Shown: positions 1 through 57,129 of the stretch, piece by piece
Layout: each line of letters opens with the position of its first letter
Numbering within the stretch: the stretch's first letter is position 1
Source: Terriglobia bacterium
Lineage (GTDB): Bacteria; Acidobacteriota; Terriglobia; Acidiferrales; UBA7541
DNA: 57,129 nt
Direction: 5' to 3'
Assembly (NCBI GenBank): GCA_020072805.1
Contig: JAIQGC010000060.1
Span: forward strand, 1-57,129
Made by a program: the position numbers and the translations under genes
Notes under the pieces: model-generated
What the model saw: only the letters and a program-made list of their open reading frames with translations
Told to the model about the DNA's origin: nothing
Database searches by the model: none

Positions 1-418
1 GAAGGTATTTCTTTCGCCGCGGAGTTTCGACCAGCGCGCCGCGTTTACCACCTGGCTCTACAAAATCACCGTTAATGAATGCTGGGACTATTTGCGGAAG
101 AAGCGGGTGCGCCCGCTCATGTATGAAGCGGATTTAAGCGAGGAGCAGGCGCGGCGGTACGTGAGTACGCGAGAGACGGGTTCGGCGGCGGGAAGACGCC
201 GAGGACGTGGTGCAGCAGGTCTTCGTGAAGGTATTTCTTTCGCTGCGGAGTTTCGACCAGCGCGCCGCGTTTACCACCTGGCTCTACAAAATCACCGTTA
301 ATGAATGCTGGGACTATTTGCGGAAGAAGCGGGTGCGCCCGCTCATGTAAGAAGCGGAATTAAGCGAGGAGCAGGCGCGGCGGTACGTGAGTACGCGAGA
401 GACGGGTTCGGCGGCGGG
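1..418 (+). repeat. 226-bp imperfect tandem duplication inside the sigma gene
   Basis: Positions 1-192 recur at 227-418 with only a few substitutions (for example gccgcgg at 17 versus gctgcgg near 243, and catgtatgaag versus catgtaagaag near 345). The period, 226 bp, is not a multiple of three, so the duplication shifts the frame. The 34 bp between the copies encode the stretch just upstream of the duplicated block in the original gene. The left end is not defined because the window begins within the first copy. Confidence 0.9.
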
Positions 419-656
419 TCTGGATGCGGGAGTGCGCATGGTGACCCGGGAGCGGGTGGAGAGCCTGCTGGAGGCGCTGGACCCGGTGGACCGGAGCATG
501 CTGATTTTGAAGGAAGTGGAGGGGTTTTCGGTGGGCGAGATCGCCCGGATGATGGAGTTGAACGGCAACACGGTGAAGGTGCGGCTGTTCCGGGCGCGGC
601 GCAGGATGGTGGAGCTGCACCGCAAGCGCGCGCTCAAGGAATCGCGGCAGGATTGA
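1..656 (+). pseudogene. ECF-type RNA polymerase sigma factor, disrupted
   Basis: The ECF sigma-factor reading frame is recognisable but broken. Frame 3 reads EDAEDVVQQVFVKVF from about 192, a sigma region 2 signature followed by TTWLYKITVNECWDYLRKK, and from 387 to 656 a region 4 segment with the helix-turn-helix motif GEIARMMELNGNTVKVRLFRARR. A TAA at 348-350 interrupts the frame between regions 2 and 4; the matching codon in the upstream duplicate is TAT (Tyr). A 226-bp tandem duplication (see repeat entry) puts a second, out-of-frame region 2 upstream, and the window edge cuts the N-terminus. A downstream anti-sigma gene supports the identity. The damage could be real or could be a contig-end assembly artefact joining two variants. 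Confidence 0.75.
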
Positions 657-708
657 ATGAAACCGCGAAGGTCCGGAATTACGTCTAAGGGAACAGGAGT
701 GCAATGAG

Positions 709-1212
709 ATGTGGAACTGGCTGAAAGCGCAAAAGAGGCAATGCGGGGCGGCGCAGAGCCGCACGCAGGACCTGATGAATGGCTGGGCCGGGACGGATGC
801 GGCGGAGTGCCTGGCCGCGGCGGATGGAGAATTGCGCCAGCACCTGGAGACGTGCGCCGATTGCCTGGACGGGATGGAGCAATCGCTGGCGGCGCGGCGC
901 ATGCTGCGGCAAAACGCGGCGGCGGCTGCGGACCCCGGGGCGGCATTTACCAGGCGCATTATGCTGGCGGTGAACGCGGCGGCGGAGCAGAGCGCTGCGG
1001 TGGCCAATCCGTGGATGGCGCTTCCGGCAGTGGCCTCGCGCATGGCCTGGGTATGCGCCGTGGCGCTCCTGCTGGCGGCTGTCTGGCTGCATGAGACGCG
1101 CGCCTATGTGCCGCCCGCGCGATCCACGGTCAGCGGGGAGATAAGCCTGGTTTCGGATAGCGCGGCGGAGAACGAGGAAGTGCTGGTGAGTGTAGCGAGG
1201 AGCGAACCATGA
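709..1212 (+). CDS. Zinc-finger anti-sigma factor
   Basis: A 167-residue membrane protein that probably sequesters the ECF sigma factor encoded just upstream. The N-terminal half carries HLETCADC, an HxxxCxxC zinc-binding anti-sigma (ZAS/zf-HC2) signature near residues 46-53. One transmembrane helix follows at about residues 112-127 (MAWVCAVALLLAAVWL), with a short periplasmic tail. The start ATG is preceded by aggag. Its stop overlaps the start of the next gene (ATGA type overlap at 1209), so the sigma, anti-sigma and downstream gene look like one operon. The family link is by motif and neighbourhood. Confidence 0.8.
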   Translation: MWNWLKAQKRQCGAAQSRTQDLMNGWAGTDAAECLAAADGELRQHLETCADCLDGMEQSLAARRMLRQNAAAAADPGAAFTRRIMLAVNAAAEQSAAVANPWMALPAVASRMAWVCAVALLLAAVWLHETRAYVPPARSTVSGEISLVSDSAAENEEVLVSVARSEP

Positions 1213-1610
1213 CGGAGATGCCCGCATCGCGGAAGGCGGCGGTATGGCTGGCTCTGATTTTCCTGCTGGGAGGAACGCTGGGTGCTGTTTTTGGATTTGC
1301 TATGGGCAGCCACCGGGCCCAGGTCTCGGCCAGCGACAAGAAGACTCCGGAAGCGCGGCGTGCCGACATCGTGGAGCGGCTGACGCAGGAGTTGAGCCTG
1401 ACCGAGGCGCAACGGAAGTCGCTGGACCCCCTGCTGGCGGAGTTTCAAGGAAAGATTCAGGTAATTCATAAACAGTTTGAACCGCAGATGAACGAATTGC
1501 GGGAATCCACCCGAAAGAAGATCCGGGCCCTCCTCACACCCGAGCAACAGACCAAATATGAAGAGCATGTGAAACGGGTGGACGAGGAACGCAAGAACGC
1601 CGGATATTAG
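1209..1610 (+). CDS. Spy/CpxP-like periplasmic protein (heavy-metal resistance type)
   Basis: 133 residues with an N-terminal membrane anchor or uncleaved signal (about residues 10-32) and a helical periplasmic domain. The segments LSLTEAQRKSLDPLL and RALLTPEQQTKYEEH are the paired LTxxQ motifs typical of Spy/CpxP and the periplasmic heavy-metal sensor family, which bind unfolded proteins or metals in the envelope. It overlaps the anti-sigma gene by 4 nt and precedes macA, so it probably belongs to an envelope-stress operon controlled by the broken sigma factor. Confidence 0.75.
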   Translation: MTEMPASRKAAVWLALIFLLGGTLGAVFGFAMGSHRAQVSASDKKTPEARRADIVERLTQELSLTEAQRKSLDPLLAEFQGKIQVIHKQFEPQMNELRESTRKKIRALLTPEQQTKYEEHVKRVDEERKNAGY

Positions 1611-1653
1611 CGATCCCAGGGCGCCTGCCTTGTGGCATGGGAATGCCGAAACC

Positions 1654-3165
1654 ATGATGACGAGAATGCGACAGGCATTGGACTTCGTGCTGGCACGATG
1701 GGTGCGCTCGCGGCGCGACCGCGTGCTGATCGCTTGCGGGGGAGCTGGCATTGTTCTGGGGGTATGCTGGCTGGTTTACACGGCGGTTTGGGGCGGGGCG
1801 CGGACGGAATACTATACGAGCCGGGTGGAGCGCGGGGATATCGTGCAGATTGTTTCGGCGACGGGAACCATCAATGCGGTAACGACCGTGCAGGTAGGCT
1901 CGCAGGTTTCGGGGAATATCAAACGGCTGTATGTGGATTTTAATTCAAAAGTGAAGCAAGGGCAGTTGATCGCGGAGATCGACCCGGCGATTTTTCAGGC
2001 GCAACTGCAGCAGGCCGAAGCGGACCAGGCCAACGCGGAGGCCAGCGTGCAAAGCCTTGCGGCCCAGATCGAAACGCAGCGCGCGGACCTGCTTTCGGCA
2101 AAGGCGGACATAGACAAGGCGCAAGCACAGGCGAACGACGCGCAGTTGCAGTACGAGCGCGCCAAGGGATTGGCCGACCAGGGAATCGTGGCGATATCGC
2201 AGCGGGACACGGCGAAGGCAACGACGGACTCTGCGCAGGCTTCGCTGCATTCCGCGCAAGCCATGCTGGAACAATCCAAAGCGAAGTTGAACGTATCGAT
2301 CGCCAATCTGGAGCAGGCGAAAGCGCAAGTGAAGCAGCGCAAGGCCGCGGTGGACCTGGGGCGGCTGAATCTGCTGCACACGCACATCTATGCGCCGATT
2401 GACGGGACGGTGATCGCGCGCAACGTGGACCAGGGGCAGACGGTGGCGGCCAGCCTGCAGGCGCCGACTCTGTTCGTGATCGCGCAGGACCTGACGAAGA
2501 TGCTGGTGTACGCGAAGACGGACGAAGCGGATGTGGGGCGGATTCAAGCGGGGGCCACGGCGACATTCCGCGTTGACTCTTTCCCGCGGGAAATATTTTC
2601 GGGGAAGGTGATGCAGATCCGGATGAATGCCACGACGGTGCAGAACGTGGTGACCTATGACACGGTGGTGGCGTTCGACAACGCGGGGCAGCGGCTGTTT
2701 CCCGGGATGACGGCGTATGTCAGCATTCCGGTGGCTTGGGAAAATGATGCGGTGAAAATTCCCAACGGGGCGCTGCGCTACAAGCCGGAAATGAAGGAAG
2801 CCGAGCGGCTGGCGCTGCTGGCGAAATATGGCATTGCGGAAGCCGGGCGCACCGCAAACAAGAAGGAACCCAAAAAGGAATCCGCGGGAATGCGGACGGG
2901 AACTAACGGCGGACCGCCTTCCGGCTCCGGCGGAAGCAGCGTGCGGGAAGATTTTGCGCTGGTATGGAAAGTGCGGGCGGACAAGTCGCTGGAGCCGGTG
3001 CGGGTGAAAATAGGAGTGACTGATTTTACGTTTACGGCAATGAAAGAAGGAGCGCTGAAGGAAGGTGACGAGCTGGTGATCGGGGAAAGCTCCAAGGGCG
3101 CGCGGGCAGGACAGCAGCAGAGTCCCGTGGGTGGGGCGGGCGGCGGAATGCCGAGGCGGATGTAG
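1654..3165 (+). CDS. macA: MacA-like periplasmic adaptor of an ABC efflux pump
   Basis: A membrane-fusion protein that would bridge the MacB permease to an outer-membrane channel. One TM helix lies near residues 24-43. It is followed by a barrel-sandwich half (QIVSATGTINAV, VQVGSQVSGNIK), a long Ala/Gln-rich alpha-hairpin (about 90-220), the second lipoyl half (YAPIDGTVIARNVDQG) and a beta-barrel domain. The C-terminus has a Lys/Gly-rich insert (about 390-430) that is longer than in E. coli MacA. I chose ATG 1654 over an upstream TTG at 1630. The ATPase follows after 9 nt and the permease after it, a complete MacAB set apart from the outer-membrane factor, which is not in the window. Confidence 0.88.
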   Translation: MMTRMRQALDFVLARWVRSRRDRVLIACGGAGIVLGVCWLVYTAVWGGARTEYYTSRVERGDIVQIVSATGTINAVTTVQVGSQVSGNIKRLYVDFNSKVKQGQLIAEIDPAIFQAQLQQAEADQANAEASVQSLAAQIETQRADLLSAKADIDKAQAQANDAQLQYERAKGLADQGIVAISQRDTAKATTDSAQASLHSAQAMLEQSKAKLNVSIANLEQAKAQVKQRKAAVDLGRLNLLHTHIYAPIDGTVIARNVDQGQTVAASLQAPTLFVIAQDLTKMLVYAKTDEADVGRIQAGATATFRVDSFPREIFSGKVMQIRMNATTVQNVVTYDTVVAFDNAGQRLFPGMTAYVSIPVAWENDAVKIPNGALRYKPEMKEAERLALLAKYGIAEAGRTANKKEPKKESAGMRTGTNGGPPSGSGGSSVREDFALVWKVRADKSLEPVRVKIGVTDFTFTAMKEGALKEGDELVIGESSKGARAGQQQSPVGGAGGGMPRRM

Positions 3166-3174
3166 GGCCATATC

Positions 3175-3984
3175 GTGAAGGAATTGCAAACACAAAGCGG
3201 CGGGGCAGGAGCGGGAACGCTGATCCGGCTGGACCGCGTGACCAAGACATATGACCTGGGAGAGGTGCAGGTGCATGCGCTGCGCGGGATTTCGCTGGAG
3301 ATTCAGCGCGGGGAGTTCGTGGCCATCATGGGGGCGTCGGGGTCAGGCAAGTCCACGCTGATGAATATTCTGGGGTGCCTGGACCGCCCCACCAGCGGGC
3401 GGTATTTTCTGGATGGCGTGGACGTTTCGGGGATGTCCAAGGAAGAGCTGGCGCGGATACGCAATCGCAAGCTGGGATTCGTGTTTCAACATTTCAACCT
3501 GCTGGCGCGAACCAGCGCGCTGGAAAACGTGGAACTGCCGACGGTTTATGCGGGTGTTCCGCCGGAAGAACGGACGCGGCGCGCACGGGAAGCGCTGGAG
3601 CGGGTGGGACTGGGGGAGCGGGCAGAACACCATCCGAGCCAGCTATCGGGCGGGCAGCAACAGAGGGTGGCCATCGCGCGTGCGCTGGTGAACAACCCGC
3701 AAATCGTGCTGGCGGACGAGCCGACGGGGAATCTGGACAGCCGGACGTCGGTGGAAATCATGGAGATTCTGCAGCGGCTGAACGAGGAGCAGGAACTGAC
3801 GGTGGTAATTGTGACGCACGAAACGGACATCGCGCACTACGCGAAAAGGGCCATTGAATTTCGCGATGGGCGCGTCCGGCGCGACCAGGTGATCGAAAAA
3901 CGGCTCGTCGCACACGAAGTGCTGGCTTCACTGCCAACGCGCGAAGAGATGGACGCGGAAGAAGAAACAGAAGCAAAAGTGTAG
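3175..3984 (+). CDS. MacB/LolD-type ABC transporter ATP-binding protein
   Basis: A 269-residue ATPase with Walker A GASGSGKST (about residue 52), Q-loop in GFVFQHFNLL, ABC signature LSGGQQQR, Walker B VLADEPTGNLDS and switch His in VIVTHE. In E. coli MacB the ATPase and permease are fused; here they are separate genes 12 nt apart, as is common outside gammaproteobacteria. The start is GTG 3175, directly after macA. A charged C-terminal tail of about 40 residues extends beyond the minimal LolD length. Confidence 0.92.
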   Translation: MKELQTQSGGAGAGTLIRLDRVTKTYDLGEVQVHALRGISLEIQRGEFVAIMGASGSGKSTLMNILGCLDRPTSGRYFLDGVDVSGMSKEELARIRNRKLGFVFQHFNLLARTSALENVELPTVYAGVPPEERTRRAREALERVGLGERAEHHPSQLSGGQQQRVAIARALVNNPQIVLADEPTGNLDSRTSVEIMEILQRLNEEQELTVVIVTHETDIAHYAKRAIEFRDGRVRRDQVIEKRLVAHEVLASLPTREEMDAEEETEAKV

Positions 3985-3996
3985 AATTTCCCGGAC

Positions 3997-5214
3997 ATGG
4001 ATTTCCTGAACATATTCCGGATTGCCTTGCGTGCCCTGGCGCGCAACAAGATGCGTTCCGCGCTGACCATGCTGGGAATCATCATCGGAGTGGGCGCGGT
4101 GATCGCCACAGTAAGCATCGGGCAAGGCGCGGAATATCTTGTACAGCAGGGTATACAGAGCATGGGGACCAACGCGGTGTTCATTTCGGCGGGGAGCGGC
4201 CGGCCGGGAGGAGCGCGCATGGGGTTCTGGGCGGTAAAGTCGCTGACGCTCGACGACCTGCAAGCGATCCTGCGCGAAGTGCCGCTGGTTCGCGAGGCTG
4301 CGCCGGCGGTGGTCAGCCGGTCGCAGGTGGTCTATCAGAATCAGAACTGGAATACCGGAGTTTTGGGGACAACGCCGAACTACTTCGAGATCCGCGCCTG
4401 GCCGGTGCAGGCGGGGTCGGTTTTCAGCCAGGAAGAGGTGGAGTACGCCGCCAATGTGTGCGTGCTGGGGACGACCGTGGCGAATTATCTTTTTCCGAAC
4501 GAGAGCCCTATTGGAAAGACAATTCGCATCGGGACTTTGCCGTTTCGCGTGACGGGAGTGCTGGAGTCGAAGGGGCAGTCGGTGATGGGCGACGACCAGG
4601 ACGACCGTATTTTTGCGCCGTTTACCACGGTGCAGAAAAAAATCGCGGGGATTACCTGGATTCAGTTCATCAATGCGTCGGCGGTGACGCAAGAGGCCTC
4701 GGTGGCGGCGGTGCGGCCCATCACGCAACTGCTGCGCGAGCGGCATCACATCCGGGCGGGCGAGGACGATGACTTCTTTGTGCGCACGCAGTCGGAGGTT
4801 GCGGATCTAGCCGATCAGACTTCGCAGGTCATGACTCTGCTGCTGGGATCGATCGCTTCGGTTTCGTTGTTTGTGGGCGGGATCGGAATCATGAACATCA
4901 TGCTGGTGAGCGTGACGGAACGGACGCGGGAGATTGGGGTGCGCATGGCGGTGGGTGCGACGCCCGCGGATGTGCAGAATCAGTTTTTGGTGGAAGCGGT
5001 GACGCTGAGCATGCTCGGCGGGGTGATGGGCATCGCGGCGGGGCTGGCGGGTTCGGCGCTGATCAGCAGTTTCCTGAAGTGGCCGACACTGATTTCGGGG
5101 AAGGCCATAATCATTGCGGCATTATTTTCGGCAGGGGTGGGAGTTTTCTTCGGGTATTATCCGGCGCACAAGGCGGCGCGGCTCGATCCCATCGAGGCGC
5201 TGCGCCACGAATGA
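3997..5214 (+). CDS. MacB-type ABC transporter permease
   Basis: 405 residues: an N-terminal TM helix (about 20-40), a MacB periplasmic core domain (about 45-255) and a FtsX-type C-terminal domain with three TM helices ending in FFGYYPAHKAARLDPIEALRHE. It pairs with the ATPase immediately upstream. The protein is the same length as the stand-alone permease at 15256-16473 and shares the string VVYQNQNWNT and the C-terminal DPIEALRHE, so the two are paralogues. Substrate unknown; MacAB relatives export macrolides, siderophores or lipoprotein-like substrates. Confidence 0.9.
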   Translation: MDFLNIFRIALRALARNKMRSALTMLGIIIGVGAVIATVSIGQGAEYLVQQGIQSMGTNAVFISAGSGRPGGARMGFWAVKSLTLDDLQAILREVPLVREAAPAVVSRSQVVYQNQNWNTGVLGTTPNYFEIRAWPVQAGSVFSQEEVEYAANVCVLGTTVANYLFPNESPIGKTIRIGTLPFRVTGVLESKGQSVMGDDQDDRIFAPFTTVQKKIAGITWIQFINASAVTQEASVAAVRPITQLLRERHHIRAGEDDDFFVRTQSEVADLADQTSQVMTLLLGSIASVSLFVGGIGIMNIMLVSVTERTREIGVRMAVGATPADVQNQFLVEAVTLSMLGGVMGIAAGLAGSALISSFLKWPTLISGKAIIIAALFSAGVGVFFGYYPAHKAARLDPIEALRHE

Positions 5215-5279
5215 GAGTCTTCTCAGGCAAAACGATTTGCGTCGATTCACGAAGATTTCTTCAGCGGGCAGATTGGATT

Positions 5280-5699
5280 CTACTTCTTCTTTGCGGGAAG
5301 GGGCGGAGCAGCGGGAACCGTGCCGGTCACCCGGAGGGACAGGACAGCGCGGGGCTTGCCGGAATCCGCCTCGTCTGGTTTGGAATTAATCCTCATGTCG
5401 CTGAGCGTGAAGACCATCGTGAATCCGGGCTGGCGGGTGGAGAAAACGAGCACTTCGGTGGGGTCGGAGCCGCCGGCGCCGTTCTTTTCCGTAAATTGCC
5501 ATTCGGGGAAACAGGCGCGCAGTTCGGCCATGTCCTTTTCGTAGGCCAGAGTGGCGTCGGCGACGGTGTTGTACGGGCCCAGGACGCAATAATAGGTTGA
5601 GGGAATGACCTTTTCGTTTTCCTTGTGGCGGATGAACAGGTCGCAATCGGAATAGACATCGGGCGCGAGCGTGCCTTTAAAGATGGTGTGGTCCGTCAC
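5280..5699 (-). CDS. Hypothetical protein, mature part of a frame-split exported protein
   Basis: 139 residues from a GTG start, with no recognised domain (VYSDCDLFIRHKENEKV, PEWQFTEKNGAGG) and a Pro/Lys-rich tail. By itself it has no export signal. A 46-residue ORF immediately upstream (5696-5836) ends 4 nt into this gene and is essentially only a signal peptide plus linker. The simplest reading is one secreted protein split by a frameshift, real or from sequencing. It lies downstream of the two exported RTDF modules on the same strand and may belong with them. Confidence 0.55.
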   Translation of the reverse strand: MTDHTIFKGTLAPDVYSDCDLFIRHKENEKVIPSTYYCVLGPYNTVADATLAYEKDMAELRACFPEWQFTEKNGAGGSDPTEVLVFSTRQPGFTMVFTLSDMRINSKPDEADSGKPRAVLSLRVTGTVPAAPPLPAKKK

Positions 5700-5836
5700 G
5701 GCGCCCTCGCGGCGTCCTGCTTTTGCGATTGGGGAGTTGCCCCCGCAGAGGCGTACAACCCGGCCTGACCAAGCAGAATAGCGCCGGCGAGGACGGGGAA
5801 CAGTGCGAGGGCCATTCGGAGATATCGCGGACTCAT
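5696..5836 (-). CDS. Signal-peptide-only ORF (46 aa)
   Basis: The ORF reads MSPRYLRMALALFPVLAG..., a basic start, a hydrophobic core, an AxA-type site (LYASAGA) and a short linker SQKQDAARAP before TGA. The stop overlaps the GTG start of the 139-residue ORF in another frame. It is best seen as the displaced N-terminus of that protein; an independent small peptide is possible. Confidence 0.5.
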   Translation of the reverse strand: MSPRYLRMALALFPVLAGAILLGQAGLYASAGATPQSQKQDAARAP

Positions 5837-5852
5837 CCGTTCGGACCCGTAC

Positions 5853-6497
5853 CTAATAGGGCCTGGGACCGTGTCCAGGAGGGTCAGGGAACTCTCGCAG
5901 GGGATGATCTTCCGCGTGCAGCTGTACGGTTACGGGGGCAGTCACGCCGGTTGTGGCGGTCTCTTGCCAGGTGAGAGAGGGCACTTCAATCCACTGGAAG
6001 CGCCATTGCTTCGCGTCATAATAAACCTTCTTTTCGATCTGATTGTAAATAGGATAAGCGCCCCCGCCTTGTTCCGTGACAAATGGAATGTTGTAGGAGA
6101 GCGCATTCGGATCGCTGCCAAGAAGATTCCTGCCGTCCCTGCCGGCCGCGCCTCTGGACCCACCGCCAGGAAGTGAGTACGCAGAAAAGGTGTGAGTGAA
6201 TTTCAGGACGTACTCTTTTTCCCCGGATCGGACGAGGGGTTGAAATCCAAGGTCCACTTCCAGGGGCACTCCCGCGGCCCAATTGGCGGGGGTATTCGGA
6301 TCTCCGACGTAGAAGAGATTCTTGGTCTTATCTTCCACCGTCACATAGCCATACAGCGCGGAGGGGGCGCCGTTGTGAGGGTAGATTTGGTGAGCGGTCC
6401 TGCTCAGTTGCGGAGCGGGGCCGGCCGTGCCGCCGGGCAGGATGGCAAGGGAGGCTGCGCCAATCAGGATTCCAGCAAAAGCGATAAGTCTTTTCAT
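5853..6497 (-). CDS. Exported protein of unknown function, module 1 partner
   Basis: 214 residues starting with a clear signal peptide (MKRLIAFAGILIGAASLAILPG). The mature part has LYGYVTVEDKTKNLFYVGDPNTP, a Ser/Gly loop (about 110-125), VYYDAKQWRFQW and a proline-rich end. It is a paralogue of the protein at 6995-7657: both share the order YGYVTV-D-T-Y-G-PN, a central SAY segment and a late YYD-x2-WR. Its start overlaps the stop of the upstream RTDF-repeat gene (ATGA, 6494-6497), implying translational coupling. I do not recognise the family. Confidence 0.75.
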   Translation of the reverse strand: MKRLIAFAGILIGAASLAILPGGTAGPAPQLSRTAHQIYPHNGAPSALYGYVTVEDKTKNLFYVGDPNTPANWAAGVPLEVDLGFQPLVRSGEKEYVLKFTHTFSAYSLPGGGSRGAAGRDGRNLLGSDPNALSYNIPFVTEQGGGAYPIYNQIEKKVYYDAKQWRFQWIEVPSLTWQETATTGVTAPVTVQLHAEDHPLREFPDPPGHGPRPY

Positions 6498-6862
6498 CGT
6501 GGTGAACTCCTTAGCTGCGTGATGGGCCGCGAAGCCGAAAAGTCGGTGCGGAAAGGCGGATCGGGCCTTACCTCAACCTTGGCCGCCAAGGGATTGATCG
6601 GACGGTTCGCCGAAAAATCGGTGCGGTAGGGCGGATCGGGCCGCACCTCGGTCTTTTCCGCCAGGGGGTTGATCGGACGGCTGGCGGAAAAATCGGTGCG
6701 GTAGGGTGGGTCGGACTTAGGAGAACTGGATTGAGCGCGGGCCCCGATCAGATCGGGGCGGGCGGCGATCCAGGCAAAGGAGAGAAAGAGCGTGAGCAGC
6801 AGAGCGCCGGTTAAAGCGCGTTTACTGGTAAAGCTTCGCGAACCAATCGAGGTTCTCATCAT
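6494..6862 (-). CDS. Small exported protein with three RTDF repeats, module 1
   Basis: 122 residues. After an N-terminal signal or anchor (ALTGALLLTLFLSFAWIAARP) come three 25-residue repeats with consensus DPPYRTDFSASRPINPLA, encoded by a 75-bp tandem repeat. The first 45 residues closely match those of the 7667-8029 protein (AW-AARPD-IGA-AQS), so the two genes are duplicates whose repeats have diverged in length (25 versus 23 residues) but keep the RTDFxxxRP core. It is translationally coupled to the exported partner downstream. Function unknown. Confidence 0.7.
   Translation of the reverse strand: MMRTSIGSRSFTSKRALTGALLLTLFLSFAWIAARPDLIGARAQSSSPKSDPPYRTDFSASRPINPLAEKTEVRPDPPYRTDFSANRPINPLAAKVEVRPDPPFRTDFSASRPITQLRSSPR
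6526..6720 (-). repeat. 75-bp tandem repeat encoding RTDF units
   Basis: The string tcggtgcgg recurs at 6543, 6618 and 6693, an exact 75-bp spacing. The units differ at several positions, many of them silent, which suggests selection on the peptide rather than a very recent expansion. Confidence 0.85.
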
Positions 6863-6994
6863 CGAAGCATCCTATCGGGCAATATGGGGCGAAAAGCCGT
6901 CTTGAATAGGAGCAGCATACTTTGCGACGCGGACGAATTCAAGAAGGAACGAATAAAAGTTCCATCTCCGCGAAGGCCGGCGCCGCGGCCGCTT

Positions 6995-7657
6995 CTAGCG
7001 CGGGCCGGAGGAGCTTCCATAGAATTCCGGAAGACCGGAAATCGGGGGCACGGCGCGGAAGTCAACGACCTCCGAGTAGGAGGTGGACCCGAAAGTCTGC
7101 GCGGGCTCCTGCCAGCCGAAATGCCGGAGCTCCACGGAAAGATAACGCCATTTCGTGGAGTCGTAGTAGATCGTGTTATTCATCGGCGTGTAGCTGGGAA
7201 AGCTCCCATGATGGGAATCCATAATCATGTGAATGTAGTACCAGAGAGCGGTGGGAATGTCCCCGGAATTGTGCGGGTTTCCGCGATAGGCGGACATTGG
7301 ATGTGTGACGGGCACCTCGTATCTCTGCGAGGGGTCCGCCGTGCCGCGAAAGATGACGAAGACGGTAGCGAGCATGGAGCCGCTGGGTTTGCCCGGCGCA
7401 TTGGCAAAGTAGGGGTCATTGGGGTTGCCGAAGTAATGCGTATTGGTGGACGGGTCCAGCACCGTGACATAGCCGTAGAGATCGGGAGGCTCGGGTTTGG
7501 AATTATCCGGGGCCTGAAGGCGCAAGACGGATTTCTGCGCGTCCATAACCGGGATGCGCGACGGGGTCTGCGCGGCGAGTTTCGCTTGCTGTCCCGCAAA
7601 GACGGCTAAAGCCGCAGCAATCAGGGCGATGGAAAGAATGAGCGTGTTTTTCTTCAT
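6995..7657 (-). CDS. Exported protein of unknown function, module 2 partner
   Basis: 220 residues with a signal peptide (MKKNTLILSIALIAAALAVFA, cleavage probably after LAA). The mature protein contains LYGYVTVLDPSTNTHYFGNPNDP, then FVIFRGTADPSQRYEVPV, IYYDSTKWRYLSVE and GWQEPAQTFG. It is paralogous to 5853-6497, including the WQE element. It sits 9 nt after the stop of its RTDF-repeat neighbour. No catalytic motif or known domain is evident; a small beta-rich envelope protein is a guess. Confidence 0.75.
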   Translation of the reverse strand: MKKNTLILSIALIAAALAVFAGQQAKLAAQTPSRIPVMDAQKSVLRLQAPDNSKPEPPDLYGYVTVLDPSTNTHYFGNPNDPYFANAPGKPSGSMLATVFVIFRGTADPSQRYEVPVTHPMSAYRGNPHNSGDIPTALWYYIHMIMDSHHGSFPSYTPMNNTIYYDSTKWRYLSVELRHFGWQEPAQTFGSTSYSEVVDFRAVPPISGLPEFYGSSSGPR

Positions 7658-7666
7658 GGCTACTCC

Positions 7667-8029
7667 TTAAAGTTTCTTGCGAATCTGTCGGATGGGCGTC
7701 ATGGGCCGCGTGCCCTGGAAATCGGTGCGCGCGGGAGAACCCACTGTCGCGGGAGCTAGGAAGCGTGTCATGGGCCGCGTACCCTGGAAATCGGTGCGCG
7801 CGGGGGAACCCACCGTCGCGGGGGCCAGGAATCGCGTCATGGGGCGTGTACCCTGGAAATCGGTGCGCGCGGGAGCGCCTGTCTGCGGGACCGTGGATTG
7901 CGCGCTCGCCCCGATTGGATCGGGGCGAGCGGCGACCCACGCGGAGGAAAGGGAAACGGCCAAAAGAATTGTGACGGAGAGTGCCCGACACCAGGCAGAG
8001 CCTATTGGCCCGCGCATGATTCCAGTCAT
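7667..8029 (-). CDS. Small exported protein with three RTDF repeats, module 2
   Basis: 120 residues: a signal or anchor (ALSVTILLAVSLSSAWVAARP) followed by three nearly identical 23-residue repeats with core PARTDFQGTRPMTRFLAP, then a basic tail. The DNA repeat unit is 69 bp and almost perfect, so this array expanded more recently than its paralogue at 6494-6862. The sequences before the two start codons are also alike (aggatg, one variable base, ttcg, ATG), indicating duplication of the whole unit including the ribosome-binding region. Confidence 0.7.
   Translation of the reverse strand: MTGIMRGPIGSAWCRALSVTILLAVSLSSAWVAARPDPIGASAQSTVPQTGAPARTDFQGTRPMTRFLAPATVGSPARTDFQGTRPMTRFLAPATVGSPARTDFQGTRPMTPIRQIRKKL
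7698..7886 (-). repeat. 69-bp near-perfect tandem repeat, three units
   Basis: Units begin at about 7701, 7770 and 7839 (each starting atggg as read on the plus strand), an exact 69-bp period, i.e. 23 codons. It encodes the RTDFQGTRPM repeats of the overlying gene. Confidence 0.9.
7903..7931. repeat. 29-bp palindrome in the module 2 signal-peptide region
   Basis: Arms cgctcgccccgat (7903-7915) and atcggggcgagcg (7919-7931) are perfect inverted repeats around a 3-nt loop. The equivalent place in the paralogue has a shorter version, gccccgatc-a-gatcggggc, at about 6741-6759. The palindrome encodes the RPDxIGA segment following the hydrophobic core. Confidence 0.8.
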
Positions 8030-8176
8030 CGAATCATCCTGTTTTACGATTGCGGAGTGCTCAAGCCTGAAAATAAATCACCGTCTTGATGATTGACGAT
8101 AGTCCTTCAGCGGGCACGCGGGCAAGAAGGGGCTGCGCAGGGAGTGTTCAATGGGGCAACCGGTTCGTGGCAGGGA

Positions 8177-9184
8177 TCAGAGTTTGACGACGGTTTTTCC
8201 GATGTTGCCGCCGGAGAAGAGCATGGCCAGGGCGTCGGGGGCGTTTTCCAGTCCCTCGACGACGGTCTGGCGGTCCTTGAGCTTGCCCGCGAGCATCCAC
8301 TGGGCGAGTTGGGTGACGGCTTCGGTGAAGCGCGGAGCGTAATCGAGGACGATGAAGCCCTGCACGCGCAGGCGTTTGATGAGCACGGTGCCGAAACTGG
8401 CCATGCCGGGGTCTTCGGCGCTGTAGCCGGAGATGAGCCCGCAGAGGACGATACGCCCGAAAGGATTCATGCGGGACATGACGGTGTGCATGATCTCGCC
8501 GCCGACGTTTTCATAATCAATATCGATGCCCTTGGGGCAGGCGGCGGCCAGTTCCTGCTTCCATCCTGATTTCTTGTAATCAACGGCGTGGTCGAAGCCA
8601 AGTTCGCCGGTGAGCCAGGCGCATTTCTCCGCGCCGCCGGCGATGCCCACGACGCGGCATCCGTGAATCTTGCCGATCTGCCCGGCGACGCTTCCTGTGG
8701 CTCCGGCGGCGGCGGAGACGACCAGGGTTTCGCCGGCTTTCGGCTTGCCGACTTCGGTCATGCCGAAGTAGGCGGTGATGCCGGTCATGCCCAGCGTGCC
8801 GAGAAACGCGGAGAGGGGAACGCCGGGGAGTTGCGGCAGCTTGCGGAAGGGAACCGGTTCGCCGGCGCCGAGAAGAACGTACTCCTGAAAGCCGGTGAGG
8901 CCGAGGACGAAGTCGCCTTCGTGGAATTCCGGATTCTTCGAGGCAATAACCTGGGCGATGCCGCCGGCGCGCATGACTTCACCGATGCCCACCGGAGGCA
9001 TGTAGCCTTCGCGCTCGGACATCCAGATGCGCATGGTGGGGTCCACCGAGAGGAAATGGACCTTGGCAAGGGCCTGGCCGTCGCGAAGTTCGGGAACAGG
9101 CGCGGTTACGGAGGTGAAGTTATCGCGGGAGATGAGATCCTTGGGGCGGGATTTCAGCAGAAGCTGGCGATTGGTTGCGGGCAT
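8177..9184 (-). CDS. NADP-dependent medium-chain oxidoreductase, CurA/leukotriene-B4-dehydrogenase-like
   Basis: 335 residues from ATG 9184 (MPATNRQLLLKSRP). An N-terminal GroES-like fold without the zinc cysteines contains HFLSVDPTMRIWMSE, and a Rossmann domain carries the nucleotide-binding AAAGATGSVAGQIGKI near residue 157. The family (zinc-free MDR reductases such as curcumin reductase and 15-oxoprostaglandin reductase) reduces activated C=C bonds using NADPH. A longer in-frame extension to 9415 overlaps ssb and was rejected as start. The natural substrate is unknown. Confidence 0.88.
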   Translation of the reverse strand: MPATNRQLLLKSRPKDLISRDNFTSVTAPVPELRDGQALAKVHFLSVDPTMRIWMSEREGYMPPVGIGEVMRAGGIAQVIASKNPEFHEGDFVLGLTGFQEYVLLGAGEPVPFRKLPQLPGVPLSAFLGTLGMTGITAYFGMTEVGKPKAGETLVVSAAAGATGSVAGQIGKIHGCRVVGIAGGAEKCAWLTGELGFDHAVDYKKSGWKQELAAACPKGIDIDYENVGGEIMHTVMSRMNPFGRIVLCGLISGYSAEDPGMASFGTVLIKRLRVQGFIVLDYAPRFTEAVTQLAQWMLAGKLKDRQTVVEGLENAPDALAMLFSGGNIGKTVVKL

Positions 9185-9239
9185 GGCGTAGTCCTCGGCG
9201 CGATTCTGGGGACGCTGGCGAAGAGTGGGCGCGATAAGG

Positions 9240-9701
9240 TCACGCTCTTCGCGTCGCCCGGGATTTCCGATTTGGGCCGCCGCCGAAGGTTTCCTCGCCT
9301 GGCCCGGCTTGGCTTTCGGCATCACCGCCGCCCGCGTGCGATCCCGCGCCCGGGGCATGACCGCCGCCATCGCCGCGGCCGCCGAGCATGCGAAAGTTCT
9401 CGACGACAATTTCAAAACTGGTGCGCTTCTGGCCTTCCTTGTCCTGCCATTCGCGGGATTGGATGCGGCCTTCGACGTAGACGAGCGAGCCCTTTTTCAG
9501 GTATTGCTGGGCGATTTCCGCCTGTTTCCCCCAGACGACCAGCTTGTGCCATTCGGTCTGTTTCTGGCGCTCGCCGTTTTTGTCCTTGAAGGACCGGTCG
9601 GTGGCCAGGGAAAAATTGGCAACGGCCTGCCCGCCGCCGGTGAAGCGGGTTTCGGGGTCGCGGCCCAGACGGCCGACGAGGATGACTTTGTTGACGGACA
9701 T
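9240..9701 (-). CDS. ssb: Single-stranded DNA-binding protein
   Basis: 153 residues. The OB fold (about 1-108) is canonical: [48 protein letters not shown] Gly-rich linker follows (about 110-140). The protein ends [11 protein letters not shown], basic rather than the acidic DDDIPF-like tip that recruits SSB partners. The two other frames over the same stretch do not supply an acidic tip either. Either this SSB lacks the tip or the tail is affected by a deletion. A second ssb elsewhere may be the housekeeping copy. Confidence 0.9.
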
Positions 9702-9797
9702 GGTTTCCTCTGAAGCGGAAATTGACTTTGAAGTGAGGAAGATAACACGGCGGCCGGGAAAATGGAAATGCAGCCAGCCTCGCCCGGGCCGTTGCGC

Positions 9798-10706
9798 CTA
9801 GCGACGGCGGCGATAGTGATAGGAGGCCGGGGCGGTGACGCCGAGTTCCTTGAGTTTGGCGCGGGCGCGGCGCTCTTCCTCGGTGCCGGGATAGCGGCGA
9901 ATGACTTCGCGGAGTTCGCGCAGGCCGGTAGCCTTCTGTCCGATCTCGATGAGGGCCATGCCCTTTTTGAGGCGCGCGGGGGCCAGCTTGAAGCTCTTGG
10001 GGTAGTTGGTGAGAACCTTGTCGTATTCGGTGACCGCCTGGTCGTACTTCTTCTCGGAGTAGGCGATTTCGCCGAGATAAAACTGCGCGTTGGAGGCCAG
10101 GTCGGTGTCCGGAAAATATTTGAGATAGTCGATAAATTCCTGGCGGGCCAGATCGTATTTGCCGCTGTCCTTGTCGCGCAGGCCGTTGGTGTAGAGATTA
10201 TCGGCGGAGGGAGAAGAAGCGGCTGCGGCGGGGGTGGAGCTGGCAGCGGCGCCGGGAGCGGGCGAAGAGGCGCCCGCGGCGGGGAGCTTGGCGTCGAGAC
10301 TCTGGATGGCGCTCTGCACGTCGGTGAGCTGCTGATTGAGTTTGCCGACGCGGGATTTTACTTCCTCGAGATTATCGGAGAGGCCCTGAATCTGCGTGGA
10401 GAGGGTATCGAGGCGCGCGCCGGAATTGGCCTGCACGTCCTGCATGGATTTCTGCAGGGAACCCATGGTGGAGTTGAGTTTAAGAACGTTTTCGTTGGAC
10501 TGGTCCACTAAAGTTTTCAGGACAGTATGGTCCTGGGTGATGGAAGTGGCCAGGTCCTTCTGGCCCTGCAAGATGGTGGTAACGTCGCGCTGGAGTTCAA
10601 TGATTTCGCGAGCCACGGCCTGGACCGGACTGGGGCCGAGCAGGCTGCCGGCAAACGCTCCAGCCAGCATGGCGCCGCCGAAGAGAACCAGATTACGAGT
10701 GCGCAT
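9798..10706 (-). CDS. cpoB: CpoB/YbgF-like Tol-Pal accessory protein
   Basis: About 302 residues from ATG 10706 (MRTRNLVLFGG), with a signal peptide, an N-terminal coiled coil (about 35-140; LQGLSDNLEEVKSRVGKLNQQL region), an Ala/Pro-rich linker and a C-terminal TPR domain starting DNLYTNGLRDKDSGKYDLARQ. This architecture matches CpoB, which coordinates peptidoglycan synthesis with Tol-driven outer-membrane constriction. It is the last gene of the tol-pal cluster. A start ten codons upstream (10736) is possible but lacks a better signal. Confidence 0.88.
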   Translation of the reverse strand: MRTRNLVLFGGAMLAGAFAGSLLGPSPVQAVAREIIELQRDVTTILQGQKDLATSITQDHTVLKTLVDQSNENVLKLNSTMGSLQKSMQDVQANSGARLDTLSTQIQGLSDNLEEVKSRVGKLNQQLTDVQSAIQSLDAKLPAAGASSPAPGAAASSTPAAAASSPSADNLYTNGLRDKDSGKYDLARQEFIDYLKYFPDTDLASNAQFYLGEIAYSEKKYDQAVTEYDKVLTNYPKSFKLAPARLKKGMALIEIGQKATGLRELREVIRRYPGTEEERRARAKLKELGVTAPASYHYRRRR

Positions 10707-10780
10707 TGAAAAGACCCCCGGTAAGTATCCTACCAAAACTATTTTCCCGCGTTGCGCGGAAATTCAGAACAAAAGCGGAA

Positions 10781-10822
10781 GAGCCGCGGGCGGGCATGAA
10801 TACTGCGCCCGCCGCGCGGCTC
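10781..10822. terminator. Strong hairpin between pal and cpoB
   Basis: gagccgcg-ggcgggc and gcccgcc-g-cgcggctc form a GC-rich inverted repeat around a short loop in the gap downstream of pal. There is no U-tract on the minus strand, so it may act as an mRNA-stabilising or processing hairpin or partial terminator rather than as a full intrinsic terminator. Confidence 0.55.
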
Positions 10823-10848
10823 CGTGAAACCAACCATGCGCCCAGGCG

Positions 10849-11598
10849 TTACTTGGCCAGGACGGGATGACCGCGGCGGTTCTTCTGCCAGCAGTCCTCC
10901 GTGCTCTCCGTGCACGAGGGCTTTTCCTTGCCGTAGCTGACGGTGGTCAGGCTGTCGGCAGGAACGCCCAGGGAGGAGAGGTACTTCTTTACGGCGGCGG
11001 CCCGGCGATCGCCGAGAGCCATGTTGTATTCGGTGGAACCGCGCTCATCGCAGTGGCCTTCGATGACCACCTTGATGCCGGCATGAGCCTTGATGAAATC
11101 GGCATCCTTGGATAGAGCAGCCTTGGCGTCTTCACGGATATCCGCCTTGTTGAAATCGAAGTAGGCGTCGTGGACATCGCGGGCGAAGAGTTCCTCAAGC
11201 GTGGGCTGCGGGGGTGGCGGAGGCGGCGGAGGCGGCTGGGTGACATTCACCGAAGCCGTGGCGTCAATGGAGCCGCCGGGGCCGGTCGCGGTAATGGTAT
11301 AGGTGGTGGTGGCGTCCGGGGAAACCTTGGTGGAGCCTTCCGGAGCGACGTTGCCGATGGCCGGCTGGATGACCAGCGCGGTGGCATTGGTGGACGACCA
11401 GCTGAGGGTGACGGATCCGCCCTTTTCAATCGTGGTGGGCGCGGCCTGCAGGGTCACGGTCGGCTTGGCCGGCGGTGGCGGCGGAGGCGGCGGGGGTGGC
11501 GGTGGAGCTGCCTGTTTCTTTCCGCAGCCAGCGGTAAGCGCCAGAGCGGCAAAGGCAACCAGCAAGGACGAACGGTACAGCCGTGATGCTCGAGTCAT
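10849..11598 (-). CDS. pal: Peptidoglycan-associated lipoprotein Pal with internal Ig-like domain
   Basis: 249 residues with a lipobox (ALALTAGC, lipidated Cys near residue 25), a run of twelve prolines, an Ig/PKD-like domain (about 45-118; TLSWSSTNATALVIQP, GSIDATASVNV), a second polyproline stretch and a C-terminal OmpA domain (about 135-249) with YFDFNKADIRED and the diaminopimelate-binding region EGHCDERGSTEYNMALGDRRA. E. coli Pal has no Ig-like module, so this is a lengthened version. The Shine-Dalgarno aaggagg is well placed. It lies between tolB and cpoB, as expected. Confidence 0.92.
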   Translation of the reverse strand: MTRASRLYRSSLLVAFAALALTAGCGKKQAAPPPPPPPPPPPPAKPTVTLQAAPTTIEKGGSVTLSWSSTNATALVIQPAIGNVAPEGSTKVSPDATTTYTITATGPGGSIDATASVNVTQPPPPPPPPPQPTLEELFARDVHDAYFDFNKADIREDAKAALSKDADFIKAHAGIKVVIEGHCDERGSTEYNMALGDRRAAAVKKYLSSLGVPADSLTTVSYGKEKPSCTESTEDCWQKNRRGHPVLAK

Positions 11599-11786
11599 TC
11601 CTTATCCTCCTTGTTATGTGTGAAAATCCGCATTCCGTAAATCCGCCGGAAGGAACATCTTACCATCGCAACGGGACAATGCGGAAAAAGAAAATCGCGC
11701 GGAGAGTGGAAAAATATCCGTGCTGGTCGGACCGTGGCCGGATGCGGTTTTCATGGCCTTCAACGGCTCCATTGGCATCACCGCTT

Positions 11787-13145
11787 TCATCGGGGCGACC
11801 AGTTGGGAGATTCATTCGCGCCGCTCTGGGTCAAGGCATGCGCATGTGAGCCGTCGGCCAGCATGACCCAGATCTGCCGCGAACCTCCGCGTGTGGATTC
11901 AAAAACAATGTGGCGGCCGTCGGGCGCCCAGGAGGGCCGTTCGTTGCGGCCGGCATCGCGGGTGATTTCGGCGATTTGATGCGAGGTGACGTCCATGACG
12001 TAAATGTCAAAATTGCCGTTGGGGCGGCGCCAGCTGAAAGCGAGCAACTGGCCATTAGGGGACCAGGCCGGGTCGATGACGTAGCCCATGTCCGGCAGGT
12101 CCATCTTGCGGATGTTGGTGCCGTCGGAATTCATGAGGTAGAGCTGGGGGAAGCCGCCGCGGTCGCTGATAAAGGCGGCGGACTGGCCGGTCTTGGGATT
12201 CCAGGCGGGAGAAGTGCTGGCGCTGTCGCCGGCGCTGAAGGTGAGGCGCTTAAAGTGGCTGCCGTTGGCGTCAATCGAATAGATCTCCGGGTAGCCGGAC
12301 ATCGAGGAAGAAAACATAAGTTGCGAGCCGTCGGGAGACCAGGCCGGGGCGCTGTTGCTGCCGTGGAAGCGCGGGAAAGTAACGGGGCGGCCAAGCTCCA
12401 GGGAAAACATGCAAATCTGCGGGCTGAGGATGCCAAAGGCCTGAATATAGCAGGCAAAGGCGATGCGCGAAGTGTCTGGAGACCAGCGGGGCATGAGCGA
12501 GATAGTGCGCAGGGCGGTGAGGGCGTGCTGGTTGGCGCCGTCGTAGTCCATCACCCAGAGTTCCTTCGAGCCGGTGCGGTTGCTGATGAAGGCAATCTGC
12601 GTGGAAGCGACGCCGGGAAGCCCGCCGGAAAGTTTGCCGATGATTTCATCGGCGAACTGATGAGCGAATTTGCGGATTTGGGCGTCGGTGGGAGCGCCGC
12701 GATAGACCTTGGCGACGACCGGGGGAGAGGAAGGATTGCGCACGTCGTAAAGCCAGGCTTCGATTGCGGCTTCGGAGGAGGATTCCTGGAGATTGCCGAA
12801 GGCCACCATTTGTGCCGAGGCCGGGGCGTCGCTCCAGGCTTTGTAATTGAGCTGGAGAGGCATGCCGGGAGACTGCAGGGGATGGAAGCTGGGGCTGACC
12901 AGTTCGAGGATGCCGCTGAAATCGAGATCGCCGCGCACCACTTCGGTGAAGAGTTTGCCATGGGCGGTGGCCTCCGGTGCGCGCGGAACCAGGTCGGCGA
13001 CGGCCACGCGGGGACGCTCGACGCCCAGGCCCGTGCCGGTGCGAAACCAGTCTTGCGCCAGAGCTGGAGAGGCGGCGAGAAGGAGTGCGGCGAAAAACCA
13101 GTGCAGTTTGAGCGCGATGCGCGGCGTTCTTGGCTGTCTGATCAA
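11787..13145 (-). CDS. tolB: Tol-Pal system protein TolB
   Basis: Periplasmic TolB: signal peptide (LHWFFAALLLAASPALA), an N-terminal alpha/beta domain (about 35-165; RVAVADLVPRAPEA) and a six-bladed WD40-like propeller with repeated SPDG/WSP motifs (PRWSPDTSRIAFA, PAWSPDGSQLMFSS, PSWAPDGRHIVFES). The frame is open to an ATG at 13217, but that would overlap the upstream gene; a TTG at 13145 follows caggagac and is my preferred start. It contacts Pal and TonB/TolA at the outer membrane. Confidence 0.92.
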   Translation of the reverse strand: MIRQPRTPRIALKLHWFFAALLLAASPALAQDWFRTGTGLGVERPRVAVADLVPRAPEATAHGKLFTEVVRGDLDFSGILELVSPSFHPLQSPGMPLQLNYKAWSDAPASAQMVAFGNLQESSSEAAIEAWLYDVRNPSSPPVVAKVYRGAPTDAQIRKFAHQFADEIIGKLSGGLPGVASTQIAFISNRTGSKELWVMDYDGANQHALTALRTISLMPRWSPDTSRIAFACYIQAFGILSPQICMFSLELGRPVTFPRFHGSNSAPAWSPDGSQLMFSSSMSGYPEIYSIDANGSHFKRLTFSAGDSASTSPAWNPKTGQSAAFISDRGGFPQLYLMNSDGTNIRKMDLPDMGYVIDPAWSPNGQLLAFSWRRPNGNFDIYVMDVTSHQIAEITRDAGRNERPSWAPDGRHIVFESTRGGSRQIWVMLADGSHAHALTQSGANESPNWSPR

Positions 13146-13188
13146 GGGCGGCGTCTCCTGTCGTGCAGCGAAATTATGGCCATGGCGT

Positions 13189-13989
13189 TCATCTCTTGAA
13201 ATCGAAGAAAAATTCAACGTTCACGCTGGAGGCCCCGTAGTCATTGGGCAGGGGCGGAAGCGGGCTGGAGCCCAGCACGGCGCGCTGCGCGGAATTGTCC
13301 ACGGAGAGATTGCCGCTGGATTGCGTGACGCGGATATTGCTGATGGCTCCGTTGCGCTGGATGGTGAAAGTGACGGTGGCGCGCGGCGCGATTCGCACGG
13401 AAGAGTCCACGGTGGAAACCAGCCAGTTCTCGCTGATGCGCCGCTTGACGGCGGTGACGTACCAGGAATAGCGCGCTCCAAAATCAGCGCCGCCGGGGCC
13501 CTGCATGCCGATGCTGCCCTGCGTGCCTCCAGTCATGGAAAAGGAACTGTAGGGAAGTGTCGGCGCGCCGCCCTGTCCGAAGGGAACGGCGTTGGGCGGC
13601 GGAGGAGTTTTGTCTTCCAAGACGCGGGACGGGCGTTCGATGGTCTTGGGCTGTTTTTCCTTTTTGAATTCGGGAATTTTTTCGGCGTCACGCGGCGGCG
13701 GAGCCTTGGGTATCGGTTCGGCCTTGTAGAGGCCCTTGGTGGTGTCCACGACGCGGTTGGGCGTGACCACCGCCGGCGCGGGCAGGGGAATACCGGGAAG
13801 GTTGCCGACCATGTTGACGGTCACCGCGCCGGAGCCCCCGCCGGGCGGGCCGCCCCATTGTGCGCCGCGGTGCTGCAGATAAGCGGAGGCCAGCATGGCG
13901 ATCGTGAGAAAAACATGCAGCAGCAGGGAATAGGTCAGCGTTTTCTTCAGGTTCAGTTCGCTGTAGCGGGCTGCGGTGGCGGTGCTCAT
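13189..13989 (-). CDS. TonB/TolA-type energy transducer
   Basis: 266 residues: a cytoplasmic lead, one TM helix with the SLLLHVFLTIAMLAS pattern (about 20-36, containing the Ser/His typical of TonB/TolA), a Gly/Pro-rich periplasmic linker (about 45-170) and a C-terminal TonB-like domain (about 190-266; ISENWLVSTVDSSVRIAP, GNLSVDNSAQRAVLGSSPLPPLP). It occupies the tolA position between tolR and tolB, so I read it as the TolA equivalent of the Tol machine. Confidence 0.85.
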   Translation of the reverse strand: MSTATAARYSELNLKKTLTYSLLLHVFLTIAMLASAYLQHRGAQWGGPPGGGSGAVTVNMVGNLPGIPLPAPAVVTPNRVVDTTKGLYKAEPIPKAPPPRDAEKIPEFKKEKQPKTIERPSRVLEDKTPPPPNAVPFGQGGAPTLPYSSFSMTGGTQGSIGMQGPGGADFGARYSWYVTAVKRRISENWLVSTVDSSVRIAPRATVTFTIQRNGAISNIRVTQSSGNLSVDNSAQRAVLGSSPLPPLPNDYGASSVNVEFFFDFKR

Positions 13990-14001
13990 GGCGTCAGCGG
14001 C

Positions 14002-14421
14002 TCATTGGGTGCGCGGCCGGTCGGTGATGGGCTCGGTGACCACGTTGATATTGGAGATGCCCGCCTGGCGCAACGTGTCCATGACCATGGCGAAGCTGCC
14101 GAAGGGAACGGATTCATCGCAGCGGAGAAATACGCCGTCCTGAGGGCGGCGCATCAGGGCGCGAACTTTCTGCCCGATCTGATGGATGTTCACCGCATCG
14201 TTGCCGATATAAACGCGCTGGCCCTTGTCCAGCGTGATAACCACGCGGTCCTGGTTGAGCTCCTTCACGGTGTGCGTCTTGGGGAGGTCCACTTCGATGC
14301 CGGATTGCAGGATGGGCGCGGTGATCATGAAGATGATCAGTAGGACCAGGACGACATCCACGAACGGGACCATGTTGATCTCGGAGAGCGAGGTCTGCGT
14401 CTGTTTGCCGATCTGGGCCAT
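14002..14421 (-). CDS. tolR: TolR/ExbD-family proton-channel subunit
   Basis: 139 residues. One TM helix, FVDVVLVLLIIFMITAPIL (about 21-39), contains the essential proton-binding Asp (D22). The periplasmic domain follows. It lies 12 nt upstream of the TonB-like gene and 42 nt downstream of tolQ. Confidence 0.93.
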   Translation of the reverse strand: MAQIGKQTQTSLSEINMVPFVDVVLVLLIIFMITAPILQSGIEVDLPKTHTVKELNQDRVVITLDKGQRVYIGNDAVNIHQIGQKVRALMRRPQDGVFLRCDESVPFGSFAMVMDTLRQAGISNINVVTEPITDRPRTQ

Positions 14422-14463
14422 CTTCGGTGCGCCTCTTCCTTCGGGTCCCCGGCCGCGCTGCGG

Positions 14464-15147
14464 CTACGTGTGCGTTTTTTCGATCAGCGCGGTGACTTCG
14501 GCGGCGAAATTATCCATGCGCTGGGCGAAGTCGCGGATATTCTGCAAAAAATAGTTATAGAAGATAACCGCGGGAATGGCCGTGGCCAGGCCCGCGGCGG
14601 TGGTGATGAGGGCTTCGGCGATGCCGGGAGCCACGGCGCGGAGGCTGGCGGCGCCGGCGCTGCCCAGTCCGGCGAAGGCGTCCATGACGCCCCAGACGGT
14701 GCCGAAAAGGCCGATGAAGGGGGTGATGGAGCCGGTGGTGGCCATCCAGGACATGCCTTTTTCCAGGCCGCGAACCTCATCCGCGGCGGCCAGTTGCATG
14801 CTCACGGTAATGGCTTGCAGGCTCTTGAGTTTGCCGCCCGCGGGAGTGACCTGGCTGTGCAGTTCGCGCAAGCCCGCGGTATACAGTGCGGTGAAGGGAG
14901 AACCGGCGGTGGCCAGAACCTTAGGGTCGGCCAGGCCGCGAGCGGCGCGGAAAAGCTGCAGGAAGCGTTCGCTATCGCGGCGGATCTGTTTGAAGAGGCC
15001 CAGCTTCTGAAAGATCAGGGCCCAGGAGATCACGGAAAAAACCAGGAGAATGAGAAGAACACCGCGCGCCACCCATCCGGTCTGCGCGATGATATTGGTG
15101 AGATTGCTGTCAATCAAGAGAACGCTGGCGTAGAGAAGATTTACCAT
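14464..15147 (-). CDS. tolQ: TolQ/ExbB-family proton-channel subunit
   Basis: 227 residues with three TM helices: about 23-42 (GVLLILLVFSVISWALIFQ), about 130-152 and about 170-195 (ITTAAGLATAIPAVIFYNYF). The TTGSITPFIGLFGTVWGVMDAF motif of the TolQ/ExbB/MotA family is intact. It is the first gene of the minus-strand tol-pal run, which continues through cpoB. Confidence 0.93.
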   Translation of the reverse strand: MVNLLYASVLLIDSNLTNIIAQTGWVARGVLLILLVFSVISWALIFQKLGLFKQIRRDSERFLQLFRAARGLADPKVLATAGSPFTALYTAGLRELHSQVTPAGGKLKSLQAITVSMQLAAADEVRGLEKGMSWMATTGSITPFIGLFGTVWGVMDAFAGLGSAGAASLRAVAPGIAEALITTAAGLATAIPAVIFYNYFLQNIRDFAQRMDNFAAEVTALIEKTHT

Positions 15148-15255
15148 AGCCCCCGTCAGGAAAAATTGTTCAACTCAGAAAACCGTAACACACGCCCCGA
15201 AAGCGGTCAAAGAGTTTTGAGTTAAATTCAGGTGAAAGGGTTGCTTGGGGCGATC

Positions 15256-16473
15256 CTATTCGTGGCGGAGGGCTTCGATGGGGTCGAGAGCGGCGGCGCG
15301 CCGGGCCGGGTAGTAGCCGAAGAAAAGGCCGGTGAGCGTGGCGATAACAACGGCGATAAAAACCGTAAAAAGGGAGATGGTGACCGGCCAGGCAAAGAGG
15401 CGCCCCAGCAGGTCGGCGGAGAAAATGCCCACGGCGACGCCGAGCACGCCGCCCATAAGAGTGAGGACCACGGCCTCGCTCAGGAAGCGCAACTGAATCT
15501 CGCTTTCGGTTGCGCCCACGGCCAGATGCACGCCGATCTCGCGGGTGCGCTCCGCCACGGAGACCAGCATGATGTTCATCACGCCGATTCCGCCCACCAG
15601 CAAGGAGACCAGCGCGACGGACGTCAGCATTAGAGTGAGGGTGTTGCTGGTCTGTTCCTGCTGGCGAAGCATCTCCTCCGGGCTGCGAATATTGAAATCA
15701 TCCATGGCGCCGGGAGGGATGTGGTGGCGCTCGCGGAGGAGCAGCGTGATGCTGTCCCGAGCGGGACGGATGGCGTCCGCGGAGACTGCGGAACAGAGGA
15801 TGTCGTTCAGCCAGTCGATGCCTTTCACTTTTTTTTGTGCGGTGGTGTAGGGGATCAGGACGAAGTCGTCCTGGTCCTGCCCGGTGGCGGAGACGCCTTT
15901 GCCATTCAGCACGCCGACCACGCGGAAGGGAAGATTGCCGATGCGGATGGTTTTGCCGAGGGCCTGTTCGCCGGGAAAGAGATAGCCGAGAACGGTCTGG
16001 CCGAGCACGGCGACATTGGCCGAAGCATCTACTTCGTCTGGGGAGAAAATGCCGCCTTCCGTGACGGACCAGCGGCGAATCGAGAGGAAGTCCGAGGAGA
16101 CCCCGCGGAAGACCGTGTTCCAGTTCTGATTCTGATAGACAACCTGGGTGCGGCCGTCCACCTGCGGCGTGCAGGTCTTGATGAGGGGGAATTCGCGCAC
16201 GATGGCTTGCATGTCGCTCAGGCGCAGGGTTTGAGTGGCCCCCGTGCCGGTGCGGGCGCCGCTGATGGAGCGGCCTCCGGCTTCGATCCACACAAAATTA
16301 TCGCCGAGCAGGAGCATTTGCTCGCGGATCTGCGCCGCTCCGCCTTCGCCAACGGCGACGGTGCAGATGGAAGCGCCGATGCCGATGGTGATGCCGAGCA
16401 TGGTCAGGGCGGTGCGCAGTTTGTTGCGCGCCAGAGTACGCAAGGCCATGCGCAGGGTGGAAGAGAGCTCCAT
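15256..16473 (-). CDS. MacB-type ABC transporter permease (stand-alone)
   Basis: 405 residues with an N-terminal TM (ALTMLGITIGIGASICTVAVG), a MacB periplasmic core domain and a C-terminal FtsX domain ending AAALDPIEALRHE. It is paralogous to 3997-5214 (same length, shared VVYQNQNWNT). No ATPase or adaptor gene is adjacent, so it probably uses partners encoded elsewhere, perhaps the set at 1.6-5.2 kb. Confidence 0.88.
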   Translation of the reverse strand: MELSSTLRMALRTLARNKLRTALTMLGITIGIGASICTVAVGEGGAAQIREQMLLLGDNFVWIEAGGRSISGARTGTGATQTLRLSDMQAIVREFPLIKTCTPQVDGRTQVVYQNQNWNTVFRGVSSDFLSIRRWSVTEGGIFSPDEVDASANVAVLGQTVLGYLFPGEQALGKTIRIGNLPFRVVGVLNGKGVSATGQDQDDFVLIPYTTAQKKVKGIDWLNDILCSAVSADAIRPARDSITLLLRERHHIPPGAMDDFNIRSPEEMLRQQEQTSNTLTLMLTSVALVSLLVGGIGVMNIMLVSVAERTREIGVHLAVGATESEIQLRFLSEAVVLTLMGGVLGVAVGIFSADLLGRLFAWPVTISLFTVFIAVVIATLTGLFFGYYPARRAAALDPIEALRHE

Positions 16474-16593
16474 ATTTGATGACCGGCAGGGACTATCCTA
16501 CCGCAAGGACTCGGCGACGGTAAGACAGGAGACGCCTCCGAGTAGGCGGGCGCTGGCCGGGAATCCTTGCGCGGGGAGCAATCTTTCCGGCCA

Positions 16594-17790
16594 TCAGCGC
16601 GGCCCCTGGAAGAGCAAAAATCCGGCCAGGCCGGCCAGGAGGATCAAGACAGGCTCCGGGATTTTTTTCGTGGCCAGGAGAACGGCGAGGGTGACGGCGG
16701 CGATGAACAGGGAAGGAATGTCCACGAGGGCGCGTTTGCCCAGAATAAAGACCGCGCCGGTGATCGCGCCGATGGCCGCGGCTGTGACGCCCTGGACGAA
16801 AGCGCCGACCTGTGGATTGCGCGTGAACTTTCTGTACAAGGGCGCTGCCAGCAAAACAATGAAGTAGGGCGGAACGAAGACGGCCAGGGAGGCCAGGAGG
16901 GCTCCGGCGAGACCCGCGACGAGGTAGCCGATGAACCCGGCGGTAATCACCACCGGGCCCGGCGTGATCATGGCCACCGCGACGGCATCGAGAAACTGCC
17001 TCTCGCTCAGCCAATGGGTCTGCACGACCACGCCGCCATAGAGAAAAGGGACGATGGCCAGTCCGCTGCCGAAGACAAAAGCTCCCGCCTTGAGAAAAAA
17101 CAGAAACAGGGCCGTGGTTTTCTGCAGTGTGGCCGGGCCTTGCAGCCCCTGCGTCAGCCAGCCGAGTCCGCCGAGTGCGGCGGGAGCGGAGGGACGGCGA
17201 AGAAAAGCGGGAGGGGCCTTTAGCAACAGGGCGACGAGTCCGCAAATAAGAAAGAGCCAGACAATTTCCGCGGCGGTCCAGGCGGTGACCAGCGCCGTGG
17301 CGGCAAACAGAAGCCAGAGCAGCGGGTCGCGCTTGAGCGTGGAACGCATGAGTTTGTAAGCGCTGCGGAGGAGAATCGCGATCACCGCGGCGCCGACACC
17401 GTAAAAGACAGCCCTTATCCAGCCGAGGGAGCCGTAGTGAACGTAGAGCAGAGCCAGACCGAGGACCATCAGAAAAGAGGGAAGAATGAAGGCGATGCCA
17501 ATCAGCGTCGCGCCCAGCGCCCGGAATCGCACCCAGCCGAGATACATGGCCAATTGCGCGGCGAGGGGGCCGGGAGAAAGCTGCGAGAAAGCCAGGCCCT
17601 CGACGTAGTCGCGATCGGTGATCCATTGACGGTCTTCGACGAGGTCTTTGTGCATGTGCCCGGCAAGAGCGATGGGGCCGCCAAAGCCCAAAGTGCCCAG
17701 GCGAAGGAAGTAGGCGGCCATCTCGCGCAGGTTGCCGCGCTCACCGGCATCGGGAAGCGAAGAGGACGAATGGGGTGGCGGCGTGGGCAT
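16594..17790 (-). CDS. chrA: Chromate transporter ChrA (two-domain form)
   Basis: 398 residues. Two homologous CHR halves are visible: LGTLGFGGPIALAGHMHKDL with EGLAFSQLSPGPLAAQ (N-terminal half) and KAGAFVFGSGLAIVPFLYGG with DAVAVAMITPGPVVITAGF (C-terminal half), together about ten TM helices. ChrA exports chromate. The neighbouring DUF1259 gene lies 18 nt upstream in the transcript, an association often seen with chrA. Confidence 0.92.
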   Translation of the reverse strand: MPTPPPHSSSSLPDAGERGNLREMAAYFLRLGTLGFGGPIALAGHMHKDLVEDRQWITDRDYVEGLAFSQLSPGPLAAQLAMYLGWVRFRALGATLIGIAFILPSFLMVLGLALLYVHYGSLGWIRAVFYGVGAAVIAILLRSAYKLMRSTLKRDPLLWLLFAATALVTAWTAAEIVWLFLICGLVALLLKAPPAFLRRPSAPAALGGLGWLTQGLQGPATLQKTTALFLFFLKAGAFVFGSGLAIVPFLYGGVVVQTHWLSERQFLDAVAVAMITPGPVVITAGFIGYLVAGLAGALLASLAVFVPPYFIVLLAAPLYRKFTRNPQVGAFVQGVTAAAIGAITGAVFILGKRALVDIPSLFIAAVTLAVLLATKKIPEPVLILLAGLAGFLLFQGPR

Positions 17791-17808
17791 AAAAATTCGG
17801 GAGGAAAT

Positions 17809-18720
17809 TTAGGGAGCAGAGGATTTTCCGAGCTGATCCAGTGCGGCGCGGAAGCCCTGGGCAAGTTGCGCGGCGGAACCGCGGCCCCAGTAGTGAAGGA
17901 AGATGACGGCGGGCTGCGTGTTCAGCATGTGCTGGTGAATGGCCACGATGTTGAGGTTGTGCGCGCGCAGGGCTTTCAGCACGGGGAGCACTTCCGATTC
18001 ACGCATGGCGATATCGCCGGCAATCTGCGCATCGGCATCGGTTCCGGCGAAGGCGGCCCAGGAGTTCAGTCCCATGCGCGCATTGATGACCGCGCCCATC
18101 TCGGTAAGGTGAAGATCATCGCGGCCCACGGTGAATTTTTTCACAGGGCCAAGAGTTTCGCAGGGATAGCCGATGAGCTTGGAAAGAGCGGCGGCGTCGA
18201 GAGAGAGAGGTGGGAGCGGGACGGGTGCGGGGTTTGCCGGAGGCGCGGATGGGGCGTGCCCGATGAGGTCGAGGGCGGGCTTCAGGTTTTGCGCCAGATC
18301 CATGGCCTTGCCGTGGGCATGGACATGGAGATAGAAAATCCGCGGCTCGTCCCAGAAAAAGTGGTTGTGCAGAGCGCTGGCCTCGATCCCGTGGTCGAGC
18401 AGCGTGGAAAGCACGGGGTTCACTTCTTCCTGGGTCAGGACGAGGTCGCCCATGAGAACGTCCATTCCGTCGGCGGATTTGGTCAGCCCGATCCAGCCGC
18501 CAAATCCGAAAGGAGTCGGCGTATCGCGGCCGGCGATTTTCACGTGCAGATCGTTGCGGGGAATGCCGGCCTTGAGGACACCGGCCTTGTAATCGCCGCT
18601 GCGCCCCAGGTAATGAAGAACGTCCTGATAATCGGCGGGAATTTCCTGTGCGCGGAGCAAAGAGCCCGGAAGGAAAACGAAGAGCACGAACAGGGTGGCG
18701 CAACGGCAAATCTTATTCAT
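17809..18720 (-). CDS. DUF1259 (LppY/LpqO-like) exported protein
   Basis: 303 residues with a signal peptide (LFVLFVFLPGSLLRA) and two tandem DUF1259 repeats: the first has DLHVKIAGRDTPTPFGF and HNHFFWDEPRIFYLHVHAHG, the second has DDLHLTEMGAVINARMG and IHQHMLNTQPAVIFLHYWGRG. The conserved His clusters suggest metal binding, by inference. It is the first gene of a probable operon with chrA. Function in the pair is not established. Confidence 0.85.
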   Translation of the reverse strand: MNKICRCATLFVLFVFLPGSLLRAQEIPADYQDVLHYLGRSGDYKAGVLKAGIPRNDLHVKIAGRDTPTPFGFGGWIGLTKSADGMDVLMGDLVLTQEEVNPVLSTLLDHGIEASALHNHFFWDEPRIFYLHVHAHGKAMDLAQNLKPALDLIGHAPSAPPANPAPVPLPPLSLDAAALSKLIGYPCETLGPVKKFTVGRDDLHLTEMGAVINARMGLNSWAAFAGTDADAQIAGDIAMRESEVLPVLKALRAHNLNIVAIHQHMLNTQPAVIFLHYWGRGSAAQLAQGFRAALDQLGKSSAP

Positions 18721-18846
18721 CGTATACCTCCCCGGAATAGCAACGGAGTGTAGCGCACCGCGGGCTGCGTGGCCATTGCCAACGTTGGGGGAGGGCAGAG
18801 GCCCGCCGAAAGCGGCAGGGGGCGTGTGTTAAACTAGCCGGGAGTT

Positions 18847-20235
18847 ATGAGCAGACACTTCGATATCGGGCTGGAGACGCTGGCGGGACGGGCGGTTGCG
18901 GCATCCGTGGATGCGGGCGCACCTGCGCGCGGAACTTTTTACATCGAGACGTTTGGCTGCCAGATGAACGACCATGACACGGAAAAGGTCGCGGGATTGC
19001 TCCTGTCGCGGGGTTACCGGCAGGCGGATTCGCCCGCAGCGGCATCTTTTCTGCTCTACAACACATGCAGCATCCGCGAGAAGGCCGCGCAGAAGGTCTT
19101 CTCGCGCCTGGGAGAATATCGCGAGCAGCCGGATTCGGGACGGATGATTGGCGTGATCGGCTGCCTGGCGCAGCAGGAAGGTGAAGACATTTTCGCGCGC
19201 TCGCCGTGGGTGGGGCTGGTGTGCGGCTCGGCGAGCTATCACAAGCTGCCGGAGTTGCTGGCGCGCGTCGAGGCGGGCGAGCGGCGGGTGACCGGACTGG
19301 AGTCGGACACTGACGAGACGTTCGAGACGGAACTGACGCGGCGCGACAATCCTCTGCGCGCCTACCTGACCATCATCGAGGGATGCGACAAGGCCTGCTC
19401 CTACTGCGTGGTGCCGTTCACGCGCGGGCCGGAGCGCAGCCGCACGAGCGAAGCCGTGCTGGAAGAAGCGCGACAGCTTGCCGGACTGGGCTACACAGAG
19501 ATTCAACTGCTGGGGCAGACGGTGAACTCCTATTGCGACCCCGGGCCACGCGGGCTGCGCTTTTCGCAACTGCTGCGGGAGGTGGCGGAGATTCCCGGCG
19601 TGCGCCGCCTGCGCTTCACCACGTCCCATCCGCGGGAGTTTACGCCGGACATCGTGGCGGCCATTGACGCGCATCCCGCCATCTGCGAGCACGTGCACCT
19701 GCCGGTACAGAGCGGTTCTACGCGGGTGCTGGAGGAGATGCAGCGAGGCTACACGCGCCAAGAGTATCTGGAGAAAGTCGCCATACTGCGCGCGGCGCAG
19801 AGGGAGATCAGCATCACCACCGACCTGATCGTGGGATTCCCAGGCGAGAGTGAAGCCGACTTCGAAGCCACGCTGACGCTTATGGACGAAGTGCGCTTCG
19901 ACGCCGTCTTCGCTTTCAAATACTCGCCGCGGCCGAATACTCCGTCATTGCGCATGGCCGATGCCATCCCCGAGGAAGAAAAAAGCCGGCGGCTGGCGGT
20001 ACTGCTGGAAAAACAGCGGCAAATTCAGACGGCCCGGCACGAGACGTTTCTAGGGCGCACGTTCGAGGTGCTGGTTTCCGGCAAGGCTCGCCAGGAAAAA
20101 CAGTGGGCCGGCAATACCTCCGGTTACCGGCTGCTGAATTTCACTTCGCCGCTTCCCGATCTTCTGGGACAATACATTCAGGTGCGGGTGACCGGCGCCG
20201 GGGCAAACAGTTTGACCGGCGAGCAGGTGATTTAA
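18847..20235 (+). CDS. miaB: tRNA-2-methylthio-N6-dimethylallyladenosine synthase MiaB
   Basis: 462 residues in the methylthiotransferase order: an N-terminal UPF0004 domain with the first cluster cysteines (TFGCQMND, NTCSIRE, IGCLAQQ), a radical SAM domain with CDKACSYC (CxxxCxxC) followed by VVPFTRGPERSR, and a C-terminal TRAM domain (FLGRTFEVLVSG onward). It adds the 2-methylthio group at A37 of tRNAs reading UNN codons. It is divergent from the DUF1259-chrA pair, so the 126-bp gap holds both promoters. Confidence 0.96.
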   Translation: MSRHFDIGLETLAGRAVAASVDAGAPARGTFYIETFGCQMNDHDTEKVAGLLLSRGYRQADSPAAASFLLYNTCSIREKAAQKVFSRLGEYREQPDSGRMIGVIGCLAQQEGEDIFARSPWVGLVCGSASYHKLPELLARVEAGERRVTGLESDTDETFETELTRRDNPLRAYLTIIEGCDKACSYCVVPFTRGPERSRTSEAVLEEARQLAGLGYTEIQLLGQTVNSYCDPGPRGLRFSQLLREVAEIPGVRRLRFTTSHPREFTPDIVAAIDAHPAICEHVHLPVQSGSTRVLEEMQRGYTRQEYLEKVAILRAAQREISITTDLIVGFPGESEADFEATLTLMDEVRFDAVFAFKYSPRPNTPSLRMADAIPEEEKSRRLAVLLEKQRQIQTARHETFLGRTFEVLVSGKARQEKQWAGNTSGYRLLNFTSPLPDLLGQYIQVRVTGAGANSLTGEQVI

Positions 20236-20254
20236 TTCGCGGGGAGGAGGCTCG

Positions 20255-20740
20255 ATGGAAGTGGAAATGAAGATTCGCAGCCTGATGATGGATCCCGTGA
20301 CCAACATGCCCATCGTGGTGCTCAAGGACGTGCAGAGCAGCACCATCCTGCCCATCTGGGTGGGCATCTACGAGGCCAACGCCATCGCTCAGGAAATCGA
20401 GAAAGTGCAGACGCCGCGGCCGATGACTCACGACCTGCTGCGCAATGTTTTTTTCGGGCTGGACGCGCGCGTGCAGAAGGTGGTGGTGAGCGAACTGAAG
20501 GACGATACGTTCTATGCGCTGATCTGGATCGAGCGCGACGGCCAGGTGATGAGCCTGGATTCGCGCCCCAGCGACGCCCTGGCTCTGGCCCTGCGCGTGG
20601 ATTGCCCCATCTTCGTGGATGACGAAGTGCTCAAAAGTTCCAAGGTATCCAGCGCCTTGAACGAGAGCAGCAGCAACGAGCAGTTGCGCAACTGGCTCGA
20701 GGGCCTCAACGACGACGACCTCGGCCGTTATAAGATGTAA
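20255..20740 (+). CDS. Bifunctional nuclease family protein (DUF151)
   Basis: 161 residues, starting MEVEMKIRSLMMDPVTNMP. The BFN domain shows VVLKDVQSSTILPIWVG, EANAIAQEIEKV and DSRPSDALALALRVDCPIFV, all family hallmarks. A C-terminal extension (NEQLRNWLEGLNDDDLGRYKM) is typical of bacterial DUF151 proteins. It lies 19 nt after miaB with a gaggaggc Shine-Dalgarno and is probably cotranscribed with it. The stop region overlaps the convergent MATE gene by 13 bp. Confidence 0.9.
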   Translation: MEVEMKIRSLMMDPVTNMPIVVLKDVQSSTILPIWVGIYEANAIAQEIEKVQTPRPMTHDLLRNVFFGLDARVQKVVVSELKDDTFYALIWIERDGQVMSLDSRPSDALALALRVDCPIFVDDEVLKSSKVSSALNESSSNEQLRNWLEGLNDDDLGRYKM

Positions 20741-22125
20741 CCGGGCAGGGCCTTCCGGTTCATCTCCTCGCGCAGGCGGTTCACGGCGCGCCGCCATATC
20801 AGCAGCAAAATACATCCAATCAGAATCAGCGAAAGGCTCAGGCCGATCCACAATCCCGTTACTCCCCATCCGTGGCGAAAGCACAGCCAGGCGCCCAGGG
20901 GCAGGCCAATCAGCCAGTACATGGTGAAGTGGCAGAGCATGGGCGTGCGCGTATCGCCCGTGCCGCGCAGCGCGCCGGTGGCCACGGCTTGTATGCCGTC
21001 GAAAAGCTGAAACGCGGCGCAGACCGCCAACAGCGTGACGGTGCTCTCAATTATCTTTTCCTGCGGCGTGTACATGCGCGCAATCCACCGCGGGAAAACC
21101 AGCAGCACGACGGAGGCCAGGGACATGAACGCCGCGCCGATAAAAATGGCCGCCGTCCCGGCATTGGCCGCTCCGGGAATATCCTTGCGGCCGATGGCTT
21201 GCCCCACGCGCACGGCCGCCGCCGAGGAAATTCCCAGGGGAACCATGTAGGTGAGCGAAGCGGTGTTCAGGGTGATCTGGTGGCTGGCCAGCGCCACGGC
21301 GCCCAGGCGTCCGATCAACGTTGTGGCCAGGGCAAAGACGCCGATTTCCACGGTGATCTGCAGAGCGGCGGGAAGCCCCAGCGCGAGCAGCCGGCGAATG
21401 CGCGGCAGATCCACGTCCACCGGAGTCTTCAGCAGGTCGGTGCGATGCTTGCGGTCGTACCAGAGCAAGTAGGCGATCAGCACCGCGGCCATATAGAGGC
21501 GCGCAATGGCCGTGGACCAGCCGGAACCGGCCACGCCCAGCGCCGGCGCTCCCCATTTTCCATAAATCAGAATCCAGTTGCCCAGAAGGTTGACGCCGTT
21601 GGCGGTGATCAGCGCGAAGGCCACCGGGCGGACGAGGTTCATGGCCTGCATGGCGCGGCGCACGCTGAAATAGAGCATCAGCGGAAACAGTCCCACCGTG
21701 AGCGCTTTCATGTAGGGCAGGGAAAGGGCGGCAACTGCGGGGTCCACGTGAAAAAATTTCAAGAACGTGCCGAAGAACAAAAGGGGAATCGTGAGCAGCG
21801 GGGTCATCACCATGCTGAGGTAGATACCGTTTAGCAGCGAGCGGTGGCAATCCTCGCGGTCGCCGGCGCCGAAGGCCTGGGAGACCAGCGTATCCAGGCC
21901 GATGAGCAGGCCCACGCCGAAAAACGCGATCACGTGAAACAGGTGCGAGCTAATGCTGACGGCGCCGATGGCCGTGGCGCTGTCCGGCAGTCGCCCGACC
22001 ATCATGGTATCCACGATGGCCATAACCATCCAGCCCAGTTCGGCGAGGACCAGCGGCAGGGCCAGGCGAATCATAGGGCGCATCTCGGCGCGCAGCTTGG
22101 GCAAGGTCAGCATGGGCGTGACCAA
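20728..22125 (-). CDS. MATE family efflux transporter
   Basis: 465 residues with about twelve TM helices in two MatE repeats (start region ALPLVLAELGWMVMAIVDTMMVG; second repeat GLPAALQITVEIGVFALATTLIGRLG). NorM-type pumps export cationic drugs using Na+ or H+ gradients. It converges on the bifunctional-nuclease gene with a 13-bp tail overlap. Confidence 0.92.
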   Translation of the reverse strand: MVTPMLTLPKLRAEMRPMIRLALPLVLAELGWMVMAIVDTMMVGRLPDSATAIGAVSISSHLFHVIAFFGVGLLIGLDTLVSQAFGAGDREDCHRSLLNGIYLSMVMTPLLTIPLLFFGTFLKFFHVDPAVAALSLPYMKALTVGLFPLMLYFSVRRAMQAMNLVRPVAFALITANGVNLLGNWILIYGKWGAPALGVAGSGWSTAIARLYMAAVLIAYLLWYDRKHRTDLLKTPVDVDLPRIRRLLALGLPAALQITVEIGVFALATTLIGRLGAVALASHQITLNTASLTYMVPLGISSAAAVRVGQAIGRKDIPGAANAGTAAIFIGAAFMSLASVVLLVFPRWIARMYTPQEKIIESTVTLLAVCAAFQLFDGIQAVATGALRGTGDTRTPMLCHFTMYWLIGLPLGAWLCFRHGWGVTGLWIGLSLSLILIGCILLLIWRRAVNRLREEMNRKALPGYIL

Positions 22126-22250
22126 CAGTTTACGCGGAGTGGGCGGGCGGCGGCAAAGAAGCAGGAAAGACTTCAGGGGTAACTAGTGCAACTCCCGCGG
22201 GTGGCAGGCGTATTGACCGGATTGCCGGGTATCGGTAGTCTCAAGGCAGA

Positions 22251-22574
22251 ATGAATCTACCCGAGGAAAAACACGCCGGACATTTCCGCTCCGCCGCGCG
22301 CCTGAATTCGCGGATCCTGCTGGCATTGGAATGGAACGACGCCGGGCGCAACCTGCACGTGGAGGGTTACACGCTGGATATCAGCCCCGAAGGCTGTCTG
22401 GCGATTGTGCCGCAGGGATTCGTGGTGGGGCAGCGGCTGAAGCTGATCAATCTTTCCAACCGCAAAGAAGCGCAGGCGCTGCTGGTCTGGCGGGGTCACG
22501 AGGGCCATGGCGGCTGGGAACTGGGATTGAAGCTGGAAAATCTGGCCGACGATTTTTGGGGCGTGGATAAATAA
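22251..22574 (+). CDS. PilZ domain protein
   Basis: 107 residues forming one PilZ domain: an RxxxR-like element (RSAARLNSR, about 13-21), DISPEG (D/NxSxxG, about 43-48) and the C-terminal GWELGLKLENL strand. PilZ domains bind cyclic di-GMP; the first motif here is a slight variant, so binding is likely but not certain. It is transcribed divergently from the MATE gene. Confidence 0.85.
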   Translation: MNLPEEKHAGHFRSAARLNSRILLALEWNDAGRNLHVEGYTLDISPEGCLAIVPQGFVVGQRLKLINLSNRKEAQALLVWRGHEGHGGWELGLKLENLADDFWGVDK

Positions 22575-22872
22575 ATAGAAGTAGCGGTCGACTTTTTTAA
22601 CGCCGGTGTCGGCACGACGCGGACGTTCCTTCCTGAAATCAGCGCAAAAACTCCATACACCCACGGGTGGAATCTGCCCGGCAACCCAGCCAACGGGATG
22701 CCGGCCCCGCGGGGAGCCGGGTGCCCGTATTTTTCGCTTGCGCTGGGACGGCAAAGAACCGTACATTGTCACTAGCAATAGGGGGTTATTTGCAGGGAGC
22801 ACCTACATATAGCCAGCCAGTTGCCGCACCGCGACAGCCCGTGCCCAATAGCGCCGGCGGAGGCAGAAACGT
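22575..22872 (+). other. Intergenic region with possible structured RNA upstream of parA
   Basis: No convincing ORF. Between 22655 and 22736 several complementary segments are present: acgggt (about 22661) with gcccgt (22727), ccggca with tgccgg around a 15-nt loop, and a small cccc-gc-gggg hairpin, ending in a short T-run (attttt). The nested stems could be a leader RNA or a terminator for the PilZ gene. I could not match a known riboswitch or SRP/6S core. Confidence 0.35.
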
Positions 22873-23673
22873 ATGACTGCCATCATCACCATCGCGAACC
22901 AAAAAGGCGGCGTGGGCAAGACCACCACGGCGATCAACCTTTCCGCGGCTCTGGCCCAGCGCGGCAAGAAAACGCTGCTGATTGATCTGGACCCGCAAGC
23001 CAACTCCACCATCGCCTTTTTCGATTCCAGCGAAATCAGCCAGACCATGTTCGAGGTGCTCAGCGATGCGCACACCGAGCTGGCCGGAGTCATCAAGCCC
23101 ACGCGCGACCCCATGCTCTATGTCGGGCCGGGACGCCTGGCCCTGGCGAAACTCGAGCAGGTCCTGGCCGGTCATTTCGACGCGCCCTATAAATTGAAGG
23201 ATGCCCTGGCGCCGGTGCTGCGCGACTACGATTACGTGGTGCTGGATACTCCGCCGTCGCTGGGCATCCTGACGGTGAACGCCATGGTGGCCTCGACGCA
23301 CCTGCTGGTGCCCATTCAGGCCGCGTATTTCGCCATCGAAGGCACCGACGACTTGCTGGAAACCTACGAGCGCATCCGCGCGCGGCCCAATCCGGCGCTA
23401 AAAGTCCTGGGAGTGGTGATTACCATGTTTGACCGGCGCACGAATATTTCCCGGGATACGCATGGACAGATCAAAACCGTGTTCGGGGAAGTTCTGTTCA
23501 AGACGCGCATCGGGAAAAACGTGCGCCTCGAGGAAAGTCCCGCCTACAAGGAAACCATACTTACGTTTGCGCCGAAGTCCCCGGGCGCAATCGAATACAA
23601 AAAGCTGGCCGCGGAGGTTATCCAACGTGTCGAAGAAGATCGGGTTACCCGTCGCGCTGAAGATGCGGCATGA
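22873..23673 (+). CDS. parA: ParA/Soj chromosome-partitioning ATPase
   Basis: 266 residues with the deviant Walker A KGGVGKTTTAIN (about 11-22), DLDPQANST, Walker B VVLDTPPSLGIL and PIQAAYFAIEG. It forms ATP-dependent dimers on the nucleoid and is stimulated by ParB, encoded immediately downstream with a 47-nt overlap. Confidence 0.93.
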   Translation: MTAIITIANQKGGVGKTTTAINLSAALAQRGKKTLLIDLDPQANSTIAFFDSSEISQTMFEVLSDAHTELAGVIKPTRDPMLYVGPGRLALAKLEQVLAGHFDAPYKLKDALAPVLRDYDYVVLDTPPSLGILTVNAMVASTHLLVPIQAAYFAIEGTDDLLETYERIRARPNPALKVLGVVITMFDRRTNISRDTHGQIKTVFGEVLFKTRIGKNVRLEESPAYKETILTFAPKSPGAIEYKKLAAEVIQRVEEDRVTRRAEDAA

Positions 23674-24496
23674 CGCCCACTACATCGAGCAACTGACCAC
23701 CTACAGCGGAGCGGCCATCGGCCGCATGATCCCGGTGGAGAAGATCCGGCCGAATCCGGAGCAGCCGCGCAAGCTGCTGGGAGATCTGCGCGACCTCACC
23801 GATTCGGTGCGCGAGAAGGGCGTGCTCGAGCCCTTGCTGGTGCGCTACGTGCCCCGCGAGGATTGCTTCTTCATCATTTCCGGCGAGCGGCGCTATCACG
23901 CCTCGCGCGCCGCGGGACTGCGCGAAGTGCCCTGCATCGAAAAGGTTGCCGACGACGCGGAAACACTGGAAATTGGCCTGATCGAAAACATTCAGCGCAA
24001 GGATCTTACCGCCTTCGAGGAAGCTGACGGCTTGCACCGCCTGGCCACGCAGTTCGACTACACCCACGAGGACATGGCCAAGAAGATCGGGCGGGCGCGC
24101 TCTTCCGTCTCGGAAATTCTTTCGCTGCGAAATATTCCGGAAGCGCTGCGCAAGCAATGCATCGAGAGCGGCGTGACTTCCAAGTCCCTGCTGTTGCAGA
24201 TTGCCCGCCAGCCCACTGAAAAGAAGATGGCGGAAATGCTGCAGCGCATCCAGCGCGGCGGCCTGACCCGCGACGAAGCGCGCCAGGAGCGCCGCGACGA
24301 ACAGCAGAGCGGTCCCCGGCCGCAGCCCTTCATCTTTCACTTCGAGCCGGAAACCGAGAACTTCAAGCTGCGCATCCAGTTCCGCAAGAGCAGCGTCTCG
24401 CGCGAAGAACTTATCTCCACCTTGCGGGCCATCGTGGCTTCTCTCGAGGAGTCCACGGAATCCACGGCGGCTTCCAGCAGCGCCGCTGTCGCCTGA
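23627..24496 (+). CDS. parB: ParB/Spo0J chromosome-partitioning protein
   Basis: About 289 residues from GTG 23627, which follows ggagg by nine bases; longer in-frame extensions run inside parA. The ParB N-terminal CTPase domain contains IRPNPEQPRK and the nucleotide-binding ISGERRYHASRAAGL, then ENIQRKDLTAFEEADG; the HTH is YTHEDMAKKIGRARSSVSEILSLR. The C-terminal part is less typical (FHFEPETENFKLRIQFRKS). No parS site was seen in the window by eye. Confidence 0.92.
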   Translation: MSKKIGLPVALKMRHDAHYIEQLTTYSGAAIGRMIPVEKIRPNPEQPRKLLGDLRDLTDSVREKGVLEPLLVRYVPREDCFFIISGERRYHASRAAGLREVPCIEKVADDAETLEIGLIENIQRKDLTAFEEADGLHRLATQFDYTHEDMAKKIGRARSSVSEILSLRNIPEALRKQCIESGVTSKSLLLQIARQPTEKKMAEMLQRIQRGGLTRDEARQERRDEQQSGPRPQPFIFHFEPETENFKLRIQFRKSSVSREELISTLRAIVASLEESTESTAASSSAAVA

Positions 24497-24528
24497 TCGC
24501 GCAGCACGGACTTCTCCGGACCAGCCCA

Positions 24529-24864
24529 ATGGCTGAACTGTCTCCGTTACAACTCCGCATTATCGAACGGCTTTTCGCGGCCGGGTGCCGTCCCTTGACC
24601 CTGGCGCCGTATGAAAACGGCGTCTGCTTGCGTCGCGGGGAGTGCGCCGCCGTGCTCGCGCCGGTGGCCAACGGCGGCTTCCGGCTGCTGGCTCCGCCCA
24701 GTTATCTGGTGGAAGGCCGCTTGAGCGTGCTGTTGCGGCGCGGCAACAGGGAGTTTTTCGTCTGGAAAAGCAGCGAAGTGGAAGCCACGGCGGAGCGCCG
24801 CGCCGAACTGGAGCAATTCCGGCGGGAACTCAGCGCACTTCTGGAAGAAGGCGGTCCGCAGTAG
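24529..24864 (+). CDS. Conserved small protein of unknown function
   Basis: 111 residues, soluble, beginning MAELSPLQLRIIERLFAAG and ending in a charged helix (AERRAELEQFRRELSALLEE). No motif recognised. It follows parB by 32 nt on the same strand and may be cotranscribed. Good codon structure, a G/C-rich third position and a credible ATG support it as a gene. Confidence 0.6.
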   Translation: MAELSPLQLRIIERLFAAGCRPLTLAPYENGVCLRRGECAAVLAPVANGGFRLLAPPSYLVEGRLSVLLRRGNREFFVWKSSEVEATAERRAELEQFRRELSALLEEGGPQ

Positions 24865-24939
24865 CCGGCTCGGTTTGCAATTCCGGCCTCCTCCCGGCAA
24901 ACTCAATCTTTCCATGAACTCTTGCGAACGAGACCGCTC

Positions 24940-25923
24940 ATGACCATCCCCGTGACCACCTATGACGTCATCTGCATCGGCGCCGGACCCACCGGACTGG
25001 CCGCCGCCATCGAAGCACGCCGCGCGGGCCTGAAGCCTCTGGTGATTGACAAGGGCTGCTTGTGCAATTCGCTCTACCACTATCCGGTGAACATGGTTTT
25101 TTTCACTACCCCGGAACTGCTGGAAATCGGCGATCTTCCCCTGGTCTGCGCGGGTGAAAAGCCGCTGCGCATGGAAGCCCTGAAGTATTACCGCAAGGCC
25201 GCCGAGCATTATCAGCTCGAATTGCGGCTCTATGAGCGAGTCGAGCGCCTGGAGGGAAGCGACGGTCAGTTTGTGGTGAGGACCAGATTGGAAAACGGGA
25301 CGCAGCAGCGCTACGCGGGGCGAAAAATCGTCGTGGCCACGGGTTATTACGACCTGCCCAACCTGCTGGGCGTCGAAGGTGAAAACCTGCCGCACGTCTC
25401 GCACTACTACACCGAGCCGCACGCCTTCTGGAACCAGGACGTGGTGGTCATCGGCGGAAAGAATTCAGCGGCCGAAGCGGCGCTGGATCTCCACCGCAAC
25501 GGCGCGCGGGTGACCCTGGTGCACCGTCATGCGGAGCTGGGCGCCAACATCAAATACTGGGTGCGCCCGGACATCGAAAACCGCATCAAGGCGCGGGAGA
25601 TTCAGGCACACTTTAACACGCAGGTCGTGCGCATCACGGAGAACGCCGTCATCGTGCGCGGGGCGCAGGGCGGGGAACTGCCGCTTCCGGCCCGTCAGGT
25701 CTTCGCGCTGACCGGCTATCATCCCGACTATACGTTTCTGGAAAGCCTGGGCGTGCGGCTGGACCCGGAAACGCGCAAGCCCGAGCTGGATCCGCAGACG
25801 CTCGAAAGCAATGTGGCCGGCTTGCATCTCGCGGGCGTGGTCATCGGCGGCCGGCAAACCAGCGAAATATTCATCGAAAACGGGCGCTTGCACGGGAAAC
25901 AGATCGCGCAGGCCTTGCGTTAG
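24940..25923 (+). CDS. YpdA-type bacillithiol-disulfide reductase-like flavoprotein
   Basis: 327 residues from ATG 24940 (an in-frame TTG at 24922 is weaker). FAD-binding motif VICIGAGPTGLAAAIEA (about residues 9-25), then the YpdA-specific KGCLCNSLYHYPVNMVFFTTPELLEIGDLP, and an NADPH motif VVVIGGKNSAAEAALDL near residue 168. YpdA enzymes reduce bacillithiol disulfide with NADPH and lack the CxxC of thioredoxin reductase, as here. The presence of a YpdA relative hints at bacillithiol use, an inference. Confidence 0.85.
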   Translation: MTIPVTTYDVICIGAGPTGLAAAIEARRAGLKPLVIDKGCLCNSLYHYPVNMVFFTTPELLEIGDLPLVCAGEKPLRMEALKYYRKAAEHYQLELRLYERVERLEGSDGQFVVRTRLENGTQQRYAGRKIVVATGYYDLPNLLGVEGENLPHVSHYYTEPHAFWNQDVVVIGGKNSAAEAALDLHRNGARVTLVHRHAELGANIKYWVRPDIENRIKAREIQAHFNTQVVRITENAVIVRGAQGGELPLPARQVFALTGYHPDYTFLESLGVRLDPETRKPELDPQTLESNVAGLHLAGVVIGGRQTSEIFIENGRLHGKQIAQALR

Positions 25924-26001
25924 GCGGCGCCGGGCGGGAATCGCCGTCCCTGCCGGGGAGCATTTGCCCGGTCCCTGCAGGTCTGCTAAAATCGGACAAT
26001 T

Positions 26002-26499
26002 ATGGCCTCCATGCTTCGTGAAGTGGGTGAGACGTTCAGCGCGCTGGTAAAGGGTTTTCACGTGACCTTCCGCAATATGCTGCGGAAGACCACCACGGAG
26101 AACTACCCGGACGAGCCCGTGCATTTTCAGGCGCGCTATCGCGGCATCCACGTCCTGCATCGCGACGAGAACGGACTGGAGAAGTGCGTCGGCTGTTTCC
26201 TCTGCGCTGCGGCCTGCCCGGCCAACTGCATCTACATCGAAGCGGCGGAAAATACCGAAGCCAAGCGCATGTCCGCGGGCGAACGCTATGCTTCGGTCTA
26301 CAACATCGATTACAGCCGCTGCATTTTCTGCGGCTATTGCGTGGAAGCCTGCCCCACCGACGCCATCACCCATGGCCACGGTTTTGAGCTGGCCACCTAC
26401 AACATCAACTCCCTGATTCACCGCAAGGAACAATTGCTCGAAAAAAGCGCCGCCCGCGCGGGCTCCTCCCTGCACCCCGGCCCCGCCGCGACGTCCTGA
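26002..26499 (+). CDS. nuoI: NADH-quinone oxidoreductase subunit I (NuoI-like ferredoxin)
   Basis: 165 residues with two 4Fe-4S ligating motifs, CVGCFLCAAACP and CIFCGYCVEACP, separated by the NuoI-specific INxxRC-like stretch (YNIDYSRCIFCGYC). The N-terminus (FHVTFRNMLRKTTTENYPDEP) matches the membrane-associated start of NuoI. This subunit carries clusters N6a and N6b in complex I. It is isolated from other nuo genes in this window. Confidence 0.9.
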   Translation: MASMLREVGETFSALVKGFHVTFRNMLRKTTTENYPDEPVHFQARYRGIHVLHRDENGLEKCVGCFLCAAACPANCIYIEAAENTEAKRMSAGERYASVYNIDYSRCIFCGYCVEACPTDAITHGHGFELATYNINSLIHRKEQLLEKSAARAGSSLHPGPAATS

Positions 26500-26534
26500 T
26501 CAGTCCCATCCGCAATAAATAGTCTCGTTCTGTT

Positions 26535-27146
26535 TTAAGGGCACTCTTGTTTGCGCGTGCGGACATGTGTTTCTGCCCAAGTTTCTTCCTCTCTGTCTCT
26601 TCGGCTTCCCCTAATAAATACACATATTCCTCGACATAAGGAGTTTGCCGATAGCGTGGGAGGGTGCGATGAGGGGAGCGTGGTGGCGTCGGGATGGTGG
26701 CGGCGGGAGTGGGGCGGGAGACACCCGTGGCGGGGACGGGAGCGGGGCCCGGGTTGCGTCGCGTTTGGGAAAGACACCTCCGAGGGATGCCGGAAAATCG
26801 GCTGCGCTGGTCTTTGGGTTGCCGGATTCGCCGAAACGGCGGCAAACGATGGCTGCCGGGCTAGAGTGCGTCGCGCGGGCGGCTGCTTTCCTCCAACCCC
26901 GGACGCCGCGGCCTCGCCGGGCGGCGAGCCGAGCGCCTCATCGCGCACGGAGCGCTCGCGCTGCTCGATCAGCCAGCGGGCCAGCATCGCGCAGGCGTTC
27001 TCCTCGAGCCACTGGTCCAGCAGGCGGCCCATCTCCTTGCGCAGGTTGGCGGCGTGGTTCAGTCGGGACAACTCGTAGGAGTGCAATGTGAACGGGGAGG
27101 CCGAGAAAAGAAACTCCCACGGCGGTTGAGTCTTTTGCGTACTCAA
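26535..27146 (-). CDS. Hypothetical protein, start of a regulatory-looking cluster
   Basis: About 203 residues from a TTG at 27146 that follows ggagga. Only the first third looks protein-like (FSASPFTLHSYELSRLNHAANL, LLDQWLEENACAMLARWL, a helical segment). The rest is Pro/Arg/Ser-rich and low in complexity, and may be noncoding or frameshifted. It reads away from the palindrome at 27182 and opposite to the genes at 27224-28393. Unknown function. Confidence 0.35.
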   Translation of the reverse strand: MSTQKTQPPWEFLFSASPFTLHSYELSRLNHAANLRKEMGRLLDQWLEENACAMLARWLIEQRERSVRDEALGSPPGEAAASGVGGKQPPARRTLARQPSFAAVSANPATQRPAQPIFRHPSEVSFPNATQPGPRSRPRHGCLPPHSRRHHPDATTLPSSHPPTLSANSLCRGICVFIRGSRRDREEETWAETHVRTRKQECP

Positions 27147-27181
27147 GGGTCCTCCAGAAGGGAAGCGGCTGTACGGTAGCA

Positions 27182-27198
27182 GACTGGTAATACCAGTC
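27182..27198. promoter_or_regulatory. 17-bp perfect palindrome, candidate operator
   Basis: The sequence gactggtaataccagtc is a perfect inverted repeat with one central base. It lies between the divergent genes starting at 27146 (minus) and 27224 (plus), where a repressor dimer controlling both could bind. No copy of the site was noticed elsewhere in the window. Confidence 0.5.
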
Positions 27199-27223
27199 AA
27201 GGGTAATGATGGAGTAAGGGGCT

Positions 27224-27373
27224 GTGGAAATCTGTGCAAATAAAGAAAATCTTAATGTAGAGCTTCCGGAGCCGGTCCGGGAGGCTTGCAGCGCCTGCGC
27301 CGGGGACTATGAAGACCCCGATCGAACGGTTCTCGATGACGAGGATGAGGACGAAGAAGGCTTTGAGAACTGA
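27224..27373 (+). CDS. Small acidic CxxC protein (49 aa)
   Basis: A short ORF from GTG with an upstream ggagtaagg. It encodes MEICANKENLNVELPEP, then a CSAC pair and a very acidic end rich in Asp/Glu (DDEDEDEEGFEN). The single CxxC could bind metal only in a dimer or be redox active. Low-complexity acidity and codon use differ from the surrounding region. Function unknown; small acidic proteins are common in phage early regions. Confidence 0.5.
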   Translation: MEICANKENLNVELPEPVREACSACAGDYEDPDRTVLDDEDEDEEGFEN

Positions 27374-27448
27374 AGCAGTACGGTACGGTCTGTGAATCGA
27401 CCAAGGTAATGACCTCGGCGGGGCCGGGATGACGTACGGGAGGCGGCG

Positions 27449-27829
27449 ATGAGGCAACGTAGTGCGGACGCGGGGAGTTTTCAGCGAAGGCAGAACCGCA
27501 AGACGCCGGCGCGGCGCCTGACCCAGCGGGAGATTTTGTGCGCTGTGCTGCTCCGGGCGGCGCGGGAGGAGCGCGGGGATGCCGCGCGGAGCCGCCTGCC
27601 GATGCAGGCGCGCGGCTGGATGACGCTGGGGGAGCTGGCGGGAGCGACACGCTTTGGAGAGGCCAGCATTTCCGCGCAACTGCGGCATCTGCGCAAGCCG
27701 GGCTGCGGAGAGTTCGTGGTGGAGAAGCGCCGGCGGGAGACGGCCGGGATGGCGCGGCCGGAGCAGGCCGGGGCGTTGTGGGAGTACCGCGTCTGGAGGG
27801 AACGGCGGAGGAAGAGGAAGAAGCGGTAG
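27449..27829 (+). CDS. Winged-helix/HTH DNA-binding protein, phage-like
   Basis: 126 residues with very basic ends (RQRRQNRKTPARR; RRRKRKKR). The centre, WMTLGELAGATRFGEASISAQLRHLRK, reads as a helix-turn-helix followed by a wing (GEFVVEKRR...LWEYRVWR). It resembles small host-takeover or recombination-regulating proteins of prophages. A ggaggcggcg Shine-Dalgarno precedes ATG. It may bind the 17-bp palindrome upstream (inference). Confidence 0.6.
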   Translation: MRQRSADAGSFQRRQNRKTPARRLTQREILCAVLLRAAREERGDAARSRLPMQARGWMTLGELAGATRFGEASISAQLRHLRKPGCGEFVVEKRRRETAGMARPEQAGALWEYRVWRERRRKRKKR

Positions 27830-27988
27830 CGGGTAGCGGAAGATCGAAGACAAGAGCCGGGCTCCCGACCGAGTCGGGATGAATTCCGCCCGGCCTCTAC
27901 AAAGGCTGGAGAGGGAAGAGCTTTTCAACAGACTGCAAGGGGAGCTGGCGAGCGGAAATAGCGACAAATTGGCGGCGGAGGAGGAACG
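27830..27988 (+). repeat. Short spacer carrying a REP-like palindrome
   Basis: Contains gccgggctcccgaccgagtc-ggga near 27857 followed by cgcccggcctctacaaag, a member of the palindromic repeat group that ends in -ctaca and recurs at 40743-40795. The rest is the leader of the next gene. Confidence 0.55.
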
Positions 27989-28393
27989 ATGGGGGCGAAG
28001 CCGGAGCTGGCGTTTGACGTGTGCTGGGAAGTTTACCGCGGAGCGCGCGACGTGCTGGAAACCAGGAGGGGCATCTCCGCGCTGGACTGGTCCGCTGGAG
28101 GCGGAGCCAAGTTCCTCTGGAAGCCGGACATCAAGCCACGGCTGAACGAATACGTGGCGGACTTTGCGCTGGCGGGGCAGGCGGCGCTGGGCGAACCGGG
28201 GTGGGCGTCGCGCCTGGTGCTTTTTCGCACGCATTATCTCGGGCTGGTGCCCTATGAGCGGGCTCGACCGTTCCTGGGGCTCAGTCCGATGGGCTGGGTG
28301 AATTGGACGGAGGAAATCCGCCGTCGGTGCGGCCAGGAGATGCTGCGTCGGGGGATGTTTCCGCCGAAGAGATATTTTCTGGAAGCGAGCTGA
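27989..28393 (+). CDS. Hypothetical protein, possible phage regulator
   Basis: 134 residues, start after ggaggaggaacg. The sequence (FALAGQAALGEPGWASRLVL, YERARPFLGLSPMGWVNW, RRCGQEMLRRGMFPPKRYF) has the short-helix character of late-gene regulators or small sigma-like phage proteins, but I see no diagnostic motif. It follows the HTH gene on the same strand. Moderately sure it is a gene, unsure of its role. Confidence 0.55.
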   Translation: MGAKPELAFDVCWEVYRGARDVLETRRGISALDWSAGGGAKFLWKPDIKPRLNEYVADFALAGQAALGEPGWASRLVLFRTHYLGLVPYERARPFLGLSPMGWVNWTEEIRRRCGQEMLRRGMFPPKRYFLEAS

Positions 28394-28462
28394 TCAGTCT
28401 TCGCGTTTGCTGCCCGGACCGGGCAGCGCGCCCCGCGCGGAGCGGGGCGCGCAGGTGGTGGT

Positions 28463-28627
28463 TCAAGGACCGGCGTAGGACTGGAAGAGGAGGAAGAGTC
28501 CCAGCAGGCCGGGAGTGTAGAGGATTTCTGCGCGGGAGGAATGGAGCGCGGCGTAGCCGATGAGACCGATGCCGATGGCGGCGTAGATGCCGCGGAGGAT
28601 GGTGGAGAAGGTGAGTGTGCGGGGCAT
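28463..28627 (-). CDS. Small two-helix membrane protein
   Basis: About 54 residues from ATG 28627 (MPRTLTFSTILRGIYAAIG), with two hydrophobic segments (IYAAIGIGLIGYAAL and LYTPGLLGLFLLFQSYA) joined by HSSRAE. A start at 28690 would add 21 basic residues. No family recognised. Confidence 0.5.
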   Translation of the reverse strand: MPRTLTFSTILRGIYAAIGIGLIGYAALHSSRAEILYTPGLLGLFLLFQSYAGP

Positions 28628-28690
28628 GGGTTTGTGTGATTGAGTCGTTGCGGATCGATTATAGCGCGGATTGGGTGCGGCGCGTTTCAT

Positions 28691-28743
28691 TTGCGGTTGG
28701 GCGGAGAGAAAATCGCCGGCCTAAAGGCCGGCCCCTACAAAGG
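28691..28743. repeat. REP-like palindrome between a small membrane gene and the MOSC gene
   Basis: The stretch cggcctaaaggccggcccct followed by acaaagg (about 28716-28742) contains the inverted repeat ggcct-aa-aggcc and the -ccctaca end shared with the other palindromic repeats of this window. Confidence 0.55.
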
Positions 28744-29571
28744 CTAGAAAAGCTCGACGGTGTCACCGATGCGGAGGAGTTTGCCGCTTTCCGTGCCGGG
28801 GACGCGGGTGTTGGTGGCCAAGCGGTAGAAATGGTCGAAGCGGGCGGCGGGGGACCATGAGGGGAGCGTTTTCTGGCGCAGGGCGCTGAACTGTTTTTGG
28901 AAGGCGGGAAGTTCTTCGGCGGTTTCGGGATCGCGTGGAGGGACGGGGCAGCGGGCGCAGGGATTGGTGCCTTCGAAGCAGACTTCGCCGATGCGGAAGC
29001 GGCGCGGGTAGTTTTCTTCGGCGGTGAAAAGCTGGTCTTCCCAGAAGGCAGGAACGCCCGCAAGTTCGAGCGTGGCGCGGAAGCGGCGGCGGGCCTGATC
29101 AAGGCGGGGTAACGCGCCATCGAGGAGTTGCTCGGGGAACCAGGAGCAGACGGCTTCGAGCGAGGCGGTGGAGACGATGGTGGGGCCGGAGGCCAGGCCG
29201 TCATCGGGAAATCCTTCGCGGGCATAGCGGACGGTTACGGGCAGCTCGAAATAGCGGCTGAACCAGTCGGCCGCGCCGTGGGTGTCGCCGGGGAAGGCGA
29301 AGGTGGCGGAGGGAAGCGCGCGCCGGTCGTGCGGGACAGAGAGCGTGACGGCGGAGAGGTCCGGGGCGTAGGCGGCGCGGATAAAGTGCACGGCGGGGGT
29401 GCGCTTGCCGGTGATCAGGCGTCCGTCGGGGGAATGCAGCGCCCAGACGCGGTCGAGTTCCAGGCCGCCATTGGGCCCGATGCGGGCTTCGGAGACCGCG
29501 GCGGGATCGAACGATTTGATGGGATGAAGGCGGATGAGGGCAAGGACTGCCAAATGAGGAGGGGCGAACAC
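28744..29571 (-). CDS. MOSC domain protein (YcbX-like)
   Basis: 275 residues. An N-terminal beta-barrel (ALIRLHPIKSFDPAAVSEA, GLELDRVWALHSPDG, typical of the MOSC_N domain) and a C-terminal MOSC domain with NPCARCPVPPRDPET, where a conserved Cys would bind a molybdenum cofactor sulfur, and RIGDTVELF at the end. Relatives reduce N-hydroxylated compounds using Moco. No 2Fe-2S ferredoxin domain is attached, unlike E. coli YcbX. Confidence 0.87.
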   Translation of the reverse strand: MFAPPHLAVLALIRLHPIKSFDPAAVSEARIGPNGGLELDRVWALHSPDGRLITGKRTPAVHFIRAAYAPDLSAVTLSVPHDRRALPSATFAFPGDTHGAADWFSRYFELPVTVRYAREGFPDDGLASGPTIVSTASLEAVCSWFPEQLLDGALPRLDQARRRFRATLELAGVPAFWEDQLFTAEENYPRRFRIGEVCFEGTNPCARCPVPPRDPETAEELPAFQKQFSALRQKTLPSWSPAARFDHFYRLATNTRVPGTESGKLLRIGDTVELF

Positions 29572-29816
29572 GGCGACAGTTTAGCACCACCCTCCCGGAA
29601 GGCGCACGAAGGGGATGCCCGGCGGCACGGACGGTCCGGCGCTGCTGAATGCCCCAGACGCCCTGTCAGGTACTTTTTAAACATACTTAGTAATCACGCG
29701 ACTTGAAGTTGCGGGGAAGGACATGGAACATAGCAAAAGCTCCCGCCCAGCGGGGGAAGCGAGGGTGGTCTTAAATTTATTGTAAGAGCCAACTTGATAA
29801 CAAGAAAAGAGGTTCC

Positions 29817-31475
29817 ATGAATGGACTGAAACGTTTGGGCATATTTTTCGTCGCTTTGTGCCTGCTGGCCGTTCCGAGCACGGTAAAGGCGGACGATACC
29901 AAGAGTGCCGGCACGGATGCGGCCACGATAGCGAGCGAACTGGCCAAAATGCGTGAGGCCCTAGCCGACCAGCAAAAGCAGATTGCTCTCCAGCAGCAGG
30001 AGATCGAAGCGCTGCGGCGGCAGGCAATCGAGCAGAAGAATGCCTCGGCCAAGAGTGAAGAGCAGGCGCCGCGGATGATTGACGCGGCCATGCACACATC
30101 ATCGAACCCGGCTCCCGAGGCGGCAGCGCAGCCGCAGGCCGCGGAAAAGCCCAAGGAGTCGCCGCTGTCCTTGCGCATCGGTTCGACGGATTTTACTCCC
30201 GGCGGGTTTGTGGACTTAACGGCGTTTTTCCGGACGGCCGCCCTGGGAAGCGGCATCGGCACGAACTACGGCGCCGTTCCTTACAACAATACGATTGCCG
30301 GCAATATGTCGGAGGTCCGGCTGACCTCGCAGACCTCGCGGCTCTCGATGAAGGTGGCGGGGAAGTACGGCGCGAACGACATGACCGGGTACTTCGAGAT
30401 GGATTTCCTGGGCAACGACGCGGCCAACGTCTATGTCGTGACCAACAGCCATACTCCCCGCGTGCGCCATTTCTGGATGGACATGAAGCGCGGCAAGTGG
30501 GAGATCCTCGGCGGACAAACGTGGAGCTGGCTGACGCCCAACCGCGTTGGTTCGGGAGCCATGTCCACGGATGTGTTTACCACGCTCAACGTGGACCCGC
30601 TGTTCCATGTAGGGTTGAGCCTGACGCGCGCGGCGCAATTCCGCGTGGTCTACCACCCCAGCGAAAAATTCGCCTTTGGTGTGGCCGTCGAGAATCCGGA
30701 TCAGTATGTGGGCGCCGGCGAAGTCATCTACCCCTTTGCCTTCAATGCGGCTCTGGGGTCGCAGCTTGACGCCGCCAACCTCACCACGACACCCAATATG
30801 ACGCCGGATATCATTGCCAAAACCACCTATGACACCAGCTTTTCCGGCCGGCACGTGCACGCGGAGGTCGCCGGGCTGCTCACCACGGTGAAAATAAAGA
30901 TTATCCCCGTGGGAGCGTTCACCTGGGCGCCACACTCCAAGATGGGCGGCGGCATCGAAGCCGCGGCCAACGTGGAGATCGTCAAGAACTATCGCGTGCT
31001 GGTCAACGGCTTCTACAGCGATGGCGGCGGGCGGTACCTGCTGGGACTGGGGCCGGATGCGGTCATCCGCCCGGTTGTGCTGGGAGCTGGATTCGATGCG
31101 ATTCCATCCCTGGTGCATTCCGGGGCGGGGCTGGTCGGGTTCGAGGGGCAAGTGACCCCCAAGACGCTGGTGGGGGTGTACTACGGCGGAGCCTATTTCC
31201 AGCGCAACGCGTTTATAGATCTCACTTCGCCGCTGGTGATCAAGCCCACGATTGGCTTCGGCGGGCAGAACTCGCCCAACGCCGCCAACCGGGCCATTCA
31301 GGAAGGCACGTTCGACCTGACGCAGACGTTCTGGAAGAACCCGCAATACGGAGCGCTGCAACTGGTCACGCAGGTGTCCTATGTGACGCGCGCGCCGTGG
31401 TATGTTCCGGCGGGAGCGCCCAAGAACGCGCATATGGTCGAGGCCTATACCAGCTTGCGGTACATTCTGCCGTAG
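29817..31475 (+). CDS. DcaP-like outer-membrane porin
   Basis: 552 residues: a signal peptide (LGIFFVALCLLAVPSTVKA), a coiled coil (about 38-75, LAKMREALADQQKQIALQQQ), a Pro/Ala linker and a long beta-barrel with alternating strands (RLSMKVAGKYGANDMTGYFE, VRHFWMDMKRGKWEILGGQ, ending VEAYTSLRYILP, a terminal aromatic-type strand). This layout matches DcaP-like trimeric porins. The 245-bp upstream gap has AT-rich sequence near 29772-29816 that probably carries its promoter. A terminator follows. Confidence 0.82.
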   Translation: MNGLKRLGIFFVALCLLAVPSTVKADDTKSAGTDAATIASELAKMREALADQQKQIALQQQEIEALRRQAIEQKNASAKSEEQAPRMIDAAMHTSSNPAPEAAAQPQAAEKPKESPLSLRIGSTDFTPGGFVDLTAFFRTAALGSGIGTNYGAVPYNNTIAGNMSEVRLTSQTSRLSMKVAGKYGANDMTGYFEMDFLGNDAANVYVVTNSHTPRVRHFWMDMKRGKWEILGGQTWSWLTPNRVGSGAMSTDVFTTLNVDPLFHVGLSLTRAAQFRVVYHPSEKFAFGVAVENPDQYVGAGEVIYPFAFNAALGSQLDAANLTTTPNMTPDIIAKTTYDTSFSGRHVHAEVAGLLTTVKIKIIPVGAFTWAPHSKMGGGIEAAANVEIVKNYRVLVNGFYSDGGGRYLLGLGPDAVIRPVVLGAGFDAIPSLVHSGAGLVGFEGQVTPKTLVGVYYGGAYFQRNAFIDLTSPLVIKPTIGFGGQNSPNAANRAIQEGTFDLTQTFWKNPQYGALQLVTQVSYVTRAPWYVPAGAPKNAHMVEAYTSLRYILP

Positions 31476-31502
31476 GCGAGGTTCATCAATCCGCACGATT
31501 TC

Positions 31503-31541
31503 CCCGCGCCGCTTTCTTCGGAGAGCGGCGCGGGCGTTTTT
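31503..31541 (+). terminator. Intrinsic terminator of the porin gene
   Basis: cccgcgccgct and agcggcgcggg pair around a short loop, and are followed by cgttttt. A strong, classical hairpin plus U-tract 28 bp after the porin stop. Confidence 0.85.
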
Positions 31542-31590
31542 AGGGCAGGAGAGAAACTGTGGCTGGTCAAAAACAAGGAAGGCACCTGGG

Positions 31591-31628
31591 GTGAGGATTG
31601 CAGCGCCGTAATGGGTTGCAATCCTCAC
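31591..31628. repeat. 12-bp perfect inverted repeat
   Basis: gtgaggattgca (31591-31602) and tgcaatcctcac (31617-31628) enclose 14 bases. No T-run follows on either side, so it is not an obvious terminator. It may be the core of a short mobile repeat or an RNA hairpin. Confidence 0.6.
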
Positions 31629-31867
31629 GCCACCAGGCGGATCGTGTGGTGGCGGCAAACGTAGTGCCGCCCGGTGATCAGCCGAAACTCGCGGGCCGGG
31701 CTACGAAGCACAAAACCCGGACCCTCAACAGGCGGAATATGCTCCTGAGAAGAAGTGATGTCAAGAGAGAAGAAAAGTAGAAATAAGGATTTTCTGCGAA
31801 GGGTAAGAGTTTTTTTAGAATGCGCGCGGGGGAGTAAAAAAAAGAGTTGGAAAAGTTGAAAAAAGAG

Positions 31868-31895
31868 TTGACAAGGATTACCGATCTGCTATACT
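31868..31895 (+). promoter_or_regulatory. Strong sigma70-type promoter ahead of the phage module
   Basis: TTGACA at 31868-31873 and TATACT at 31890-31895 with a 16-bp spacer and an extended -10 TGc. It is in an unusually AT-rich setting for this genome. Transcription would start near 31902 and meet the terminator at 31918-31952 at once. Confidence 0.75.
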
Positions 31896-31917
31896 AACGC
31901 TCGTAGAAATCTACCCC

Positions 31918-31952
31918 AAGGCCTCGGCAATGTCCGGGGCCTTTTGCTTTTT
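31918..31952 (+). terminator. Leader terminator directly after the promoter
   Basis: aaggcctcgg and ccggggcctt form a 10-bp stem (one G-U pair) around caatgt, followed by ttgcttttt. It lies about 15 nt downstream of the predicted start site, so most transcripts would be about 50 nt unless antitermination occurs. Confidence 0.75.
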
Positions 31953-32091
31953 AGGGTGGTTTTGGATTGTGTCCGGGTGGCCGAGACGAGATGTGGCGGG
32001 CGCCGGGCGGCGTCCGTAAATTCAGTTAAAACCTGTGAATTCAGTGTATTCCGGCAGGAAGAAATGTGCCGGAACGAGGAGTGGAGGGCGA

Positions 32092-32463
32092 ATGCCTACC
32101 TATCAGAATGCGGTGCCGCCGCTGTCCCTTTCGCCGGGGGATGTCGGCTTCAGTTGGAACAACGAGGCGTTTCCTTCAGCGGGGACGTCCGGGACGCAGT
32201 TTGCGCTGCCCAGCTATGCGGGGCAGCCGGATACCGGGTACACGATCCGCTGGCAGACGATTTTCGGGACGGCGCCGACGGCGGTGAACATCGTCCTGCA
32301 GACGGCCATGGCCGACGTGGACGCCGAGTACCAGACGATTGACACGACCACGGCGACGGCGGGCGAGGCGCGCACGGTGGCCAACGTCCAGGGGAAGTTC
32401 ATCCGGGCGAAGCTCTCGTCGAATACGGGCGGGGCGGGATTGACGGTGAAGTTGCTGGCGTGA
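32092..32463 (+). CDS. Small phage structural-like protein
   Basis: 123 residues from an ATG with a strong gagtggagggcg Shine-Dalgarno. Beta-rich sequence (GYTIRWQTIFGTAPTAVNIV, AEYQTIDTTTATAGEARTV, FIRAKLSSNTGGAGLTVKLL) typical of head-decoration, head-fibre or tail-tip domains. It is of the same type as the 115-residue protein at 45750-46097. First gene after the promoter-terminator leader. Confidence 0.6.
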   Translation: MPTYQNAVPPLSLSPGDVGFSWNNEAFPSAGTSGTQFALPSYAGQPDTGYTIRWQTIFGTAPTAVNIVLQTAMADVDAEYQTIDTTTATAGEARTVANVQGKFIRAKLSSNTGGAGLTVKLLA

Positions 32464-32640
32464 GCTTCGCGGAAATGACTGGAGGGAAGGGTGTCATCCT
32501 GAGGCGAAGCCGAAGGATCTCAGCGGTACGTTGTAGCGATACGTGAAGTTGAGATTCTTTCCGACCGAGTCGGAATCTTCGATCGCCCCGGCAAAAAACG
32601 CCGGGACTCAGAATGACACCCTGTTTTTGCGGGGCGAAGG
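32464..32640. repeat. Dispersed repeat with palindromes
   Basis: Contains gtcatcctgaggcgaagccg, an inner palindrome ccgaccgagtcgg, and a cggcaaaaaacgccg hairpin, then cagaatgacaccc. Its outer ends (tgtcatcctgag and ctcagaatgaca) are inverted relative to each other. Related pieces appear inside genes at about 40083-40155 and 56875-56940. It looks like a host-type interspersed repeat that invaded this module. Confidence 0.6.
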
Positions 32641-33320
32641 TCTTGAAGCACAAATCGCACACCAACGGAGTTTCCCTTTCCCCTGCGTCTCCCGCCTGCG
32701 AGCGAACGTGCGGCGCTGAATTGGCCGGCGTGCCCGCTCAAAAGTTTCCGGCGACTGCATCCGCGGAAGCCGGAAAGACGCATGCCCCGGCCAAGCCGGG
32801 GCCCGTCTCCCGGACGCGCGGCAGCGGCCCCCAGAAACGCGGCAAAACCCCGGCGCATCGTGGCGCGGCCAGGACCGGAGCCAACGGTCATGGCGGCGCT
32901 TGCGGCGCGAACGGGGAGGCTGCGAAGAAAACGGGCCCGGCTGCGTCTGACGATGCACGCGGAACATCCGCTGAACTGTCCGCAAACTCCCCTGCGGCGG
33001 TCACGGCCCGCGATGCGTACGCTGAGGTGGCTGGGCCCCGCGCCAACGGGGCCGGGCCGCGCGTTCCGGAAGAGCCGGCCAGAGGCGGCAGCGAAGCGGA
33101 AGTGGCCTGGATGCAGGACGGGGTGGCGTTTGCGAACGCGCTGTTTGCGCGAGTGAATCCGCTGGATGTGGGCGAGAGGCTGCTGACCAGCGAGGATGAA
33201 AAGATCGCGCAACGGACATTCGAGCGGATGCTGGAGATGAAGTGGGGGAAGCCGGGTGGGCTAGTGGAGGAGTTGCCGCCGCAGATTATTTGGGATTTGC
33301 CGGGGCCGAAGAGGGATTGA
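32613..33320 (+). CDS. Hypothetical protein, possible terminase small subunit
   Basis: Open for 235 residues. The first ~40 codons derive from the repeat at 32464-32640 and the next ~100 are a Pro/Ala/Gly/Lys-rich low-complexity linker. Only the last ~75 (EVAWMQDGVAFANALFARVN, LTSEDEKIAQRTFERMLEMK, LPPQIIWDLPGPKRD) look like a folded helical domain. Its place just before the large terminase suggests a small-terminase role, but no HTH is clear. True start unknown. Confidence 0.5.
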   Translation: MTPCFCGAKVLKHKSHTNGVSLSPASPACERTCGAELAGVPAQKFPATASAEAGKTHAPAKPGPVSRTRGSGPQKRGKTPAHRGAARTGANGHGGACGANGEAAKKTGPAASDDARGTSAELSANSPAAVTARDAYAEVAGPRANGAGPRVPEEPARGGSEAEVAWMQDGVAFANALFARVNPLDVGERLLTSEDEKIAQRTFERMLEMKWGKPGGLVEELPPQIIWDLPGPKRD

Positions 33321-33353
33321 AGAAGTGGCGAGTGGCGAGAAGGAGGCGAGCGC

Positions 33354-33521
33354 ATGACGAATCCGAAGGTTGTGTTTGCGGGGGAGATTGCGCAGTTGGC
33401 GGGAGTGGTGTCGGTGGTGGCGGGGCTGGTGATGAGTTTGCATCATTGGCCGGTGGCGGCGGCGCTGCTTGGCGGCGGGACGGCGTTTGTGGTGGGAAAG
33501 AAGCTGCGGGGCGTTTTGTAA
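33354..33521 (+). CDS. Small two-helix membrane protein, holin-like
   Basis: 55 residues with start MTNPKVVFAGEIAQ after aaggaggcgagcgc. Two hydrophobic segments, LAGVVSVVAGLVMSL and WPVAAALLGGGTAFVV, are separated by a short HH turn, with a basic end (GKKLRGVL). Size and topology fit class II holins, but the position before TerL is not diagnostic. Confidence 0.5.
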   Translation: MTNPKVVFAGEIAQLAGVVSVVAGLVMSLHHWPVAAALLGGGTAFVVGKKLRGVL

Positions 33522-33527
33522 CGGCTG

Positions 33528-33562
33528 AGCCGTAGGGGCACGGCATGCCGTGCCCCTACCGG
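33528..33562. repeat. REP-like palindrome upstream of terL
   Basis: ccgtaggggcacggca and tgccgtgcccctacc form a near-perfect inverted repeat in the spacer between the small membrane gene and terL. Confidence 0.75.
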
Positions 33563-33612
33563 ATGTGCAATCACGGGGCCCACGAATCAGGAACCGCGTC
33601 ACGACAAAAGCA

Positions 33613-35289
33613 ATGACGATGAGACGAAGCCGGGGATGGCCGGGGCGGGCGGCGGCGCGGGGAACGTCGCGGCTGCGGGTGAGCGAGCAGTACCGGCCGT
33701 TTGCGCGGCAGCGTGAGTTTCATGAATCGCCGGCGAAGTACCGTTTGTTTGGCGGGGCGGCGGGACCGGGAAAAACCAAGGCGCTGCTGTGGGAGGCGAT
33801 CCGGCAAGCCAACAACACGCCGGGGAGCGATACGCTGCTGTTGCGGCGGACCTATCCCGAGCTGGAGACATCGCTGCTGGCGTATTTCCGCCGGGACGTG
33901 CCGCGGGCGCTCTACCGCAGCTACAACGAATCGAAGCACGTGGTGACCTGGCACAACGGGTCCACCACGCGGTTCGGCTACTGCCGGAATGAGCATGACG
34001 TTTACCAGTATCAGGGCGCGGAGTTTTTGTTCATCGGCATTGACGAATTGACGCATTTCACTTTGAAGCAGTGGCAGTTTCTGACTTCGCGCAACCGCTG
34101 CCCCGTGCCGGGAAGTTTTCCGTGCATGGCTGGGGCCACGAATCCGGGAAACATCGGGCACGCCTGGGTGAAGGCGCTGTGGGTGGACCGCGTGCCGCCG
34201 CCGGGATTTGACCGCGTGGAGCTTTACGACGCGGCCGAGTACGAATTTATCCGCGCGCGGCTCGAGGACAATCCGGTTTACGCGAACGATGCGGGTTACC
34301 GCAAGACGCTCGAGGCGCTGCCGGAGCATTTGCGGCAGGCGTTTCTGGCGGGGGACTGGAACGTTTTCGCGGGGCAATATTTCGATGTGTTCGACGTGGG
34401 GCGGCACACGGCGCGGCCGGAAGAGTTGCGGCTGGAGGCGTGGTGGCCGCGGTGGATTTCGGTGGACTGGGGATTCCAGCATCCCAGCGCGGTGTATTGG
34501 CATTGCGCGGCGCCGGTTGAGGCCGTGACGCGTGATTCGTGGTTCGTAACTCGTGGAAGAGAGACCGACCGCGGCGGCAGTCACAACTCACCAGTCACAA
34601 GTCACCAGTCCCTTATCGTGACCTACCGCGAATTCGTGCAGAACGGCCTTTCGCCGCGCATGTTGGGCCAGGCCATCGCCGAGCGCAGCGGGCGGGAGCG
34701 TATCAGCGAGGTGTTTCTTTCGCCGGATGCGTTTGCGCACCGCACGGCGGAGGCATCCATCGCGGAGCAGTTGGGCGAAGTGCTGGCGGCCAACGGGCTG
34801 CCGCGGCCCGCGCCGGCGGATGACGACCGCGTGGGCGGGTGGCAGTGGATGTATCAGCTGCTGGAAAACGACGCCTGGGTGATCACGGAGAATTGCAGGA
34901 AGTTGATCGAATGTTTGCCGCTGCTGGTTCGTGACGAGCGGCGCGTCGAGGACATCCGCAAGGTGGATGGGGACGACGCGGCGGATGCGGCGCGGTATGG
35001 ATTGGTGTCCGGCGCGCGGATCGCTGGGCTGGCGAATGTGGCGCCGATGGGCGCATCCGCCGTAGGGGCACGGCATCCCGACAAGGTCGGGACAGGTGCC
35101 GTGCCCCTACGGGACGCGGGCGGACCAAGGTCCGCCCCTACATTCATTCACGGCATGCCGCTGGGGGAGCAGATCGAGCGGCAGGTGACGGCCGAAGACG
35201 CGACGTCGCGGGCGATTCATTTTCAGCGGCTGGAGGGCGAGGCGCGGCGGTTTTTTCGTCCGAAGGGATTGCCGCGGCGCCGGTGGTGA
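33613..35289 (+). CDS. terL: Phage terminase large subunit
   Basis: About 558 residues from ATG 33613. The ATPase domain has Walker A GGAAGPGKTKALL and Walker B FLFIGIDELTHF; the C-terminal RNase H-like nuclease begins WISVDWGFQHPSAVYWHC with the first catalytic Asp and continues EVFLSPDAFAHRTAEASI and VRDERRVEDIRKVDGDDAADAARYGL. Two stretches are foreign: about 30 codons made of GTGACT-type repeat (34526-34617, SHNSPVTSHQS) inside the nuclease, and about 30 codons of palindromic repeat (35060-35150) near the C-terminus. The frame survives both. Upstream codons from 33550 are repeat-derived. Confidence 0.9.
   Translation: MTMRRSRGWPGRAAARGTSRLRVSEQYRPFARQREFHESPAKYRLFGGAAGPGKTKALLWEAIRQANNTPGSDTLLLRRTYPELETSLLAYFRRDVPRALYRSYNESKHVVTWHNGSTTRFGYCRNEHDVYQYQGAEFLFIGIDELTHFTLKQWQFLTSRNRCPVPGSFPCMAGATNPGNIGHAWVKALWVDRVPPPGFDRVELYDAAEYEFIRARLEDNPVYANDAGYRKTLEALPEHLRQAFLAGDWNVFAGQYFDVFDVGRHTARPEELRLEAWWPRWISVDWGFQHPSAVYWHCAAPVEAVTRDSWFVTRGRETDRGGSHNSPVTSHQSLIVTYREFVQNGLSPRMLGQAIAERSGRERISEVFLSPDAFAHRTAEASIAEQLGEVLAANGLPRPAPADDDRVGGWQWMYQLLENDAWVITENCRKLIECLPLLVRDERRVEDIRKVDGDDAADAARYGLVSGARIAGLANVAPMGASAVGARHPDKVGTGAVPLRDAGGPRSAPTFIHGMPLGEQIERQVTAEDATSRAIHFQRLEGEARRFFRPKGLPRRRW
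34526..34617 (+). repeat. GTGACT/AGTCAC-type repeat inserted in terL
   Basis: Degenerate short units of the form (c)acgtgattcgtggttcgt and agtcaccagtcacaagtcac. Similar clusters occur at 36450-36486, 37963-37995, 43003-43035, 44818-44850 and 44893-44930. Here the repeat is read through in frame. Confidence 0.7.
35060..35150. repeat. REP-like palindromes inside terL
   Basis: cgtaggggcacggca with tgccgtgcccctacg flank a small ccgacaaggtcgg palindrome, then gggcggaccaaggtccgccc followed by ctacat. The first pair matches the copy at 33530-33560 just upstream of terL. Confidence 0.75.
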
Positions 35290-35307
35290 TGCGAGGAAGG
35301 GAACCCG

Positions 35308-35553
35308 ATGATTCGATGGGTTAAGGAAATGCTGCGGTCCAGGTACGTGCGGGCGCTGGAAGAGGACGTGGCGCGGCTGCGGGCGGAGAACCGCGCGCTG
35401 GTGAATTCGCTGCTGGGGACGGCGGGATTTCCGCCGGTGGAGTTTCCGGAAGTGGTAAAGCCGCAGGCGTTGCCGCGATTGCGGCGGAGGTCGTGGCACC
35501 AGTTGCAGGCATGGAAGGAAGCGGAGGCGGGAAGTAATGAAGTAAGGAAGTAA
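35308..35553 (+). CDS. Small coiled-coil phage protein
   Basis: 81 residues starting MIRWVKEMLRSRYVRALEED, with a short coiled coil (ALEEDVARLRAENRALVNSL) and a basic C-terminal half (LPRLRRRSWHQLQAWKEAE). It lies between terL and the portal gene and has a gaggaaggg Shine-Dalgarno. Possibly a packaging or portal accessory protein; not recognised. Confidence 0.6.
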   Translation: MIRWVKEMLRSRYVRALEEDVARLRAENRALVNSLLGTAGFPPVEFPEVVKPQALPRLRRRSWHQLQAWKEAEAGSNEVRK

Positions 35554-35583
35554 AGAGGCAACGAGGATGTCCGGCGGAATTCT

Positions 35584-36357
35584 ATGATCAACGAAACGAA
35601 AATGAATGGCGGCGGAGCGATTGCGCCGGCGGATGGGAATGCGGCGCGGCGCGGCGAAGAGAAGAGCCGCCGCTCTAAAGAGGGCGGCTACAACGGGTGG
35701 AAGGCCGGCGTAGTAGAAATCATGGGACCGAATTTCGAGCGCTTAGAAGAGCTGCGCCCGGATTTGGTGAATGCACTGCGCGAATTGGTGCGCGGGTATC
35801 GGCAGGAAGGGGCCGTGGCGCGACGGCACGAGATCCGGCGGATTCGGCAGGCGCGTTTGTTCTGGCAGGGGCAGCAGTATGCGTGGTGGAATCCGGCAGA
35901 CATGAAGTGGCACGTGCCGTATGAGCAGAGGTCGGGCGACGGGCGGGACTTGGAGGAGATGCCGCGGTATCAGTTCGTGACCAATTTTTATCAGGGGTTC
36001 GGGCTGTCGTTCGTGGCGCTGCTTTCGCAGGACGTGCCCAGCGTGCGGTTTTATCCGCAGGCGGCGCAGTCCCTGGAAGATATTGCGGCGGCGCGCGCGG
36101 CGAGCGACGTGGCCCAGTTGATCGAGCAGAACAATCACGTCGAGCAGATGCTGACGCTGGTGGGCTATCACCTGTGGAATGACGGGAAGCTCGGCGGGTA
36201 TGTGCGGTATGTGGCGGACGGGCAGCGGTTCGGGTTTCACGACGAAGAGATTTTGGAGGCAGTGGAGATTCCGCTGGGCGAGGATGTGTGGGTGTGCCCT
36301 GGCTGCGGGAAGGAGGGAAGAATCGCCACAGAGGCACAGAGAGGGATTGGGGGATGA
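35584..36357 (+). pseudogene. Portal protein, N-terminal part (gene split)
   Basis: 257 residues. The region from MGPNFERLEELRPDLVNALR (ATG 35722) is portal-like (RIRQARLFWQGQQYAWWNP, YQFVTNFYQGFGLSFVALLSQDVPSV), resembling P22-type podovirus portals. The first 46 codons include a REP-like palindrome (35665-35697, RRSKEGGYN), so ATG 35722 may be the ancestral start. The frame ends in repeat sequence just after the first CxxC (VCPGCG) of a zinc ribbon; the rest continues in another frame at 36485-38878. Confidence 0.75.
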
Positions 36358-36486
36358 AGGGGAAGACCAAGGCCCGCCCTCTCCGGCTGCTGCCCGGAGT
36401 CTTGCGACTGAAGACGGCGGCTACAGCGCGGGTGGAGCGTCCGAGGGAGATTTCACGAGTCACGAGTCACCAGTCACGAGTCACTC
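36310..36486 (+). repeat. Cluster of three repeat types splitting the portal gene
   Basis: In order: a cgccacagaggcacagag unit (about 36325), a gcccgccctctccggctgctg...ggcggctacag palindromic unit (about 36372-36426), and a tcacgagtcacgagtcacca cluster (36451-36486). Together they separate the two CPGCG halves of one zinc ribbon, add a stop and shift the frame. Each type recurs elsewhere in the window. Confidence 0.75.
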
Positions 36487-38878
36487 TATTTGCCCGGGCT
36501 GCGGCGCGGAATTGAGCGAGGCAGACATGCGCCGGGCAGAACGGGTGACGGTGCCACGCGTGGCGGGTGTGCGGCGGACGGCGAATGGGCAGGAAGTGAT
36601 TTCGATTGTGGGAGGGTTGGAGCTGAACACGCCGGCGTGGGCCAACGAGATGCACGAATATCCGTACCTGCAATGGCAGGCGGAGGTGCACCGGGCGAAA
36701 TTGAAGGCGGCGTATCCGCACGCGGCGGAGCAGATTGAGTCGTCGCCAGCGCAGGGAGCGGAGGATGTGTATGCGCGCACTTCGCGGCTGAGCGTGGCGC
36801 AGGGATTTCCGGGGTTGCAGCCGGGGGACGCGCTGGTGAATCTGATTACGTTTGACCGCACGTGGATTCGTCCGTGGGCATTTTACGCGGTGGAGGACGA
36901 AGCGGTGCGCGCGGAACTGCTGCAACTCTTTCCCGACGGCTGCTACGTGGGGTTCGCGGGGGACGCTTATTGCGAGGCGCGCAGCGAGACGATGGACGAT
37001 CACTGGCGCGTGCTGCATGCGTTTCCGGGCGATGGGCAGGGGCGGCCCAGCGTGGGCGATTCGCTGGTGCAGGTGCAGGAGCGCTACAACGTGCTCTCGA
37101 ATATTCAGGCGGAGACGTATGAGTACGGCATTCCGCCGATTTACGCCGATCCGCAGGTGCTGGATTTCGACGCATTAGCAAACCAGGTGGCCGAGCCTTC
37201 CGCGCATTTTCCGGCGCGCGCGCGGCCGGGGCAGCCGCTGGCGGCGGGATTTTTTCAGCCCGCGCCGGCGCAGGTGCCGCGGGACATGCTGCTGCACCAG
37301 CAGGATTTGATCGGTCCGGTGGCGCAGTTTCTTACCGGACTTTTCCCGGCGGTGTTTGGCGGAAACATGGAGGACGTGAAGACGGCGTCGGGCTACGCGC
37401 TGGCACGGGACCAGGCCATGGGGCGGCTGGGGCTGGTGTGGCGGCGCACGAAACAGTTTTACGCGGAGATGATGCTGCTGGCGGTGGATTGCTTCCGGAA
37501 GAACCGTCCGGAGGACGCGGAGATTCCGCTGCTGGGGCCGGACGGGGTGTTCGATTCGCGGGCCATTCGCCTGGCAGAGTTGAAAGGCAACATCAGCGTG
37601 CACCCGGAGGCGGACGAGACGTTTCCGCGGATGAAGTCGCAGCAGCGCGGCGTGTTGCAGCAGTTGTTCGCGCTGAAGGATCCGTTGGTGCAGCGGGCGC
37701 TTGAGGAGCCGGCGAATATCGGGTACATCAAGAACGTGCTGGGGCTTTCGGAGCTGGTGGTGCCGGGCGAGGATGCGCGGAATAAGCAGTTGCGGGAGAT
37801 TCAGCAGTTGCTGGCGGGGGCGCCGATTGTGGTGGGGGCGCCGGAGAATGGCCGAAACGCGAAATACGAAATGCGAAATTCGGGGATGGGCGACGCGGCC
37901 GGGGTGGATGCGGCGGCGGGCGGGGCAAGCCCCGCCCCTACAACCGGAAGCGGGGCCGGGGTCTTCCACGAGTCACCTGTCACGAGTCACGCGTCGCTGC
38001 TGCTGCCGTCGGTGGCGGTGGATGAGTTGCTGGATGACCATGCTTCGGAATTCGAGGAGTGCAAGAGGTGGGCGAGTTCGGAGGCGGGGCAGGCGGCCAA
38101 GATGACCAATCCGGCGGGATTCGCGAATGTGCGGGCGCATGCGGAGGCGCATTTGCGAGCGATGATGTACGCGGCAGCCGCGCCAAATCCTGCTTCCCTG
38201 ATTCATGTGCCACGGGCGGCACGGAGTCCCCGAGTGAGTCCGCCGCCTCCGCCGAGCGAGTTACATACATCGAGCGAAATGATGGCATCGGTGACGTCCA
38301 GGGAATTTCTCCCGCACGGCGGCGAGGAGCGAGACGGCCCAGGCGACCACTGGGTCACCATCGATGGCAATCATGTGCTGCTCCACGAGCCCCAGGGAAG
38401 GGAAAATCAGCAAACTCCGCAAGGCCTTGTCGGTCAGATTCCAGCGGAGGTCAGGACAGAAATGGCGAGGGCCATACACGACAGCAATACTCCGACTGCG
38501 GATGATAAGAAGGGCGGATTTCACGAAGAATTCGGAGTGGCGGGTCTAAATGCATCCGGCAAATGGGTGGTGTCGCGCGATAAATCAGGCCCTTACGCTA
38601 ACCCGGATGTCGCCGACCATGTTTCACCGTCTGGTAAGCCCGTCGACCCAAACATAGCCTATTCAATCGTGGATCCGCGAGTGTTTTTCCATGTACATCC
38701 GGACGGTAAGACCGAGAAGCACAAGTGGAACCAGCCGCCTTCAGACATTGACAAAAAGGCGGCTATTCCGGGCCACATCAATATTGTGTTTGCGGCCCGT
38801 GAGAACAGGGTATACTTTTACGATCGTTCTGGAATCATCGGAAAGCCCATGAAACTGAAAGATTTCTTGAGGCCATGA
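36485..38878 (+). CDS. Portal protein C-terminal part fused to a JAMM/JAB-type toxin-like domain
   Basis: About 797 residues; the frame is open from 36179 but the first 100 codons shadow the N-terminal part or are repeat. From ICPGCGAELSEADM the portal continues through RYNVLSNIQAETYEYGIPPIYADPQ and DLIGPVAQFLTGLFPAVFGG to KRWASSEAGQAAKMTNPAGF. After a Pro linker comes DHWVTIDGNHVLLHEPQG (about 38342) and then a domain with E in GGFHEEFGVAG, HVHPDG at about 38690 and SDID at about 38748: E, HxHP and SxxD, the JAMM metalloprotease set, as in JAB-type polymorphic toxins. GC content drops from about 38440. A 1-nt gap separates the next gene. Confidence 0.75.
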   Translation, partial: SICPGCGAELSEADMRRAERVTVPRVAGVRRTANGQEVISIVGGLELNTPAWANEMHEYPYLQWQAEVHRAKLKAAYPHAAEQIESSPAQGAEDVYARTSRLSVAQGFPGLQPGDALVNLITFDRTWIRPWAFYAVEDEAVRAELLQLFPDGCYVGFAGDAYCEARSETMDDHWRVLHAFPGDGQGRPSVGDSLVQVQERYNVLSNIQAETYEYGIPPIYADPQVLDFDALANQVAEPSAHFPARARPGQPLAAGFFQPAPAQVPRDMLLHQQDLIGPVAQFLTGLFPAVFGGNMEDVKTASGYALARDQAMGRLGLVWRRTKQFYAEMMLLAVDCFRKNRPEDAEIPLLGPDGVFDSRAIRLAELKGNISVHPEADETFPRMKSQQRGVLQQLFALKDPLVQRALEEPANIGYIKNVLGLSELVVPGEDARNKQLREIQQLLAGAPIVVGAPENGRNAKYEMRNSGMGDAAGVDAAAGGASPAPTTGSGAGVFHESPVTSHASLLLPSVAVDELLDDHASEFEECKRWASSEAGQAAKMTNPAGFANVRAHAEAHLRAMMYAAAAPNPASLIHVPRAARSPRVSPPPPPSELHTSSEMMASVTSREFLPHGGEERDGPGDHWVTIDGNHVLLHEPQGRENQQTPQGLVGQIPAEVRTEMARAIHDSNTPTADDKKGGFHEEFGVAGLNASGKWVVSRDKSGPYANPDVADHVSPSGKPVDPNIAYSIVDPRVFFHVHPDGKTEKHKWNQPPSDIDKKAAIPGHINIVFAARENRVYFYDRSGIIGKPMKLKDFLRP
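37963..37995 (+). repeat. GTCACGAGTCAC cluster in the portal gene
   Basis: cacgagtcacctgtcacgag followed by tcacgc, read in frame as HESPVTSHAS in the C-terminal tail region of the portal. It directly follows a gggcaagccccgcccctacaa palindrome at about 37922. Confidence 0.65.
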
Positions 38879-38879
38879 C

Positions 38880-39353
38880 ATGAAGAACTTTGCGGGGATC
38901 GGAGCGATGGGAATGCTGTTGCTGTCGTTTCTCCCGCTGGCAGCGCCGCAAACCAGAGGGCCCCTGCCCAAGGTTGTGAGTGCCTCCGTACCCTTCTACC
39001 CGCCTCTTGCTCCCCCGACTCGCATTCAGGGAGTGGTTACACTGCAACTGTCCACCGATGGGAAACGCGTTTCGGCCATCGATGTCGAAAGCGGTCCGCC
39101 CATGCTGGCGCAGGCAGCGAAGGAAAATGTGAAAACGTGGGAGTTCGAGCCACACGCGCCGGCGAGTTTCAAGGTCACGTTCCACTACAAGCTGCTGCCG
39201 ACAATCTGCGATTCGCAATGCAACTGCGACAGCGAAGAAAAGGAATCGGTGGTGTTGCAACTGCCAGGTAAAGTCGAGGTAAGCGCGAAAGAATATACGA
39301 TTTGCGATCCCCGCGCACCAATAGCCGGCAGGAATCGATCCAAGCGAAAGTGA
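38880..39353 (+). CDS. Small exported TonB-C-like protein, possible immunity partner
   Basis: 157 residues. Signal peptide MKNFAGIGAMGMLLLSFLPLAAP; the mature part, VVSASVPFYPPLAPPTRIQGVVTLQLSTDGK...VKTWEFEPHAPASFKVTFHYKL, is a TonB C-terminal-type fold without a TM/Pro-rich energising arm. The tail has a Cys cluster (ICDSQCNCDSE). Its ATG lies 1 nt after the toxin-like gene's stop, and ggag/gagg in that gene's end can serve as ribosome-binding site, so the two are translationally coupled. A periplasmic immunity or adaptor role is inference from this arrangement only. Confidence 0.65.
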   Translation: MKNFAGIGAMGMLLLSFLPLAAPQTRGPLPKVVSASVPFYPPLAPPTRIQGVVTLQLSTDGKRVSAIDVESGPPMLAQAAKENVKTWEFEPHAPASFKVTFHYKLLPTICDSQCNCDSEEKESVVLQLPGKVEVSAKEYTICDPRAPIAGRNRSKRK

Positions 39354-39387
39354 CAAACGATGAGAGTAATGGCAGCGTTTACATTAG

Positions 39388-39576
39388 AAGTACAAGCGCT
39401 GGGCGGGTTCGGGGGCGGGGCAGGCGGCGAAGAGGACCAATCCGGCGGGGTTTGCCGATGTGCGGGTGCACGCGGAGGCGCATTTGCTGGCGGCCCAAGG
39501 GGCATTGCAAGTTTCCACCTTGCAGCGAGTTATGGCACTTACCTGTTCCAGAAATCTTAATCCAAGGTACTGTTGA
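39388..39576 (+). pseudogene. Orphan fragment of a portal C-terminus
   Basis: The frame after a stop at 39385 reads YKRWAGSGAGQAAKRTNPAG then FADVRVHAEAHLLAAQGALQ before running to TGA at 39574. It matches codon by codon the portal segment at 38062-38155 (KRWASSEAGQAAKMTNPAGF, ANVRAHAEAHL), with most differences silent or conservative. It has no start codon. It is best explained as the tail of a portal gene displaced when the JAMM cassette was acquired. Confidence 0.8.
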
Positions 39577-39617
39577 CGTTGAGAAGGACCTTTGGCAAGA
39601 TGACCAAGTGAGTCTGG

Positions 39618-39713
39618 CGGGGGCGAAGGGATTTGAACCCTCAGCCGCGTGGTGATGCACGCAGCCCCTCGGATTAACAGTCCGGGGCAGTTACCGGGTT
39701 GTGCCACGCCCCC
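39618..39713 (-). tRNA. tRNA with Asn anticodon (GUU) and a class II long variable arm
   Basis: 96 nt plus encoded CCA (39615-39617). Acceptor GGGGGCG/CGCCCCC (7 bp), T8 G9, D arm GCA-loop-TGC with GG in the loop, anticodon arm CCGGA-CTGTTAA-TCCGA (4 bp plus a C-A mismatch; anticodon GTT), a 26-nt variable region with an 8-bp stem GCTGCGTG/CACGCGGC around CATCAC, T arm GAGGG-TTCAAAT-CCCTT, discriminator G. Normal tRNA-Asn has a 5-nt variable loop. Long arms belong to Ser, Leu and Tyr tRNAs; with discriminator G the serine type is nearest. It is opposite in strand to the flanking phage genes. Confidence 0.85.
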
Positions 39714-39740
39714 GCTACTCTTTCATCAGTTCACCTCGAA

Positions 39741-39776
39741 CTTACATTTTTTGCTCCTCTGAATATACTGTCCTAA
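39741..39776 (+). promoter_or_regulatory. Candidate promoter and repeated element ahead of the scaffold gene
   Basis: CTTACA (39741-39746, 4 of 6 matches to a -35) and TATACT (39764-39769) with a 17-bp spacer. The same -10 hexamer is used at 31890. actgtcctaa follows at 39767-39776 and recurs at 39803-39812, a possible regulator or RNA-structure repeat in the leader. Confidence 0.5.
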
Positions 39777-39850
39777 GGGACTGTTGTGGTACGGGCGGAC
39801 AGACTGTCCTAAAGTTTTCCAATGTGAACATAGCTAGCGGAATCGAGAGT

Positions 39851-39877
39851 CCCGAGAAATTCGGGCTTTTTTTATTT
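39851..39877 (+). terminator. Leader terminator just before the scaffold gene
   Basis: cccga and tcggg pair around gaaat and are followed by ctttttttattt, ending 13 bp before the scaffold ATG. With the promoter at 39741 it gives a ~100-nt leader RNA, the second promoter-terminator arrangement in the phage module. Confidence 0.65.
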
Positions 39878-39890
39878 GGGGAGGTAAGGC

Positions 39891-41393
39891 ATGAATTCCC
39901 AAGGCGTACCGAAGGCAAGCGGCGGGAACGGGCCGGCGCGGGCGGAGGATGTGCTGTACGCGATGAGCGATGAGCAGATCCTGGGGATGGGGGAGGAAGT
40001 GGCGAGTGACGAGTGGCGAGTGGCGAGTGAGGAGGAGGCGCGGTTGCTGGAGGAGGCGGACTCGGCCGGCAAGGGCGGGGGGAGGGATTCCTTCCGACCA
40101 GGTCGGAATCTTCGATCGGCTGCGGCCGCTGGCGCGGCCTCCGCTCGGAATGACAATGTTTTGAATGGGGCAGACGGGAATAACGCCCTTGGAAATGGCG
40201 GAAAGCGGAATGAAGCGGCGGGGAATGCGGGTGCAGTGAAGAATTCCGCTGGTACGGATAGCGTGGAGCCGCCGGCGTGGCTCGTGCGGATGATGGAGGA
40301 TCCCCAGGCGGGCGGGGAGGCGCGAGATTTCTGGGAGGGAATCTTGCGGGCGCGGGCGGAGGGGGCGGCGTATCGCGCGGCGATTGCTTCGCCGGCGGAG
40401 GCGCGGGCGCTGAAGGAGTTGTATCCCGGCGGAGTGAGCGAGGCGCGGGCGGCGGCGGAGCGGGCGCGGCAGTTGGAAAGAATTGACCGGGCGTTTTTCG
40501 GGGCGGCGGGGATGCCGGCGGAGGAGTCGGCGGTGGCGCGGACGGAATTGGCGCAGACGATGATGCGGGAGGATCCGGCGGCGTTTCGGGAGATGGTGGC
40601 GGCGGGGGTGAAAATTCTTCAGGAGGCCACAGAGGCACAGAGGCACGGAGGAAGAGAGGGAGAAGGAGATGTAGCGCCACCCGGAATTTATCCCGACCGA
40701 GTCGGGAGGGTGGCATCCGCGGCGGGGAATGAAGGTGCGCCGAAAGATGCCGGGCTCCCGGCCAGGCCGGGACAAGTGCCGCCCGGCGCTACACAAGAGG
40801 ATCGATCCGCGCGGGCTGCGGAGGATAATGCGCAGTTGGCGGCGTATGGGGCGTTTGAGCGCGGCGCGAATGAGGAGTTGGAGCGCAGCGTGGGCGGGGC
40901 GATTGCGCGGACGCTGGAGATGGCTTTGCCGAATTTGCGCGCGGGCGACGCAGCGGGAAGCGCCGCGGGATTGCAGGGGCGGTTGGGGCCGATGATTCGC
41001 GCGGAAGTCGAGTCGGGGTTGAAGGGCGACCGGCAGCTAGGTGCGCAGGTGGAGCAAATTCTGGCTTCGCGGAGATTTGATGGGGCCGCGCGGGAACAGG
41101 TGGTGCGGCTGATTGGGGAGCGGGCGCGGCAGTTGGTGCCAGGGGCGGCGCGGCGAGTGCTGAATGAATGGACGCAGACGGCGTTAGCTGCGCGGCGGGG
41201 CCGGGCGGCGCAGGGAGAGAGTGCGGAGGGACGGGTGGACGCGGCGCGGGCGGCGGGGGGAAGAGAGAGTTCGCCGCAGCGCGCGATGGACAAAAGTTCG
41301 GAACGGGCTGGCGTGGCGCGGAATGACAGCGGCGGGCGAGCAGCGAGGATTGACTACCGGAAGATGAGCGACGAGCAGATTCTGGACTCCTAG
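39891..41393 (+). CDS. Scaffold-like capsid assembly protein
   Basis: 500 residues, strongly Ala/Glu/Arg/Gly-rich and helical, start after ggggaggtaaggc. It lies between portal and major capsid, the usual place for a scaffolding protein. The motif MSDEQIL occurs twice: near the N-terminus (DVLYAMSDEQILGMGEE) and as the very C-terminus (YRKMSDEQILDS). Inside are repeat-derived inserts: gtggcgagt units (about 40007-40034), a ccttccgaccaggtcggaat palindrome (40088), an acagaggcacag unit (40628-40660) and a cgggctcccggccaggcc palindrome (40747). The frame tolerates all of them, consistent with a disordered protein. Confidence 0.65.
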   Translation: MNSQGVPKASGGNGPARAEDVLYAMSDEQILGMGEEVASDEWRVASEEEARLLEEADSAGKGGGRDSFRPGRNLRSAAAAGAASARNDNVLNGADGNNALGNGGKRNEAAGNAGAVKNSAGTDSVEPPAWLVRMMEDPQAGGEARDFWEGILRARAEGAAYRAAIASPAEARALKELYPGGVSEARAAAERARQLERIDRAFFGAAGMPAEESAVARTELAQTMMREDPAAFREMVAAGVKILQEATEAQRHGGREGEGDVAPPGIYPDRVGRVASAAGNEGAPKDAGLPARPGQVPPGATQEDRSARAAEDNAQLAAYGAFERGANEELERSVGGAIARTLEMALPNLRAGDAAGSAAGLQGRLGPMIRAEVESGLKGDRQLGAQVEQILASRRFDGAAREQVVRLIGERARQLVPGAARRVLNEWTQTALAARRGRAAQGESAEGRVDAARAAGGRESSPQRAMDKSSERAGVARNDSGGRAARIDYRKMSDEQILDS

Positions 41394-41451
41394 GCAACGG
41401 GCGAGTGCTGAATCGGCGAGGAAGTATTTTTCCGGGTTGCGATTTTGTAGA

Positions 41452-41481
41452 GGCCAGGCTTCAGCCTGGCCTTTTGTTTTT
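41452..41481 (+). terminator. Strong intrinsic terminator upstream of the capsid gene
   Basis: ggccaggc-ttca-gcctggcc, a perfect 8-bp stem with a tetraloop, followed by ttttgttttt. It is the third terminator placed between late genes that must be expressed, suggesting attenuation, processing or antitermination. Confidence 0.85.
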
Positions 41482-41535
41482 GGCCCATGGAAGCCGGCGG
41501 GAAGTGGCGGGATAAGAAGAAAAAAAGAGAAGAAA

Positions 41536-41687
41536 GCCACAGAGACACAGAGTTCACAGAGAAAAGGCAGCAGGGAAGAGAGCGGGATGGCGCCGCGCAA
41601 GCAAGTCGCGAAGGGATGCGCTTCGCGGCGGCTTAGGCGCTGGCGCGCGTCCGCGTGCGCTTCGCCGTGCCTCTGTGTCTCTGCGGC
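41536..41687. repeat. 152-bp repeat with 17-bp inverted ends
   Basis: The left end gccacagagacacagag (41536-41552) is complementary to ctctgtgtctctgcggc (41671-41687) with one mismatch. Partial copies of the acagag-cacagag end lie at about 36325 and 40628. MITE-like in shape, with no coding potential of its own. Confidence 0.6.
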
Positions 41688-41731
41688 TCTCTTCGGTTTA
41701 AGAAGCGAAGCACTTTTAAGGAGAAAAACGA

Positions 41732-42988
41732 ATGCCAGCACAGACAAACGCGAATGTGGTCGCCCTGCAACTGGAGAAGGTGCGCGATAAGGTGCCCCTG
41801 CTCTACGAGCGCGACGACATTTTATTGACGATGATTCAGCAGCGCGGGGACGTGGAGAAGATTTCCAACCGCGCGATGCGCCTGCCGCTGCAGGTGAATC
41901 CCGGCGGCAAGGCGGGGAGTTACAACGCGGACGGCGGCGACCTGGGCCGCGGTTCGGGCACGCAGTACGACGTGGCCACGGTGTCGCCGATTTTTTTCCG
42001 CTTCGCCATTGAAATCACCAAGCTGGTGGAATACGCCACGGCGGGGCGGGCGCGCGCCGTGGAAAACGCGGCCAAGCGCGAAGTGGTCAACGGCATGAAG
42101 CAGTTTCGCTCGTTCCTGGACAAGCTGATGCAGACGGGCGGGAACGGCGTGCTGGGGACGGTGGGTTCGTTCGCCACGACCACCTGGACGATGTCCACGC
42201 CGCCGGGGGCCGCGCTGGTCTACGTCGGGCAGACCATTCAAGTTTACGACTCGACGCTGACCACCAACCGCGGCACGGCCAACGTGGTGGCGGCTGATCC
42301 CATCAGCGCCACGCAGACGATCACGGTGGATGCGAATCCGGGCGGACTGACGGCGGGCGACGTCATCGTACACGACGGGCTTTCCGGAGCGAGCCCCGTA
42401 TCTCTCTTCGGAATCAAATATCACCAAAACAACGCGACCACGGGAACGTGGCTGAACCTGAACCGCGCCAGCTATCCGGTGCAGCTGGCCACGCCGCGCG
42501 TGAATGCGGGCAACGCCGCGCTGACTCCGTCGGCGGTGCGCCTGGCCATCAACAAGGTGCGGAAAGCGCTGGGGATCAACCACGTGAGCAAGCTGATCGC
42601 CTACATGGCGGTCGAGCAGGAACACGCATGGGAAAACCTGGGGATCACCGTGAGCCAGATCATCAAGGAAGGTGGAGGCGCGGGCGGAAACGATCTGGAC
42701 CTGCTCTTCAGCGGGCGCAAAACCATGAGCGGAGTGCCCATCAAGTCCAGCGTGAATGCGGACCAGACGCGCGTGGACTTTCTGGACCTCTCGCACTGGG
42801 GACGCGCCGTGCTGAAGGACATTGACTTCTACGAGGTCAACGGCAACACGGTGTTTCCGATCTACGGAGCGAGCGGCGGTCTGGCGGCTTCGTATATTTT
42901 CTACTTCGACCTGGCCATGCAGGTGTTCAGCGATTCGCCGCGCAGCGGGGCGTACATTGATTCGCTGGCGCGGCCGACGGGCTACTAA
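41732..42988 (+). CDS. Phage major capsid protein (P22 coat-like)
   Basis: 418 residues, start MPAQTNANVVALQLEKVRDK after aaggagaaaaacg. It shows an N-arm, ISNRAMRLPLQVNPGGKAGS, then FAIEITKLVEYATAGRARAV and VNGMKQFRSFLDKLMQTGGNG (spine-helix-like), an inserted beta-rich region (about 145-235) and a C-terminal half with KVRKALGINHVSKLIAYM and GVPIKSSVNADQTRVDFLDL. Position, size and composition (balanced, high expression codons) fit a HK97-fold coat of P22 type with an insertion domain. Confidence 0.82.
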   Translation: MPAQTNANVVALQLEKVRDKVPLLYERDDILLTMIQQRGDVEKISNRAMRLPLQVNPGGKAGSYNADGGDLGRGSGTQYDVATVSPIFFRFAIEITKLVEYATAGRARAVENAAKREVVNGMKQFRSFLDKLMQTGGNGVLGTVGSFATTTWTMSTPPGAALVYVGQTIQVYDSTLTTNRGTANVVAADPISATQTITVDANPGGLTAGDVIVHDGLSGASPVSLFGIKYHQNNATTGTWLNLNRASYPVQLATPRVNAGNAALTPSAVRLAINKVRKALGINHVSKLIAYMAVEQEHAWENLGITVSQIIKEGGGAGGNDLDLLFSGRKTMSGVPIKSSVNADQTRVDFLDLSHWGRAVLKDIDFYEVNGNTVFPIYGASGGLAASYIFYFDLAMQVFSDSPRSGAYIDSLARPTGY

Positions 42989-43177
42989 AAACAGGGACTG
43001 GTGACTTGTGACTGGTGACTCGTGAAAGACGCGTGAGGCGGATGCTGGGCTCGCGTTTCACGGGTTGCCAGCGGCGGGTTGGGGTTGAACCGCGGAAAAA
43101 CGAAACGCGGAGAAGGGCCGGGATTGCCGGTTTTCTCCGCGTTTTCATTCCGCAAAAAAGTTTGAGGATAGTGGGTT
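42989..43177. repeat. Spacer with GTGACT repeats and a hairpin
   Basis: Contains ggtgacttgtgactggtgac (43003) and an inverted pair of cgttt-c-cgcgg and aaacgcggagaa near 43088-43145. No ORF supported. Confidence 0.5.
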
Positions 43178-43585
43178 TTACTGTTTTGGATTTTCTCCCG
43201 GCTTCGTGCCCGGGGGCAGCGGCTGGGGATTCAGGCTCTGTTTTTCGCCGCGTTTGTGGACGGGGATGGCGTCTTTATTGCCTTGAACGCCGGGGGGCTC
43301 CGGCTGAGGATTCAGGGCGTCCGTGCGGCCGGGTTTGTTCGGCGGGGCGGCGTCTTTATTGCCTTGAACGCCGGGCGGCTCGGGCTGGGGATTGAGCGCC
43401 TTATCCATGCCAGGCTTCGTGGTGCGGTTGGCGTTATTGCTGGCGGTCGTCCCCGGCGGTTCGGGCTGCGGATTCAGCGCTTTGGCCGGTGGTTTTGTAC
43501 CCTCGGGCGGTTTCGGAGTTTCGGTCTGAGCATAACTTACAGTGGCAAGAACGAGCAGAGCAACGGCGCCGGTGAGCAGTTTCAT
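43178..43585 (-). CDS. Secreted NPQPEPPG-repeat protein
   Basis: 135 residues with a signal peptide (MKLLTGAVALLVLATVSYA) and four copies of (A/S)LNPQPxPPG separated by 20-24 residues rich in Lys, Asn and Thr. Start ATG has gggaga upstream on its strand. It is oriented against the phage late genes and its repeats resemble Pro-rich exported proteins of unknown role in soil bacteria. It looks like cargo or a host insertion between the capsid and the next phage gene. Confidence 0.7.
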   Translation of the reverse strand: MKLLTGAVALLVLATVSYAQTETPKPPEGTKPPAKALNPQPEPPGTTASNNANRTTKPGMDKALNPQPEPPGVQGNKDAAPPNKPGRTDALNPQPEPPGVQGNKDAIPVHKRGEKQSLNPQPLPPGTKPGENPKQ

Positions 43586-43687
43586 CGTGTTCTCCGTTTT
43601 GAATGTAAGTGCGAGTGAGATAGAGGAGCTGGTACCTGCTGCCAGAGTAGCCGCTGACTGCCCGGGCGGCTATCCCTTACCACAGAG

Positions 43688-44284
43688 ATGATTCGTATCG
43701 GTAACGAGAGCCATGAGGCGCCGGAGACGGTGACACGGGTGCTGCGGCTGGCGGGCGGAGTCAACCGTTTCGGCGAGGCCAACTACCGTGCGGTGTGGGG
43801 CTGGAACCGCCTGGCGTGGATCGGCGGGAAGTTCGAGGAGCGCGATCCGCAGAGCGGGGCGCTGGTGCGCGAAGTGGTGGAGCTGCGGCGGGAGCCGAAA
43901 TATCCGCAGGTAAACCGCTGGCATATCGAGCGGTGGGTGCCGCCGAAAGCCTACGGGGCGCCGCGGACGTGGTACGCGCAGACGGTCGAGCGGGCCAACG
44001 GAGAGAGCATACCGGCGCTGGGGCCGTATCCCGCGCGGGGAGAGTATGAGCATTGCTTCACGCTGGAGGGGCCGCAGGGCGAATTTGTGCAGTTGACGGC
44101 GACAATTGCGGAGCGGATTGCGCGGGCCATCGAGTGGTCGCGATGCCAGCCGCGGGCGGCGCGAAGGGAATCCATCGGGGAGCGGGAGCGGTGCGAGGAG
44201 CGGTCGTATGAGAAGTGGGCGTACGACGCGCTGGATGGGGGAGTGCCGGCGTTTGGCGGGGAGCCCTTTGCGACACCTTCCTAA
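43688..44284 (+). CDS. Conserved phage-module protein of unknown function
   Basis: 198 residues starting MIRIGNESHEAPETVTRVLR. It is rich in aromatic/Arg residues (WGWNRLAWIGGKFEERDP, YPQVNRWHIERWVPP) and appears globular. No domain recognised. Its position after the capsid gene suggests a head or packaging accessory role. Confidence 0.65.
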   Translation: MIRIGNESHEAPETVTRVLRLAGGVNRFGEANYRAVWGWNRLAWIGGKFEERDPQSGALVREVVELRREPKYPQVNRWHIERWVPPKAYGAPRTWYAQTVERANGESIPALGPYPARGEYEHCFTLEGPQGEFVQLTATIAERIARAIEWSRCQPRAARRESIGERERCEERSYEKWAYDALDGGVPAFGGEPFATPS

Positions 44285-44502
44285 TTCTGCTGCTTTGTGC
44301 AGGCGGCGGGCGAGGAGCGGAAGACGCGAAAGTATCTATAAATTGCCGCCGCCGCGAATACCAATCCCGAGAAAAGGCGGAACGCGGCGCCGAGCTTGTC
44401 GTGATGATTGAGCAAGGCCCACTTGGCCATGTAGAGCCAAAAGATCGAATTGGCACCCATTACCAGAACATAAGCGACATCCGGATTGTATCTGATTCGC
44501 AT
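44281..44502 (-). CDS. Small membrane protein
   Basis: 73 residues with two TM segments (VAYVLVMGANSIFWLYMA and FRLFSGLVFAAAAIYRYF). It is antisense-oriented to the late genes; its stop overlaps the previous gene's stop by 4 nt. Lower GC than its surroundings. Function unknown. Confidence 0.5.
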   Translation of the reverse strand: MRIRYNPDVAYVLVMGANSIFWLYMAKWALLNHHDKLGAAFRLFSGLVFAAAAIYRYFRVFRSSPAACTKQQN

Positions 44503-44592
44503 GCGCGTAGTAGTTTATGGCCGTTTATCACGGACCGCAACAGCAAAAGCCCGGAAGTCTTGAAGCTATAAATAGACAGCGCAGGTCAATTC

Positions 44593-44823
44593 ATGAACGT
44601 TCAACGAATGGAATTATGGCTCAAGGGCATGCTCGCGGCGGCGGTCAGCGGAGCGGCTGGAGGAGTATTGACGGGATTTGCGGCGGTGGGGATTGATCCG
44701 CAGCATTTTAATTTGGCGGCGGGGATTGGCGCGACGATGCGCATCGGGGCGGCCGCGGCGCTGATCAATGCGGTGATTGGGGTGGCGGCGTATTTGCAGA
44801 AGTCGCCGCTGCCGGAGTCGTGA
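44593..44823 (+). CDS. Small membrane protein, possible holin
   Basis: 76 residues with start MNVQRMELWLKGMLAAA. Two hydrophobic segments (MLAAAVSGAAGGVLTGFAAV and IGAAAALINAVIGVAAYL) separated by about 20 residues. Holin-like by size, but no endolysin is next to it. Confidence 0.55.
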   Translation: MNVQRMELWLKGMLAAAVSGAAGGVLTGFAAVGIDPQHFNLAAGIGATMRIGAAAALINAVIGVAAYLQKSPLPES

Positions 44824-44935
44824 CTGGTGACACGTGACTAGTGACTCGTGGCTGGCAGGATTCCATGTCCAAATTTTCGCCATGATCCTGTTTCACGAGT
44901 CACGAATCACGAACCACGAGTCACCTCGCTCCATG
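44818..44935 (+). repeat. GTGACT/AGTCAC repeat clusters
   Basis: gtgactggtgacacgtgact (about 44820) and the complementary cacgagtcacgaatcacgaa (44893) face each other across about 50 bp, so the spacer can fold back on itself. It precedes the Shine-Dalgarno of the next gene. Confidence 0.6.
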
Positions 44936-44984
44936 CACGCAAGCCTTTCGGTTTACAAACGGGCTCTTCAGTAAAGGAAAAAAC

Positions 44985-45707
44985 ATGCCAGTCGTTGGAT
45001 CTTCGGCTTATAACACGGCAGGGCAGATCACCGCGCTGGTGCGGTCGCTGCTGAATGACGCGCAGGGCAATCTGTTCACGGATGCGGTGCTGCTGCCGTA
45101 CGCCAATGCGGCGTACCGCGGGGTGCAGCGGGCGCTGGCCAATGCGGGGGCGGGCGGGTTCATGACGGACAACGCGCTGCTGGTGGTCGCGGCGGTGAGC
45201 GCGGTGGACGCTTCGCTGCAAGTGGCGATCACGGATGCGACGGCGCCGCCCAATCAGCTGCCCACGGATCTTCTCGCGCCGCTGAAGTTGTGGGAGCGGC
45301 CCAGCGGCTCGGCGCAGGAGTTCGCGGAGATGGCCGACCTGACGCGGCACGGCGGCCTGCCTTCGCGGGAGCAGGGAGCTTCGCTGGACGCATGGGAATG
45401 GCGCGCGGACGGGCTGTATTTCATCGGGGCCACGCAGGACACACAGATTCGCCTGCGCTACATCAAATCCTATCCGGACTTGACGGACGCCAACTCGCCG
45501 GTGCTGGTGCGCCACGCGCAGGAAGCCATCGCCTTTGGAACGGCGGCGCTGGCGGGATGGGCGCGGGGTTCGCCGCTGGCGGAGAAATGGGACGGCGCGG
45601 CGCGGGACGCGATCGAGGACCTGGTGACCAGCGCGGTGCGGCGCGAGCAGCAGAGCGGGAGGCGGCGGCGGCCGTTTTCCTCGCGCAGCGGCTACGGAAC
45701 AATTTAG
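44985..45707 (+). CDS. Head-to-tail adaptor-like phage protein
   Basis: 240 residues, start MPVVGSSAYNTAGQITALVR after aaaggaaaaaac. Helical head region (LLPYANAAYRGVQRALANAG), a beta middle (WEWRADGLYFIGATQDTQIRLRYIKSYPDL) and a helical end (HAQEAIAFGTAALAGWARG, EDLVTSAVRREQQSGRR). This pattern is common in head-completion or adaptor proteins downstream of capsid genes. No firm family assignment. Confidence 0.65.
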   Translation: MPVVGSSAYNTAGQITALVRSLLNDAQGNLFTDAVLLPYANAAYRGVQRALANAGAGGFMTDNALLVVAAVSAVDASLQVAITDATAPPNQLPTDLLAPLKLWERPSGSAQEFAEMADLTRHGGLPSREQGASLDAWEWRADGLYFIGATQDTQIRLRYIKSYPDLTDANSPVLVRHAQEAIAFGTAALAGWARGSPLAEKWDGAARDAIEDLVTSAVRREQQSGRRRRPFSSRSGYGTI

Positions 45708-45749
45708 CGGTTCAAGGCAGGGAATAACTTTCATTGCAGAGGAGCGGTC

Positions 45750-46097
45750 ATGCCCATTACGATTTCACTGAACCAGAATAACGTGGATTCCAGCGCGAGC
45801 AATTTCGTTTATGCGATTGCTACCCTGACATTCACCGGGAGCTACCCGACCGGAGGGGATGCGCTGGACTTCACCCAGGTGGCGGACAAAATGCCCAGCA
45901 CGCAGATCGTGCAGGCATTCGCCGAATCGCAGAACGGCAGCTCGAATTACTACGTGGCGGTGGCCGGGAGCGCGCTGAACAACTGGAAGCTCAAGGCCTT
46001 CACCGGTGGGGGCACGGAGATTACCGCGGGGGCCTATCCGGCGAGCGTGACCACGGACGTGGTGCAGCTTTCCATTACGGCGCGGAAACTGCTCTAG
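45750..46097 (+). CDS. Small phage structural-like protein
   Basis: 115 residues, start MPITISLNQNNVDSSASNFV after gaggagcggtc. Mostly beta (YAIATLTFTGSYPTGGDAL, YYVAVAGSALNNWKLKAF), ending VQLSITARKLL. Probably a decoration or tail-associated domain; similar in character to 32092-32463. Confidence 0.6.
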   Translation: MPITISLNQNNVDSSASNFVYAIATLTFTGSYPTGGDALDFTQVADKMPSTQIVQAFAESQNGSSNYYVAVAGSALNNWKLKAFTGGGTEITAGAYPASVTTDVVQLSITARKLL

Positions 46098-46131
46098 CGC
46101 ACGGCGCGGCAGGGCAACGAGGAGCGATTCG

Positions 46132-49100
46132 ATGCAAGGAATGAGAGCGGTGGCACGAAAAGGAGCCGCGCTGGCGGCACTGGCACTGGCGGTCTTTCTG
46201 CTGGCGGCGCCGGCGGGGCGGGCGCAGGGGACGCGCAAAGACGATATCGTGCTGAACTCGCGCGGGCTGCCGCTGGCCGGAGCCACGGTGCGGGTGTGCA
46301 CGGCGGCGGGCGCGGGGCAGCCGTGCGCGCCGCTGGCGCAGATTTATTCGGATGCGGCGCTGACGCAGGCGCTGGCCAATCCCACCACCACGGACGGAAT
46401 GGGCAACTACACGTTTTATGCCGCGCCGGGAAAATACATGATCGAGATTTCCGGACCGAGCATCACTACACGGCAGATGTCCAACGTTCTTCTGCCCAGC
46501 GATCCGACGGCGCCTTCGTTTTCTGGCGCGATCAGCGCGTTTTCGCTGAGCCTGGGCGGAAACCTGAGCGTGGGCGGAAGCGCGACGGTCGGCGGAGCGG
46601 CGAACTTGAATGGCGGCGGGACGCTGGCAGGGACCTTCAGCGGAAACCCCACATTCAGCGGGTCGCCTACTTTCAATGCAAACTTTACGTTCAAGGGGCC
46701 GAATCCCTACGTGGACGCGACGGCATACGGCGTGCGGGCGGTGGCCCAAAACGCGGCTCCTGCAATTCCCGGCGTCACGGCAGGCATCAACTCTGCTTCG
46801 ACCACGGCTACCCTTAGCGTCGCTAGCACTTTCCAGAATGGCGATGGCGTGGTGATTTTCGGAGCGGGCGCGGTGCATGCCATGACCACTCCGGGAGCGC
46901 CTACGGTCACTCCCAGCGTTGCGTCTGCGGGGACGGGGACGGGGCTTGTGGTCAATGGCCCTGCTGGCGGCGCGACGAACTACAACTACCAGATTGTCGC
47001 CAGAAACAAATCGCAAGGCTTGACTGCCGCGAGCACCGTGGGAACGACAGCAGCTGGGTCTGCTGGGCTGGGCGTTCAGACGGTGACGATTACTTCTCTC
47101 TCCAAGTCCGGCACTACGAACACGGTAGTGACCTCGGCGGCGCATGGACTATCCGTAGGGTCAATGGTGAACGTGCAGGGGACTACCGACCCGGCGGATT
47201 TCGATGGCTGGTTTGTTGTAGCGACCGTGGCGGACACCACGCACTTTACCTACGTCAACGGCATGGACAGCAACGCCGGCGCGGGAACCTCCGCGACGGG
47301 CGGGACAGCGCGGTGGTGGAACTGCAATCACCTGACTTGGACTGCGGTTGCAGGCGCGTGGGAATACTACATCTACGGGCGCACCGGAGGCTCTCTGACG
47401 CTCCTGGGCGTGAGCAAGCCCAATGGCGGAACCTACATTGATCTGACGTGGGACGACTTCGGCTCGCCCATGATGGACAACTATTCGGCTCCTTACTTCG
47501 TGCCGAACACTCCTCCGGGAGCGGCTACGAGCAATAGTCTGGTCACGACGATTGCTTCCGGCGCGGGGACGACTTCTCTTACTCTGGCTGCCGCCGCAAG
47601 CACCACGGTTGCCGGGGCTACCATCCTCTTTGACAATGCTCCGAACATCCTGTCGACAGCGACGCCGACAGTGCAGGGCAACGGTACGTTGTACTTTCCT
47701 GTATCCACAACGGCGAACACCTTTTACGTCGTGAATTCCTATCTGACGCTTCCTGCCTATCTGGCGATTTCTCAGGCCGGAAATTTCTATTTGAATGACA
47801 CGATTGAACTCAGCGGAGCAACGCGGTGGTTTGGTAACCTCACTCCGCAGGCTGGCAGCCCGCCCGCGTTCTCCTTTGAAGGCTATCCCGGCATTTGGTC
47901 CGCAAAGGCCAATCCCGGCATGTACAGCCCTGGATTTAGCGCCTCGGCAATTCGCGGAGTGGGATTTTTTAGTGGAGCCACGAACAACAGCATCCACGCA
48001 ATCCTCGACTACGCCTTCGGGGCCACGCTCGATTCCGTGAACTTTTCCGGCTCAGGCAGCGCATCCGAGTACATGGCTATGTTCCTGAATTTTCGCGGGG
48101 ACGTGGCTAACACTTCTTACTCTAACCAGCTTCGTACCGTCGCGTTCATCCCTTCCACTGTGGCCACTGGCAGTTCCATGACCCCTTCGTTCTACTGCAA
48201 CGGCTGCGGCCTGCTCACGATTGACCGGGTGAACCTGACCAGCCGGGGGATTTTCTACAGGACAATCAATCAAGGAACTCTCAGCGTCCAAACGTCGCGG
48301 CTGCAGGGCGGCATCATTCCATTTCTGACTCTATACAGTGGCGTGAACGGAGCAACGCTCAACGCAACCATAAAAGACATCGAACTGGATACCATGCCGC
48401 ATGCGACCGTTGCGAACTTGTCCTCTCTAAGCCTCAATAGCGCCGTTACTCTCATCAATTCCGGCTACCCAGCCAGCAGCGGCAGCGGCTTCCCTGCGAA
48501 CACGACTGGAAAACCAATAAGCCGTTTGGTGGCTACTTCTGCGGGAACAGTTCAAAACGTGCAGACTGCAGCCCTCGATACAAGTTCCTTCTCCGACAAC
48601 TCCTTGCAGGTGGGCGGCACCAACGGAGCAATGGGGTATCAGCTTCTCTCTAGCGTCGCGCCCACCGTGGCGGTCTCGGCGGGCGGCAGCGTGCCCGTGG
48701 GAAACTGGACCTACAAGATTTCATGGGTAGATGCTGCTGGCAGAGAAAGCCTGGTTGGCCTGGCGAGCAGCACGGCAACCACCAGCAGCGGGAATCAGAC
48801 AATCACCGTGACCCCTCCGGCTGCACCCGCTGGCGCTGTAGGCTGGCGTCCTTACCGCAGCAATGGCGGGGCTTGGGTTCTGATCAACATGCCGGGAGGC
48901 TGCACGGCGTCCATCGCTCCGGGCGTGAACTTTGTGGATACATTCAGCTTTGGCTGCAATAATTCCGTCCCCACATCTGGACTGGCGTTGACGGCGGGAG
49001 CTTCCAGCAACGGCCTCTTCGGGCAGCAGCTTGGCCTTACCGGAGGGGGATTCAAGAACACCGTCAGCGGAACATTCACGGCGAACCGCACGCAGACTTT

Positions 49101-49476
49101 GCAGGACGCGACGGATACGTTCGTCTACCGCAACACGGCGGATACGCTGGCGAACAAGACGCTGACTTCATCCGCACTGACCACGCCCACCATCGGCGGA
49201 GGCACGGCTCTGACGGTCTATCGCCGCATCGCGGTTTCGCTTTCCCCGGCGGCAGTGGCGGCAAATACCTGCGCGGCGCAGAGCTTTACCGTTACGGGCC
49301 TCGCGGCGGGGGACATCCTCATCGCGGTGAATAAACCGACCGAGCAGGCGGGGTTGAGCGTATTACCGGGGCACGTTTCGGCTGCGAATACGGCCACGCT
49401 GAACTTTTGCAATCACACGGCGGCTTCGATCACGCCGACAGCCAGCGAAAGCTACAGCTTCGTCGCCGTGCAATAG
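46132..49476 (+). CDS. Large tail-fibre/spike-like protein with a signal peptide
   Basis: 1114 residues. It starts with an apparent Sec signal peptide (GAALAALALAVFLLAAPAGRAQG), followed by a carboxypeptidase-regulatory-like beta domain (GLPLAGATVRVCTAAG...GMGNYTFYAAPGKYMIEI), Gly/Ser repeats (SLGGNLSVGGSATVGG), a domain NTVVTSAAHGLSVGSMVNV...THFTYV also seen in the 50203 gene, a long beta-helix-like middle (about 500-800) and a C-terminal fibre region (RTQTLQDATDTFVYRNTADT, LANKTLTSSALTTPTIGGGT, a motif typical of tail fibres). A signal peptide on a virion protein is unusual. Confidence 0.75.
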   Translation: MQGMRAVARKGAALAALALAVFLLAAPAGRAQGTRKDDIVLNSRGLPLAGATVRVCTAAGAGQPCAPLAQIYSDAALTQALANPTTTDGMGNYTFYAAPGKYMIEISGPSITTRQMSNVLLPSDPTAPSFSGAISAFSLSLGGNLSVGGSATVGGAANLNGGGTLAGTFSGNPTFSGSPTFNANFTFKGPNPYVDATAYGVRAVAQNAAPAIPGVTAGINSASTTATLSVASTFQNGDGVVIFGAGAVHAMTTPGAPTVTPSVASAGTGTGLVVNGPAGGATNYNYQIVARNKSQGLTAASTVGTTAAGSAGLGVQTVTITSLSKSGTTNTVVTSAAHGLSVGSMVNVQGTTDPADFDGWFVVATVADTTHFTYVNGMDSNAGAGTSATGGTARWWNCNHLTWTAVAGAWEYYIYGRTGGSLTLLGVSKPNGGTYIDLTWDDFGSPMMDNYSAPYFVPNTPPGAATSNSLVTTIASGAGTTSLTLAAAASTTVAGATILFDNAPNILSTATPTVQGNGTLYFPVSTTANTFYVVNSYLTLPAYLAISQAGNFYLNDTIELSGATRWFGNLTPQAGSPPAFSFEGYPGIWSAKANPGMYSPGFSASAIRGVGFFSGATNNSIHAILDYAFGATLDSVNFSGSGSASEYMAMFLNFRGDVANTSYSNQLRTVAFIPSTVATGSSMTPSFYCNGCGLLTIDRVNLTSRGIFYRTINQGTLSVQTSRLQGGIIPFLTLYSGVNGATLNATIKDIELDTMPHATVANLSSLSLNSAVTLINSGYPASSGSGFPANTTGKPISRLVATSAGTVQNVQTAALDTSSFSDNSLQVGGTNGAMGYQLLSSVAPTVAVSAGGSVPVGNWTYKISWVDAAGRESLVGLASSTATTSSGNQTITVTPPAAPAGAVGWRPYRSNGGAWVLINMPGGCTASIAPGVNFVDTFSFGCNNSVPTSGLALTAGASSNGLFGQQLGLTGGGFKNTVSGTFTANRTQTLQDATDTFVYRNTADTLANKTLTSSALTTPTIGGGTALTVYRRIAVSLSPAAVAANTCAAQSFTVTGLAAGDILIAVNKPTEQAGLSVLPGHVSAANTATLNFCNHTAASITPTASESYSFVAVQ

Positions 49477-49556
49477 CCGCGCAATGGAAGAGCCGGGCGC
49501 ACACGTGGGCGCCCGGTGCGGCCCCTGAAACCAAACGCGGAAAGGAACAAAACGCA

Positions 49557-50189
49557 ATGCCAGAGCAGAGCGAAGTGGTGTGCCTCGTCAACATCTGTCC
49601 GGAGAAATGGCCGGCGCGGCACAGAACGTATTTTGGTTCGCTGGAGATTCACTCGCCGGCGCCGGGGGAGGCGTATGCCGTGACGCCGGTGCGCGGCTGC
49701 CGGGGCGTGATTGACCTGGGCGACAAACGCATCATGGAGTACGCCATCTCGGCGCGGGAAGTGGCCGAGGACATCGCGCGGGAGCTGAACGGCGACTCCG
49801 GCGAGGGTAGTTTTCATGGCGTGTTCGTGGCCGCAGGAAAAACGCCCACGGAGACGGAGCTGATCGGCGCGCGCCAGCGCCTGCGGGAATTCCACCAGCG
49901 TCTGGTGGCCGCGGCGGATCTGGAATGGGAGCGCACGCGCAATCCCATGTTCATCACCGACCTGGAACGGCGCGCGGCGCGGCAACTGGGCCTCGAAAAA
50001 CCGTGGCTGTACGACTCCAAGCCGGCGGTGGAATGTCCCGTGTGCGCGGAGCGGATCAAGCCGGGCGTGGCCGTGTGCCGCGGCTGCGGAGCGATCCTGG
50101 ACCGGGCGCGCGCGGCGCAGTTCGGATTGATCGCGCCGGAAGAGGAAAAGAAACCGGCGGAAGCGCAGAAAAAGAACGGCGGCAAGTAG
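49557..50189 (+). CDS. Zinc-ribbon phage-module protein
   Basis: 210 residues from ATG 49557. The N-terminal domain (VCLVNICPEKWPARHRTYFG, TPVRGCRGVIDLGDKRIMEY) is unrecognised; a helical middle follows (LIGARQRLREFHQRLVAAAD) and a C-terminal zinc ribbon CPVCAERIKPGVAVCRGCG, then a Lys/Glu tail. It lies between the fibre and the large tail protein. Possibly an assembly factor. Confidence 0.65.
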   Translation: MPEQSEVVCLVNICPEKWPARHRTYFGSLEIHSPAPGEAYAVTPVRGCRGVIDLGDKRIMEYAISAREVAEDIARELNGDSGEGSFHGVFVAAGKTPTETELIGARQRLREFHQRLVAAADLEWERTRNPMFITDLERRAARQLGLEKPWLYDSKPAVECPVCAERIKPGVAVCRGCGAILDRARAAQFGLIAPEEEKKPAEAQKKNGGK

Positions 50190-50202
50190 GGAAGGGGAGG
50201 AA

Positions 50203-53151
50203 ATGACCACCGCGGGATCATTCGACGCACCGATTGAGATTTTCGGCGGGCTGGTGACGGATATGTCGCCGGCGGACCTGCCCCACGGGGTGTCGCCGGA
50301 CTGCCAGGACGTGGTGTTCAGCAGCGGCGGGGTAGCCACGCGGCCGGGATTGCAGGCGCTCTATGGTCCGCTGGCAAACAATCCCACGGTGAATTATTTA
50401 AAGACGTACGTGACGCCGGGCGGGACGGCGCGCGCGATGGTCTTCGACGGCAACGGCGTGCTCTACAAGGAGACCACGCCGGGCACGCTGGCCACGGTGA
50501 GCTCCGGGCTGGCGCAGAATGCGTTGGCCAATTCGGCCTCGGCGTTCGGGCGCGAGTATCTGGCCATCGGCGACGGGCGAGCCGGCAACGACGCGCCGCG
50601 GCAGTTCGACGACACGTACCTGGACCGCGTGAGCCAAGGCGGGCCGGGAGCTGCGCCCACCGTGGTGGATGAAAACGTGGTGGTGAGCGTGGCCGCCAGC
50701 CCCAGTGGGGCGACGCAGCCGGCGGCGGTGGCGATTGCGGCGGGACCAGGAGGAGCGACGGAGAACGGTTTCCTGGTGACGATCACCACTTCGGCGGCGC
50801 ACGGATTGTCCGCGGGACAGTCGATAACGATTGCGGGCGTGGGCGTGGCCGGATACAACGGAACGTTCGCGGTACTCTCCGTGCCGAACGGCACGCAATT
50901 CACTTACGTGGCGGGCTCATCGGGGCTGGCGGCTTCGGGCGGGGGCACAGCGGCATCGGCGACGGCGACGATCACGACTTCGGCGGCGCACGGATTTTCC
51001 GCGGGAGAAATGGTGACGCTGGCGGGTGTGGGCGTGGCCGGATACAACGGAACATTTGCGGTGACGGCGGTGCCAGACGCGACGCATTTTACGTTTACGG
51101 CGGCGAGCGGCGGGCTAGCGGCGTCCGGAGGCGGCACGGCCGCGGCGGCGGGCAATATCGCGGCGGGCGTGCACCAGGTGAGCGTGATTTTTCAAACGCG
51201 GCAGGGGTATCTGACCAAACCGGGCCCGGCGGCGAGCTGGACGGCGAGCGGGGGAAAGCGCGCGGTGGTGACCAACATCCCGACGGGGCCGGGAAACGTG
51301 GTGGCGCGGATTTTGTGCTTCACCGGAGCGGGCGGAGCGAGTTTTTTCACCGTGGGGAGCGGAGCGACTCTCTACAGCGGCAACATGATTCTGGGAGACA
51401 ACGCCACGACATCGACAGTGGTGGATTTTTCCGACGCCGTGCTGCTGGCGGGGACGAATGTGGACGCGCTGTTCCGGCTGGTGGAGCTGGGGGCCTGCGC
51501 GGGCGTGACCGACTACGCGCAGCGGCTGTTCTGGTGGGGCGAGCGCAACAAGATGAACAATTGGGTGAACCTGGGATTCGACGGCGGGTTCACCGGGCCG
51601 CTGCTGCCGCATTATCCGCTGGGATGGACGCCGGACGTGGTGTACGCGCCGGGAGGAACGGACGAGCAGAGTTTTACGGCGTGGGGCGCGGCGTATGCCA
51701 TCGTGGGGAATGGAACGACGGCGACGCGGGGGTTGATGACGCAGAGCGCGGTGCAGGACGCGCTGGGCGTGGCGCTGATCGTCGCGGGAACGGACTACAC
51801 GGTGCGGGCGCGCTGCGCGCGCAATGCGCTACTGGCGCAGGGGACGCTACACGTGCATCTCTACAGTGCCAGCGGCGGAATCAACACGGCGGGATTGCAG
51901 CTCACCGCGGCGCAACTGACCACCGGCCATGCGGAATACACAGCACAGCTGACCGGGCCGCTGGGGGCGATTCCCGCCGATCTCCTGCTGCGGGTGTACA
52001 CGGACGGTACGCCCACGCAGAACGGGCGCTTCTACATCGACAGCATCGAGATTTTCCCGACGCTGCAGCCGGTGAACGCGACGATGGTGCGCGCCAGCGG
52101 CGCGGAGAATCCGGAGAGCTACGACGGGATCAGCGGTTTCCTCAGCGTGGCGGAAAACGACGGGCAGGCGGTGCGCGCGGCGTTCAAGCTGCGCGAGCGG
52201 CTTTATTTCGTGAAGGAGCATTCGCTGCATGCCACGCAGGACGACGGGGTGAACGAGCCGGCGCTATGGTCGCTGACGGAGATTTCGCGCAAGGTGGGAA
52301 CGCCGTCGGTGCGGGGCGTGGCCGTGGGAGAGGATTGGGCGGTGATCGCGCATCGCACCGGGCTGTATCTGTTTTCGGGCGGCGAGCCGGTAAAGATTTC
52401 ACAGGAAGTGCAGCCGCTGTGGAACACCATCAACTGGCAGTACGGGCATACGCTGTGGACGGCGGTGGATACCAAGGAGCGGCGCATTCTGGTGGGAGCG
52501 CCGTTCGGCGCGGCCACTTCGCCGAACCGGGTGCTCATGCTGGATTTCCGCGACCTGGACGGCGCGGAGCAGATTGCCTCGCGCCCGCCGATCAATATCA
52601 CTTACGCCGGACGCAAGACGGCCGCCGACAAATCGCGCAAATGGTCGCCATGGAGCATCGCGGCGAACTGCTGTGCGGCGCTCGAGCGCACGGACGGAAC
52701 CGCGGCGGTGGCCTTCGGCGGCGGGATTCCCGGAGTGGGCGGCGGGGGAGCCACGGGAAAAGCGTACACGCTGAACGACGCGCAGCTTTCCGACGACGGC
52801 GCGGCGATTGCCAGCTACTACACGACGCACTATTTTCCGGAGCGCGCGGTGGAATTGCAACTGGACCTGGGAGCGCACCGCAAACTGTTTTCCTTTTTGA
52901 CGCTGTACACGGAAGGAGCGGGGACGCTGGCGTTGACGGCCTACGTGAACACCGCCAGCGCGGCGCAGGCGCAGCAGTCGCTGCCGCTGAGCACGCCGGG
53001 AATGAAGGACCTGGAGCTGCCGTTGAACGTGAGCGGTGAGCGAGTGGCTTTCCGCGTGGGAACCAGCGCGGCCGGGGCGTGGTTCCGATTGCAAAAGTTC
53101 ACGCCGTCGCTGCGACGCGACCCGTGGGCTCCGGTGCGGGGAGGGAATTAG
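50203..53151 (+). CDS. Large phage tail/DNA-stabilisation-like protein
   Basis: 982 residues, start after ggggaggaa. The start (IEIFGGLVTDMSPADLPHGV, SPDCQDVVFSSGGVATRPGL) and the later AQRLFWWGERNKMNNWVNLG, LFSGGEPVKISQEVQPLW segments have the feel of podovirus tail-hub/gp10-like stabilisation proteins, which use a propeller-like fold. A 63-residue domain (TTSAAHGxSAG...GTFAV...TFTA) is repeated in tandem at about 50780-51160. No enzymatic motif seen. Confidence 0.65.
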   Translation: MTTAGSFDAPIEIFGGLVTDMSPADLPHGVSPDCQDVVFSSGGVATRPGLQALYGPLANNPTVNYLKTYVTPGGTARAMVFDGNGVLYKETTPGTLATVSSGLAQNALANSASAFGREYLAIGDGRAGNDAPRQFDDTYLDRVSQGGPGAAPTVVDENVVVSVAASPSGATQPAAVAIAAGPGGATENGFLVTITTSAAHGLSAGQSITIAGVGVAGYNGTFAVLSVPNGTQFTYVAGSSGLAASGGGTAASATATITTSAAHGFSAGEMVTLAGVGVAGYNGTFAVTAVPDATHFTFTAASGGLAASGGGTAAAAGNIAAGVHQVSVIFQTRQGYLTKPGPAASWTASGGKRAVVTNIPTGPGNVVARILCFTGAGGASFFTVGSGATLYSGNMILGDNATTSTVVDFSDAVLLAGTNVDALFRLVELGACAGVTDYAQRLFWWGERNKMNNWVNLGFDGGFTGPLLPHYPLGWTPDVVYAPGGTDEQSFTAWGAAYAIVGNGTTATRGLMTQSAVQDALGVALIVAGTDYTVRARCARNALLAQGTLHVHLYSASGGINTAGLQLTAAQLTTGHAEYTAQLTGPLGAIPADLLLRVYTDGTPTQNGRFYIDSIEIFPTLQPVNATMVRASGAENPESYDGISGFLSVAENDGQAVRAAFKLRERLYFVKEHSLHATQDDGVNEPALWSLTEISRKVGTPSVRGVAVGEDWAVIAHRTGLYLFSGGEPVKISQEVQPLWNTINWQYGHTLWTAVDTKERRILVGAPFGAATSPNRVLMLDFRDLDGAEQIASRPPINITYAGRKTAADKSRKWSPWSIAANCCAALERTDGTAAVAFGGGIPGVGGGGATGKAYTLNDAQLSDDGAAIASYYTTHYFPERAVELQLDLGAHRKLFSFLTLYTEGAGTLALTAYVNTASAAQAQQSLPLSTPGMKDLELPLNVSGERVAFRVGTSAAGAWFRLQKFTPSLRRDPWAPVRGGN
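50791..51160 (+). repeat. 189-bp in-frame tandem domain repeat
   Basis: tcggcggcgcacggatt occurs at 50791 and again at 50980, exactly 189 bp (63 codons) apart, with extended similarity on both sides. It encodes two Ig-like modules. A third, diverged module is in the tail fibre gene near 47125-47255. Confidence 0.8.
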
Positions 53152-53184
53152 CCTGTAATTTTTATGAGAACGGTCAGGTCGGTG

Positions 53185-53232
53185 CTGCCGGCGCGGAAAG
53201 GCCCGCCCTCTAAAGAGGGCGGCTACAGACAT
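53185..53232. repeat. REP-like palindrome next to the kinase gene
   Basis: gcccgccctctaaagagggc followed by ggctacag is a perfect inverted repeat (gccctc-taaa-gagggc core). The same unit, gccgctctaaagagggcggc, is in the portal gene at 35667. Confidence 0.75.
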
Positions 53233-53271
53233 TACCGGATGAATCTTGCGGGAAATCCTGGCTAGCGCCCG

Positions 53272-56136
53272 TCAAGCGGGCCGGTCGAGCAGGGACCGTA
53301 GTTTGTGGGCGAGTTCGTCCATGGCGAATGGTTTTCCCAGGAATTCGTGGCCCGGAGCGAGCGTGCCGCTGAGAATATCGGCGTCGGCGGTGTATCCGGA
53401 AATATAAATGACCTTGATGCCGGCGCGGGCTTCGCAGATCTGTTTGGCCAGGACCGGGCCGGTCATGCCGGGCATGACCGCGTCGGTGACCAGAGCATGA
53501 ATCCTGCCCTGGAAGGCCGCGGCGAGTTCCAGAGCCGCCTGTCCGGAGGATGCGGAAAGCACGTGAAACCCCTTCGAGGAGAGATACTCCTCGGTGACCA
53601 GCCGGACTCCTTCTTCATCATCGGCCAGCAAAATGGTTTCGCTGCCGTGCGCAGAAACAGCCGCGGGGAGGTCCTGCTGGCTCGGTTCGGGCGCGGGGGC
53701 CTCCGGGAGAAGAATCGTAAAGGTGGCGCCATGGCCGGGCTTGGATTCGACGCCAATCCAACCGTCGGCCTGGCGGACGATGCCGTAAACGGTGGCCAGG
53801 CCGAGGCCGGTGCCCTTGCCGACGACTTTGGTGGTAAAGAAGGGCTCGAAGATATGTTCCTGCGTGGCGGCATCCATGCCCTCGCCAGTATCCTTGACCT
53901 CGATTTTTACGTAATTGCCGGGCGTAATTTCGGAATGTTCGAGGAAGCAGGGTGAATCGGCGGAAATGCGGGAGGTGTGCACGGTGACCAGCCCGCCGCG
54001 GGGCATGGCGTCGCGCGCGTTGACCACCAGATTGAGCACGACCTGTTCGATCTGGCCCTCGTCGGCGCGAATCCACAGGGGCAGTGAAGAAAGGTCCAGG
54101 CGCAGTTCGATTTGCGCGCCCACCAGGCGGTGCAGCAGGGAAGCGGTATCGGCCACGACGGCGCATAGGTTGAAGACGCGCGGCTGGACAATCTGGCGGC
54201 GGCTGAAGGCCAGAAGTTGCTGGGTGATGGAAGCGGCGCGGTCGGCGGCTTTTTGGATGGATTCGATGTCGCGCAGGAGTTCGGGGCGGCCCGCGGAACG
54301 GCCCGCTAGAAGTTCGGCGTGGCCGCGAATGACCATGAGCAGATTGTTGAAGTCGTGCGCGACGCCGCCGGCGAGCTGGCCGACGGCTTCCATTTTCTGG
54401 GAGCGGCGGAGCTGATCCTCGAGACTGCGGCGCTCGGTGATGTCGTAGCTAACGCCGACGTTGCGGACGACGCGGCCGGCGCGATCCAGAAAGGAACGTC
54501 CTCTGGCAAAAAGCCAGTGCAGGGAACGATCCGGCCAGAGGACGCGGAATTCGACGGTGATGGGAATGTCGGCCTGAAGGCTGTGGCTGACCGCTCCTCG
54601 GAACGATTCCCTGTCCTCGGGATGAACGAGGGCAAGCAATTGTTCCACCGTAGCGGGGGCCTGGTCCGGGCGGAGACCGTACAAGGCGCACTGGCGGTCG
54701 TCCCAGGAAATTTTCCCGGTGGATGCGTCCCAGGACCACATGCCCAGATCACTGGCGTCCAGGGCGAGATCCAGACGCTCGCGAGATTCGCGGAGGGCTT
54801 CTTCGGCGAGTTTGTGGCTGGTGATGTCGTAGAGAATGCCGTAGATGACCGGAGCTTGCGAGGGGGAGCTGTCCAGAATGACGGCTTCATCGCGGAACCA
54901 GAGGCAGCGCCCGTCGCGGGTCATCATGCGGTATTCGGACAAAATCGGCGCGCCGGTCTGGCGGCAGATCTCCTCGGAGGCCAGAGCGGCTTCACGGTCA
55001 TCGGCATGGATACAGTTGTACCAATTGCGCGGGTCGGCGACCCATTCCTCGGGAGAAAATCCGAGGTAATCCTGGATGCGCGGGCTGACGTAGGACCATT
55101 TGCCGGTGGGACCCAGCTCGCAGATGTAAACGATGCCGGGGAGGCGCTCGATGAGCGAGCGATAAAGTTCCTCGCTCTGGCGCAGAGCGGCTTCGGCGTG
55201 GACGCGAGCGTCAATATTCTGGGCGACGCCGGCCAGGCGCAGGATTTTCCCGGATTCATCGCGGATGGCGCGGCCGTGAATGGCGCGCCATTCGATTGAG
55301 CCGTCGCGGAACTGCGCGCGGAAGTCGAGGGAAAAAGGTTTGCCAAAACTCATGGCCTCGCCGATGGCGCTGCGCACGCGCGGAAGGTCGTCGAGGTGCA
55401 CCATATTGAGAATGTCATCCAGCGTGGGGACAAACTCCTCGATGCCGGGATGGCGGAAGAGCCGCGCCATCTGCTCGTCGTGATGGCCCGTGCCGGTGAC
55501 GGCATCCAGTTCCCATGCGCCCATTTCGGCCAGGTCCATGGCCAGCCGCAGGTGCTCCTGGGAGACCCGCAGGGACTGCTGGCTTTCCCGGTATTCGGTG
55601 ATGTCGGTGAGGAATCCCTGCAGAAAGAGAGGCTTGCCGTCGGCGCCTTGGGAAACGCTGATGGTTTCGCGCACCCAGCGCGGGGAATTATCCTTTCCAG
55701 TAATCCGGTATTCCAGTTCGCAGCGGCCGCCCTTTTCCACCACGCGCTGCCGGTCGTCCAGAACCCGCGCGGAGTCTTCCGGGTAAACCCGCTCGGTCCA
55801 GTCCTGCTTGCGAGCCACCCATTCGCGCGAGGAGATGCCCGTGAGGGATTCGATCTGCGGGCTGACGCACTGCCAGTGCGCGGAATCGCTGACGGGCGCG
55901 ATATAGCATGTGGGCGCGATCTTGAGAAACGTGGAGGGGCCCGGCTGGAACGAATCAACAGCGGGAGCAGCCGTACGCAACCGGCTGGCCGTCTCGCTGG
56001 CCGTATCCGGAAGGGTTGATTCCGTTTCCGAGGATCTGTTCTTCGAGCTTTGCATACACCCCATGCTTTTGCGGCAACCGTGAGAGGGAAGCCGTAAAGT
56101 CTTTTCCCTGCTGCGGCCAGTATTCGGTCCACCCAT
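53272..56136 (-). CDS. Soluble hybrid histidine kinase with four PAS domains and a receiver
   Basis: 954 residues at most (downstream starts at 56064 or 56055 are plausible). No TM segment. Four PAS/PAC units (each ending near [50 protein letters not shown]), then HisKA with the phospho-acceptor in [20 protein letters not shown], HATPase with [11 protein letters not shown] and DTGEGMD and [15 protein letters not shown], and a C-terminal REC with the acceptor Asp in [11 protein letters not shown]. It senses a cytoplasmic signal. It is antisense to the phage genes on both sides, so it is probably cargo. Confidence 0.9.
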
Positions 56137-56191
56137 GGCAGTGTCAATAGGACGAAGAGGCTAGGGGCGAAAACTTGCAACCCCATTCCTT

Positions 56192-56731
56192 ATGCTGACA
56201 ATTAGCCAACTCGCAACGTACAAAGACCGCGATCCGCACCTCTACGAGACGCTGACGAAGATTGTCGCGGCGGTGAACGCCACGGCGCAGCGCGCCGGCG
56301 TGGACCCCGGCATGGCCATGGCCGCGCCGGCTCCGGTGGCCGCGCTGGCGGTGCGCTCGGCCAATGGCTGGTTTGACCTGGCCATCAGCGACCCGGCGGG
56401 AACGCGCCCGGGGCTTTTCTATTTCGCCGAATCGGACACCACGCCGGCTTTCGCCTCTCCGCGCGTCTATTTTCTGGGCGCTTCGCGCAATCTCTATGTG
56501 CAACTGGGCAACCAGACGCTTTATTGGCGGGCATATTCGCAATATCTCGGCTCGCTCCCTTCCGCTCCGGTGGCCTTTGGCAATCCGCCCATCGCCGTGA
56601 CCGGCGGCGGAAGTTCCGGGCCGGCGCCGCTGCCTTCGAGCGGAAGCGGCGCGCTGAGCGGCGGCGCGGTGCGCGGAGGAAATGGATTTGGCGTGCCGGG
56701 CGAAATCCGGGTGAAAGCGTCGCTCCTGTGA
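56192..56731 (+). CDS. Phage-module protein of unknown function
   Basis: 179 residues starting MLTISQLATYKDRDPHLYET, with a helical start (LTKIVAAVNATAQRAG), a beta middle (NGWFDLAISDPAGTRPGLFY, VYFLGASRNLYVQLGN) and a Gly/Ser/Pro tail. It resumes the phage module on the plus strand after the kinase. The next gene starts within its stop (GTGA). Confidence 0.6.
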   Translation: MLTISQLATYKDRDPHLYETLTKIVAAVNATAQRAGVDPGMAMAAPAPVAALAVRSANGWFDLAISDPAGTRPGLFYFAESDTTPAFASPRVYFLGASRNLYVQLGNQTLYWRAYSQYLGSLPSAPVAFGNPPIAVTGGGSSGPAPLPSSGSGALSGGAVRGGNGFGVPGEIRVKASLL

Positions 56732-57129
56732 GCGTGCGGGAATATTTTCCCGGGGATCTGCAAGCGCTGCGGGAGATTCATGCGGCACAGGGATTTTCCT
56801 ATCCGCTGCCGGACCTGGATAATCCGCTGTTCGTGACGCGGCTCGTGCTGGCGGAAAGAGAGGGCAGCGCCGGGGAGGAGGAGAGATCCCTCCGCTGCGG
56901 GCCTCAAAAGGCGCGGCCCTCCGGTCGGGATGACAGCGTGGGTGGCGGGCGGATCGTGGGTGGTGAACGGATCGTAGGCGCGGCACTGCTGCGGCTTACG
57001 GCGGAGGCTTACTTGCTGCTCGATCCACGCTCGGGAACGCCGCGGGAGCGCTGGGAGCGCATCCTGGCGCTGGCGAGCGCCGCGGAAGCCGATGCCTGGC
57101 GGCGCGGGCTTGCCGACGTGCACGCATGG
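56728..57129 (+). CDS. GNAT-like acetyltransferase, partial at the window end
   Basis: 134 codons, GTG start overlapping the previous stop by 4 nt, no stop before the window ends. It begins VREYFPGDLQALREIHAAQG, as GNAT proteins do; later ILALASAAEADAWRRGLADV resembles the helix after the acetyl-CoA loop. A repeat-derived insert (about 56875-56940, ERSLRCGPQKARPSGRDDS) interrupts it in frame. Family call is tentative because only part is visible. Confidence 0.5.
   Translation, partial: MSVREYFPGDLQALREIHAAQGFSYPLPDLDNPLFVTRLVLAEREGSAGEEERSLRCGPQKARPSGRDDSVGGGRIVGGERIVGAALLRLTAEAYLLLDPRSGTPRERWERILALASAAEADAWRRGLADVHAW

Follow-up and report, generated by a model that had tools for sequence, protein, structure and literature searches.

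A predicted tRNA gene that combines the asparagine anticodon GUU with a long variable arm lies in a virion module of an acidobacterial genome, and long-arm tRNA-Asn genes of this kind are, by their predicted folds, widespread in phages. We tentatively favour, at somewhat less than even confidence, the explanation that this tRNA is an accessory adaptor for asparagine codons, carried as cargo of a prophage module and charged mainly by AsnRS. In bacteria, a long variable arm is the mark of tRNA-Ser, tRNA-Leu, tRNA-Tyr and tRNA-Sec. The body of the present tRNA leans weakly, and not decisively, towards serine, and a missense role is weighed below.

The tRNA gene and its predicted fold

ARAGORN calls a tRNA-Asn(gtt) of 99 nt as the sole tRNA in the window, i.e. 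the whole stretch of 57,129 nt analysed here (Table 1). The Rfam model RF00005 matches positions 39618-39713 at 47.7 bits (E-value 3.7e-7; gathering score 29), and by its bit score the gene ranks 45th among the 46 matches in its own genome. The acceptor stem has 7 bp, beginning with G1-C72 and G2-C71, and is followed by U8; the T stem has 5 bp, including one G-U pair, and closes the T loop TTCAAAT. The acceptor and T arms are thus of the 7/5 type, and an eighth acceptor pair would be U8.U65. The D stem is reduced to 3 bp (G10-C25, C11-G24 and A12-U23) with C.C at 13-22, and the D loop contains GG. The anticodon stem consists of 4 bp in addition to a C27.A43 mismatch, with the loop CUGUUAA. A 4-bp anticodon stem is not rare; it occurs in 14.9% of bacterial tRNA-Asn(GUU) (excerpt of PMC13092985).

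The final U of the variable region could pair with A15. If a G.U pair with this last base is allowed instead, the variable stem grows to 9 bp. Shuffling the 26 nucleotides gave 8 bp in 421 and 9 bp in 130 of 20000 cases, and the arm is therefore beyond chance. The minimum-energy fold of the whole tRNA (-45.5 kcal/mol, z -2.03) keeps the acceptor, T and long variable arms, yet lengthens the anticodon stem around a bulged A at the cost of the D stem; this predicted loss is a point against clean folding. An earlier sequence-only reading had described a tRNA with all parts, the GUU anticodon, G73 and an encoded CCA, a 26-nt variable region with an 8-bp stem, and three extra unpaired Gs ahead of that stem. 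ARAGORN, RF00005 and the sequence confirm each of these features, and no more favourable structure with a variable loop of ordinary size, which would have spoken against that reading, emerged. No promoter-like site was found for the strand of the tRNA.

Table 1. Positions of the tRNA, its parts and the neighbouring genes in the window
Feature	Position	Strand	Evidence
Terminase large subunit	33550..35289	+	phrog_979, E 2.3e-39; matches in 21/61 genomes, own included, some weak
899-aa conserved protein, between terminase and head genes	36179..38878	+	tblastn matches in 18/19 related loci
Stretch of the 899-aa gene, repeated at 39386-39492	38055..38161	+	Direct repeat, 85% identity
Cargo gene with TonB C-terminal domain (TonB_C)	38880..39353	+	PF03544, E 8.2e-07
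Partial second copy of the 899-aa gene stretch, between TonB_C gene and tRNA	39386..39492	+	Direct repeat; same stretch matched in related loci
Entire tRNA gene with GUU anticodon and long variable arm	39615..39713	-	ARAGORN; RF00005, 47.7 bits over 39618-39713
Discriminator G73 and encoded CCA	39615..39618	-	Sequence
T arm and 3' strand of acceptor stem	39619..39642	-	Sequence
Variable region of 26 nt (GGG, then an 8-bp stem closed by a 6-nt loop, then U)	39643..39668	-	Sequence; shuffle test; minimum-energy fold
Anticodon GUU	39676..39678	-	ARAGORN, anticodon at position 36
500-aa protein after cargo gap in related modules	39891..41393	+	tblastn, 34-49% identity in 12/19 related loci
Major head protein	41732..42988	+	phrog_14242, E 1.8e-05; 53-92% identity in 13/19 related loci
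SU10-type adaptor	44985-45707		
Protein with tail-fibre and structural matches	50203-53151		

The virion module and the host genome

The tRNA is surrounded by terminase and head genes, which bears out the phage association proposed earlier, and by its gene content the module is prophage-like. Its relatives comprise 19 loci, of which 14 are stretches from terminase-matching genomes and five are viral contigs, several of the loci being contig fragments. The 899-aa protein has no Pfam or PHROG match and, by its position, is probably the portal. The gap from the 899-aa gene to the 500-aa gene spans 366 to 1511 nt in the 12 loci where both are present; in locus L174, where the 500-aa gene is unmatched, 1750 nt separate the 899-aa gene from the head gene. 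The gap of the window holds the TonB_C gene, the partial copy of the 899-aa gene and the tRNA, that of L420 a gene on the minus strand that shows, by eye, the Fic-protein motif HPFxDGNGR, and that of L411 a different gene on the same strand as the virion genes. As its content differs between relatives, we infer that the gap is a cargo site. ARAGORN found no tRNA in the corresponding gap of 13 related loci, namely the 12 above and L174.

The two copies of the 107-nt direct repeat flank the TonB_C cargo gene on both sides, and the cargo gene of L420 is likewise surrounded by a partial duplication. Elsewhere in related modules, a tRNA-Asp(GUC) is also encoded against the direction of the virion genes (L173:11039-11113 and L419:8870-8941). 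The idea that the tRNA marks an attachment site was dropped: elsewhere in the genome its 3' end (39619..39642) matches three places, with three mismatches each. In the same genome, three nearby tRNA-Ala-like 3' ends (C8:1104-1127, 1172-1195 and 1476-1499), the first of them inside a tRNA-Ala(GGC) gene, possibly mark repeated integration.

The host genome (3.98 Mb, 99.77% complete, phylum Acidobacteriota) has two other GUU tRNAs among its 46 RF00005 matches, both with a short arm. One of them (L023:1501-1576; C92:15316 in the host itself) is matched in full or nearly so in 35 of the 36 genomes of the genus and by short pieces in the last, and its anticodon is GUU in all nine other genomes checked. 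By eye, the body of this short-arm tRNA resembles tRNA-Gln. With two other GUU tRNAs in the host, one of them near-universal in the genus, the window tRNA is dispensable for decoding AAU and AAC. The host encodes AsnRS (455 bits, cut-off 343) as well as GatA.

The host carries a further long-arm tRNA, with anticodon UAU and G73 (L574:5009-5098, minus strand; C140:18008-18097), with an IS1595-type transposase roughly 1 kb away. Relatives of this UAU tRNA, at 74-77% identity and all with UAU, are present in three other genomes of the 36 in the genus. One of them (L561/L581) has an IS1595-type transposase about 140 bp away; none was found by the other two, whose tRNAs sit at contig ends. Shared descent of the window tRNA with the host UAU tRNA was not adopted, as the T loop differs by eye.

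Long-arm GUU tRNAs in phages and bacteria

A class II pattern ending in GCCA, which leaves out tRNAs without an encoded CCA, was searched in viral contigs. Among the matches listed, 117 of 120 were called tRNA-Asn(gtt) by ARAGORN, with lengths of 82-99 nt and 111 distinct sequences. In a viral scan that was not selected for the arm, long-arm forms made up at most about 9 of the 120 matches listed: 112 were new loci with one clear long arm (L265) and one odd case (L275), and eight were known loci, of which L052-L055 are class II. The long-arm gene of Aeromonas phage 44RR2.8t recurs in 10 Aeromonas records at at least 99% identity. An 83-nt long-arm gene has 288 records, 287 of them covering at least 80%; the 30 listed come mostly from Salmonella and Escherichia phages with genomes of roughly 104-121 kb, which, judging by that size, are probably T5-like. 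The tRNA-Asn of T5 itself had been expected to be long-armed, but was found to be 78 nt long with a short arm.

The variable regions of phage long-arm GUU tRNAs (n=102) range from 12 to 27 nt, with 72 at 13-17 nt; at 26 nt, the window tRNA exceeds nearly all of them. U1-A72 together with G73 occurs in 99 of 112 long-arm versus 101 of 119 short-arm phage GUU tRNAs, whereas G1-C72, as in the window tRNA, is a minority state in both (13/112 and 15/119). At bases 39-41, long- and short-arm tRNAs show no clear difference. This census does not support the view that a GUU anticodon with a long arm is a singular combination. In the search for homologues that the sequence-only reading called for, no DNA match to the tRNA was found in 60 relatives, and no close DNA homologs of window positions 37000-42000 in the phage collection; phage long-arm GUU tRNAs of the same general type are many.

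Other phage tRNAs also carry long arms. The tRNA-Ile(UAU) is often long-armed (11/14 and 10/19 in two locus sets, e.g. L355:3686-3779, L367:1797-1888 and L388:5440-5531), and AGATTA recurs in its variable arm in four of six examined. Long-arm tRNA-Lys (L060, L105, L107) and tRNA-Thr(UGU) (L069, L153) amount to 22 distinct cases, 19 of them in loci selected for long-arm tRNA-Asn. Among the papers listed by our searches of the open-licence literature, none describes long-arm tRNA-Asn; variable-arm terms do not occur in PMC10264068, and the word 'variable' is absent from PMC12409363.

In bacterial genomes, a looser class II GUU pattern matched five of 396 genomes of the phylum, with an ARAGORN tRNA at the match only in the window and in L049. 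The latter locus (L049:1-2100), from another acidobacterial genome, holds 13 ARAGORN tRNA genes in about 2 kb, one of them a long-arm GUU tRNA. Of the 116 stretches listed in a genome scan, 55 coincide with an ARAGORN tRNA longer than 80 nt. Those from archaea, many of them resembling tRNAs with introns, were excluded from the tally. Among the matches listed, the remaining 30 bacterial GUU tRNAs comprise 22 in loci with at least seven tRNAs and eight in loci with one or two, although one of these eight (L479) looks like a miscalled tRNA-Asp. In an alphaproteobacterial MAG, a class II (D, K, N) tRNA-synthetase gene is found roughly 0.6 kb away from a long-arm GUU tRNA (L520:288-378).

The best-scoring bacterial match to the window tRNA among 3167 distinct ARAGORN calls is that of the Sphingomonadaceae MAG L505, with 70 identities over 100 columns; the archaeal L526 ties with it in score at 67 identities over 100 columns. 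The L505 tRNA shares G1-C72 and G73 with the window tRNA, but adjoins an IS1595-type transposase. Solitary or degenerate long-arm GUU tRNAs lie at three loci of alphaproteobacterial MAGs with such transposases (L505:3688-3779, L493:7902-7989 and L518:5865-5921). Transposase neighbours were counted at 2 of 7 solitary loci versus 1 of 109 (Fisher, p 0.009), in a set picked by eye on which we do not rely. A transposon origin of the window tRNA was not adopted, as the window has no IS1595-type transposase match.

Among known systems, the phage long-arm tRNA-Asn (Aeromonas phages 44RR2.8t and 31, Proteus phage PM135) share GUU, G73, CCA and the long arm with the window tRNA. They also occur in Salmonella and Escherichia phages, such as the E. 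coli K-12 phage GreteKellenberger (MZ501072), and in the records listed they are mostly annotated as tRNA-Asn. Most of those sampled have U1-A72 and an Asn-type body, whereas the window tRNA has G1-C72, a Ser-leaning body and a longer arm, and no further tRNA accompanies it in the window. Compared to the host tRNA-Ser, it has in common G1-C72, G73, the long arm and no more than a single unpaired base ahead of the T stem, but differs in its 26-nt variable region (18-22 nt in host tRNA-Ser), the three unpaired Gs before the arm and the anticodon GUU. The allo-tRNAs of Acidobacteria and others (Mukai et al. 2017, via an excerpt of PMC7609411) resemble it in the long arm, the SerRS features and a non-Ser anticodon, and come from the same phylum. 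They are defined by 8/4 or 9/3 acceptor/T arms (excerpt of PMC7609411), in contrast to the 7/5 arms of the window tRNA, and an 8/4 assignment was rejected, as the eighth acceptor pair is absent by sequence. Altogether, the window tRNA would work most closely like an allo-tRNA or a phage long-arm tRNA-Asn, with arms that fall outside the allo-tRNA definition.

Amino-acid identity and possible roles

Bacterial Asn identity resides in the anticodon and G73, which can be transplanted into tRNA-Lys, and U1-A72 is needed for the amidotransferase route, as given in an excerpt of PMC9976931. The same excerpt describes Ser identity as the long arm and G73, independent of the anticodon, with G1-C72 and G2-C71 among its features, and C2-G71 as blocking SerRS in E. 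coli tRNA-Leu. From the Asn set, the window tRNA has GUU and G73, whereas the short variable loop and U1-A72 are absent, G1-C72 taking the place of the latter. From the Ser set, it has the long arm, G73, G1-C72 and G2-C71, and only the Ser anticodon is absent; it does not carry C2-G71. Moreover, its C11-G24 pair is a Ser feature. The compatibility with both enzymes that the sequence-only reading had proposed holds on paper, with the long arm and G73 for SerRS, and GUU and G73 for AsnRS.

The tRNA body was compared to isotype classes by a naive Bayes profile that ignores the anticodon and whose training set was confined to viral and host tRNAs; training dropped long-arm isotypes other than Ser, Leu, Tyr, Asn and Ile(UAU), as well as short-arm Ser, Leu and Tyr. 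In leave-one-out runs, the four-class profile recovered 133 of 136 Ser, 102 of 103 Leu, 65 of 67 Tyr and 105 of 111 long-arm Asn tRNAs. Among these class II classes, the window tRNA scored as Ser first, followed by Tyr (-3.3 nats), long-arm Asn (-4.2) and Leu (-10.3), and Ser exceeded short-arm Asn by 9.8 nats. Among all isotypes, Lys came first with Ser 2.2 nats behind, and with position 73 left out, Tyr came first with Ser at -1.4 nats. By the same kind of profile, 104 of 111 phage long-arm GUU tRNAs grouped with short-arm Asn; the window tRNA is an outlier among phage long-arm tRNA-Asn. Most of the phage long-arm GUU tRNAs sampled have Asn-type bodies and acceptor ends, which suggests that the arm by itself is no sign of Ser. 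The earlier suggestion of serine charging may still apply to this particular gene, the body of which leans towards Ser.

In the explanation that we favour, the prophage-like virion module would carry the accessory tRNA gene as cargo, and the tRNA, once transcribed and trimmed, would act as a cloverleaf adaptor reading the asparagine codons AAU and AAC. The host AsnRS would charge it mainly with asparagine through GUU and G73, as this pair is the established Asn identity in bacteria and Asn-type phage tRNAs evidently tolerate a long arm. Because the body leans towards Ser, some secondary charging by SerRS would also be expected. A more speculative benefit might be to supply the phage with one more Asn adaptor, a divergent one that escapes recognition by host defences that cut tRNAs. 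The minority state G1-C72, the Ser-leaning body, the 26-nt arm, the loss of the D stem in the predicted fold and the lack of a promoter-like site all point against this explanation.

A less probable reading, though one that merits attention, is that the tRNA is a 7/5 counterpart of the allo-tRNAs, with a Ser-type body charged by SerRS, and inserts serine at some asparagine codons; such a missense role is plausible. Its long arm, G73, G1-C72, G2-C71 and C11-G24, free of the blocking C2-G71, and its first rank as Ser among the class II classes are in line with this, and Ser-charged tRNAs with other anticodons have been reported from Acidobacteria, the phylum of the host (excerpt of PMC7609411). 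By contrast, the window tRNA fully satisfies the AsnRS set, Ser yields the first rank to Lys among all isotypes and to Tyr without position 73, and the arms are 7/5 rather than 8/4 or 9/3. In addition, the UAU group of allo-tRNAs proved unusable for translation in E. coli (excerpt of PMC7609411), and efficient insertion of serine at asparagine codons should be costly. We consider it rather unlikely that a Ser-charged 7/5 allo-tRNA of the prophage acts as a missense suppressor, such that lysogens or infected cells would carry serine in part for asparagine, in a host with a second mobile-looking long-arm tRNA of non-Ser anticodon.

It is unlikely as well that the gene is decayed or non-translational, either a tRNA relic of a mobile element or a processed RNA that no longer decodes. 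This would fit the next-to-last rank of its RF00005 score in the genome, the C27.A43 and C13.C22 mismatches, the competing extension of the anticodon stem, the lack of a close relative to show selection and the lack of a promoter-like site on the tRNA strand. However, the acceptor and T stems are fully paired with a single G-U, CCA is encoded, the core tRNA bases are present by eye, the RF00005 score lies well over the gathering cut-off, and the short anticodon stem also occurs in 14.9% of bacterial tRNA-Asn(GUU) (excerpt of PMC13092985).

We regard as improbable, though compatible with the favoured Asn adaptor, a role of the long arm as a steric shield against anticodon-stem nucleases such as AriB, whose cut at 40/41 lies near the arm; phages would place the arm on tRNAs whose host counterparts these nucleases attack. 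The targets of AriB, the PARIS nuclease, are the Lys(UUU), Thr(UGU) and Asn(GUU) tRNAs, which it cleaves at 40|41, and the tRNA-Asn, tRNA-Lys and tRNA-Thr of T5 together rescue cells from this nuclease (excerpt of PMC12409363). We compared arm lengths by Fisher tests, with only identical sequences removed and Leu, Ser, Tyr and Asn left out. In loci selected for long-arm tRNA-Asn, other U36 tRNAs were long-armed in 31 of 300 cases (11 of them Ile(UAU)) versus 15 of 584 among the rest (p 3e-6), and Lys(UUU) plus Thr(UGU) in 14 of 84 versus 21 of 786 (p 9e-7), with Ile(UAU) left out too. In loci not so selected, however, Lys(UUU) plus Thr(UGU) gave 2 of 75 versus 9 of 587 (p 0.36), and the U36 excess of 15 of 273 versus 6 of 408 (p 0.005) was mostly Ile(UAU) (10/15); one unselected viral scan alone gave p 0.07 for U36 and 0.47 for Lys plus Thr. 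Furthermore, the rows are phylogenetically non-independent, the T5 tRNA-Asn tested against PARIS is short-armed, and bases 39-41 are alike in both forms. No DUF4435 (AriB-type) match was found in the 36 genomes of the genus, which argues against PARIS in the host, and an anti-defence role of the window tRNA could be proposed by analogy only.

If the tRNA is charged with asparagine, as in the favoured explanation, a long arm that marks other tRNAs would be widespread on phage tRNA-Asn, and both the tolerance of AsnRS for the arm and the purpose of the arm become testable. If it is charged with serine, a phage element would recode asparagine codons.
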